Part shown: piece by piece, positions 1-36,080 of the stretch
Layout: each line of letters starts with the position of its first letter
Position numbering within the stretch: position 1 is the first letter of the stretch
Assembly (NCBI GenBank): GCA_005778835.1
Contig: SXMG01000007.1
Span: 1-36,080 of the forward strand
DNA: 36,080 nucleotides
Reading direction: 5' to 3'
From: Actinomycetota bacterium
GTDB lineage: Bacteria > Actinomycetota > Actinomycetes > Actinomycetales > Microbacteriaceae
The notes under the pieces: model-generated
The model's database searches: none
What the model was told of the DNA's origin: nothing
The model's input: the letters and a program-made list of their open reading frames with translations, nothing else
Position numbers and translations under genes: made by a program

Positions 1-197
1 CCGGTCTGGGCGAGGCCGACGACATCGCGGCCGGCCAGCAGTGCAGGGATCGTGGCGGCCTGAATCGCGCTCGGCGTCTCGTAGCCGACGTCGGCGAGGG
101 CCGCGAGCACGGCATCGCTGAGCCCCAGCTCGCTGAACGGAGGGGTCGTGGGGGCGCTATCGGCCTCGGTGCGGGTCGTGTCGTCGTGAGGCGTCAT
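1..197 (-). CDS. DEAD-box ATP-dependent RNA helicase (N-terminal fragment)
   Basis: The gene runs off the left edge of the window, so only the first 65 residues are visible. They hold the Q motif of DEAD-box helicases: a Phe and LGL followed by GYETPSAIQ, then [17 protein letters not shown], which leads into motif I (Walker A, AQTGSGKT in the family). These enzymes unwind short RNA duplexes using ATP, in ribosome assembly or mRNA turnover. The first ~20 residues are a Thr/Asp-rich tail. The ATG at 197 is chosen because a TACCGT box sits exactly 6 nt before it, as at many genes here. The subfamily (DeaD, RhlE or CsdA-like) cannot be decided from this fragment. Confidence 0.9.
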
Positions 198-209
198 GGG
201 TTAACGGTA
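198..209 (-). promoter_or_regulatory. Leaderless-type -10 box of the DEAD-box helicase
   Basis: On the minus strand TACCGT (209-204) is followed by 6 nt (TAACCC) and the ATG, so transcription should begin at or next to the start codon. No Shine-Dalgarno sequence lies in this gap. Confidence 0.55.
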
Positions 210-232
210 TGCCCTCGCATGAGCGCGGGCCG

Positions 233-1324
233 TCAGATGCTCGCGCGCTGCTGCAGCATCGGGCATTCGAAGGGGTCGCGCTCGCTCAGTCCGACGCGAT
301 TGATATAGCGGATCACGATGCCGTACGACTCGAAGAGACCCGTGCTCGTGTAGGGAATGCCTCGATCTCGGCAGTACGACTCGATCATCGGTGCCGCTCG
401 ACGGAGGTTCGGCCTCGGCATGGTCGGAAACAGATGGTGCTCGACCTGGTAGTTGAGCCCGCCGAGCAGGATGTCGATGGCACGACCGCCGCGCACATTG
501 CGGCTCATCATGACCTGCCGGGTCAGGAAATCGAGGCGGATGCCCGCAGGCACGACGGGCATGCCCTTGTGGTTGGGGGCGAACGATGCGCCCATGGCGA
601 CACCGAAGACCGCGAGCTGCACGGCGAGGAACGCCACGGCGACACCGGGGGAGAGCACCCAGAACACGAGGGCGACGAATCCGCCCAGCCTGATCATGAG
701 GAAGGTGATCTCAACGGCGCGGTGCGGAACGGGTTCGCGCGAGAACACGCGATGCAGCGCCGAGAGGTGCAGCGAGATGCCTTCGAACATGAGCAGCGGA
801 AAGAACAGTGCGCCCTGGTGCTGCATGAGCCAGCGCAGCGGGCGCGACCGTGTCTCGGCGACCTTCGCGGGGGTGACCGCGATGACCGGCATCTCGATGT
901 CTGGATCCTGCCCCACCTGGTTCGGGTAGAGGTGGTGGGCGGTGTGCTTGGTCTGCCACCAGCCGATGCTCAGGCCCACGAAGAGGTCGGCGACGATGTA
1001 GCTCGTCCAGAGGTTCCATCGCGCCGACGTGAAGATCTGCCGATGCGCGGCGTCGTGGCCGAGAAACGCGGCCTGCGTGAAGAGCATGCCCGCGACGGCA
1101 GCGGTGATGAGCTGCCACCAGGTGTCTCCGATGATGATGAAGATCGCGATGCCGATCGCCGCGATCACGGGCAGCGCGATGAGGCGCACCCAGTAGTGGG
1201 CGTGTCGACGCTCGAGCAGCCCGGCGCCGCGCACGGTCAGGGCGATCTCGCGATAGTCGCCCTGAGGCTCAGGTGAGACCGGCCGAGGGCGTGTGCTCAC
1301 GACGCGGGGTGCAGTGGTTGTCAC
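233..1324 (-). CDS. Fatty acid desaturase (acyl-lipid/acyl-CoA, membrane-bound)
   Basis: This 363-residue membrane di-iron desaturase introduces cis double bonds into acyl chains and so tunes membrane fluidity. It has the three histidine boxes of the family: HDAAH, HTAHH and QVEHH, the last within [17 protein letters not shown]. Hydrophobic pairs lie between them. The QVEHH form places it with DesA3/linoleoyl-CoA-type desaturases. The frame stays open to an ATG at 1390. The GTG at 1324 is preferred because GGAG lies 5 nt upstream of it and because a TACCAT -10-like box overlaps the ATG at 1390. The leader can fold over this ribosome site (see the hairpin at 1332-1373). It is divergent from rlmN. 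Position and electron donor specificity of the double bond are unknown. Confidence 0.9.
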
Positions 1325-1331
1325 GAAGACT

Positions 1332-1373
1332 CCAGACCGGGGCGAGAAGACGAGTGCGCCGACCAGGGTCTGG
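1332..1373 (-). promoter_or_regulatory. Hairpin in the desaturase mRNA leader overlapping the ribosome site
   Basis: In the minus-strand RNA CCAGACC (1373-1367) pairs perfectly with GGTCTGG (1338-1332). An inner GGCG/CGCC stem is possible. The last two bases of the 3' arm are the first two of the GGAG ribosome site (1333-1330) of the GTG start at 1324. Pairing would therefore partly hide the site. Confidence 0.4.
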
Positions 1374-1388
1374 GGTTGCCGCGCCTTC

Positions 1389-1394
1389 ATGGTA
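1389..1394 (-). promoter_or_regulatory. Candidate -10 box of the desaturase gene
   Basis: TACCAT on the minus strand fits the TANNNT pattern used across the window and would start transcription near 1382, giving a leader of about 60 nt. No convincing -35 element is visible. Confidence 0.3.
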
Positions 1395-1503
1395 CGGCGC
1401 GGGGTTCTCCCCGGTGCCCACGCACAGGAAGACCTATGGTCTCTGGCAGGCGCGTCTCGGCTCAGCCCTCACCGTGGCAGGAAGCCGGAGGGTCGCGAGG
1501 CCG

Positions 1504-1515
1504 TACCCTGGAGAC
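1504..1515 (+). promoter_or_regulatory. Leaderless-type -10 box of rlmN
   Basis: TACCCT (1504-1509) is followed by 6 nt and the ATG at 1516. The GGAG in the 6-nt gap looks like a ribosome site but is too close to the start codon to act as one. Confidence 0.5.
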
Positions 1516-2757
1516 ATGGCTTCTGAGCGCGGCATCCGCAACAACGGCGCTGTCGCGACCCCGCCGTCGACGACGGATGCTCGCCCGCAGGTGCGCCCGA
1601 CGACCGAGGGCTGGCAGCAGAAGATGGGCCCCGACGGGCGCCCGGTGCTGCAGTTCGCCGAGCCGAAGCGCGGCAAGCCGCCGGTGCACCTCGCCGACCT
1701 GACCCCCGAGCAGCGCGTCGAGCGCGTGACCGAGCTCGGGCTGCCCGGTTTTCGCGCCAAGCAGCTGAGCACCCACTACTTCACCCACTACACGACCGAC
1801 CCCGCGGCGATGACCGACCTGCCCGCCGCCCAGCGCGACGAGCTCGTCGCCGGCATGCTGCCGCCGCTACTGACCGAGGTGCGACGGCTGCGTACCGACA
1901 ACGGCGACACCATCAAGTTCCTCTGGAAGCTGCACGACGGAGCGCTCGTCGAGAGCGTGCTCATGCGCTACCCGGGCCGCATCACGCTGTGCGTCTCGAG
2001 CCAGGCCGGTTGCGGCATGAACTGTCCGTTCTGCGCCACGGGCCAGGCGGGGCTCACGCGCAACATGTCGGCCGCCGAGATCATCGATCAGATCGTGCAG
2101 GCCAATGCGGCGATCGCCGCGGGCGAGCTCGGCGGCAAGAAGCGCGGCGAGACGACTCCCGAGCGCGTGAGCAACATCGTCTTCATGGGCATGGGCGAGC
2201 CGCTCGCCAACTACAACCGGGTGATGGATGCTCTGCGCACGATGGTCGAGCCGCAGCCGCACGGGCTCGGCATGAGCGCTCGGCACATCACTGTGTCGAC
2301 GGTCGGACTCGTGCCGGCCATCCTGAAGCTCGCCGAGGAGAAGATTCCCGTCACGTTCGCGCTGAGCCTGCACGCGCCCGACGACCAGTTGCGCGACGAG
2401 CTCATCCCCGTCAACTCGCGCTGGAAGGTCGATGAGGCCCTCGATGCCGCGCGCGCCTACTTCGACGCGACCGGCCGGCGGGTGTCGATCGAGTACGCGC
2501 TCATCAAAGACATGAACGACCACGCCTGGCGGGCCGACCTGCTCGCCCAGAAGCTGCTCGAGCGGGGTCGCGGCTGGGTGCACGTCAACCCGATTCCGCT
2601 GAATCCCACTCCCGGCTCGATCTGGACGAGCTCAGAGCCCGCGGTCATGCGCGAGTTCGTGCGCCGGCTCGACGACGCCGGAATTCCGACGACGCTGCGC
2701 GACACCCGCGGCAAAGAGATCGACGGAGCCTGCGGCCAGCTCGCCGCCGCCGAATAG
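1516..2757 (+). CDS. rlmN: Dual-specificity 23S rRNA/tRNA adenine-C2 methyltransferase RlmN
   Basis: This 413-residue radical-SAM enzyme methylates C2 of A2503 in 23S rRNA and A37 in a subset of tRNAs. The cluster-binding CxxxCxxC motif is present as CGMNCPFC, followed by [14 protein letters not shown]-binding GMGEP follows in [18 protein letters not shown]. The mechanistic cysteine near the C terminus is in [16 protein letters not shown]. The N-terminal ~50 residues are variable and Pro/Thr-rich; the HhH-like part ([16 protein letters not shown]) precedes the barrel. The frame is open further upstream, but the start at 1516 is supported by the -10 spacing and by the usual family length. Identification is secure. 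Confidence 0.97.
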
Positions 2758-2784
2758 CCGCCCCCGAACATCCCTCGACTCGGC

Positions 2785-2796
2785 CATACTGGGCCT
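2785..2796 (+). promoter_or_regulatory. Leaderless-type -10 box of the flotillin gene
   Basis: CATACT (2785-2790), one base from TANNNT, lies exactly 6 nt before the ATG at 2797. The 39-nt gap after rlmN has no ribosome site. Confidence 0.45.
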
Positions 2797-4224
2797 ATGT
2801 TCCTCGACTCGATCAATCAGTTCTTCACGCAGATCGTCGGCATCAGCGTTGCCGTCGTCATCTCCCTCATCGTCATCATCGTGCTGCTGCGCTCGATCAA
2901 GGTGGCGAAGCCCGACGAGGCGATCATCGTCACCTCTCGCCAGCGCACGCCGAAAGAGCGCGAGCAGAACCACGAGAAGGAGAACGTGGGCCAGAAGGTC
3001 GTCTTCGGCTCGCGCGTCTTCGTCAAGCCGATCATCGAGGCCTACTTCAAGCTCAGCCTGCGGTCGCGGCAGCTCAACGTGCAGGCCACTGCGCAGACCC
3101 GTGACGCCATCACGATTCGCGTCAACGCCGTCGCCGTCGTCAAGGTCGGCGGTTCGGAGGCCATGGTGCGCGCCGCCGCCCAGCGCTTCTTGAACCAGCA
3201 AGACCAGATCGAATCGTCGACCGAAGAGGTGCTGAGCGGTTCTGTGCGTGCCATTGTCGGCCAACTCACCGTCACCGAGATCATCACCAACCGTTCGGCA
3301 CTGCAGGAACAGGTGCTCGATGCGGTGCGCGAGGCCCTCGACATTCAGGGTCTGCAGATCGACACCCTGCAGATCAAAGAGATCGATGACGACAACAACT
3401 ACATCCGCGACCTCGGTCGTGCGGAGGCTGCGCGCGTTCGTCAGGTCGCCGAGATCGCCGAGGCCCAGGCCCAGCAGGCATCGGAGGAGGCCCGCATCAT
3501 CGCGGCGCAGAAGATCGCCGAAAGCCAGCGCGAGCTGGACCTTCGGAATGCTGCCATCAAGAAAGAGACCGACAAAGCACAGGCCGAAGCCTCGCAGTCT
3601 GCACCGCTGGCAGAGGCGATCGCGCAGCAGGAGGTCGTGAGCCAGCAGGAGGTCACCGCCCAGCGGCGCGTCGGCCTGCGCAAGCAAGAGCTTGATGCCG
3701 AGGTGCGCGCGGTTGCCGACGCGCAGGCCTACACGGTCGAGAAAGAGGCTGCTGCCTCAGCGGCGGCGGCTGTCGCCGCGGCCAACGCTGCCCGTGAAGC
3801 GCGCATCGCGGCGTCAGAGGCTCTCAAGGCAGAAGGTGACGCCGAGGCCAGCGCCATTCGCGCACGTGGCACGGCCGAGGCCGACTCGACGCGGGCGCAG
3901 GCCGAAGCGCTCGCCGAGCGCGCTGAGGCGCTGCTCAAGCAGCGCATCATCGACCAGCTGCCGGAAATCGTGCGCGCCGCCGCCGAACCGCTGGGGGCCA
4001 TCCAGAACATGACCGTCATCTCGTCCGACGGCACGGGCACCAACCAGCTCGGCGAGAACGTCGCCGGGCAGCTCGCCACGTCGACGAAGATCATCAAAGA
4101 CCTCGTGGGCATCGACATCGCCGAGCTCATCAACGGCAAGGTCGTCGGCGAGGCGACGGGCGCCGCAGTCGCGAAGGGCGCGGCGAGCTCGGCTTCACCG
4201 CGGCGCAAGAACACCGAATCTTGA
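2797..4224 (+). CDS. Flotillin/SPFH-domain membrane scaffold protein
   Basis: A 475-residue flotillin. One N-terminal membrane segment (about residues 10-32, rich in I/V/L) is followed by an SPFH/band-7 domain (about 40-210). Next comes a long Ala/Glu-rich coiled coil (about 210-395) with many EA/QA repeats, then a short C-terminal region ending in a Ser/Arg-rich tail. Flotillins oligomerise at the inner face of the membrane and organise ordered lipid domains. Bacterial flotillins often neighbour an NfeD-like gene; none is here. It starts 39 nt after rlmN with its own -10-like box, and a strong hairpin follows its stop codon. The physiological role in this organism cannot be told from the sequence. 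Confidence 0.9.
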   Translation: MFLDSINQFFTQIVGISVAVVISLIVIIVLLRSIKVAKPDEAIIVTSRQRTPKEREQNHEKENVGQKVVFGSRVFVKPIIEAYFKLSLRSRQLNVQATAQTRDAITIRVNAVAVVKVGGSEAMVRAAAQRFLNQQDQIESSTEEVLSGSVRAIVGQLTVTEIITNRSALQEQVLDAVREALDIQGLQIDTLQIKEIDDDNNYIRDLGRAEAARVRQVAEIAEAQAQQASEEARIIAAQKIAESQRELDLRNAAIKKETDKAQAEASQSAPLAEAIAQQEVVSQQEVTAQRRVGLRKQELDAEVRAVADAQAYTVEKEAAASAAAAVAAANAAREARIAASEALKAEGDAEASAIRARGTAEADSTRAQAEALAERAEALLKQRIIDQLPEIVRAAAEPLGAIQNMTVISSDGTGTNQLGENVAGQLATSTKIIKDLVGIDIAELINGKVVGEATGAAVAKGAASSASPRRKNTES

Positions 4225-4234
4225 TGAGCTGAGA

Positions 4235-4269
4235 CGACCGTGCGGGCCCGAACGAGGCCCGCACGGTCG
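4235..4269 (+). terminator. 14-bp GC-rich hairpin between flotillin and GAPDH genes
   Basis: A perfect 14-bp stem (arms 4235-4248 and 4256-4269) with a 7-nt loop (CGAACGA) begins 10 nt after the flotillin stop. There is no T-tract, so it would be a U-less terminator or an RNA-stabilising end. Its right arm ends one base before the -10 box of the next gene. Confidence 0.6.
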
Positions 4270-4270
4270 A

Positions 4271-4282
4271 TAGCGTTGAGGC
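4271..4282 (+). promoter_or_regulatory. Leaderless-type -10 box of the GAPDH gene
   Basis: TAGCGT (4271-4276) is followed by 6 nt (TGAGGC) and the ATG at 4283. The region upstream, where a -35 would be, is occupied by the hairpin at 4235-4269. Confidence 0.55.
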
Positions 4283-5731
4283 ATGACCGACGACGTTCTC
4301 GCCCAGCGCGATGCCTGGAAGGCTCGCGAGACTCTTGCCGAGCAGCTCATTCCCCTCATCGGACGCCTGTACCGCGAGCACGGGGTGATCACGTCGATCC
4401 ACGGTCGGCGTCTCATCAACCAGTCGGCGATCGGCGTGATCAAGGCTCACCGCTACGCCCACCACGTCACGGGTGCGGCTCTTCCGCTCGAGCAGACGAA
4501 GCGGGTGCTGGATGCTCTGCTCACGCTCGACCACGGCCCCGCGTCGCTCGACATCGCGAGACTGCTGCTCGACTACGACGAGCACGGTGGCGGGCGGTCG
4601 CTCGTCGACTACCTGCGCGACGCGCTCGCGCCCACGCAGCGGGCGCCGCGCAACGCGGGCGGCACCGACGTCGTGCTGTACGGCTTCGGGCGCATCGGGC
4701 GGCTGCTCGCGCGCATCCTGATCGCTCACGCCGGCAACGGTGCCGGTCTGCACCTGCGGGCCATCGTCGTGCGTCGCGGCGGCGAGAACGACCTCGTGAA
4801 GCGTGCGAGCCTGCTGCGGCGCGACTCGGTGCACGGGCCGTTCGACGGCTCGATCTCAGTCGACCAGGAGGCGGGCACCATTCTCGCCAACGGCACGCTC
4901 ATCCAGGTCATCTACGCGGACGACCCGGCTGAGATCGACTACACCGCCTACGGCATTCACGACGCGATCGTCGTCGACAACACGGGCCGCTGGCGCGACG
5001 AAGACGGGCTCTCGCAGCACTTGCGATCGACGGGAGTCGCGCGCGTGCTGCTGACGGCGCCCGGCAAGGGCGCGCTGCCGAATGTCGTGCACGGCATCAA
5101 TCACGAGTCGATCGGGCCCGAGCAGCGCATCGTGACGGCCGCGTCGTGCACGACCAACGCGATCACGCCCGTGCTCAAGGTGCTCGACGACGAGTACGGC
5201 ATCGTGCACGGGCACGTCGAGACCGTGCACTCGTTCACCAACGACCAGAACCTCATCGACAACTTCCACAAGGGCGACCGACGCGGCCGGTCGGCAGCGC
5301 TCAACATGGTCATCACCGAGACGGGGGCCGCCAAGGCCGTCGCCAAGGCGCTGCCCGCGCTCGAGGGCAAGCTCACGGGCAACGCCATCCGCGTGCCGAC
5401 GCCCGACGTCTCGATGGCGATTCTCAACCTGCGGCTCGAGCGGCCGACGACGCGCGACGAGGTCAACCACTTCTTGCGCGAGACCTCGCTGCACTCGAGC
5501 CTGCGCCAGCAGATCGACTACATCGAGTCGCCCGAGGTGGTGTCGACCGACTTCATCGGCTCGCACCGGGCCGGCATCGTCGACGGGCTCGCGACCATCT
5601 GCACGGGCGACAACCTCATCGTCTATGTCTGGTACGACAACGAGTACGGCTACAGCTCGCAAGTCGTGCGCGTGCTCGAGACGATGGCGGGAACCCACCC
5701 GACCGTGGTGCCCGAGCGCGTCGGGGCCTAG
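4283..5731 (+). CDS. Glyceraldehyde-3-phosphate dehydrogenase, long GapB-type
   Basis: The 482 residues exceed the usual ~335 of GAPDH because of a ~130-residue helical N-terminal extension, as in the GapB/Gap2 enzymes of corynebacteria. The Rossmann motif is YGFGRIGRLLARIL (about 132-145) and the active site is ASCTTN with catalytic Cys289. The C-terminal WYDNEYGYSSQVVRV is typical. The enzyme interconverts glyceraldehyde-3-phosphate and 1,3-bisphosphoglycerate. GapB-type enzymes are associated with the gluconeogenic, NADP-capable direction in Corynebacterium, but cofactor use here is inferred. It is not in the gap-pgk-tpi cluster, which fits a second, specialised GAPDH. The convergent acyl-CoA dehydrogenase ends 8 nt away. 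Confidence 0.92.
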   Translation: MTDDVLAQRDAWKARETLAEQLIPLIGRLYREHGVITSIHGRRLINQSAIGVIKAHRYAHHVTGAALPLEQTKRVLDALLTLDHGPASLDIARLLLDYDEHGGGRSLVDYLRDALAPTQRAPRNAGGTDVVLYGFGRIGRLLARILIAHAGNGAGLHLRAIVVRRGGENDLVKRASLLRRDSVHGPFDGSISVDQEAGTILANGTLIQVIYADDPAEIDYTAYGIHDAIVVDNTGRWRDEDGLSQHLRSTGVARVLLTAPGKGALPNVVHGINHESIGPEQRIVTAASCTTNAITPVLKVLDDEYGIVHGHVETVHSFTNDQNLIDNFHKGDRRGRSAALNMVITETGAAKAVAKALPALEGKLTGNAIRVPTPDVSMAILNLRLERPTTRDEVNHFLRETSLHSSLRQQIDYIESPEVVSTDFIGSHRAGIVDGLATICTGDNLIVYVWYDNEYGYSSQVVRVLETMAGTHPTVVPERVGA

Positions 5732-5739
5732 CCCCAGCC

Positions 5740-6903
5740 TCAGCGGAAGGCCGCGATGCCGGTGATCGCGTTGCCGAGGATGAGCGTGTGCACGTCGTCG
5801 GTGCCCTCGTAGGTGCGCACCGACTCGAGGTTGTTGGCGTGCCGCAGGGGCGAGTGCTCGAGCGTGATGCCGTTGCCGCCGAGCATCGCTCGGGCCTCGC
5901 GCGCGATCGCGATCGCCTCGCGCGTGTTGTTGAGCTTGCCGACCGAGATCTGGTGCGGCTGCAGTTGCCCCGCGTCTTTCAGTCGCCCGAGCTGCAGCGC
6001 GAGCAAGAAGCCCTTGTCGATCTCGAGCGCCATGTCGACAAGCTTCTGCTGGGTGAGCTGGTACGCCGCGACGGGCTTGCCGAACACCTCGCGCTGCGAG
6101 ACGTAGTCGAGCGCGGCGCGGTAGCTGTCGAGCGCAGCGCCCATGACGCCCCACATGATGCCGTAGCGGGCCTGGTTGAGGCACGTGAAGGGTCCGCGCA
6201 GTCCCTCCGCGCCGGGCAGCTGGGCGTCGGCGGGCACGCGCACCTCGTCGAGCACGATGTCGCACTGAATGGAGGCGCGCATCGACAGCTTCTGCCCGAT
6301 CGGCGTGGCGGTGAAGCCTGCGCTCTCGGTGGGCACGATGTAGCCGCGGATGCCCGCCTCGGTCTGCGCCCAGATCACGGCGATGTCGGCGATCGACGCG
6401 AGGCCGATCCACCGCTTCGACCCCGAGATGACCCAGTCGTCGCCGTCGCGGCGTGCGAAGGTCTGCATCGAGGCCGGGTCGCTGCCGGCATTCGGCTCGG
6501 TGAGGCCGAAGCATCCGATGATCTCGCCCGCCGCCATGCCGGGCAGCCACTGCTGCTTCTGATCCTCAGAGCCGAAGGTGTGGATCGCGGTCATGGCGAG
6601 CGAGCCCTGCACCGACACGAACGTGCGAATGCCGCTGTCGCCGGCCTCGAGCTCCGCCGCCGCGAGACCGTACTCGACCGCGGAACGACCGCCGCCGCCG
6701 TAGCCCTGCAGGTGCATGCCGAGCAGACCGGCCTGCGCCATCGGAGCGATGAGCTCGCGCGGAAACTCGCCGCGGTCGTACCACTCGGCGATACCGGGGC
6801 GAACGTGACTGTCGACGAAGGCGCGCACCCGGTCGCGCGTGGCGCGCTCGGCATCGCTCAGCAGCGCATCGAACCCGATGAGATCGAGGGGCGAGTCGGT
6901 CAT
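5740..6903 (-). CDS. Acyl-CoA dehydrogenase (glutaryl-CoA dehydrogenase-like)
   Basis: A 387-residue flavoenzyme that oxidises acyl-CoA thioesters at the alpha-beta bond. It shows the N-terminal helical domain, the FAD-contacting FGLTEPNAGSDP and WVISGSKRWIG, the ARYGIMWGVMGAALD helix, and the C-terminal ARAMLGGNGIT and RTYEGTDDVHTLILG. The Glu of TYEGT is at the catalytic-base position of the glutaryl-CoA dehydrogenase branch. ATG 6903 is chosen because GAGAGGA lies just upstream; the frame is open further. The EI24-type gene ends 73 nt upstream. Substrate could be glutaryl-CoA or a medium/branched acyl-CoA; no lysine-degradation gene is adjacent to decide. Confidence 0.9.
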   Translation of the reverse strand: MTDSPLDLIGFDALLSDAERATRDRVRAFVDSHVRPGIAEWYDRGEFPRELIAPMAQAGLLGMHLQGYGGGGRSAVEYGLAAAELEAGDSGIRTFVSVQGSLAMTAIHTFGSEDQKQQWLPGMAAGEIIGCFGLTEPNAGSDPASMQTFARRDGDDWVISGSKRWIGLASIADIAVIWAQTEAGIRGYIVPTESAGFTATPIGQKLSMRASIQCDIVLDEVRVPADAQLPGAEGLRGPFTCLNQARYGIMWGVMGAALDSYRAALDYVSQREVFGKPVAAYQLTQQKLVDMALEIDKGFLLALQLGRLKDAGQLQPHQISVGKLNNTREAIAIAREARAMLGGNGITLEHSPLRHANNLESVRTYEGTDDVHTLILGNAITGIAAFR

Positions 6904-6976
6904 GAAGGTCCTCTCTGACGTGCTCTCATCGTGGCGCACGGTCAGCCTTTTGTCCATTTGTATAAGAGGTGCGCGG

Positions 6977-7777
6977 TCAGGTGACCGCAGGCGGCTCCGC
7001 GGCCGCCCTCGCGACGGCATCGCGGGCGAGCAGAGTGGCGCCGACGACCGCGGCCGGCATGACGAACACGGCTCCGCCGGGCACGAGGTAGAGCAGCTGG
7101 GTCGCGATGCCGAAGCCGAGCGCGCGGGCGCGCGAGCCGCGCATGACGGCCGATCGGGAGGCACCGTCGATGCCGCGGGCCTCGAGCGGACGCGTCGTGA
7201 GCTCGCGCTGGATGAGGTGACCGCCGAGCAGCACGCCCGTCACGGGGCCGGTCACGGCGCCGATGAGGGGCAGCAGCCCGGCGAGGAAGGTCAGGATTCC
7301 GTAGGCGATCGCCCGCAGCACGAGCAGCAGCCCGTCGCCGAACGAGCGCCAGAACCGCACGGGGTTCGGCACGAAGTCGCCCAGGTCTTCTTCGGTGCGA
7401 CGCCAGACGCGCTCGTAGAACGGGTCGCCGATGAGCAGGGTGAGGGCCGTGAAGCCGTAGATCGCGCCGATGAGCACGGCGGCGACGAGCGTGATCGCCA
7501 CGGCGGTGCGCAGCGCGTCACGCCAGTCGGCCTGCCACGACTCGGCGAAGCCCGTGATGGCCGTCGCCCACTGCTCGGCGTTGAGCCCCAGCGCGACCAG
7601 CAGCGCCACGATGACGGCAGCCGCGATGACCGCCGGCAGCATGCCGAACAGCATGAGGCCCGGGCGGCGCCGCCAGGTCGCGAACCCGCGCAGCAGGGTG
7701 CCAGCGCCCGCGACGAGCTCGCGCACCGTGCCGGTCGCACGGGATGCGCGGTCGTGCACGCGCCTGCGCTTCGCCAT
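6977..7777 (-). CDS. EI24-domain (CysZ-like) integral membrane protein
   Basis: A 266-residue membrane protein of the EI24/CysZ superfamily. After a basic N terminus (KRRR) it has a WRRRPGLMLFGMLPAVIAA segment, a second helix around 90-115, the family-typical LLIGDPFYERVWRRTEEDLGD loop, and a glycine-rich hydrophobic core (AGLLPLIGAVTGPVTGVLLGG). A C-terminal region LGFGIATQLLYLVPGGAVFVMPAAVVGATLLAR follows. CysZ of E. coli imports sulfate, but actinobacterial EI24 proteins are mostly uncharacterised, so a sulfate role is only possible. The ATG lies 6 nt after a TACGCT box and the gene is divergent from the M20 peptidase. Confidence 0.8.
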   Translation of the reverse strand: MAKRRRVHDRASRATGTVRELVAGAGTLLRGFATWRRRPGLMLFGMLPAVIAAAVIVALLVALGLNAEQWATAITGFAESWQADWRDALRTAVAITLVAAVLIGAIYGFTALTLLIGDPFYERVWRRTEEDLGDFVPNPVRFWRSFGDGLLLVLRAIAYGILTFLAGLLPLIGAVTGPVTGVLLGGHLIQRELTTRPLEARGIDGASRSAVMRGSRARALGFGIATQLLYLVPGGAVFVMPAAVVGATLLARDAVARAAAEPPAVT

Positions 7778-7789
7778 GCGACCAGCGTA
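7778..7789 (-). promoter_or_regulatory. Leaderless-type -10 box of the EI24 gene
   Basis: Minus-strand TACGCT (7789-7784), then GGTCGC, then ATG. Confidence 0.5.
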
Positions 7790-7832
7790 GGCGCGCGGGG
7801 GTTCTCGCCCGACCCTGGCGCGCGCGGCCGAC

Positions 7833-7845
7833 TACGGTGGCAGTC
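7833..7845 (+). promoter_or_regulatory. Leaderless-type -10 box of the M20 peptidase gene
   Basis: TACGGT (7833-7838) is followed by 7 nt and the GTG at 7846. It decides the start, since the frame is open upstream without any ribosome site. Confidence 0.45.
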
Positions 7846-9036
7846 GTGAGCGATGCCGAGGCAGTGCACCCTGCGGCCGATGACGTCGTCGACCTGCTGG
7901 CGCAGCTGGTCGCCATCGACTCGGTCAACAGCGACCTCGTGGCCGGCGCAGCGGGCGAATCCGCGATCGCCGACTGGTGCGCCGAGTGGCTGGCCGACCG
8001 CGGGTTCGAGGTGACGCGCCTCGAGGGCCGCCCCGGGCATCCCTCGATCGTCGCGATCGCGCGTGCCCCCGGCGCCGGCCCCGTGCTCATGCTCAACGGG
8101 CATCTCGACACCGTGGGTGTCGAGGGCTACGACGGCGACCGGTTCTCGGGGCGCATCGACGACGGGCGCCTGCACGGTCGAGGGTCGTTCGACACCAAGA
8201 GCGGCGTCGCGGCGGCCATGGTCGCGGCAGCGCGCGCCCATGCTGAGGGCGCACTGCGGGGCGACCTCGTGCTGACTCTCGTCGCCGACGAGGAGTTCGG
8301 CAGCACCGGCACCGTCGAGACCCTCGCCCACCTGGCCGAGGCAGGCATCGTGCCGAGCGCTGCCATCGTGCTCGAGCCCTCGGCCCTCGAGCTGACCGTG
8401 GCGCACCGCGGCTTCGCATGGTTCGAGGTCGAGTTCACGGGGCTCGCGGCCCACGGGTCTATGCCCGAGCAGGGAGTCGACGCCATTGCGGCCGCTGCGG
8501 CCCTTCTGCGGGACCTCGACGACCTTCGCCAGCGGCTGCAGCAGTCTGAGCCGCATGCACTGCTCGGGCACGGCACGGTGCGGGTGTCGACCATCGAGGG
8601 CGGGACTGACGCCGCGACGGTCGCCGATCGCTGCGTGCTCACCGTCGAGCGCCGCACGCTGCCCGACGACGATCTCGATGAGGTCGAGAGCCAGCTGCGC
8701 GAGCTCGTCGAGCGCGCTGCGAGCACGGTGCCCGGCGCCCGCGGAGTGGTCCACCGCCTCGTCGCGCGAGCGGCCTTCGCTGCCGACCCGACGAGTGCGA
8801 TCGTGACGACGCTCGCCGCACAGGTCGAGAAGGTGCTCGGCAGACCCGCGCGCCTGCGCGGCGAGCCGTTCTGGACCGATGCCCGGCTCGTGCACGAGGC
8901 GGGCATCGCGTGCGTCGTCATCGGTGCCGATGGCGGGGGAGCGCATGCCGACACCGAGTGGGCCGACTGCGCGTCGGTGCGTGCGCTCGAAGCGGTGCTG
9001 CACGGTGTGATGACATCGAGCGGGGTCTCCCCCTGA
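7846..9036 (+). CDS. M20-family metallopeptidase/deacylase (ArgE/DapE/CPG2-like)
   Basis: A 396-residue dinuclear zinc hydrolase of the M20 family, which cleaves amide bonds of N-acyl amino acids or small peptides in the cytoplasm. Metal- and base-bearing motifs are in order: NGHLDTVG (His and Asp), RGSFDTKSGVAAAM (bridging Asp), DEEFGSTGT (catalytic Glu pair), EPSALELTVAHRGFAWFEVEFTG leading into the dimerisation domain, and a late GADGGGAHADTEW containing the last metal His. The GTG at 7846 is the best start, giving a normal N terminus (DDVVDLLAQLVAIDSVN). The substrate is not predictable; neither arginine nor lysine biosynthesis genes are nearby. Confidence 0.87.
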   Translation: MSDAEAVHPAADDVVDLLAQLVAIDSVNSDLVAGAAGESAIADWCAEWLADRGFEVTRLEGRPGHPSIVAIARAPGAGPVLMLNGHLDTVGVEGYDGDRFSGRIDDGRLHGRGSFDTKSGVAAAMVAAARAHAEGALRGDLVLTLVADEEFGSTGTVETLAHLAEAGIVPSAAIVLEPSALELTVAHRGFAWFEVEFTGLAAHGSMPEQGVDAIAAAAALLRDLDDLRQRLQQSEPHALLGHGTVRVSTIEGGTDAATVADRCVLTVERRTLPDDDLDEVESQLRELVERAASTVPGARGVVHRLVARAAFAADPTSAIVTTLAAQVEKVLGRPARLRGEPFWTDARLVHEAGIACVVIGADGGGAHADTEWADCASVRALEAVLHGVMTSSGVSP

Positions 9037-9060
9037 GGGCGTGCTTCACGGCGCTCGCGC

Positions 9061-9079
9061 GGCACCATAAACTGGTGCC
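9061..9079 (+). promoter_or_regulatory. Dyad over the -10 region of the aldehyde dehydrogenase operon
   Basis: GGCACC (9061-9066) and GGTGCC (9074-9079) form a perfect inverted repeat with a 7-nt centre ATAAACT. The centre overlaps TAAACT (9068-9073), a plausible -10 box. Binding of a regulator here would block RNA polymerase. The resulting leader of about 75 nt carries an AGGAG site, unlike the leaderless neighbours. Confidence 0.45.
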
Positions 9080-9154
9080 CACGGGAGCACCGCCGCCACC
9101 GTCTCGCCCACCGGCGCGATGCGAGGTGCCCAGCGCGAATCCACGAGGAGCCTC

Positions 9155-10525
9155 ATGAGCAAGTACGCAGTGACCAACCCCGCGACCGGGGAGACGATCA
9201 CCACGTATCCGACGGCGACCGACGCCGAGATCGCCGCCGCCGTCGACGGAGCCGACAAGGCCTACCGCGAGTGGGCCCGCACGACCACGGTCGAGCAGCG
9301 CGCCGCGCTCATCGCGAAGGTCGCCGACCTGCACCGCGAGCGCCGGCAGCACCTCGCCGAGACCATCGTGCGCGAGATGGGCAAGCCCATCGGCGATGCG
9401 CTGGGCGAGGTCGACTTCTCGGCCGACATCTACCAGTACTACGCCGACAACGGCCCCGCGCTGCTGAAGGACGAGCCGATCGAGCTCGCCGAGGGCAGTG
9501 AGGGCTCGGCCTTCATCCGCAAGAGCCCCATGGGTGTGCTCATCGGCATCATGCCCTGGAACTTCCCGTACTACCAGGTGGCCCGCTTCGCCGGACCGAA
9601 CCTGATTCTCGGCAACACCATCCTGCTCAAGCACGCCGCGCAGTGCCCCGCGTCGGCCGAGGCGATCCATCAGATCTTCGCCGACGCCGGGTTCCCGGTC
9701 GGTGCGTACACGAACCTCTACGCGACGACCGATCAGATCGCCACGATGATCGCCGACCCGCGCGTGCAGGGCGTCTCGCTCACCGGCTCCGAGCGTGCCG
9801 GCGCGGCCGTTGCCGAGCAGGCCGGGCGGCACCTCAAGAAGGTCGTGCTCGAGCTCGGCGGCAGCGACCCCTTCATCCTGCTCAGCACCGACGACCTCGA
9901 CGCGACGGTCGAGATGGCGACGAACGCCCGCCTCGACAACAGCGGCCAGTCGTGCAACGGCGCCAAGCGCTTCATCGTCATCGACGACCTCTACGACGCC
10001 TTCCTCGAGAAGTTCGTCGCGCAGATGTCGAGCACCCAGGCGAGCGACCCGATGGTCGAGGGCGGCGCCTACGGCCCGCTGTCGTCGTCGTCGGCCGCTG
10101 AGGGGCTCGAAGACCAGGTGAAGCGCGCCGTCTCGGGCGGTGCGACCGTGCTCACGGGTGGCACGCGCGACGGCAACTTCTTCTCGTCGACCGTGCTCGC
10201 CGACGTGAAGCCGGGCAACGACGCCTACTACGAAGAGTTCTTCGGGCCCGTCGCACAGGTGTTCAAGGTCGCGAACGAGGCCGAGGCCGTGCAGCTGGCC
10301 AACGACACGCCGTTCGGTCTGGGCTCGTACCTCTTCACGACCGACGCCGAGCAGGCGGCGCGGGTCGCCGACCAGATCGAGGCCGGCATGGTCTACGTCA
10401 ACTGCGTGCTCGCCGACAGCCCCGAACTGCCCTTCGGCGGCATCAAGCGCTCCGGCTCGGGCCGCGAGCTCGGCACGCTCGGCATCGACGAGTTCGTCAA
10501 CAAGAAGATGATCCGCATCGCCTGA
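9155..10525 (+). CDS. NAD(P)-dependent aldehyde dehydrogenase, succinate-semialdehyde type
   Basis: A 456-residue class of aldehyde dehydrogenase that resembles short succinate-semialdehyde dehydrogenases (GabD1-like). These oxidise succinate semialdehyde to succinate, for example in GABA use. It has GIMPWNFPYYQVARF in the cofactor domain, LELGGSDPFI with general-base Glu233, and NSGQSCNGAKRF with nucleophile Cys267; their 34-residue spacing is normal. PFGGIKRSGSGRELG near the C terminus is typical. ATG 9155 is preferred to an in-frame ATG at 9119 because AGGAG lies 5 nt upstream. The stop overlaps the next gene's start by 1 nt (TGATG), so both are translated together. Substrate assignment is from family resemblance. 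Confidence 0.9.
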   Translation: MSKYAVTNPATGETITTYPTATDAEIAAAVDGADKAYREWARTTTVEQRAALIAKVADLHRERRQHLAETIVREMGKPIGDALGEVDFSADIYQYYADNGPALLKDEPIELAEGSEGSAFIRKSPMGVLIGIMPWNFPYYQVARFAGPNLILGNTILLKHAAQCPASAEAIHQIFADAGFPVGAYTNLYATTDQIATMIADPRVQGVSLTGSERAGAAVAEQAGRHLKKVVLELGGSDPFILLSTDDLDATVEMATNARLDNSGQSCNGAKRFIVIDDLYDAFLEKFVAQMSSTQASDPMVEGGAYGPLSSSSAAEGLEDQVKRAVSGGATVLTGGTRDGNFFSSTVLADVKPGNDAYYEEFFGPVAQVFKVANEAEAVQLANDTPFGLGSYLFTTDAEQAARVADQIEAGMVYVNCVLADSPELPFGGIKRSGSGRELGTLGIDEFVNKKMIRIA

Positions 10526-11241
10526 TGCTCCGCTTCGACGAGCTCGCCCATGAGCAGACGCCCATGGGCGAGCTCTCGTTGCGCCGACGTCACGAGCCCG
10601 TCGTCGGCGTCGATGTCTACGAGGTCAAGCTCGGCGACGAGTACCTCATGTCGAGCCTCTTCACCGTGGCCGAAGAAGAGCTCGCCCGACTCGGCTTGGC
10701 GGCCGTGGCCAGCGAGGGACCGCTGAGCGTCGTCGTCGGCGGGCTCGGGCTCGGCTACACGGCCGTGACCGCGCTCGACGACCCCCGCGTCGGCTCGCTC
10801 GCGGTCGTCGATGCCCTGCCCGAGGTCATCGGCTGGCATGACCGTCGACTGCTGCCGGTGAGCGACCGACTCATGGATGATCCCCGCACGACTCTCGTGC
10901 ACGCCGACTTCTTCGCCGTCATGCGGGGCGAGCCGGGCGCCCACGATGCCATCGCACACGACCTTGACGCGATTCTGCTCGACGTCGACCACACGCCGAC
11001 GTTCACGCTCAACGCCAGCCACGCCGATCTGTATACCGTCGAGGGCATGCGTCGACTCGCTCGCCACCTCGTGCCGGAGGGCGTGTTCGCGCTCTGGTCA
11101 GACGACCCGCCCGCCGAGTCGTTCCTCGCGGTGCTGCGCGAGGTGTTCGCGACCGTCGAGGGGCACACCGTCGAGTTCGCGAACCCGCTCACCGAGGGCG
11201 TCTCGCGCAACGGTGTGTACGTGGCCGTGCTGGGCGGCTAG
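10525..11241 (+). CDS. Spermidine-synthase-like SAM-fold protein
   Basis: A 238-residue protein with the Rossmann fold of the spermidine synthase/SAM methyltransferase superfamily: VVVGGLGLGYTA (about 71-82) is the glycine-rich nucleotide loop. It is followed by LDAILLDVDHTP and a C-terminal FALWSDDPPAESFLAVLREVF. Polyamine synthases transfer aminopropyl groups from decarboxylated SAM, but stand-alone actinobacterial homologues of this size are not proven to do so. It is translationally coupled to the aldehyde dehydrogenase, which could hint at polyamine or GABA metabolism (inference). A perfect 13-bp inverted repeat covers codons 6-17. Translation could instead begin at Met14 (10564), inside the right arm. 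Its stop overlaps the convergent flavoprotein gene by 4 nt. Confidence 0.75.
   Translation: MLRFDELAHEQTPMGELSLRRRHEPVVGVDVYEVKLGDEYLMSSLFTVAEEELARLGLAAVASEGPLSVVVGGLGLGYTAVTALDDPRVGSLAVVDALPEVIGWHDRRLLPVSDRLMDDPRTTLVHADFFAVMRGEPGAHDAIAHDLDAILLDVDHTPTFTLNASHADLYTVEGMRRLARHLVPEGVFALWSDDPPAESFLAVLREVFATVEGHTVEFANPLTEGVSRNGVYVAVLGG
10540..10575 (+). repeat. Perfect 13-bp inverted repeat at the 5' end of the spermidine-synthase-like gene
   Basis: Arms GAGCTCGCCCATG (10540-10552) and CATGGGCGAGCTC (10563-10575) match perfectly with a 10-nt spacer. In RNA this is a very stable hairpin starting 15 nt after the first start codon. The right arm contains the alternative ATG at 10564. Confidence 0.7.
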
Positions 11242-12593
11242 AAGACCTTGCCGGGGTTGAGAATGCCCCGCGGGTCGAACGCGGCCTTGATGCGCTGCTG
11301 CAGCGCGACCTGCTCATCGCCGAGCTCATCGGCGAGCCAGCGGCGCTTGAGGGTGCCGATGCCGTGCTCGCCCGTGAGCGTACCCCCGAGCTCGAGCGCC
11401 GCTTCGAACAGCTCGCCCGCTGCAGACCAGATGACCTCGGGCACCTCGTCGCCCGTGTAGATCAGGTTCGGGTGCAGGTTGCCGTCGCCCGCGTGCGCCA
11501 CGGTCGGAATCGGAACGCCATAGCGCTCGCTGATGCGACGGATGGCGGTGAACATCGCGACGAGCTGCGAACGCGGCACAGCGATGTCTTCGATGAGCAC
11601 CTGGCCCAGGGCCTCCATGGCGGGATGCATCGCGCGGCGCACGGCGAGCATCCGTTCGCCCTCGTCGGGGTCGGTCGTCATGGTCGCCGCACCGCCGAGG
11701 CTCGTGATGATGCTCAGCGCGGCGTGAGCCTCGGCCTCGGCAGCGTCGCCGTCGGTCTGCACGAGCAGATGGGCGCTGCCGGGCGAGAGATCCTTCAGGC
11801 CGAGATGCCGCAGGATGCTCGCCAGGGCCAGCGGATCGACGAGCTCCATCGCGGCGGGGCGGAGGCGGGCCGCGGTGATCGCCGCCGACGCTTCAGCAGC
11901 CTGTTCGATCGTCGAGAAGTAGGCACCGATGGTCGCCACGTCGCCGGTCGGCACGGGTGTCAGCTTGAGCGTGGCGCCCACGATGACGCCGAGCGTGCCT
12001 TCCGAGCCGATCATGAGGGCCGTGAGGTCGAGACCGGTGACGCCCTTGATCGTGCGATGCCCCAGCCGCATGAGCGACCCGTCGGCGAGCACCACCTCGA
12101 GCCCGAGCACGGCCTCGCGGGTCACGCCGTACTTGGCGCACAGCAGCCCGCCGGCATTCGTCGCGATGTTGCCGCCGACGGTCGAGATCTCGCGGCTCGC
12201 CGGGTCGGGTGCCCAGCGCAGCCCGAGCGGTTCGAGCGTGCGATTGAGGTCGGCATTGAGGATGCCCGGCTCGACCACGGCGACCTGATCGGCTTCGTCG
12301 ATCTCGAGCACGCGGGTCATGGCCGCCGTCGAGAGCACGAGCTCGCCGCCGCTCGCCATAGCGCCGCCCGTGAGCCCGGTGCCGGCACCACGGGGCACGA
12401 CGGGGATGCGGTGCTCGTGGGCGATGCGAAGGACGGCCTGCACTTGGTCGATGCTGCGCGCGGTCACGACGGCGAGCGGTGGCGCAGCAGTGCGCTGGCC
12501 CGACTTGTCGCTGCGAGCTGTCTCGAGCACGGTCGCGTCGGTCGACAGGGCGTCACCCACGGCGGCCCGCAGCAGGGCGATGACGTCGGTCAT
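11238..12593 (-). CDS. FAD-binding oxidoreductase, glycolate oxidase GlcD/D-lactate dehydrogenase type
   Basis: A 451-residue flavoprotein of the FAD_binding_4 (PCMH) family, which oxidises D-2-hydroxy acids such as glycolate or D-lactate. FAD-binding segments are PRGAGTGLTGGA, VEPGILNADLN, and STVGGNIATNAGGLLCAKYG. The C-terminal FAD-oxidase domain shows AHAGDGNLHPNLI and GGTLTGEHGIGTLKRRWL, both hallmark motifs. No GlcE or Fe-S GlcF subunit is next to it, so it may act as a single-subunit enzyme. It is the last gene of a three-gene operon: its ATG overlaps the stop of the nucleoside hydrolase (ATGA). The exact substrate is unknown. Confidence 0.88.
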   Translation of the reverse strand: MTDVIALLRAAVGDALSTDATVLETARSDKSGQRTAAPPLAVVTARSIDQVQAVLRIAHEHRIPVVPRGAGTGLTGGAMASGGELVLSTAAMTRVLEIDEADQVAVVEPGILNADLNRTLEPLGLRWAPDPASREISTVGGNIATNAGGLLCAKYGVTREAVLGLEVVLADGSLMRLGHRTIKGVTGLDLTALMIGSEGTLGVIVGATLKLTPVPTGDVATIGAYFSTIEQAAEASAAITAARLRPAAMELVDPLALASILRHLGLKDLSPGSAHLLVQTDGDAAEAEAHAALSIITSLGGAATMTTDPDEGERMLAVRRAMHPAMEALGQVLIEDIAVPRSQLVAMFTAIRRISERYGVPIPTVAHAGDGNLHPNLIYTGDEVPEVIWSAAGELFEAALELGGTLTGEHGIGTLKRRWLADELGDEQVALQQRIKAAFDPRGILNPGKVF

Positions 12594-13561
12594 GCGGGGG
12601 CGGTCGCACCGAGGAGGGCATCGAGGAACAGCCGGCGGTACGGCTCAGCATCGACGTCGAGCACGACGGTCGCGGGCGGAACCGCGCGCGCGGTCGTGAT
12701 GTCGGCGCCGACCATGGTGCGCAGGTCGACCACGGTCTGCCCGCGGGTCGGGCCCGGGGTGAGCGCCACCTCGACGGGCGCGAGACGCGTCACGAGCGGG
12801 CTCGGGTCGATGGCGGCGCAGACGGCACCGGCGTCGCCGATCGCGACCCGATCGTCGGCTACGCGGTCCTCGGTCGCGTCGATGCCGATCAGGTGGGTCA
12901 GCAGCGCGCCCGCGAGTCGCGGCGCGGGGTCATCGGCGTCGGCCAGTCGACGTGCGTCGTCGTGCGTGACAGAGACGCGGTAGAACGGCTCGAGACCGTA
13001 CATGAGCACGTCGAGCCCCTCGCTGAGCACGATCGCCGCGGCTTCGGGGTCGTGCCACACGTTGAACTCGGCGGCGGCTGTCGCATTGCCCGATCCGACG
13101 GCACCGCCCATCATGACGACGCGCGCGATGCGGTCGGTCACCTCGGGGTGCAGGCGCAGCAGCATCGCGATGTTCGTGAGCGGTGCGAGGCTGATGATCG
13201 TCACGGGTTCAGCGCTGTCGGCGAGGGTGCGTCGCAGCAGCTCGACGGCGTGACCCTGCTCGGGTCTTTGGGCAGAGCGCGGCAGGTTGAGGTCGGCGAG
13301 ACCGTCGGCGCCGTGGATGGCGACCGCGTGCTGGGGCGCCTCGAGCAGAGGTCGGTGCGCCCCGGCGGCGACGGGGATGTCGCCGGGACCGGCCGCATCC
13401 AGAACCCTCAGGGTGTTCTCCACGACCTGGGCGAGCGGGGCGTTGCCGCCCGTGCAGGTGATCGCCCGAACGTCGAGTGCGGGGTGCCGCACGGCGAGCA
13501 GGATCGCGAGAGCATCGTCGACCCCCGTGTCGACGTCGAGAATCACGGGTTGCGCGGTCAT
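12590..13561 (-). CDS. Inosine-uridine-preferring nucleoside N-ribohydrolase family protein
   Basis: A 323-residue nucleoside hydrolase, which splits ribonucleosides into base and ribose for salvage. The calcium-binding N-terminal motif is VILDVDTGVDDALAILLAV. The middle region APLTNIAMLLRLHP, VVMMGGAVGSGN and AAAEFNVWHDPEAA is canonical. The C-terminal motif, normally HDPxA with an active-site His, reads GDAGA here: the metal-binding Asp is kept but the His is replaced by Gly. The ATG at 13561 overlaps the stop of the upstream membrane protein (ATGA), and the gene is similarly coupled to the flavoprotein downstream. Open frame further upstream belongs to the membrane protein's other frame and is not part of this gene. 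Confidence 0.9.
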   Translation of the reverse strand: MTAQPVILDVDTGVDDALAILLAVRHPALDVRAITCTGGNAPLAQVVENTLRVLDAAGPGDIPVAAGAHRPLLEAPQHAVAIHGADGLADLNLPRSAQRPEQGHAVELLRRTLADSAEPVTIISLAPLTNIAMLLRLHPEVTDRIARVVMMGGAVGSGNATAAAEFNVWHDPEAAAIVLSEGLDVLMYGLEPFYRVSVTHDDARRLADADDPAPRLAGALLTHLIGIDATEDRVADDRVAIGDAGAVCAAIDPSPLVTRLAPVEVALTPGPTRGQTVVDLRTMVGADITTARAVPPATVVLDVDAEPYRRLFLDALLGATAPA

Positions 13562-14229
13562 CGGTTGCGGGTGCGGTCGGCGAACCAGAACAGCGCGGCG
13601 ACCATGATGAGCGTGGCGGCGATCAGCAGCCCGGTCGTCGGGTCGAACTCGACGTACCGCGACACGGCCCCGGGCGGCACGGGCGACCCGGCGAGGCCGA
13701 CGCGCAGCGAGCCGAGCGCGACACCGGCCCCCACCACGGCGAAGCCGAGCGCGACGCCCGTCAGGGTGATGCCGGCGTCGGTGCCGCGAGCGAGGCGACG
13801 CACGCGCGTGCGGGTGAAGCCGATGGCGGCCGCGGTCACGACGAGAAAACCGGTGGTGAAGGGCTCGAGCAGCGCTTCGATCCACGACTGCCCGAGCACG
13901 AGCACACGGAACAGCAGCGAGATGATGACCGCGACGACCCCGGCGAGCGCCACCCAGCGGAAGCGCTGATCGATGGTCTGCCAGCGGAACACGCTCAGCA
14001 GCACCGCGGCAGCAGCGAACCAGAGCACCGGAGCGACATCGACGAACAGCAGAGCGAGCTCGCCCGGCCGGTTGAAGACCGTGTCGCCGATGCCGAACTG
14101 GAAGGCCAGAGCCATGAGCGCCGTCGCGACGAGCGCGGCCAGCAGCAGGGTGCGCGAGACCGAGCCCGATCGGGTCGGCATTCCTGCGACGGGAATCTCG
14201 TCGGCTGCCGCGCCGTCTGCCTCGCTCAT
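13558..14229 (-). CDS. Six-helix integral membrane protein of unknown function
   Basis: I do not recognise this 223-residue protein. After a hydrophilic N terminus of about 25 residues it shows six probable membrane helices: starting near LLLAALVATALMALAF, LALLFVDVAPVLWFAAAAVLL, WVALAGVVAVIISLLF, FTTGFLVVTAAAIGF, ITLTGVALGFAVVGAGVALG and LLIAATLIMVAALFWF. It ends with a basic tail (DRTRNR). It heads an operon with the nucleoside hydrolase and flavoprotein through 4-nt overlaps, which suggests co-expression; whether it transports nucleosides is speculation, since it matches no transporter family I know. Confidence 0.7.
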   Translation of the reverse strand: MSEADGAAADEIPVAGMPTRSGSVSRTLLLAALVATALMALAFQFGIGDTVFNRPGELALLFVDVAPVLWFAAAAVLLSVFRWQTIDQRFRWVALAGVVAVIISLLFRVLVLGQSWIEALLEPFTTGFLVVTAAAIGFTRTRVRRLARGTDAGITLTGVALGFAVVGAGVALGSLRVGLAGSPVPPGAVSRYVEFDPTTGLLIAATLIMVAALFWFADRTRNR

Positions 14230-14241
14230 GCCCCGATGCTA
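14230..14241 (-). promoter_or_regulatory. Leaderless-type -10 box of the membrane protein-iunH operon
   Basis: Minus-strand TAGCAT (14241-14236), then CGGGGC, then ATG at 14229. It lies between this start and the stop of the upstream reductase. Confidence 0.55.
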
Positions 14242-14252
14242 GATCACCCGCA

Positions 14253-16757
14253 CTAGATGAACAGTGTGGTGGTCGACTCTGACGCCTCACCGAGGAAGGT
14301 GGCGACGCCGCCCAGTTCGACACCGTCGATGAGGTCGCTGTGCGCGATGCCCAGCAGGTCCATCGTCATCGTGCAGCCGATGAGTCGCGCACCCCCGGCC
14401 TGAGCCGACGCGATGAGCTCGGGCAGGCTCGGCACGTTGTGCTGCTTCATGACGTTCTTGATCATGACCGGGCCCATGCCCGCCATGTTCATCGTCGAGA
14501 GCGGCAGCGCGTTGGCGCCCGAGGGCATCATCATGCCGAACATGCGGTCCATCATCTTCTTCTGCCGCTTCGGCGGCTGCTCGCGCCGCAGAGCGTTGAG
14601 GCCCCAGAAGGTGAAGAACATCGAGACCTGCTCGCCCATGGCGAGTGCGCCGTTGGCGATGATCATCGAGGCGAGCACCTTGTCGAGGTCGCCCGAGAAG
14701 ACGACGAACGAGTTCTTGCCCGGGCCCGAGACGGTCGCGCCGCCGACCGGACGCGCCGAGGCCATGGTTCCCGCGCCGCCCTTGCGGATGACGGCAACGT
14801 AGCCGGGACCCTCCGGCTCGATCGAGACGAGCTCGTGGCCATTGCGCTTGACCCAGGCCGGAGCATCCGCCGCGAAGCCGGGGTCGCTGACGTGAATCGT
14901 GATCTCGTCGCCCGCGTCGGCGGCGGTGGCCGCTTCGGCGAGCTTCATGATCGGGCCGGGGCACGCGAGGCCGGTGACGTCGAGATCGATGGATGCGCCG
15001 ATGCCCGTCGGGGCGAGCGCGAACAGCGAGTGCGCCTCGGCGTAGTTCTCCATCGGCGCGCGCTGCACGGGCGCATCGGCCTCGTCGAGCTGGTGCCACG
15101 CCCGGAAGGTCGTCGAGCCGCCCGAGAGCGTCTTGAGGTCGGTGAAGCCACGCTGCCGCAGCGCGCGGTACGCCAGGTAGGAGCGGAACCCGACCGCGCA
15201 GTACAGCCTGATCGGCGTGCTCGTCTCCCACTCGGCGCACGCCGTGCGCAGTGTGTCGAGCGGCACGTTCTCGGCGCCGGGCAGGTGCCAGATGCCGAAC
15301 TCTTCTGCCGTGCGCACATCGATGATGCGCGCGCCCTCGACAGCCGCAGGGTAGTCCTCGGCGTACCAGAGCGAGAGGTCGCCGCGCACGACGTTCGCCG
15401 CGACGAAACCGGCCATGTTGATGGGGTCCTTCGCCGAGCCGAACGGGGGAGCGTAGGCAAGTTCGAGCTCTTCGAGGTCGAAGACCGTCATGCCCATGCG
15501 CACCGCCGTGGCGAGCACGTCGATGCGCTTGTCGACGCCGTCGAAGCCGGCCGCCTGGCCGCCGAGCACCCGGCCCGTCTCGGGGTCGAAGACGACCTTC
15601 AGGTGCATCATCGCGGTGCCCGGGTAGTAGCCAGCGTGGCCCGAGGGGTGCACGTGGATGGCCCGGTGCGGCACGCTGGCCGCGATCAGCTGCCGCTGGG
15701 TCGCCCCGGTGCCGCCCGCGACCATGTCGAAGACCTTCACGATCGAGGTGCCCTGGGTCGAGCGGTACTCGGTGTCGCGACCGCAGATGTTCTCGGCGGC
15801 GACGCGAGCCTGACGGTTCGCGGGCCCGGCGAGCGGCGCGAGCCACGAGCCGGGAATCACCGTGTTGGGGGTCTCGACCGCATCGCCCGCCGCCCAGATG
15901 TGCGGGTCGGAGGTGCGCATGTGGGTGTCGACGACGATGCCGCCTCGCTCGCCCAGCTCGAGACCCGCATCGCGGGCGAGCTGGGTGTTCGGTCGGACGC
16001 CTGCCGAGAGGATCACGAGATCGGCCCGGAGCACGGTGTGATCGGTGAGCTCGACGTCGAGGCCTCCCGGCGCTTCGCGCAGTGCGGCAGCCCCCGTCTC
16101 GAGGTGCACGGCGACACCGCGGCTACGCAGATGCGACTCGACCGGCACCGAGAGCTCATGGTCGATGGGCGGCAGAATCTGGTCGGCGAGCTCGACGACG
16201 TCGACGTCGGCACCGCGATGGCGCAGGTTCTCGGCCATCTCGAGCCCGATGTACCCGGCTCCGATGACGACCGCGCGAACCGGGCCGCGACGCCCGGCCG
16301 CGGCGTCGGCGAGCAGCGCATCCAGCTGCGCCTTGATCTGGTCCATGTCGCCCATGCGGCGCAGCACGTGCACGCCCGGCAGGTCGATGCCGGGGATCGG
16401 CGGGCGAAGCGCTTCAGCGCCGGGCGTGAGCGCGAGCGCATCGTACGACTCGGTGTACTCCGTGCCGTCGTCGACCCGCCGCACCGTCACGGTCTTCGCC
16501 GCGCGGTCGATCGAGACCACCTCTTGCCCGATGCGCACGTCGAGATCGAGCGCGTCGCGCAGGCTCTCGGGCGTCTGCACGAGCAGGCGGCTGCGATCGG
16601 TGATGACACCGCCGATGTGGTACGGCAGGCCGCAGTTGGCGAACGAGACGTGGTGGCCGCGCTCGAGCACGATGATCTCGGCGAGTTCGTCGAGCCGACG
16701 GGCGCGAGCGGCGATCGATGCTCCAGCGGCGACTCCGCCGACGACGACAAGCTTCAT
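14253..16757 (-). CDS. CoA-disulfide/persulfide reductase fused to rhodanese, TusA and DsrE domains
   Basis: An 834-residue protein with four sulfur-handling modules. Residues 1 to about 445 are a FAD/NAD(P)H disulfide reductase of the CoA-disulfide reductase class: GGVAAGASIAARARR binds FAD and NCGLPYHIGG carries the single redox Cys42. About 460-555 is a rhodanese with active-site Cys520 in YCAVGFRS. About 585-655 is TusA-like with Cys599 in the CPGP motif. About 675-834 is DsrE-like with Cys795 in LIGCTMTMDLLGI. Such chains reduce CoA- or protein-bound persulfides and pass sulfane sulfur between cysteines. A good ribosome site (AGGAG) precedes the ATG, overlapping an inverted repeat. The relay is inferred from retained cysteines; activity cannot be read from sequence. 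Confidence 0.92.
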   Translation of the reverse strand: MKLVVVGGVAAGASIAARARRLDELAEIIVLERGHHVSFANCGLPYHIGGVITDRSRLLVQTPESLRDALDLDVRIGQEVVSIDRAAKTVTVRRVDDGTEYTESYDALALTPGAEALRPPIPGIDLPGVHVLRRMGDMDQIKAQLDALLADAAAGRRGPVRAVVIGAGYIGLEMAENLRHRGADVDVVELADQILPPIDHELSVPVESHLRSRGVAVHLETGAAALREAPGGLDVELTDHTVLRADLVILSAGVRPNTQLARDAGLELGERGGIVVDTHMRTSDPHIWAAGDAVETPNTVIPGSWLAPLAGPANRQARVAAENICGRDTEYRSTQGTSIVKVFDMVAGGTGATQRQLIAASVPHRAIHVHPSGHAGYYPGTAMMHLKVVFDPETGRVLGGQAAGFDGVDKRIDVLATAVRMGMTVFDLEELELAYAPPFGSAKDPINMAGFVAANVVRGDLSLWYAEDYPAAVEGARIIDVRTAEEFGIWHLPGAENVPLDTLRTACAEWETSTPIRLYCAVGFRSYLAYRALRQRGFTDLKTLSGGSTTFRAWHQLDEADAPVQRAPMENYAEAHSLFALAPTGIGASIDLDVTGLACPGPIMKLAEAATAADAGDEITIHVSDPGFAADAPAWVKRNGHELVSIEPEGPGYVAVIRKGGAGTMASARPVGGATVSGPGKNSFVVFSGDLDKVLASMIIANGALAMGEQVSMFFTFWGLNALRREQPPKRQKKMMDRMFGMMMPSGANALPLSTMNMAGMGPVMIKNVMKQHNVPSLPELIASAQAGGARLIGCTMTMDLLGIAHSDLIDGVELGGVATFLGEASESTTTLFI

Positions 16758-16766
16758 GGTTCCGCT

Positions 16767-16790
16767 CCTGACGCTGATGATGACGTCAGG
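16767..16790 (-). promoter_or_regulatory. Inverted repeat upstream of the CoA-disulfide reductase fusion
   Basis: CCTGACG (16767-16773) and CGTCAGG (16784-16790) are perfect inverted arms with a 10-nt spacer; the right side also contains the 8-bp palindrome TGACGTCA. The site overlaps the ribosome site and leader of the reductase gene, so it could be an operator or an mRNA hairpin. Confidence 0.35.
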
Positions 16791-16931
16791 CTGTCAGCGA
16801 CGGGTGTGATCGGCTAGAGCAGAAAGACCCGGATTCGCGGCGGGGCGAACCTGGCAATCGCCGCAAAGCCTCGGCCGTCGGGTTGAATCGCGCGGCGAGG
16901 TTCGGCATCGTGGCCGGTTCATCCGATCGCC

Positions 16932-16946
16932 CCTGCCCTCGGCAGG
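16932..16946 (+). promoter_or_regulatory. Small hairpin upstream of the HesB-like gene
   Basis: CCTGCC and GGCAGG flank a CTC loop, 52 nt before the start codon. Function unknown. The rest of the 240-nt divergent region (16758-16997) shows no clear -10 box. Confidence 0.25.
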
Positions 16947-16997
16947 CCCGCACACTCCGCCGGGTCGTGAGGAGGGCACAGGAAAGGAGAGCACACC

Positions 16998-17285
16998 ATG
17001 CTCGTACTGACCGAGACCGCCAGCACCATCATCGAGAACCTCGTCGCCCGCGAGGCAGACCCTCAGAGCGCCGGGTTGCGCATCGACAGCGGCGGCCCGC
17101 AGTCGACCGAGTTCGCCGTCGCCGTGCTTCCTGCCCCTCAGCCCGGCGACCAGGTCGTCGAGTCGGGCGGCGCCCGCGTCTTCCTCGAGGCGAACGCCTC
17201 CGTCGCCCTCGAGAGCAAGGTTCTCGACGCGCAGGTGACCGAGCAGGGCGCCGTGACGTTCGCCATCGGCGACCAGCCGGCCTAG
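16998..17285 (+). CDS. HesB/IscA-like small protein lacking all cysteines
   Basis: A 95-residue protein with the N-terminal pattern of A-type iron-sulfur carriers (LTETASTIIENLVAREA...AGLRIDSGG) and a matching C-terminal half (VVESGGARVFLEANASVALESKVLDAQ). True IscA/HesB proteins bind Fe-S through three cysteines, one in the middle and a C-terminal CxC or CGC; this protein contains no Cys at all. It therefore cannot carry a cluster in the known way. A strong AAAGGAG site lies 7 nt before the ATG. It is divergent from the persulfide reductase and 64 nt upstream of ldh. Similar Cys-free actinobacterial proteins are annotated as HesB-like; their role is unknown. Confidence 0.75.
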   Translation: MLVLTETASTIIENLVAREADPQSAGLRIDSGGPQSTEFAVAVLPAPQPGDQVVESGGARVFLEANASVALESKVLDAQVTEQGAVTFAIGDQPA

Positions 17286-17300
17286 CCCCACCGCACTTCT

Positions 17301-17314
17301 GGGCCGAACGGCCC
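17301..17314 (+). terminator. Weak hairpin between the HesB-like gene and ldh
   Basis: GGGCC and GGCCC flank a GAAC loop, 15 nt after the HesB-like stop. The stem is only 5 bp and no T-tract follows, so any terminator role is doubtful. Confidence 0.25.
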
Positions 17315-17349
17315 TGGCGCCGCACAGCGACATCGACCAGGCTGACGGC

Positions 17350-18306
17350 ATGACCGTTATCGAGAACTCCCGCCTGGCCATCATCGGCGCCGGGGCCGTC
17401 GGCTCCTCCCTCGCCTACGCCTCCCTCATCCGGGGCTCCGCTCGCGAAGTGGTGCTCTACGACATCGACGCCGCGCGCGTCGAGGCCGAAGTGCTCGACC
17501 TCGCTCACGGCACCCCGTTCACCGGGTCGAGCGCGATCAGCGGCGGCGCCGATCTCGACGTCGTCGAGGGTGCCAACGTCGTCGTCGTAACCGCCGGCGC
17601 CAAGCAGCACCCCGGTCAGAGCAGGCTCGATCTCGCCGGGGTCAACGTGGGCATTCTCGAGAAGCTCATGCCCGAGCTCATCGAGCGTGCGCCGAACGCC
17701 GTCTACGTGCTCGTGACGAACCCCTGCGACGTTCTCGCGGTCGCTGCTCAGCGCTTCAGCGGGCTGCCCGCGGGGCGGGTCTTCTCGAGCGGCACCGTGC
17801 TCGACAGCTCACGCCTGAAGTGGCGCCTCGCCGAGCGGGTCGGCGTGAACGCCTCGAGCGTGCACGCCATGATCGTCGGCGAGCACGGCGACAGCGAGTT
17901 TCCGCTCTGGTCGCAGAGCCGCATCGGCCCGATCCCCATTCGCGAGTGGGTCGACGACCAGGGCGAGCTCCTGAGCGTCGAAGAGCTCGACCAGATCGCT
18001 CTCGAGGTCAAGACAGCGGCCTACAAGGTGATCGCCGGCAAGGGAGCCACCAACTACGCCATCGGCCTCTCGGGCGCCCGCATCGTCGAGGCGGTGCTCA
18101 ACGACGAGGGGGCGGTGCTGCCGGTGAGCTCGGTGCTCACCGACTATCGCGGTGTGAGCGGCGTGGCGCTCTCGGTGCCGAGCATCATCGACGCCGAGGG
18201 AGTCTCGCGAGTCATCGATGTGCCGTTCTCGGCCGACGAAGAGCGACTGCTGCATGCCTCGGCAGAGACGATCCGCGAGTCGCTCGCGGCACTCGACCTG
18301 GCCTAG
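17350..18306 (+). CDS. ldh: L-lactate dehydrogenase
   Basis: A 318-residue NAD-dependent L-lactate dehydrogenase, interconverting pyruvate and lactate in the cytoplasm. The nucleotide loop is IIGAGAVGSSLAYA, followed by VVLYDID with the Asp that favours NAD. The substrate loop has QHPGQSRLDLAGVN. The Arg and Asp of the active site are near LVTNPCDVLA and SSGTVLDSSRLKWRLAERVGV. The catalytic His is in MIVGEHGDSEFPLWS. These favour LDH over malate dehydrogenase. The ATG at 17350 has only a weak ribosome site, and no -10 box of the window's usual type precedes it. Co-transcription with the HesB-like gene is possible. Confidence 0.95.
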   Translation: MTVIENSRLAIIGAGAVGSSLAYASLIRGSAREVVLYDIDAARVEAEVLDLAHGTPFTGSSAISGGADLDVVEGANVVVVTAGAKQHPGQSRLDLAGVNVGILEKLMPELIERAPNAVYVLVTNPCDVLAVAAQRFSGLPAGRVFSSGTVLDSSRLKWRLAERVGVNASSVHAMIVGEHGDSEFPLWSQSRIGPIPIREWVDDQGELLSVEELDQIALEVKTAAYKVIAGKGATNYAIGLSGARIVEAVLNDEGAVLPVSSVLTDYRGVSGVALSVPSIIDAEGVSRVIDVPFSADEERLLHASAETIRESLAALDLA

Positions 18307-18347
18307 CCTGCGGGCTGCCAGCGGGCGGATGCTCTCCGCGCGCTCGG

Positions 18348-18740
18348 TCAGTCCAGGTCGCCCGGCACCTCGTCGCGGCCGCGCAGCCGCTCGATGAGCC
18401 GCCGATCGCGCTTCGTCGGCCGCCCTGCTCCGCGCTCGCGCAGCACGGTCGCCGGGCGCTCTTCGCGCGGGGGCGGTGGGGGAGTCAGATCGTCGTAGTT
18501 CTGGGCCGCGAGCGGAGCGCTCGTGCGCTTGGTGATGAGGCCCGTCACGACGACGATGCGCTCGCCTCCTGGCGTGAGGGCACGAACCCGGTCGCCGACG
18601 CGCACGACCTGCGCCGGCTTCGCCGACGCATCGTTCACCTTGACGTGGCCCGCCTTGCAGGCCGCCGTGGCCGCCGAGCGGGTGGAGTACAGCCGGATCG
18701 CCCAGGTGTAGGCGTCGACCCGCACTCCGGCGTGCGTCAT
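18348..18740 (-). CDS. S4-domain RNA-binding protein (Hsp15-like)
   Basis: A 130-residue protein with an N-terminal S4 fold: VRVDAYTWAIRLYSTRSAATAACKAGHVKVN followed by PAQVVRVGDRVRAL. This matches the Hsp15/HslR family, which in E. coli rescues stalled 50S subunits carrying nascent chains. The C-terminal ~45 residues are low-complexity, starting with a proline run and ending in a basic RGAGRPTKRDRRLIERLRGR segment that may contact RNA. Its ATG overlaps the stop of the GH15 gene by 4 nt, so translation is coupled. It ends 41 nt from the convergent ldh stop. Confidence 0.88.
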   Translation of the reverse strand: MTHAGVRVDAYTWAIRLYSTRSAATAACKAGHVKVNDASAKPAQVVRVGDRVRALTPGGERIVVVTGLITKRTSAPLAAQNYDDLTPPPPPREERPATVLRERGAGRPTKRDRRLIERLRGRDEVPGDLD

Positions 18741-20524
18741 GCCGCCGTCTCGCCTCGAGTCAGAGCGATGGCGTCGGCAGCGCGCACGAGCGAGAGGTGC
18801 GACAGAGCCTGCGGGGTATTGCCCATGTGCCGATGGTGCTCGACGTCGTACTCCTCTGACAGCAGTCCGACATCGTTCGTCAGGCCGACCAGGCGGTCCA
18901 TGAGGGCCGTCGCGTCGTCGAGGCGACCGGAGCGCGCGTACTGCTCGACCAGCCAGAACGCGCAGGTGAGGAACGGATGCTCGTCACCCTCGAGCCCGTC
19001 GACCCCGCTCTCGGTGCGGTACCGCAGCGGCAGGCCGTCGCGCAGCAGCGTGCGCTCGATCTCGGCGACGGTGCCGACCATGCGCGGGTCGTCGTAGGCG
19101 ACGAAACCGATCTGCGCGAGCTGCAGCAGCGAGGCATCGACCTCGGTCGTCTCGTAGTGCTGCACGAAGTGCCCGCGCTCAGCGTCGTAGCCGTGCTCAT
19201 CGATCTCAGTCCGCAGCTGGTCGCGCACGCGCTCCCAGCGGTCGTCGGGGCCCGCGAGCCCGAATTCGCGCACTCCGCGGATGCCTCGGTCGAACGCGGC
19301 CCACAGCATGGCTCGCGAGTGCGTGAAGGTGCGCAGCGGGCCGCGGATCTCCCAGATGCCGTTGTCGTGCCGGTCGAGCTGGGTCTCGACGTACTCGAGC
19401 AGTCGAACCTGCAACGACCACGAGAAGGCGTCTTCGTCGACCCCGAGCTCACGGGCATCTTCAAGGGCGATCATCACTTCGCCGAAGATGTCGCCCTGAA
19501 ACTGGTCGAACGCGCCATTGCCGATGCGCACGGGCGCCGAACCGCGATAGCCGGGCAGGCTCGTGAGCTCGCTCTCCTCGAGACGCCGTTCGCCCGAGAG
19601 CCCGTACATGATCTGCACGTCCTCCGGATCGCCGGCGATCGCGCGCAGCAGCCAGTCCCGCCACTCGCTCGCCTCCTGCTCGTAGCCGTGGATCATGAGC
19701 GACTCGAGCGTGAGCGCGGCATCCCGCAGCCAGACGTAGCGGTAGTCCCAGTTGCGCCCTCCGCCCATCTCCTCGGGCAGGCTCGTGGTCGGCGCGGCGA
19801 CGATGCCGCCCGTCGACTCGTGCGTGAGGGCGCGCAGCACGAGCAGCGATCGCCGCACGTGCTGGTCGTAGGCGCCCGGGGGAGTGCACGCCCGGGCCCA
19901 GTCTCGCCACCACGCGCGCGTGTCGGCCAGCATCGCATCGACGTCTTGCCGTGGCCGCTGCGGCTTGTGCGACGGAAACCAGGTCATGACGGTGTCGATC
20001 GTGTCTCCTGCGCGCACGATGAACTCCGTGCGGTGCGCGTGATCGATCGGCTCGAACCGCACTCCGTGCACGACGACGCCGTCGGGCCCGGCGATGGCGG
20101 TGAGCGCCGGAGCATCACCGGTGCCGGTCTGCCGCACCCACGGCATCGCGTCGGCGTAGTCGAAGCGGATGCGCAGCACCTGCTCCATCGTGACCTCGCC
20201 GCTGATGCCGACCACGCGCCGCGCGAGGTCAGACTCGCCGTTGCCGTGCGGCATCCAGTCGATGACGTCGACGGTGCCGGTCTCCGTCTCCCAGCGCGTC
20301 GTCAAGATGAAGGTGTCCTCGTCATACGCCCGCGAGGTGCACTCGACCGCACCGACGGGGTTGAGCGACCAGTGGCCGTGGTTCTCATCGCCGAGAACGC
20401 GGGCGAACAAAGACGCCGAATCGAAGCGCGGCAGGCACAGCCAATCGATCGAGCCCGAGCGTCCGATGAGGGCAGCGGACCGGCAGTCGCCGATCAAGGC
20501 GTAGTTCTCAAGAGGCTCAGGCAT
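18737..20524 (-). CDS. Glycoside hydrolase family 15 (glucoamylase/trehalase-like)
   Basis: A 595-residue GH15 enzyme without signal peptide. The N-terminal beta-sandwich opens with ENYALIGDCRSAALIGRSGSIDWLCLPRFDS, the typical start of actinobacterial GH15 proteins. The (alpha/alpha)6 barrel contains GGRNWDYRYVWLRDAALTLESL, a general-acid Glu region in YGLSGERRLEESEL, and a later Glu in WLVEQYARSGR plus EEYDVEHHRHMGNTPQALSHLSL. Cytoplasmic members include mycobacterial trehalase and glucoamylases acting on alpha-glucans. Trehalase is a fair guess, but the sequence alone does not settle it. It is divergent from the G6PDH gene, and both could serve glucose supply to the pentose phosphate pathway (inference). 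Confidence 0.9.
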   Translation of the reverse strand: MPEPLENYALIGDCRSAALIGRSGSIDWLCLPRFDSASLFARVLGDENHGHWSLNPVGAVECTSRAYDEDTFILTTRWETETGTVDVIDWMPHGNGESDLARRVVGISGEVTMEQVLRIRFDYADAMPWVRQTGTGDAPALTAIAGPDGVVVHGVRFEPIDHAHRTEFIVRAGDTIDTVMTWFPSHKPQRPRQDVDAMLADTRAWWRDWARACTPPGAYDQHVRRSLLVLRALTHESTGGIVAAPTTSLPEEMGGGRNWDYRYVWLRDAALTLESLMIHGYEQEASEWRDWLLRAIAGDPEDVQIMYGLSGERRLEESELTSLPGYRGSAPVRIGNGAFDQFQGDIFGEVMIALEDARELGVDEDAFSWSLQVRLLEYVETQLDRHDNGIWEIRGPLRTFTHSRAMLWAAFDRGIRGVREFGLAGPDDRWERVRDQLRTEIDEHGYDAERGHFVQHYETTEVDASLLQLAQIGFVAYDDPRMVGTVAEIERTLLRDGLPLRYRTESGVDGLEGDEHPFLTCAFWLVEQYARSGRLDDATALMDRLVGLTNDVGLLSEEYDVEHHRHMGNTPQALSHLSLVRAADAIALTRGETAA

Positions 20525-20564
20525 GGCATCCAGTCAATCAGACGGGCCTGCCAGGCTCGCTGGG

Positions 20565-20576
20565 TAGCGTGGGGCG
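20565..20576 (+). promoter_or_regulatory. Leaderless-type -10 box of the G6PDH gene
   Basis: TAGCGT (20565-20570), then GGGGCG, then ATG at 20577. The same hexamer precedes the GAPDH gene. Confidence 0.55.
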
Positions 20577-21965
20577 ATGACTTTACGCAGCCTCATCATT
20601 CTCGGAGCGACCGGCGACCTGACGCGCAGGCTGCTGCTGCCGGCTCTCGACGGGGTGCTGCAGCAGTGGCAGGCAGACGGACGAGACCTCCAGCTCGAGC
20701 TCATCGGGGCGGGTCACTCGGCTGAGGGTGAGAGCGACTGGGCCTCTGCGTTGTCAGAGAGCCTGGGCGATGGCGGCACGCGCGAAGCAGTGCGAGAGTC
20801 GGCGCGCTTCGAGGTCGTCGACGCCACGAGCACCGCCGACCTTCGTGCGGTCATCGAGAGCGCGGCCCACACTCCGGTCCTCTACTTCGCGCTGCCTCCG
20901 GCCATCACTGAGCAGGCGATCGAGGCGCTTTCGGCGGTCGAGCTGCCCGAGGGCACGAGGCTCGCACTCGAGAAGCCCTTCGCGCGCGACGCGCGCTCGG
21001 CGGCCGCGCTGAACGGTCGACTCGCGGAGATCGCGCCCGAGTCGCACGTTCATCGCGTCGACCACTTCCTCGGCAAGTCGACCGTTATCAACCTGCTCGG
21101 CCTGCGGTTCGCGAACCGCATGTTCGAGGCGGTCTGGGGTGCCGAGCACATTGAGCGCGTCGAGATCGTCTACGACGAGCAGCTCGCCCTCGAGGGCCGC
21201 GCGGGGTACTACGACCAGGCGGGAGCCCTCGTCGACATGATCCAGAGCCATCTGCTGCTCGTGCTCGCGCTCATCGTCATGGAGAAGCCGTCGAGCGTCG
21301 ACTCGGACGACCTGCACGAGGCGATGGCCGATGCGCTAGCGGCGACGCGCGTGCGCGACGGCGATGCGCTCGCAGGGTCTCGGCGGGCGCGGTACACCGC
21401 GGGCACGATCGACGGCCACGAGATACCCGACTACGCCTCCGAAGACGGAGTCGATCCCGACCGTCAGACCGAGACGCTCGCCGAGCTGACCGTCGAAGTG
21501 GATGCGCCGCGTTGGCGCGGGGTGCCGATCACGCTGCGCAGCGGTAAGGCGATCGGTCGGCCCTCGACCGCGGTGCGTCTCGTGCTGCGGCCCGTCGACG
21601 ATCGTCCGCAGGGGCTCGCGGGCGATCTGCCGCCCGCCGAGATCTGCATCTCCCTCTCACCCGAGCACCTCGCCGTGGATCTCGATATCAATGGCGAAGG
21701 CGACCCGTTCGACCTCGAGCGCGTCACCCTGGACGTCGACTTCGCGGGGGGCCAACTGAGCGCCTACGGCGAAGTGCTCGCGGGCATTCTCGAGGGAGAC
21801 GACACGCTCTCGGTGCGCGGCGACCTCGCCGAGCAGTGCTGGCGCATCGTCGACGAGGTGCTCGCCGCCTGGCGCGACGGCGTGGTGCCTCTCGACGAGT
21901 ATGCGGCGGGCAGCGACGGGCCGTCTCACTGGCGAAGTCCGCGCCCCGCGAACCGCGCCGATTGA
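20577..21965 (+). CDS. zwf: Glucose-6-phosphate dehydrogenase
   Basis: A 462-residue G6PDH, oxidising glucose-6-phosphate to 6-phosphogluconolactone with NAD(P)+. The Rossmann loop is ILGATGDLTRRLLLPAL and the substrate/catalytic motif is RVDHFLGKSTVINLLGLRFAN. This differs from the canonical RIDHYLGKE by a Ser after GK. YYDQAGALVDMIQSHLLLVLALIVME and a C-terminal VPITLRSGKAIGR follow. It is shorter than the usual ~500 residues and is not beside tkt, tal, opcA or pgl, so it may be a second, non-operonic paralogue rather than the main housekeeping enzyme. Convergent gntR ends 21 nt beyond. Confidence 0.88.
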   Translation: MTLRSLIILGATGDLTRRLLLPALDGVLQQWQADGRDLQLELIGAGHSAEGESDWASALSESLGDGGTREAVRESARFEVVDATSTADLRAVIESAAHTPVLYFALPPAITEQAIEALSAVELPEGTRLALEKPFARDARSAAALNGRLAEIAPESHVHRVDHFLGKSTVINLLGLRFANRMFEAVWGAEHIERVEIVYDEQLALEGRAGYYDQAGALVDMIQSHLLLVLALIVMEKPSSVDSDDLHEAMADALAATRVRDGDALAGSRRARYTAGTIDGHEIPDYASEDGVDPDRQTETLAELTVEVDAPRWRGVPITLRSGKAIGRPSTAVRLVLRPVDDRPQGLAGDLPPAEICISLSPEHLAVDLDINGEGDPFDLERVTLDVDFAGGQLSAYGEVLAGILEGDDTLSVRGDLAEQCWRIVDEVLAAWRDGVVPLDEYAAGSDGPSHWRSPRPANRAD

Positions 21966-21986
21966 GCCCCGGACAGTTCTCAGTAA

Positions 21987-22643
21987 TCAGTGATCGGCGC
22001 TGTCGTGATCGTGTTTCGGAATGAAGCGACGAGACGCGTTCAAGTGAGAATCCAGCTCGGACTGCAGAGTGGGCGAGTCACCCTGGCGAAGCGCCTCGAG
22101 AAGCAGTGCGTGCTTGTGAACCACCGATTCGAGGTCTTCATCAACGGCATTGGTGACTTCGAGAATCATGCGGATGGAAGGTTCCAGCAGCTCCCACAGC
22201 GCGATGAGTCGATGCATGCCCACCGATCGGACGACGGAACCGTGGAAGTCGACGTCCGCGGCGGCAACGGCCGAGGGATCGTGGCGTGCCGCGGCGTCTC
22301 TCATTCTCGACAGCGCTTCTTCGGCCGCGGAGATGTCGAGCGCGGGCGTCGAGGCACCCTCCATCCACGCGAGCCCTTCGAGCGCGCGTCGAACGGCGTA
22401 GATCTCGTCGATATCTGAATCGGTGATGCCGATCACGGTGTAGGAACGGCCGCCCCGCTCGACGAGCCGCTCGGTCTCGAGCTGCTTGAGCGCGTCTCGT
22501 ATCGGTCCGCGGCTGACAGAGAATCGCTCGGCGAGCACTTCTTCACGAATGGCGGTGTCGGTACCCATAGCGCCCGTGATGATGTCTCGTCGCAACACCG
22601 CAGCGATCTGCTCGCCGAGCGGAAGCGGTCGAACGATGTCCAC
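21987..22643 (-). CDS. GntR-family (FadR/FCD) transcriptional regulator of the tct operon
   Basis: A 218-residue regulator with an N-terminal winged helix (about 8-72: IREEVLAERFSVSRGPIRDALKQLETERLVE) and a C-terminal FCD ligand domain. FCD metal-site residues appear in VDFHGSVV, HKHALLLEAL and LDSHL, so a bound metal and a carboxylate effector are likely. It is the last gene of the six-gene catabolic operon, 23 nt after the kinase stop, and starts at GTG with its own -10 box. The natural operator is the 28-bp palindrome at 28404-28431, over the operon promoter. The expected mode is repression relieved by an imported acid or an intermediate (inference). Confidence 0.93.
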   Translation of the reverse strand: MDIVRPLPLGEQIAAVLRRDIITGAMGTDTAIREEVLAERFSVSRGPIRDALKQLETERLVERGGRSYTVIGITDSDIDEIYAVRRALEGLAWMEGASTPALDISAAEEALSRMRDAAARHDPSAVAAADVDFHGSVVRSVGMHRLIALWELLEPSIRMILEVTNAVDEDLESVVHKHALLLEALRQGDSPTLQSELDSHLNASRRFIPKHDHDSADH

Positions 22644-22659
22644 AGTCCCAGCTTACTGT
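22642..22659 (-). promoter_or_regulatory. Internal promoter and inverted repeat at the gntR start
   Basis: On the minus strand TAAGCT (22655-22650) is followed by GGGACT and the GTG at 22643, the leaderless pattern. Arms ACAGT (22659-22655) and ACTGT (22646-22642) enclose it with an 8-nt spacer. ACAGTAA also occurs in the main operator, so autoregulation is possible. Confidence 0.4.
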
Positions 22660-22666
22660 CGCGCCG

Positions 22667-24409
<1,743 letters not shown>

Positions 24410-24440
24410 GGGGAGACCTCCGATTCGCGGGTCGAGTGAT

Positions 24441-25310
24441 TCAGACGCGAAGCGCGAGCTCGATCAGCTCGCGCTCATCGTCTGCGGGGACAGGTTCGGT
24501 AGCGGTTCGGACGTGCCCGACCGCGATGCCTCGCGCTGTGATCGCTGCCTTGAGATGGCCGACATTGCCCGCTCGAACGGCGGCGACAGCGCGCGAAACG
24601 ATCCTCTCGGCGACGACGATGCCATCGCGATCACCAGTCTTGAGCGCCTCCCGCAGTCGCACGAACGGTTCCGGGAACGCTGATGAGACCCCCGAGACGA
24701 TTCCCGCACCGCCCTGCTCGAGCAACCAGCGGAGGCTGGTGTCGTTACCCGAGTACAGCCGGAATCCCTCGGGTGCATGGCGGAGGAACGCCTGCACTGA
24801 GCTGTCGCTCTCACCGCTGATCTTGACTCCCGCGACCCCGATGTCGGCCAACCGGGGGAGAAGAGAGGGCGGCGACACCGTCGTGGTGCGTTGCCGGAAC
24901 AGGTAAGCGTAGACCTCCGCTCCCTCGCTTGCCTCGACGATGCGTCGGTAATAGTCGAGGATCTGCTCCGGCGGTGCCGAGTGGAAGAAGGGGGTCACAG
25001 CGGCGAGGCGCTCCGCCCCCGCGGCTCGGGCTTTCCGCGTGAGGCGCTCTGCTTGGTAGGCACTTGGCGCGCCAACGTGCGCGAAGACTCGGGAGCTGCC
25101 GAAGACGTCGAGCGCGATCGCGAATGTCTCGATCCTCTCGTCATCGTCGAGGGCCGTGAATTCCCCGGTCGTGCCAGCGACGAAGACGGCATCAATCCCT
25201 GCGCCATCGAGGCGAGTGAGCAGCGCGGCGAAAGCCGATGCCGAGAATCGCTCCTCGTCATCGAACGGGGTCGGCACGGCGGAGATCAGCACGGGTCGTG
25301 CGGAAGTCAT
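24441..25310 (-). CDS. DapA-superfamily (DHDPS/NAL) lyase or aldolase
   Basis: A 289-residue (beta/alpha)8 protein of the dihydrodipicolinate synthase/N-acetylneuraminate lyase family. These enzymes form a Schiff base with pyruvate or a 2-keto acid. Lys163 in GVKISGES is the Schiff-base lysine. GTTGE (Thr47-Thr48), Tyr136 and Arg141 match DapA Thr44, Tyr133 and Arg138. The PYY motif, whose second Tyr is DapA Tyr107, is PFF here (Phe108-Phe109). With no lysine-pathway gene nearby and a TTT transporter upstream, a catabolic 2-keto-3-deoxy acid aldolase is more likely than DapA. Its ATG overlaps the tctA stop (ATGA) and follows an AGAGGAA site. Confidence 0.9.
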   Translation of the reverse strand: MTSARPVLISAVPTPFDDEERFSASAFAALLTRLDGAGIDAVFVAGTTGEFTALDDDERIETFAIALDVFGSSRVFAHVGAPSAYQAERLTRKARAAGAERLAAVTPFFHSAPPEQILDYYRRIVEASEGAEVYAYLFRQRTTTVSPPSLLPRLADIGVAGVKISGESDSSVQAFLRHAPEGFRLYSGNDTSLRWLLEQGGAGIVSGVSSAFPEPFVRLREALKTGDRDGIVVAERIVSRAVAAVRAGNVGHLKAAITARGIAVGHVRTATEPVPADDERELIELALRV

Positions 25311-26809
25311 GAGGTTCCTCTCGGACTAGTGGTGCGTGAACGTCGTTGCTTCCATCTCCGGCGCACAGCCGGGCCCGCGAGAGCGAGAGCAGTGATGGCG
25401 AAGAGCGTGAGTGCGATAGGGCTTTCGAGAATTGTGCCGACGCCGCCGATCTCGAGGGAGCGACGCAAATTGGCTTCGGCGAGCTCGCCGAGAAGCAGTC
25501 CCAGAACAAGCGGACCCACCGGAACCTCGAACCGGCGCATCACGGTGCCGAGCACACCGAACGCGATCATGACTCCGACATCGACCAAACTGTTGTTCAC
25601 GGAGTATGTGCCGACGATGCACGCCGCGAGCACGATGGTCCACAGATACCGAGCGGGCAGGTTCAAAAGGCGGGTGACTCCGCGCAGTCGCAGCAGGCTC
25701 AGCCCCAGAGCGACGATCATGGCGATCGTCATGATGCCTGCGATGGTGAACACCAGGTCGGGGCGATTGACGAAGAGCGATGGGCCCGGCTGGATTCCCC
25801 AGATCACCAGAGAACCGATCATGACGGCCATGACGGAGTCGCCGGGTATTCCGAGCGCCAGAGTCGTCGTCACCGACGGCCCGAGCGTGGCGTTGGACGC
25901 GGTGTCGGCTGCCGTGAGTCCTTCGATCGATCCCTTGCCGAACTCCTGTGGGGTTCGTGAGGCACGCTTCGCCTGAGACCACGCGATGATGCCGCCGATA
26001 TCCCCGCCGGTAGCCGGCACTGCACCCACCACGGCCCCGACCCCGGCGCCGATCGCCATGGGTTTTCCCATCTGACGCAGTTCCGCACGATTCGGCCACC
26101 AACGCCCTAGTTGACGAACGGGCTCAGCGCCTCGATCACGCGACCGTGCGAGGTCAGCCATGATCTCCGCGACGCCGAAAAGCCCGATGATCGCGGCGAT
26201 GAACGGTATCCCGTCGGACAGCTCAAGCACTCCGAAGGTGAACCGATCGGCTCCCGTGATCGGGTCACGGCCGACCGTCGCCAGCAGGAGCCCGAGAGCT
26301 CCGGAGATGAGACCGACAATGAGGTTCGAACCCGAGATGCTGATCATCATGGCGAGCCCGAACAGCACGAGCGCGAAGGTTTCGGGGGGTCCGAACTCGA
26401 GAGCTAATCGAGAAAGGGGAATAGCTGCCGCGACCAGGATGATAAGCCCGAAGGCTGTGCCGGCCGTCGATGCGTAGGCAGAGGCGGTAAGTGCGACACC
26501 CGCCCGACCCTGTTTCGCCATCGGGTAGCCGTCGAAGGTCGTCGCGATCGAAGCAGGCGTGCCAGGCGTGTTGATCAAGATCGCCGGCACTCGGTCTCCG
26601 TAGTTGGCGCAGACGTAAATGGTGAGAAGCACGGCAAGCCCGGCGACGGGGTCAAGAGTGAGAGTGAAACTGCTGGCCAGGGCCACCGCCATGGTCGCGG
26701 TTACACCAGGGAAGGTGCCGACCAGCATGCCGATGATCGCGCCGATCGCGATACACAGCAGAACGAATGGGTCGCCGAGCGCGGCGAGGCCTTCGAACAC
26801 GGGGGTCAC
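25307..26809 (-). CDS. tctA: Tripartite tricarboxylate transporter, large membrane subunit TctA
   Basis: A 500-residue polytopic permease of the TTT family with about 12 membrane segments. The family signature is clear: GTFPGVTATMAVALASS near the N terminus and ILINTPGTPASIATTFDGYPMAKQG. GAVPATGGDIGGIIAWSQAKR and LGIPGDSVMAVMIGSLVIWGIQPG follow. TctA translocates a carboxylate together with cations, receiving it from TctC. The start is GTG at 26809, with GGGAG 7 nt upstream, overlapping the tctB stop by 4 nt (GTGA). The open frame further upstream is out of frame with tctB and is not coding. The C-terminal tail is Arg/Ser-rich. Confidence 0.95.
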   Translation of the reverse strand: MTPVFEGLAALGDPFVLLCIAIGAIIGMLVGTFPGVTATMAVALASSFTLTLDPVAGLAVLLTIYVCANYGDRVPAILINTPGTPASIATTFDGYPMAKQGRAGVALTASAYASTAGTAFGLIILVAAAIPLSRLALEFGPPETFALVLFGLAMMISISGSNLIVGLISGALGLLLATVGRDPITGADRFTFGVLELSDGIPFIAAIIGLFGVAEIMADLARSRDRGAEPVRQLGRWWPNRAELRQMGKPMAIGAGVGAVVGAVPATGGDIGGIIAWSQAKRASRTPQEFGKGSIEGLTAADTASNATLGPSVTTTLALGIPGDSVMAVMIGSLVIWGIQPGPSLFVNRPDLVFTIAGIMTIAMIVALGLSLLRLRGVTRLLNLPARYLWTIVLAACIVGTYSVNNSLVDVGVMIAFGVLGTVMRRFEVPVGPLVLGLLLGELAEANLRRSLEIGGVGTILESPIALTLFAITALALAGPAVRRRWKQRRSRTTSPRGTS

Positions 26810-27306
26810 AGCGGCACTCCCAACAGGGTGTCGAAGAAGAGAACCAGGGATGCGGTGACGACGGCGGGGAAGAGCAGGAGTCCGCGCCAGTTGCGAGCAC
26901 CGAGAAGGGCGCTCAAGCCGATCGTGTACAGGGCGGTCGCCACCAGGTAGCCCCACGATTGCCAGATGATCAAGGAGAGCAATGTTGCGCCGAGAACGGC
27001 ACTGACGCGAACGATCGACCACGACTCGTCGGGAACACCGTCGGCAGAAGCCGAGGCGGGCTCCGACGACGTGTCGACGAAGAGCGCCTTCACCATGCCC
27101 GCGAGCCCGAGCGCCACGAGCGCTGCGGCGAGCACCTGAGGCCACCACTGCGGGCTGAACGCGGTCGGGATGCTCGACTCGGGCAAGGCTGCGATCAGCC
27201 CGAAACCGGCGATGCCGAGAACGATCGCGGCGATGGCGACCCCGAGGGGCCGACGCGGGCGCGAACGCCGAGTCGACCCCTCGAAGCGTGGTGATGATGC
27301 GGTCAT
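26806..27306 (-). CDS. tctB: Tripartite tricarboxylate transporter, small membrane subunit TctB
   Basis: A 166-residue protein with four predicted helices: LGVAIAAIVLGIAGFGLIAAL, PQVLAAALVALGLAGMVKAL, VSAVLGATLLSLIIWQSWGYLVATALYTIGLSALLG and LLLFPAVVTASLVLFFDTLLG. The last contains the conserved LFFDTLLGVPLP-like ending of TctB proteins. TctB pairs with TctA in the membrane. ATG 27306 shares its A with the tctC stop (TGATG), so translation is coupled and no separate ribosome site is needed. The basic N terminus (about 25 residues, RFEGSTRRSRPRR) is probably cytoplasmic. Confidence 0.93.
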   Translation of the reverse strand: MTASSPRFEGSTRRSRPRRPLGVAIAAIVLGIAGFGLIAALPESSIPTAFSPQWWPQVLAAALVALGLAGMVKALFVDTSSEPASASADGVPDESWSIVRVSAVLGATLLSLIIWQSWGYLVATALYTIGLSALLGARNWRGLLLFPAVVTASLVLFFDTLLGVPL

Positions 27307-28274
27307 CAGGATTCGCCGAAGATCCGCTCGAATCGGGCGACCTCGGAGTCGAAGAACTCCGAGAACGCGTCTGCATCGACGAACACCGGAATGTTGCCCG
27401 AGTTCGAGATCACCTCGATGAAGGATGCGGACTGCGCGGCACCGGCGACGGCGTCGGCGAGGGCAGCTCGCACGTCGTCTGGCAGACCCGCGGGCGCGCC
27501 GATCGCTCCCCACCCGCCGATGATGACGTCGAAGCCGAGGGCTTGAGCGGTCTCGACTCCGGGAAGCGCATCGGAGGTGGTGTCGGCGAAGACTGCGAGC
27601 ACCCGCAGCGAGCCGTCTGCGGCGGGCACCGAGGTCTCTGAGATGCCGGCGACCACGGCGTCGACGTCTCCGGCGACGGCTGCCGTGACGGCGGGCGCGC
27701 CGCCGTCGAACGGAATCGGCCTGAACTCCACTCCGGCGGCCTCGCCGAGCGCAGTCGTCGTGGCGTTCCAGATCGATCCTGCGCCGGAGTTCGAGACAGT
27801 GATGGTCCCCGGTGCAGCCTCGGCTGCTGCGATCAGGTCGTCCAGCGTCTCATAGGGACTGCTCGACGGCACCGCGATCGTGGCAGGAACCGACACGATC
27901 TGCCCCAGCAGTTCGTAGTCATCGGGCTGAATGACGTACCCCTGGAGACCGAGCATGGTTGTCTCGACAGGCATGTATCCGATGGTGTAGCCATCGGGCG
28001 CTGCGCCGGCGAGATACGAGAGGCCGACCGCACCCGCCCCTCCCGTGCGGTTCTCGACGATGATCGACACACCGAGAATCGACTCCATCTCGGTCGCGAG
28101 CGCGCGAGCGGAGAGGTCGGAGGCTCCTCCGGCCGAGTACGGCACGACCAAAGTGATGTCTTGCGAGGGGTAGGCGACCTCCTCCTCAGCGTCACCGGCG
28201 GCGGGGGAGCAGCCAGCGGCGATGAGGGTGAGTCCTGCGGCAGCCGCAGTGGCCGCGAAGAGACGAGCTCTCAT
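27306..28274 (-). CDS. tctC: Tripartite tricarboxylate transporter substrate-binding lipoprotein TctC
   Basis: A 322-residue extracytoplasmic solute-binding protein. The signal peptide MRARLFAATAAAAGLTLIAA ends in an AAGC lipobox with Cys22 as the lipidation site. The mature part begins with an acidic stretch and the TctC-typical YPSQDITLVVPYSAGGASD and IIVENRTGGAGAVG. AAPDGYTIGY and a C-terminal GAPAGLPDDVRAALADAV follow. It captures a carboxylate outside the membrane and hands it to TctA/TctB. ATG 28274 is fixed by AAAGGA just upstream and by the signal peptide; an open frame extends 25 codons further. It heads the operon behind a ~140-nt leader and a palindromic operator. Confidence 0.95.
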   Translation of the reverse strand: MRARLFAATAAAAGLTLIAAGCSPAAGDAEEEVAYPSQDITLVVPYSAGGASDLSARALATEMESILGVSIIVENRTGGAGAVGLSYLAGAAPDGYTIGYMPVETTMLGLQGYVIQPDDYELLGQIVSVPATIAVPSSSPYETLDDLIAAAEAAPGTITVSNSGAGSIWNATTTALGEAAGVEFRPIPFDGGAPAVTAAVAGDVDAVVAGISETSVPAADGSLRVLAVFADTTSDALPGVETAQALGFDVIIGGWGAIGAPAGLPDDVRAALADAVAGAAQSASFIEVISNSGNIPVFVDADAFSEFFDSEVARFERIFGES

Positions 28275-28403
28275 GGTGGTCCTTTCACATCGTTGTGATT
28301 GCAGAGCATTGTGCCCTGACTCGGGTGGGTTCCCACCGAACCGGTGCATCTGGCGACGCTCGAACGGTGAGCACGAGATCGGTAGAGGTGCTTACTCACC
28401 GCT
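28275..28403 (-). promoter_or_regulatory. Structured mRNA leader of the tct operon
   Basis: From the predicted start site near 28414, about 140 nt precede tctC. Two hairpins can form: CGGTGA (28401-28396) with TCACCG (28370-28365), extended inside by GCAC/GTGC, and GGTGGG with CCCACC (28324-28337, 2-nt centre). I recognise no known riboswitch class. Confidence 0.35.
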
Positions 28404-28431
28404 CTGTGTTTTCTGTTAACAGTAAACACAG
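28404..28431. promoter_or_regulatory. 28-bp palindromic operator of the tct operon
   Basis: The 28 bp read the same on both strands except for one symmetric pair (28412 and 28423). Each half has an outer CTGTGTTT and the centre is CTGTTAACAG. It covers the predicted -10 box and start site of the tct promoter. Symmetry and position fit a GntR/FCD dimer or dimer-pair site, most likely for the regulator at 21987-22643. Confidence 0.75.
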
Positions 28432-28450
28432 ATGCCGATGCAGATGTCAA
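28421..28450 (-). promoter_or_regulatory. Promoter of the tct-aldolase-DAK-gntR operon
   Basis: Minus-strand TTGACA (28450-28445), a perfect -35 hexamer, is followed by an 18-nt spacer and TTTACT (28426-28421) as -10. A TANNNT alternative, TACTGT, lies 2 nt further. The start would fall inside the palindrome. Confidence 0.6.
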
Positions 28451-28501
28451 GGTCGGTTTGGCGAGTCTCTGTTGACGGCCCGAAACCGTGGAGCATGCGA
28501 C

Positions 28502-29470
28502 TCAGTCGTCGGCGATGAGGCGCGCGAGGGCGGCGTCGCTCACGGCACCGGCAGAGAGATCGGCGAGCCGGCCGCGCCGATAGCGCTCGAGCACGCGCGG
28601 GTCGATGTAGCTCGACCGCGCGACGGCGACCGTGTTGCGCAGCGCCTCCGAGACGGCGAGCACAGCATCCCGAATGCGGGCATCCTGCTCTCGTGCCGAC
28701 CTCGCGGGCTCCGCACGGGCGAGCGACTGCGCGGCGACGCGGCTGCCGAGCAGGGTGCGCAGGTCTTTCGCGGTGACTCCGAGCCCGGTGCTGTCGCGCA
28801 GATAGCCCGTGAGTGCTGCCGCGTGCAGGCGATGCTCGGCCGCGTCGGCCTCGCGCCACGAGGTGACGCGAGCCCCGCTACCGCGTGGAGCTCGTCGCAG
28901 GGCCACCGAGAGGTCGTCATCGGTGATCTCGGCGCGCCACCGCACGCCCGACTTCGCCGGAAAGTCGAGGCGCACCGTCGACCCGCTCACCACGACGTGA
29001 CGACGCTCGAGTGTGAGCGCCCCGATCGTTCCGCGCTCGCGGGCATAGCGCTCGTCACCGAGCCGCATGCCGGTCGCATCGATCAGTCGCACCGCGATGG
29101 CGAGCGCTCGGGCTTTGGCGTCGTCTGACCGCAGGTCGCGAGTGACCCGCGACCGCAGCGCAGTCATGGCGCTCGAGAGCTCACGCACGCGCGCGTACTT
29201 CGCCCGACCGGCCTTCGCGATCCACCGCTCGTGGTACCGGTACTGCGTGCGCCCTTCTGCGTCGACCCCTGTGGCCTGCACGTGACCGTTGGCCTCCGCG
29301 CAGATCCAGACGTCGTTCCACGCCGGCGGAATCGCGAGGGCGGCGATGCGCTCGAGCGTGTCATCGTCGACGACGCGACGACCGTGGGCGTCGTCGTACG
29401 AGAATCCGCGTCCGCGACGCTGGCGACGGATGCCCGTCCCGCCGGGCACGCTGCGTCGCAGCCTCACCAT
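28502..29470 (-). CDS. DNA topoisomerase IB (poxvirus-like)
   Basis: A protein of 322 residues (324 if begun at the GTG at 29476) of the bacterial type IB topoisomerase family, which relaxes supercoils through a 3'-phosphotyrosine bond. The N-terminal domain has GRGFSYDDAHGRRVVDDDTLERIAALAIPPAWNDVWIC and GRTQYRYHERW. Active-site residues lie in RLIDATGMRLGDERYARERGTIGALTL (Arg) and around LRDSTGLGVTAKDLRTLLGS. The catalytic Tyr, about residue 288, is in ARSSYIDPRVLERY. Length and motifs match the poxvirus-like short enzymes. No ribosome site or -10 box resolves the start. It is divergent from the SDR gene. Confidence 0.92.
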   Translation of the reverse strand: MVRLRRSVPGGTGIRRQRRGRGFSYDDAHGRRVVDDDTLERIAALAIPPAWNDVWICAEANGHVQATGVDAEGRTQYRYHERWIAKAGRAKYARVRELSSAMTALRSRVTRDLRSDDAKARALAIAVRLIDATGMRLGDERYARERGTIGALTLERRHVVVSGSTVRLDFPAKSGVRWRAEITDDDLSVALRRAPRGSGARVTSWREADAAEHRLHAAALTGYLRDSTGLGVTAKDLRTLLGSRVAAQSLARAEPARSAREQDARIRDAVLAVSEALRNTVAVARSSYIDPRVLERYRRGRLADLSAGAVSDAALARLIADD

Positions 29471-29546
29471 GCGCACGCACGCGAGTCGTGACCGCAGCCC
29501 CCCAGCATGGGCTCATCCAAGCACGCCCGGCCGCCAGCAGGCTGGA

Positions 29547-29558
29547 TAGTCTGAGCCG
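29547..29558 (+). promoter_or_regulatory. Leaderless-type -10 box of the SDR gene
   Basis: TAGTCT (29547-29552), then GAGCCG, then ATG at 29559. Confidence 0.55.
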
Positions 29559-30323
29559 ATGACCACCGCTCTCATCACCGGGGCCACTGCCGGTATCGGC
29601 GCCGAGTTCGCCCGCCAGCTCGCCGCACGCGGAGACGACCTCGTCATCGTCGCGCGAGACGCCGATCGCCTCGCTCGCACGGCCGCGGCCCTGCAGCACG
29701 AGTTCGGCGTGAAGGTCGAGGCGATCCCGTCCGACCTGCTCAGTGCCGAGGGGCTCGGCGCGGTCGACGCACGGCTGGCCGACCGGCGTCGGCCGATCGA
29801 CCTGCTGGTGAACAACGCCGGGTACGGCATCCGCGGAGAGCTCGATGAGAACTCGGTCGACGACGAGAAGCGCCATCTCGACATCCACGTGACCGTTCCG
29901 CTGCAGCTCACGCAGACTGCTCTGCGCGGCATGCTCGAGCGCGGTCGCGGACGCATCGTGCTGATCTCGAGCGTCGCCGCGTTCACGCCGCGCGGCACCT
30001 ACTCGGCGGCGAAAGCCTGGGGCGTCATGTTCGCGCGCGGGGCGAACCTCGTCTATCGCGATCGCGGCGTGAGCGTCACCGCCGTGTGCCCCGGCTTCGT
30101 GCGCACCGAGTTCCACGATCGCATGAAGGTCGGCACCGCGGGCATTCCCGAGTTCTTGTGGCTGCAGGCGCCGACCCTCGTGCGCCTCGCCCTGCGCGGC
30201 ATCGATCGAGGCCGCGCGGTCGTGATTCCGACCGTGCGCTATCGCGTCATCGCCGCCCTCGCCCGCGTGCTGCCCGATCGGCTCGGCACCGCCGGTCGCT
30301 TCAGCTCGCGCGACGACGACTGA
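29559..30323 (+). CDS. Short-chain dehydrogenase/reductase (SDR), classical type
   Basis: A 254-residue NAD(P)-dependent oxidoreductase. The cofactor loop is TGATAGIGAEFARQLA, followed by VIVARDADRL; the Arg after the second strand suggests NADP. LVNNAGYG is the structural Asn-Asn-Ala-Gly motif. The catalytic Ser lies in LISSVAAF, and Tyr and Lys are in YSAAK. VCPGFVRTEFHDRM completes the cofactor pocket. The sequence resembles the DltE/YqjQ-like group annotated as oxidoreductases of unknown substrate. It stands alone between divergent topoisomerase and convergent LRV-repeat genes, so context gives no clue to substrate. Confidence 0.9.
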   Translation: MTTALITGATAGIGAEFARQLAARGDDLVIVARDADRLARTAAALQHEFGVKVEAIPSDLLSAEGLGAVDARLADRRRPIDLLVNNAGYGIRGELDENSVDDEKRHLDIHVTVPLQLTQTALRGMLERGRGRIVLISSVAAFTPRGTYSAAKAWGVMFARGANLVYRDRGVSVTAVCPGFVRTEFHDRMKVGTAGIPEFLWLQAPTLVRLALRGIDRGRAVVIPTVRYRVIAALARVLPDRLGTAGRFSSRDDD

Positions 30324-30339
30324 GCGTCGAAGGCCCGGC

Positions 30340-30828
30340 CTAGGGCGCGCCGGCTCCGACGAGGTGCTCGTCGTGCGCCTCGTCCGCGAGCCGGGCCTTC
30401 CAGTCGACCAGGCCCCGCACCACGAGACTCGGGTCGTCGGCCAAGCGCTGCATGGCGTCGGCCGGAACGAAGTAGTTGATCGCGACGAACCCGCGCACGC
30501 GCTCGTCGGGGTCGTCGGCGAGCCGGCGCAGAATGTCGCACGAGACGTGCTCGTTCTTCGCGATGCAGGCGCGCACACCCGCGTCGGGGTCGCGCGACAA
30601 CGCCTCGTACACCTCGTCGGGAGCGTGGTACGACGACGCCGCGCTCTCGCGGATCTTCGGGTTCGGGTCGGTCGCGAGTCGACGGATGCGCGCGATCTTC
30701 GACGCCGTCACGGCGGGGGAGAGGAACTGCGCCACGGGATCATCGAGGTCGGATGCTCCCCGCATGGTCGGCGCATCGGCCGAGAGCTGACGACGCTGAG
30801 CAGGAGTGTTGAAGCGGATGCACGACAT
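30340..30828 (-). CDS. Leucine-rich-variant (LRV/HEAT-like) repeat protein
   Basis: A 162-residue helical-repeat protein. From about residue 45 it has four repeats of ~24 residues with the pattern LAxDPxxxVRxxVAxNxxxPxxxxxRL: RRLATDPNPKIRESAASSY, EALSRDPDAGVRACIAKN, RRLADDPDERVRGFVAIN and QRLADDPSLVVRGLVDWK. Such repeats form superhelical scaffolds for protein contacts; no catalytic residues are seen. The ATG at 30828 is chosen because the N terminus MSCIRFN then starts 14 nt after the DUF1295 stop. Longer upstream frames only shadow that gene. Co-transcription with the DUF1295 gene is likely. Partner unknown. Confidence 0.75.
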   Translation of the reverse strand: MSCIRFNTPAQRRQLSADAPTMRGASDLDDPVAQFLSPAVTASKIARIRRLATDPNPKIRESAASSYHAPDEVYEALSRDPDAGVRACIAKNEHVSCDILRRLADDPDERVRGFVAINYFVPADAMQRLADDPSLVVRGLVDWKARLADEAHDEHLVGAGAP

Positions 30829-30842
30829 GCGCGCGAGGTTAC

Positions 30843-31676
30843 TCAGCCGGTCGCGGCATCGGCGGCAGCGGCACGCCGCTGTCGGGGAATCCACGGGATC
30901 AGCATCGACGTCGCGCGCTGGTACTCGGCGTACTCGGGGTAGCGGCTCCTGGTGATCGACTCCGTGAAGATGGTCGAGCCGATGAACAGCGCCGTGAGCA
31001 GCACGGGGCCGACGAGGGTCCAGTGCAGGGCCGACCCGAGCGCGGCAGCACCCAGCGCGTAGAAGACCCACCACTGCGCCTGCTCGAAGAAGAAGTTCGG
31101 GTGACGGCTGAAACGCCAGAGCCCCGTCGTCACGAAGCGCTCGGCGGGCTGCTCGCCCGCCGCGGTCGCCGCGGCCTTGGACTTCTGGAACTCCCACTGC
31201 TGCTGGTCGGCGACGAACTCCCCGATGAGCAGGGCGAGGGAGAGGGCGGCGAGCCCCAGGTCGAGCATCCCGACCGGCACCGCCTGATGCTGGAACGCGA
31301 CGAGCGCGGGCAGCGAGATGAGCAGCAGCAGGGCGTTCTGGAAGATCACGATGAAGAGCAGGTTGAAGACCTGGAACTGGGCGGGCGACATGCGCTCGCG
31401 CAGGATCGGCCAGCGGTAGTCCTCGACCCCGCGGTAGCCGCCCTTGCGGGCGAAGTTGAAGGTCAGGCGCGCACCCCACAGGGCGACGAGCACGGTCATG
31501 ATCGTCAGCCGTGGATCAGTGAACCCGGTCGCGGCCCAGAACGCGGCGACGTACACGATCGGCACGATCGACCAGATGCGATCGACCCACGAGTAGTCGC
31601 GGGTGATGAGCGAGGCGACCCAGGTGAACAGGCTGACGGCGGCGGCGATGCCGAGCACGATGACGACGATGTCCAT
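30843..31676 (-). CDS. DUF1295 / steroid 5-alpha-reductase-like membrane protein
   Basis: A 277-residue membrane protein of the DUF1295 family, related to steroid 5-alpha reductases and isoprenylcysteine methyltransferases. It has about seven hydrophobic segments. Family motifs are DYSWVDRIWSIVPIVY, LTFNFARKGGYRGVEDYRW, FVADQQQWEFQKSK and the C-terminal GLWRFSRHPNFFFEQAQWW. SRYPEYAEYQ near the end is also typical and carries the cofactor-facing residues in this superfamily. NADPH use is expected from the family, but the lipid substrate is unknown. ATG 31676 is preferred to GTG 31700 because TACTCT lies 7 nt before it. Divergent from the phosphatidyltransferase gene. Confidence 0.87.
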   Translation of the reverse strand: MDIVVIVLGIAAAVSLFTWVASLITRDYSWVDRIWSIVPIVYVAAFWAATGFTDPRLTIMTVLVALWGARLTFNFARKGGYRGVEDYRWPILRERMSPAQFQVFNLLFIVIFQNALLLLISLPALVAFQHQAVPVGMLDLGLAALSLALLIGEFVADQQQWEFQKSKAAATAAGEQPAERFVTTGLWRFSRHPNFFFEQAQWWVFYALGAAALGSALHWTLVGPVLLTALFIGSTIFTESITRSRYPEYAEYQRATSMLIPWIPRQRRAAAADAATG

Positions 31677-31689
31677 GGCGATGAGAGTA
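31677..31689 (-). promoter_or_regulatory. Leaderless-type -10 box of the DUF1295 gene
   Basis: Minus-strand TACTCT (31689-31684), then 7 nt, then ATG at 31676. It supports the shorter of two possible starts. Confidence 0.45.
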
Positions 31690-31725
31690 CTCCGAAGCAC
31701 CCCGCTCGCCGCGACACTCCGTCAC

Positions 31726-31737
31726 TAGACTGACGAT
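31726..31737 (+). promoter_or_regulatory. Leaderless-type -10 box of the phosphatidyltransferase-garA-ftsR operon
   Basis: TAGACT (31726-31731), then GACGAT, then GTG at 31738. Confidence 0.55.
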
Positions 31738-32394
31738 GTGTCAGCCGCGTCGAACGAGCCCCGCCCCGCCGAACCGGTGGTGAGCGACCGTGTGCTGACG
31801 GTGCCGAATGCGCTGAGTGCGCTCCGCATCCTGCTCGTGCCGGTGTTCCTCGTCCTCGTGCTCATCGGCGAAGACCTGGCCGCGTTCATCGTCATCGTCG
31901 TCTCGAGCCTGAGCGACTTCCTCGACGGCATCATCGCGCGACGGTTCGGTCAGATCACCAAGCTCGGGCAGCTGCTCGACCCGGCCGCCGACCGTCTCTT
32001 CATCTTCGCCGCCGTGATCGCCCTGGCCGTGCGCGAGGTCGTGCCCTGGTGGGTCGTCGTGGTGATCGTCGGGCGCGACGTCTTCCTGGCTGTTCTCGGG
32101 CTCGTGCTGGCGCAGCATGGCTACGGTCCTCTGCCCGTGCACCACCTCGGCAAGGTGGCGACGTTCGCACTGTTCTACGCGCTGCCGATTCTCGTGCTCG
32201 GCGAAGCCTTCCCCGAGCTGCAGGTGGTCACCAGCCCGATCGGATGGGCGTTCACGCTGTGGGGCTCGTTCCTCTACTGGTGGGCGGGTCTGCTCTACCT
32301 GCGTCAGACTCGTGAACTGACCGCGAATCGGCCGCAAGAGTCGAGCGATGCATCGGATACGCTGAGTGACCGAAGGAGGTCACCGGATGCCTGA
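31738..32394 (+). CDS. CDP-alcohol phosphatidyltransferase (PgsA-like)
   Basis: A 218-residue membrane enzyme with the CDP-alcohol phosphatidyltransferase signature D-x2-DG-x2-AR-x8-G-x3-D-x3-D, spread over SDFLDGIIARRFGQITKLGQ and LLDPAADRLF. It transfers a phosphatidyl group from CDP-diacylglycerol to an alcohol, probably glycerol-3-phosphate (PgsA) or phosphatidylglycerol (cardiolipin synthase). About five membrane helices follow an 18-residue soluble N terminus. The start is GTG. The stop overlaps garA by 8 nt. In mycobacteria pgsA2 is likewise a few genes upstream of garA, so this is a conserved neighbourhood with intervening genes missing. Confidence 0.9.
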   Translation: MSAASNEPRPAEPVVSDRVLTVPNALSALRILLVPVFLVLVLIGEDLAAFIVIVVSSLSDFLDGIIARRFGQITKLGQLLDPAADRLFIFAAVIALAVREVVPWWVVVVIVGRDVFLAVLGLVLAQHGYGPLPVHHLGKVATFALFYALPILVLGEAFPELQVVTSPIGWAFTLWGSFLYWWAGLLYLRQTRELTANRPQESSDASDTLSDRRRSPDA

Positions 32395-32860
32395 TACCCC
32401 GCCGACCGGCGCTGAGAGCCCGAGCGAGTACCGTCCGCACGAGACGACCGTGCACTACGGCCCCGAGTTCGCCGCCCAGCTCGCCGCTCTCGAAGCGGGC
32501 GTCAGCCCCGACGAGCAAGAGGTCATCGGGGCGCTTCCCTCCGGGTCGGCACTGCTCATCGTGCGCCGCGGCCCGAACACGGGGGCTCGCTTCCTGCTCG
32601 ACGCCGACGTGACCGTCGCGGGCCGGCATCCCGAAGCAGACATCTTCCTCGACGACGTGACCGTCTCGCGCAAGCACGCCGCGTTCCTGCGTCACGGCAC
32701 CTCCTTCTCGGTGCGTGATCTCGGCTCGCTCAACGGCACCTTCATGGGTGGCGACCGCATCGCCGACACGGTCGGCCTCAGCGACGGCACCGAGGTGCAG
32801 GTCGGCAAGTTCCACCTCACGTTCTACGCGTCGCGCCTCGATCTCACGCCGAGCGCCTGA
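32387..32860 (+). CDS. garA: FHA-domain signalling protein GarA/OdhI
   Basis: A 157-residue FHA protein matching GarA of mycobacteria and OdhI of corynebacteria. The N-terminal tail carries the phosphoacceptor motif HETT (Thr20, Thr21), which Ser/Thr kinases PknB/PknG phosphorylate in the known proteins. The FHA domain (about 55-145) has AGRHPEADIFLDDVTVSRKH and LGSLNGTF with the phosphothreonine-binding Arg, Ser and Asn. Unphosphorylated GarA/OdhI inhibits the E1 of 2-oxoglutarate dehydrogenase and controls glutamate metabolism. The residue after ETT is Val, not the usual Ser. AAGGAGGT 8 nt before ATG 32387 fixes the start over an in-frame ATG at 32366. Its stop overlaps ftsR by 1 nt. Confidence 0.95.
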   Translation: MPDTPPTGAESPSEYRPHETTVHYGPEFAAQLAALEAGVSPDEQEVIGALPSGSALLIVRRGPNTGARFLLDADVTVAGRHPEADIFLDDVTVSRKHAAFLRHGTSFSVRDLGSLNGTFMGGDRIADTVGLSDGTEVQVGKFHLTFYASRLDLTPSA

Positions 32861-33564
32861 TGGCGGCGCGGTCCGCTGCCACCACGGCCCGGGCGAGCGC
32901 GCCCGCGGGTCTGCTCAGCATCGGCCAGGTTCTCGCGAAGCTGAGCCCGGAGTTTCCCGACCTGACGCCCTCGAAGCTGCGATTCCTCGAAGAGCGGCAC
33001 CTGGTGTCACCCTCGCGAACCGAGTCGGGATACCGCAAGTTCTCGGCAGCCGATGTCGATCGGTTGCGCTTCATCCTCTCGATGCAGCGCGACCACTACC
33101 TGCCGCTCAAAGTGATCCGCGGCTACCTCGACGACATCGAGGCGGGCCGCACCCCGGCGCTGCCCGCGGGCGGCTCGGTGCCCCGCTCGATATTGGCGAC
33201 CGAGCGGCGCTACACGCGCGCCGAGCTCGTGCGCGAAGCCGGAGCGTCGCCCGCGCTGCTCACCGATGCGGTGTCGGCGTCGCTCATCGCGGCAGCCGAC
33301 ACCTATGGCGATGACGCTGCTCAGGTGCTGCGTGCGCTCGTCGAGCTGCAGCGCTCCGGCATCGAGCCTCGGCACCTGCGGGGGTTCCGGGCCGCAGCCG
33401 AGCGCGAGCTGGGCCTCATCGAGAGCGCGCTGATTCCGGTGTCGCGCCGTAACGACCCCTCGAGCCGAGCGAAGGCCGCTGAACTCGCCCGCGAGATCGC
33501 CGGCCAGCTCGAAGTCGTGCGGTCGAGCCTGATCCGTTCGGCGCTCGGCAGGCTACAGTCGTAG
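32860..33564 (+). CDS. ftsR: MerR-family regulator FtsR (Rv1828-like)
   Basis: A 234-residue MerR-type regulator. The winged helix has LSIGQVLAKLSPEFPDLTPSKLRFLEERHLVSPSRTESGYRKF, with the insertion (LSPEFPD) typical of Rv1828/FtsR rather than of metal sensors. After SAADVDRLRFIL, the C-terminal half (about 110-234) is helical and has no metal-binding Cys. In Corynebacterium FtsR activates ftsZ transcription, and the garA-ftsR gene pair is conserved in actinobacteria. Here the start codon overlaps the garA stop (TGATG), so expression follows garA. The DNA target in this organism is not visible within the window. Confidence 0.9.
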   Translation: MAARSAATTARASAPAGLLSIGQVLAKLSPEFPDLTPSKLRFLEERHLVSPSRTESGYRKFSAADVDRLRFILSMQRDHYLPLKVIRGYLDDIEAGRTPALPAGGSVPRSILATERRYTRAELVREAGASPALLTDAVSASLIAAADTYGDDAAQVLRALVELQRSGIEPRHLRGFRAAAERELGLIESALIPVSRRNDPSSRAKAAELAREIAGQLEVVRSSLIRSALGRLQS

Positions 33565-33625
33565 CAGCGAGGCGACACGCCGAGGTGTCGATGCGGATGT
33601 CTGCGGAGGTCGTGCGCCGGATCGC

Positions 33626-33638
33626 TAGGGTGAAGGGC
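33626..33638 (+). promoter_or_regulatory. -10 box upstream of the second MerR gene
   Basis: TAGGGT (33626-33631) is followed by 7 nt and a GTG at 33639, the same arrangement as at leaderless genes here. Transcription would begin near 33639, about 45 nt before the MerR start codon. Confidence 0.45.
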
Positions 33639-33665
33639 GTGACAGCAACTGTCACGTTCAACGTG
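33639..33665. promoter_or_regulatory. Two overlapping palindromes at the MerR promoter start
   Basis: GTGACAG-CAA-CTGTCAC (33639-33655) and CACGTT-C-AACGTG (33653-33665) are both perfect and share 3 bp. They sit from about +1 to +27 of the predicted transcript. Either may be an operator, for example for autoregulation by the MerR protein, or an RNA hairpin. Confidence 0.5.
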
Positions 33666-33677
33666 AAGGTTAGGTAG
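33639..33677 (+). CDS. Possible 12-codon leader peptide before the second MerR gene
   Basis: GTG 33639 opens a frame of 12 codons (MTATVTFNVKVR if begun with fMet) closed by TAG at 33675-33677, 5 nt before the MerR ATG. The -10 box spacing predicts leaderless translation of this frame. It holds no run of one amino acid as in attenuators. It could couple translation to merR or merely be chance within an operator-bearing leader. Confidence 0.3.
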   Translation: MTATVTFNVKVR

Positions 33678-33682
33678 GGGCC

Positions 33683-34228
33683 ATGACCGACAACCGTCGA
33701 GGCGATGATCGCTACGATCTCGGGCTGCTCTTCACCGACGGCATGCCCGACCTCGACGACGAAGCGGGCTACCGCGGCGCCGTCGCAGCGCGAGCAGCGG
33801 GCATCTCGTACCGCCAGCTCGACTACTGGGCCCGCACCGAGCTCGTCGAACCCACCGTGCGCGGCGCCGCCGGCTCCGGTACGCAGCGTCTCTACGGCTT
33901 CCGCGACATTCTCGTGCTCAAGCTCGTCAAGCGGCTGCTCGACACCGGCATCTCACTGCAGCAGATCCGCACCGCGGTCACCCAGTTGCGCGAAGCGGGG
34001 GTCAGCGATCTCGCTCAGACCACCCTCATGAGCGATGGTGCGAGCGTCTACCTCTGCACGAGCGACGACGAAGTCATCGACCTCGTCAGCCGCGGCCAAG
34101 GAGTCTTCGGCATCGCCGTCGGCAAAGTGCTGCGCGAAGTCGAGAGCTCGCTCGTCGAACTCGACTCGACGCCTGCGGCCGACCCGAGCGATGAGCTGGC
34201 GGCGCGGCGGGCTACGCGGGCTTCCTAG
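33683..34228 (+). CDS. MerR-family regulator (Rv1830-like)
   Basis: A 181-residue MerR-type protein distinct from FtsR. The DNA-binding region is YRGAVAARAAGISYRQLDYWARTELVEPTVR, followed by TQRLYGFRDILVLKLVKRLLDTGISLQQIRTAV, the usual wing and dimerisation start. The C-terminal part (about 110-165) with LCTSDDEVIDLVSRGQGVFGIAVGKV is characteristic of the Rv1830 group, which lies downstream of garA-Rv1828-Rv1829 in mycobacteria. The DUF151 gene (Rv1829) is absent here. No Cys cluster for metals is seen. It has its own promoter and leader. Its stop overlaps the convergent parA stop by 4 nt (CTAG). Confidence 0.9.
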   Translation: MTDNRRGDDRYDLGLLFTDGMPDLDDEAGYRGAVAARAAGISYRQLDYWARTELVEPTVRGAAGSGTQRLYGFRDILVLKLVKRLLDTGISLQQIRTAVTQLREAGVSDLAQTTLMSDGASVYLCTSDDEVIDLVSRGQGVFGIAVGKVLREVESSLVELDSTPAADPSDELAARRATRAS

Positions 34229-35028
34229 AGCGTTGCATATTCACCCATCTTGGCCGTGCGCATGATGCGGTCGAGCAGCTGGTCGAAGTTGCGGGCCATC
34301 TCCTGGGCCGAGTCTCCGGGCCAGACGTGCAGGGGCTTGGCGGCGCCCTGAGCCTGCTGCAGCGACGTGCGCTCGGGCAGCTGGGGCGCGAGCACGAGCG
34401 GTCCGAACATGTCGCGCAGCTCCTTGATGCGGAACTGGTGCTCGAGCGACTGCACCCGCGCTCGGTTGACGATGATGCCGAGCGGTTGCAGGCGGGGCGA
34501 CAGGCCGCGGCGAATCTCCTCGATCGCACGCAGCGCGCGGTCGGCGGCGGCGACCGAGAACAGGCCGGGCTCGGTGACCACGACGACACGGTCGCTCGCG
34601 GCCCACGCGGTCCGCGTGAGGGCATTGAGCGAGGGGGCGCAATCGACGAGCACGAGGTCGTAGTCGGCCTCGACGTGGGCGAGCGCCTCCTCGAGCTTCC
34701 AGATCTCGCGGATGCTCGGGTGCGGACCGTCGAAGTTGATGGCGCTCGGGCTGCCGATGAGCACGTCGACCGTGCCGGGGCGGCCTCTGGTCCACCCGCT
34801 GGGGGCGATCGCCTGACGCACCGTGCGCTCCTTGGGCGCGGCGAGCACATCGGCGACGGTGAGGTGGCCCGCCACCTGGATGTCCATGCCCGTGGAGGCG
34901 TCGGACTGGGGGTCGAGATCGACCACGAGCGTGCGCAGACCGCGCGAGAAGGCCGCCGACGCTAGTCCCAGCGTCACGGTCGTCTTCCCCACGCCCCCCT
35001 TGAGAGAGCTGATGCTCAGTACGTGCAC
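34225..35028 (-). CDS. ParA/MinD-family ATPase
   Basis: A 267-residue deviant-Walker ATPase. The P-loop is SLKGGVGKTTVTLGLA (about 8-23), Walker A' is VVDLDPQSDASTGM, and Walker B is DLVLVDCAPSLNALT. ParA proteins move DNA or protein cargo by ATP-dependent surface patterning. No ParB gene or parS-like site is adjacent, and it lies between merR and pyc, so this looks like an orphan ParA rather than the chromosomal partition gene. The start is taken as GTG 35028, putting the P-loop at the usual distance from the N terminus. TAGGGT lies 8 nt upstream. The frame is open further upstream without a better start. Cargo unknown. Confidence 0.88.
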   Translation of the reverse strand: MHVLSISSLKGGVGKTTVTLGLASAAFSRGLRTLVVDLDPQSDASTGMDIQVAGHLTVADVLAAPKERTVRQAIAPSGWTRGRPGTVDVLIGSPSAINFDGPHPSIREIWKLEEALAHVEADYDLVLVDCAPSLNALTRTAWAASDRVVVVTEPGLFSVAAADRALRAIEEIRRGLSPRLQPLGIIVNRARVQSLEHQFRIKELRDMFGPLVLAPQLPERTSLQQAQGAAKPLHVWPGDSAQEMARNFDQLLDRIMRTAKMGEYATL

Positions 35029-35055
35029 GAGTAACGACCCTACCTTCACTAGTCT
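35029..35055. promoter_or_regulatory. Divergent promoter region of parA and pyc
   Basis: On the minus strand TAGGGT (35042-35037) lies 8 nt before the parA GTG. On the plus strand TAGTCT (35050-35055) can serve as -10 of pyc, giving a leader of about 80 nt. The two boxes are 7 nt apart, so the promoters must compete or be co-regulated. Confidence 0.35.
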
Positions 35056-35140
35056 GGAAAGGCGCGCACGCGCACCGACCTCGGCCCGCCACCACCGGAG
35101 CGTTGTCGACCCCCACCTGGGCCGATTCCGAGAGGACACG

Positions 35141-36080
35141 ATGTTCCGCAAGATTCTTGTTGCCAACCGCGGTGAGATCGCGATCAGAGCATTCCGCGCC
35201 GCCTATGAGTTCGGAGCGAAGACCGTCGCCGTCTTCCCCTACGAAGACCGCAACTCGATGCACCGTCTGAAAGCCGACGAGGCCTACCAGATCGGTGAGC
35301 CGGGGCACCCCGTGCGGGCCTATCTCGACGTCGACGAGATCATCCGGGTGGCGAAGCTCTCGGGAGCCGACGCGATCTACCCGGGCTACGGCTTCTTGAG
35401 CGAGAACCCCGACCTGGCCCAGGCCGCGGCTGACGCCGGCATCGCCTTCATCGGCCCCCCGCGCTCCGTGCTCGAGATGGCGGGCAACAAGGTCACGGCG
35501 AAAGAGAAGGCGATCGCCGCCGGAGTGCCCGTGCTGCAGTCGAGTCCCGCCACGACCGATCTGCAGGTGCTCATCGATGCCGCCGATGAGATCGGCTTCC
35601 CGGTCTTCGCCAAGGCGGTCGCGGGCGGCGGCGGACGAGGCATGCGCCGCGTCGAAAACCGCGACGATCTTCCGGCCGCGCTCGAGGCGGCCATGCGCGA
35701 GGCCGACAGCGCCTTCGGTGATCCGACCATGTTCATCGAGCAGGCCGTCGTGCGCCCCCGCCCCATCGAGGTGCAGCTTCTCGCCGACGCGACCGGCGAG
35801 ACCGTGCACCTCTTCGAGCGCGACTGCTCGGTGCAGCGTCGCCACCAGAAGGTCGTCGAGATCGCGCCGGCGCCGAATCTCGACGACGACGTGCGGCAGG
35901 CGATGTTCCGCGATGCCGTCGCGTTCGCGAAGTCGATCGGCTACATCAACGCCGGCACCGTCGAGTTCCTTCTCGACACGGCGGGGGAGCGCAAGGGCCA
36001 GCACGTCTTCATCGAGATGAACCCGCGCATCCAGGTCGAGCCCACCGTCACGGAAGAGGTCACAGATGTCGACCTCGTGC
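35141..36080 (+). CDS. pyc: Pyruvate carboxylase (N-terminal part)
   Basis: The first 313 residues of a biotin-dependent carboxylase that continues past the window. MFRKILVANRGEIAIRAFRAA starts the biotin carboxylase domain. FPYEDRNSMHRLKADEAYQIG and GHPVRAYLDVDEII are specific to pyruvate carboxylase rather than acetyl/propionyl-CoA carboxylase. The ATP-grasp loop is AVAGGGGRGMRRV, and FERDCSVQRRHQKVVEIAPAP is canonical. The catalytic region FIEMNPRIQVE is followed by Pro301 where the family has an almost invariant His (QVEHTVTEE). GAGAGGA precedes the ATG. The enzyme makes oxaloacetate from pyruvate, anaplerotic to the TCA cycle. Confidence 0.95.
   Translation, partial: MFRKILVANRGEIAIRAFRAAYEFGAKTVAVFPYEDRNSMHRLKADEAYQIGEPGHPVRAYLDVDEIIRVAKLSGADAIYPGYGFLSENPDLAQAAADAGIAFIGPPRSVLEMAGNKVTAKEKAIAAGVPVLQSSPATTDLQVLIDAADEIGFPVFAKAVAGGGGRGMRRVENRDDLPAALEAAMREADSAFGDPTMFIEQAVVRPRPIEVQLLADATGETVHLFERDCSVQRRHQKVVEIAPAPNLDDDVRQAMFRDAVAFAKSIGYINAGTVEFLLDTAGERKGQHVFIEMNPRIQVEPTVTEEVTDVDLV

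What the first reader, a model, noticed from the sequence alone, without database searches (positions are those of the whole stretch)
21987..28274. Compact importer-aldolase-kinase-repressor operon for an unknown (keto-)sugar acid
Seen: six minus-strand genes, tctC-tctB-tctA-aldolase-DAK-gntR. The first four are joined by 1-4 nt overlaps; gaps of 31 and 23 nt separate the last two. Known: TTT systems import carboxylates, DapA-superfamily aldolases release pyruvate from 2-keto-3-deoxy acids, and DAK-family kinases phosphorylate trioses or ketoses. Inference: if the imported acid is already a 2-keto-3-deoxy hexonate such as KDG, the four functions form a complete pathway to pyruvate and glyceraldehyde-3-phosphate without dehydrogenase or dehydratase. 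I know of no described pathway with this gene set. An alternative is a C4/C5 acid whose product is an erythrulose-type ketose.
Basis: partly seen in the sequence, partly recalled or inferred. Interest (0 to 1): 0.75.

Follow-up and report, generated by a model that had tools for sequence, protein, structure and literature searches.

The report
Sugar-acid import, cleavage and phosphorylation operon
This is a compact, probably recently acquired set of six bacterial genes that most likely lets the cell take up an unusual keto-sugar acid, split it into pyruvate and a small sugar, and phosphorylate that sugar; a like set of functions also occurs, built from distant relatives of these genes, in an unrelated bacterium, which supports a real but still unassigned pathway.

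Summary
It is more than chance. The six families form one same-strand block in four other genomes from two families. A like set from distant lineages (TctCBA, DhaK, DhaL, DapA-type lyase, DeoR-PfkB) lies in a Proteus mirabilis record; a Klebsiella plasmid pairs DhaK-DhaL-lyase with an MFS transporter. A 30-bp palindrome precedes tctC and is unique in the held genome. None of 25 congeners has the aldolase at 1e-40; one of four opened shows the empty site.

Best reading: import of a 2-keto-3-deoxy sugar acid, cleavage to pyruvate plus an aldehyde, phosphorylation of the aldehyde. The lyase keeps Lys163, Tyr136 and the GTTGE loop and lies apart from DapA, NanA and YagE. The kinase is in a GGGSGHLP clade, not the canonical DHA-kinase clade. 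A C6 substrate is plausible, not shown; the genome also has a KDPG-aldolase/PfkB pair. DAK is in only 4 of 15 TTT-aldolase operons examined. New variant of a known kind.

The parts
27306..28274 (-). tctC, substrate-binding lipoprotein of a tripartite tricarboxylate transporter (322 aa)
   Evidence: Pfam TctC 139 bits; closest solved chain 25hk, E 2.3e-42; with the TctCs of the four other DAK operons on one side of a 100/100 branch
26806..27306 (-). tctB, small membrane subunit (166 aa), 1-nt overlap with tctC
   Evidence: Pfam TctB 48 bits
25307..26809 (-). tctA, large membrane subunit (500 aa, GTG start), 4-nt overlap with tctB
   Evidence: Pfam TctA 453 bits
24441..25310 (-). DapA-superfamily pyruvate lyase (289 aa), 4-nt overlap with tctA
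   Evidence: Pfam DHDPS 126 bits; GTTGEF, H78, Y136, R141, K163; apart from DapA, NanA, YagE in the tree
22667..24409 (-). fused DhaK-DhaL kinase of the GGGSGHLP type (580 aa), 31 nt after the aldolase
   Evidence: Pfam Dak1 and Dak2; NCBIfam NF011049 541.7 bits over cut-off 492; H58, D111, H220 kept
21987..22643 (-). gntR, FCD-domain regulator (218 aa, GTG start), 23 nt after DAK
   Evidence: Pfam GntR and FCD; groups with the GntRs of L025, L026, L054, L055 (93/87, not a starred branch; window branch long)
28403..28432 (.). probable GntR operator: two 15-nt arms, 14 of 15 complementary, no spacer, about 130 nt upstream of tctC
   Evidence: 0 of 2000 base shuffles of the leader reach it; only site in the held genome up to 3 mismatches of a 20-base form; like sites in other leaders

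Best explanation
The operon takes up an anionic 2-keto-3-deoxy sugar acid and feeds it into glycolysis without a dehydrogenase or dehydratase. TctC binds the acid and TctAB carry it in. The DapA-type enzyme forms a Schiff base on Lys163 and splits it into pyruvate and an aldehyde. The DhaK-DhaL fusion spends ATP to phosphorylate that product, which pulls the reversible cleavage forward. GntR sits on the palindrome before tctC and lets go when the substrate is present. Shown by sequence: gene identities, catalytic residues, a conserved palindrome, recurrence of the set, presence in one of 26 genomes of the genus. Inferred: every reaction, the binding of GntR and the inducer. Most likely substrate: a C6 acid (a KDG or KDGal stereoisomer) giving glyceraldehyde and then glyceraldehyde 3-phosphate, about 40% on its own; the broader statement (some 2-keto-3-deoxy sugar acid) about 60-65%.
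For: Identity and overlaps. Lyase residues aligned to E. coli DapA, NanA, YagE: T47, T48, Y136, K163 kept; F51 as in YagE, H78 as in NanA. The genome has its own dapA elsewhere. Same block in L025, L026, L054, L055; their aldolases are one clade with the window's (100/99) and their TctCs share pocket-loop residues that the 12 other TctCs lack. Proteus: DeoR-PfkB, tctC, tctB, tctA, dhaK, dhaL, lyase on one strand, with TctC, TctA, DhaK and lyase 30, 33, 52 and 29% identical to the window's and the kinase and lyase on lineages of their own. Klebsiella plasmid: DhaK, DhaL, DHDPS-family protein, MFS transporter in a row; the MFS matches the D-galactonate transporter model below its cut-off (303 of 395 bits) and a YhcH/YjgK/YiaL gene lies beyond the regulator. 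Other relatives of the lyase stand beside an enolase-superfamily gene (L056) or sialidase-like genes (L060 tested; Pantoea), as expected for keto-deoxy or ulosonic acids. Kinase residues kept. One operator. Block present or absent as a whole.
Against: No call identifies the substrate. DAK is in the operon at only 4 of 15 TTT-aldolase places, so the aldolase can do without it. HLP-type DAKs also stand in ABC-transporter sugar clusters without an aldolase relative (9 of 13 in the order survey), so their substrate may be imported directly. The KDPG-aldolase/PfkB pair makes D-KDG partly redundant. The closest solved TctC binds alginate oligosaccharides, but it is also the best hit of a DAK-less TctC and of the Proteus TctC and not of the L054 TctC, so it is not diagnostic; 2 of the 11 contact positions named in PMC13390454 are identical (mapped by hand). 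A common origin of the Proteus and actinobacterial sets followed by long divergence is not excluded.
Confidence: 0.6

Rival explanations
1. The acid is a longer ulosonic acid (C7 to C9, Kdo- or Kdn-like, or a glycoside of one). The lyase releases a tetrose, pentose or hexose, an unlinked isomerase makes the ketose, and the kinase phosphorylates that.
For: DAK-less relatives carry a sialidase-like gene between tctA and aldolase (L060: BNR_2; L059 and L061 by eye) or FGGY-kinase and fucose-isomerase-like genes after it (L041, by eye and Pfam below cut-off; as annotated in Deinococcus); Pantoea has lyase, exo-alpha-sialidase and YhcH together; PfkB genes follow DAK in L054 and L055 and PfkB is fused to DeoR in Proteus.
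Against: No isomerase, FGGY or sialidase gene was seen by eye in the gene lists of the four other DAK operons; TctC and aldolase loop residues differ between DAK and DAK-less operons, so their substrates probably differ.
Confidence: 0.2
2. DAK is a passenger: it phosphorylates dihydroxyacetone or another ketose from elsewhere, and only transporter plus aldolase form the pathway.
For: DAK was not found in the stretch fetched at 10 of 15 TTT-aldolase places; the window DAK is closest (66-67% over 340 columns) to DAKs of ribulokinase-ABC clusters L124 and L125.
Against: DAK and a DapA-type lyase are neighbours in several arrangements (L025, L026, L054, L055, L057, L129, Klebsiella, Proteus); the genome has a second DhaK that falls in the clade of E. 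coli DhaK.
Confidence: 0.12
3. The enzyme is a dehydratase or decarboxylase of the KdgD type acting on an aldarate-derived acid, and DAK serves a side product.
For: TTTs are reported to carry aldarate and D-glucarate (PMC13390454, section 8); Arg141 matches DapA Arg138.
Against: The KdgD model scores 46 bits against 97 for dapA and 92 for the archaeal KDG aldolase model, all far below their cut-offs; no semialdehyde dehydrogenase in the operon.
Confidence: 0.1
4. One reading: a C4 or C5 acid whose product is an erythrulose-type ketose.
For: Fused DAKs of another clade (GGGSGHYP) sit beside RpiB-like genes (L094, L097, named by eye), as expected for erythrulose kinases (recalled), so the family does reach C4 ketoses.
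Against: The window DAK is in a different clade and no RpiB-like gene is in the operon; a pyruvate lyase gives an aldehyde.
Confidence: 0.06

Closest known systems
Non-phosphorylating KDGal/KDG routes (fungal L-KDGal aldolase path; KDG aldolase of Sulfolobus)
   Same: An aldolase splits an unphosphorylated 2-keto-3-deoxy hexonate into pyruvate and glyceraldehyde (passages of PMC11219438). That these aldolases are of the DapA superfamily is recalled for the fungal enzyme.
   Different: There the acid is made inside the cell and fungal L-glyceraldehyde is reduced to glycerol; here an importer and an ATP kinase flank the lyase. The archaeal KDG aldolase model is far from met.
E. coli yag cluster (yagE, yagF, yagG)
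   Same: Lyase beside a sugar-acid transporter gene.
   Different: Has a dehydratase, no kinase in the stretch shown, another transporter; YagE lies outside the window's clade.
TTT of Vibrio sp. C42 for alginate oligosaccharides (PDB 25HK, PMC13390454)
   Same: A TTT in a sugar-acid locus that also has gntR genes (abstract, sections 8, 24, 27 and passages seen).
   Different: The route there is KdgF, DehR, KdgK, Eda; no DapA-type lyase or DAK in the passages seen; 2 of 11 contact residues shared.
Human triokinase TKFC and DHA kinases
   Same: DhaK-DhaL architecture and covalent His; TKFC phosphorylates D-glyceraldehyde and DHA (passages of PMC6429413).
   Different: Window kinase has GGGSGHLP where E. 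coli DhaK has GGGSGHEP and is in another clade; TKFC itself was not in the trees.
Sialic acid nan operon of E. coli
   Same: Importer, lyase, kinase and regulator genes together (that NanR is an FCD-type GntR protein is recalled); H78 as in NanA.
   Different: NanA E192 and S208 are T191 and G207 here; it has an epimerase gene and other transporter and kinase families.

Membership tests
Tripartite tricarboxylate transporter (TTT) | TctC, TctB and TctA together | tested here: met
   all three over Pfam cut-offs, overlapping genes
DapA superfamily class I lyase | Schiff-base Lys, catalytic Tyr, GTTGE pyruvate loop | tested here: met
   K163, Y136, T47, T48 aligned with E. coli DapA K161, Y133, T44, T45; DapA Y107 is F109 here
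DHDPS (true DapA) | NCBIfam equivalog cut-off and clade with DapA | tested here: not met
   97.3 bits against 206.15; separate in the tree; genome has its own dapA
N-acetylneuraminate lyase | contacts E192 and S208 of NanA (recalled as contacts); equivalog cut-off | tested here: not met
   T191 and G207; 57.4 bits against 382
Archaeal KDG/KDPG aldolase | NF040954 cut-off | tested here: not met
   92 bits against 390
2-keto-3-deoxy acid aldolase activity | releases pyruvate from a keto-deoxy acid | not testable with these tools
   needs an enzyme assay
DAK kinase family (PRK14479 type) | Dak1 and Dak2, catalytic His/Asp/His | tested here: met
   541.7 bits over cut-off 492; H58, D111, H220
Canonical dihydroxyacetone kinase clade | GGGSGHEP motif and clade with E. 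coli DhaK | tested here: not met
   GGGSGHLP; outside the E. coli DhaK clade, whose support is 100/100; glycerone kinase model 330.8 bits against 574.95
FCD-type GntR regulator | GntR HTH and FCD domain | tested here: met
GntR regulation of this operon | conserved operator at the operon head, bound by GntR | tested here: inconclusive
   core matched at 10 or more of 12 bases in 15 of 19 chosen leaders, but the core was read off some of the same leaders, and binding is untested

The most novel reading that the evidence does not exclude
A bacterial pathway of its own kind for free 2-keto-3-deoxy sugar acids: dedicated uptake, unphosphorylated cleavage, and phosphorylation of the released aldehyde by a so far unassigned DAK subfamily (GGGSGHLP). 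It was assembled at least twice, in the window's phylum and in Proteus, from different transporter, aldolase and kinase lineages and different regulators.
Probability: 0.45. Interest if true: 0.75.

Novelty: new variant of a known kind. Interest (0 to 1): 0.58.

Why it matters
A 2024 review says that KDG and KDGal appear solely as intermediates in the fungal and bacterial pathways it covers, that external acid cannot induce the transport systems (E. coli can use external L-KDGal if galacturonate induces uptake), and that bacterial L-KDGal catabolism is still to be worked out (passages of PMC11219438). An operon that looks built to import such an acid and use it directly would suggest that these acids are also found free outside cells. 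It would point to a function for a DAK subfamily now named dihydroxyacetone kinase in records and for a DapA subfamily without an assigned substrate.

Tried and rejected
Plain DHDPS or sialic-acid lyase: rejected by model scores, residues and tree. Plain DHA kinase: less likely, since the genome's other DhaK falls with E. coli DhaK and the window's does not. Plasmid search with the aldolase: no match at 1e-25. Promoter and terminator scans: no promoter-like site before tctC, one terminator-like site inside gntR. No structure was predicted: the tool admits the window's own proteins and loci of certain tools, and most of my homologues came from the genome search. A search for Kdo hydrolase or Kdo aldolase gave 29 papers, 20 listed; none was opened. 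The erythrulose-kinase paper search was swamped by the word Dhaka. In the DAK trees some rows fell out because of the search pattern (the own second DhaK L098, and L091, L093, L096, L100); L098 was put back. The HLP rows form one clade with 90/82 support and 96/83, but not.
Full report
OBSERVATION. Pfam gives TctC, TctB, TctA, DHDPS, Dak1 and Dak2, GntR and FCD, each over its cut-off. The genome (G000, 2.47 Mb, 168 contigs, 81% complete) has a separate dapA on contig 9 and a separate DhaK on contig 51, whose motif is GGGSGHEP (L098) and which falls with E. coli DhaK.

NEIGHBOURHOOD SURVEY, ALDOLASE FIRST. In a sample of the family, 19 of 298 other genomes had a match at 1e-30 (20 places); I fetched all 20. 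Nine of 20 have tctA beside the aldolase (L025, L026, L030, L032, L033, L034, L039, L041, L043). Two of those have the whole six-family block (L025, L026). L043 has a DAK 2.4 kb before its gntR-TTT-aldolase row, with an HpaI-type aldolase gene between. In a sample of the order, 9 of 395 others matched at 1e-48, all fetched: six of nine have the TTT (L054, L055, L059-L062), two of them the whole block (L054, L055). In a sample of the phylum 0 of 395 others matched at 1e-48. In the family of G612, 3 of 60 matched; two were already known and the third (L150) was not examined. In sum the TTT is beside the aldolase at 15 of 29 places; DAK is in that operon at 4 of 15 and near at 1 more. L056 and L059 are cut short by their contigs.

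NEIGHBOURHOOD SURVEY, KINASE FIRST. In a sample of the order 13 of 395 other genomes had a DAK match at 1e-112. I looked at all 13 (3 fetched, 10). Four of 13 have an aldolase relative beside the DAK (L054, L055, L057, L129); in L129 DhaK-DhaL stands convergent to gntR-tctCBA-aldolase. In the other nine no aldolase relative was found in the stretch fetched; all nine have sugar ABC-transporter genes by eye, and L124 has a ribulokinase gene by NCBIfam. So the kinase clade has a wider life than this pathway.

THE SET ELSEWHERE. A plasmid search with the DAK gave 22 records; I opened 5 of 22. One of the five, a Klebsiella michiganensis plasmid, has LacI on one strand and DhaK, DhaL, DHDPS-family protein and an MFS transporter in a row on the other, with a YhcH/YjgK/YiaL gene beyond LacI. 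The MFS matches the D-galactonate transporter model with 303 bits, below its cut-off of 395. The other four have no DHDPS-family gene listed in the stretch shown. Searching with the Klebsiella lyase gave 25 records, the Klebsiella one among them; I opened 3 more. The Proteus mirabilis record (4.08 Mb, called a plasmid, no annotation in this stretch) holds on one strand: DeoR-PfkB fusion, tctC, tctB, tctA, DhaK (GGGSGHLP), DhaL, DHDPS-family lyase, with gaps of -10, 30, 18, 132, -13 and 23 nt. Proteus TctC, TctA, DhaK and lyase are 30, 33, 52 and 29% identical to the window's; its DhaK is a long branch of its own inside the HLP clade, and its TctC lies far from the others. Its lyase pairs with the Klebsiella one (100/100), outside the actinobacterial group. 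Separate assembly is therefore likely but not proven; old common descent with divergence remains possible. The other two opened were Deinococcus deserti (GntR, ABC transporter, lyase, ribokinase, fucose isomerase, FGGY kinase, as annotated) and Pantoea ananatis (lyase, sodium symporter, exo-alpha-sialidase, YhcH, SDR). These point to keto-deoxy or ulosonic acids as substrates of the wider lyase group, with different ways of dealing with the released sugar. Neither has a DAK in the stretch shown.

ALDOLASE. Against E. coli DapA, NanA and YagE the window enzyme keeps T47, T48, Y136 and K163; F51 is shared with YagE, H78-V79-G80 with NanA, R141 with DapA; NanA E192 and S208 are T191 and G207; Y107 of DapA is F109 here. 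The window enzyme and its 29 relatives form one side of a 100/98 branch against DapA, NanA, YagE and the own DapA; the five from TTT+DAK operons form one clade (100/99) with residues that the 11 TTT-without-DAK rows lack, among them T144, S146, D169, S192 and W195. No NCBIfam equivalog is met by the window protein; all 15 aligned relatives match the same seven models (where cut-offs are shown only for the window protein).

KINASE. H58, D111 and H220 match E. coli DhaK H56, D109 and H218; K104 of E. coli is G106 here. Three motif classes were seen: GGGSGHEP (with E. coli DhaK), GGGSGHYP (fused, some beside RpiB-like genes named by eye) and GGGSGHLP. In the largest tree (34 rows) the HYP rows (100/100), the HEP rows (100/100) and the HLP rows with one HMP row (96/83) are three groups; the HLP group had 90/82 and was unresolved. 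The window kinase lies in a set of eight (99/96) with the other operon DAKs, L043 and the two from ribulokinase clusters, and is closest to the latter, so exchange of the DAK gene is possible.

TRANSPORTER. TctCs of the five DAK operons are one side of a 100/100 branch and share PYxAGGASD, VPATIA, GISE and IGGWGA where the 12 others have QAxxGGGSD, PGV or PGT, GxGE and FGxWGG. With Proteus added, its TctC falls on the side of the five. Loop residues and DAK thus change together, which suggests another substrate in DAK operons than in DAK-less ones; since the five are one lineage, this is one change, not five. The closest solved chain, 25HK, is the alginate-oligosaccharide receptor of Vibrio sp. 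C42, but it is also the best hit for a DAK-less and the Proteus TctC, while L054 has 4x9t first.

REGULATION. A palindrome with 15-nt arms (14 of 15 complementary) lies at 28403-28432; 0 of 2000 base shuffles of the 227-bp leader reach it, though one other palindrome of that strength exists in the window, near 8892. The core ACTGTTWACAGT is matched at 10 or more of 12 bases in 15 of 19 chosen leaders, 22 sites against 0.2 expected from base shuffles; misses are L039, L041, L032 and the L043 DAK leader; leaders of some other loci were not looked at. The core was read off some of these leaders, so they are not independent, and none was found in the Proteus leader. In the held part of the genome the 20-base form occurs only here up to 3 mismatches. 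In the relatives the site is before gntR, in the window before tctC, in line with gntR having moved to the end.

ORIGIN. 0 of 25 other genomes of the genus have the aldolase at 1e-40, 19 of the 26 searched being at least 90% complete. I opened the flanking region in 4 of 25. In G1073 (L148) the glucose-6-phosphate dehydrogenase gene and the gene next to the operon (window 28502-29476, which I call topoisomerase IB by recall; NCBIfam had no hit) are 56 bp apart, against 6.5 kb in the window; in the other three the dehydrogenase gene is next to the SDR gene. Third-position GC is 0.73-0.82 in the six operon genes and 0.83-0.93 in nine flanking genes. The block most likely arrived as a unit; loss from all the others is less likely.

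WHAT IT PROBABLY DOES. See the best explanation. The KDPG aldolase and PfkB on contig 36 suggest that the cell can also use phosphorylated KDG, so a stereoisomer that this pair does not handle, or another chain length, is a fair guess. Function class likely, substrate open.

LITERATURE. Seen: PMC13390454 (abstract, sections 8, 24, 27 and passages), PMC11219438 and PMC6429413 (passages only). Other papers were seen in search listings only. Absence from print rests, in open-licence PMC papers only.

Noticed in passing
L059:3781-4881, L060:10440-11264, L061:8622-9725: Sialidase-like gene between tctA and the aldolase in three DAK-less operons (L060 is BNR_2 by Pfam, weakly like solved sialidases; the other two by eye); no obvious signal peptide by eye, which hints at import of a glycoside.
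   Followed up: partly
L158:5965-11071 (Deinococcus deserti plasmid 3); L041:5402-9647: Lyase with fucose-isomerase-like (Pfam below cut-off in both) and FGGY kinase genes, plus ribokinase in Deinococcus: would fit a Kdo-like acid giving D-arabinose, then D-ribulose.
   Followed up: no
L156:1010-2323 (Proteus mirabilis): A DeoR DNA-binding domain fused to a PfkB sugar kinase heads the TTT-DhaKL-lyase row.
   Followed up: partly
L151:391-9660 (Caballeronia plasmid); L157:691-7818 (E. coli plasmid): HMP- or HLP-type DhaK-DhaL near class II aldolase genes, with mtnK-mtnA or a galactitol-type PTS: the kinase class also goes with aldolases of another family.
   Followed up: partly
L094, L097: GGGSGHYP-type fused DAKs beside RpiB-like genes (named by eye), apart from both other DAK groups.
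   Followed up: partly
L104:7545-9160 (own genome, contig 36): KDPG aldolase gene overlapping a PfkB kinase gene, with an enolase-superfamily gene and an SDR gene further on in the fetched stretch (the last two named by eye).
   Followed up: partly
window 8878-8907: Another 30-base palindrome (14 of 15 pairs), GC-rich, inside an open reading frame, unrelated to the operon.
   Followed up: no
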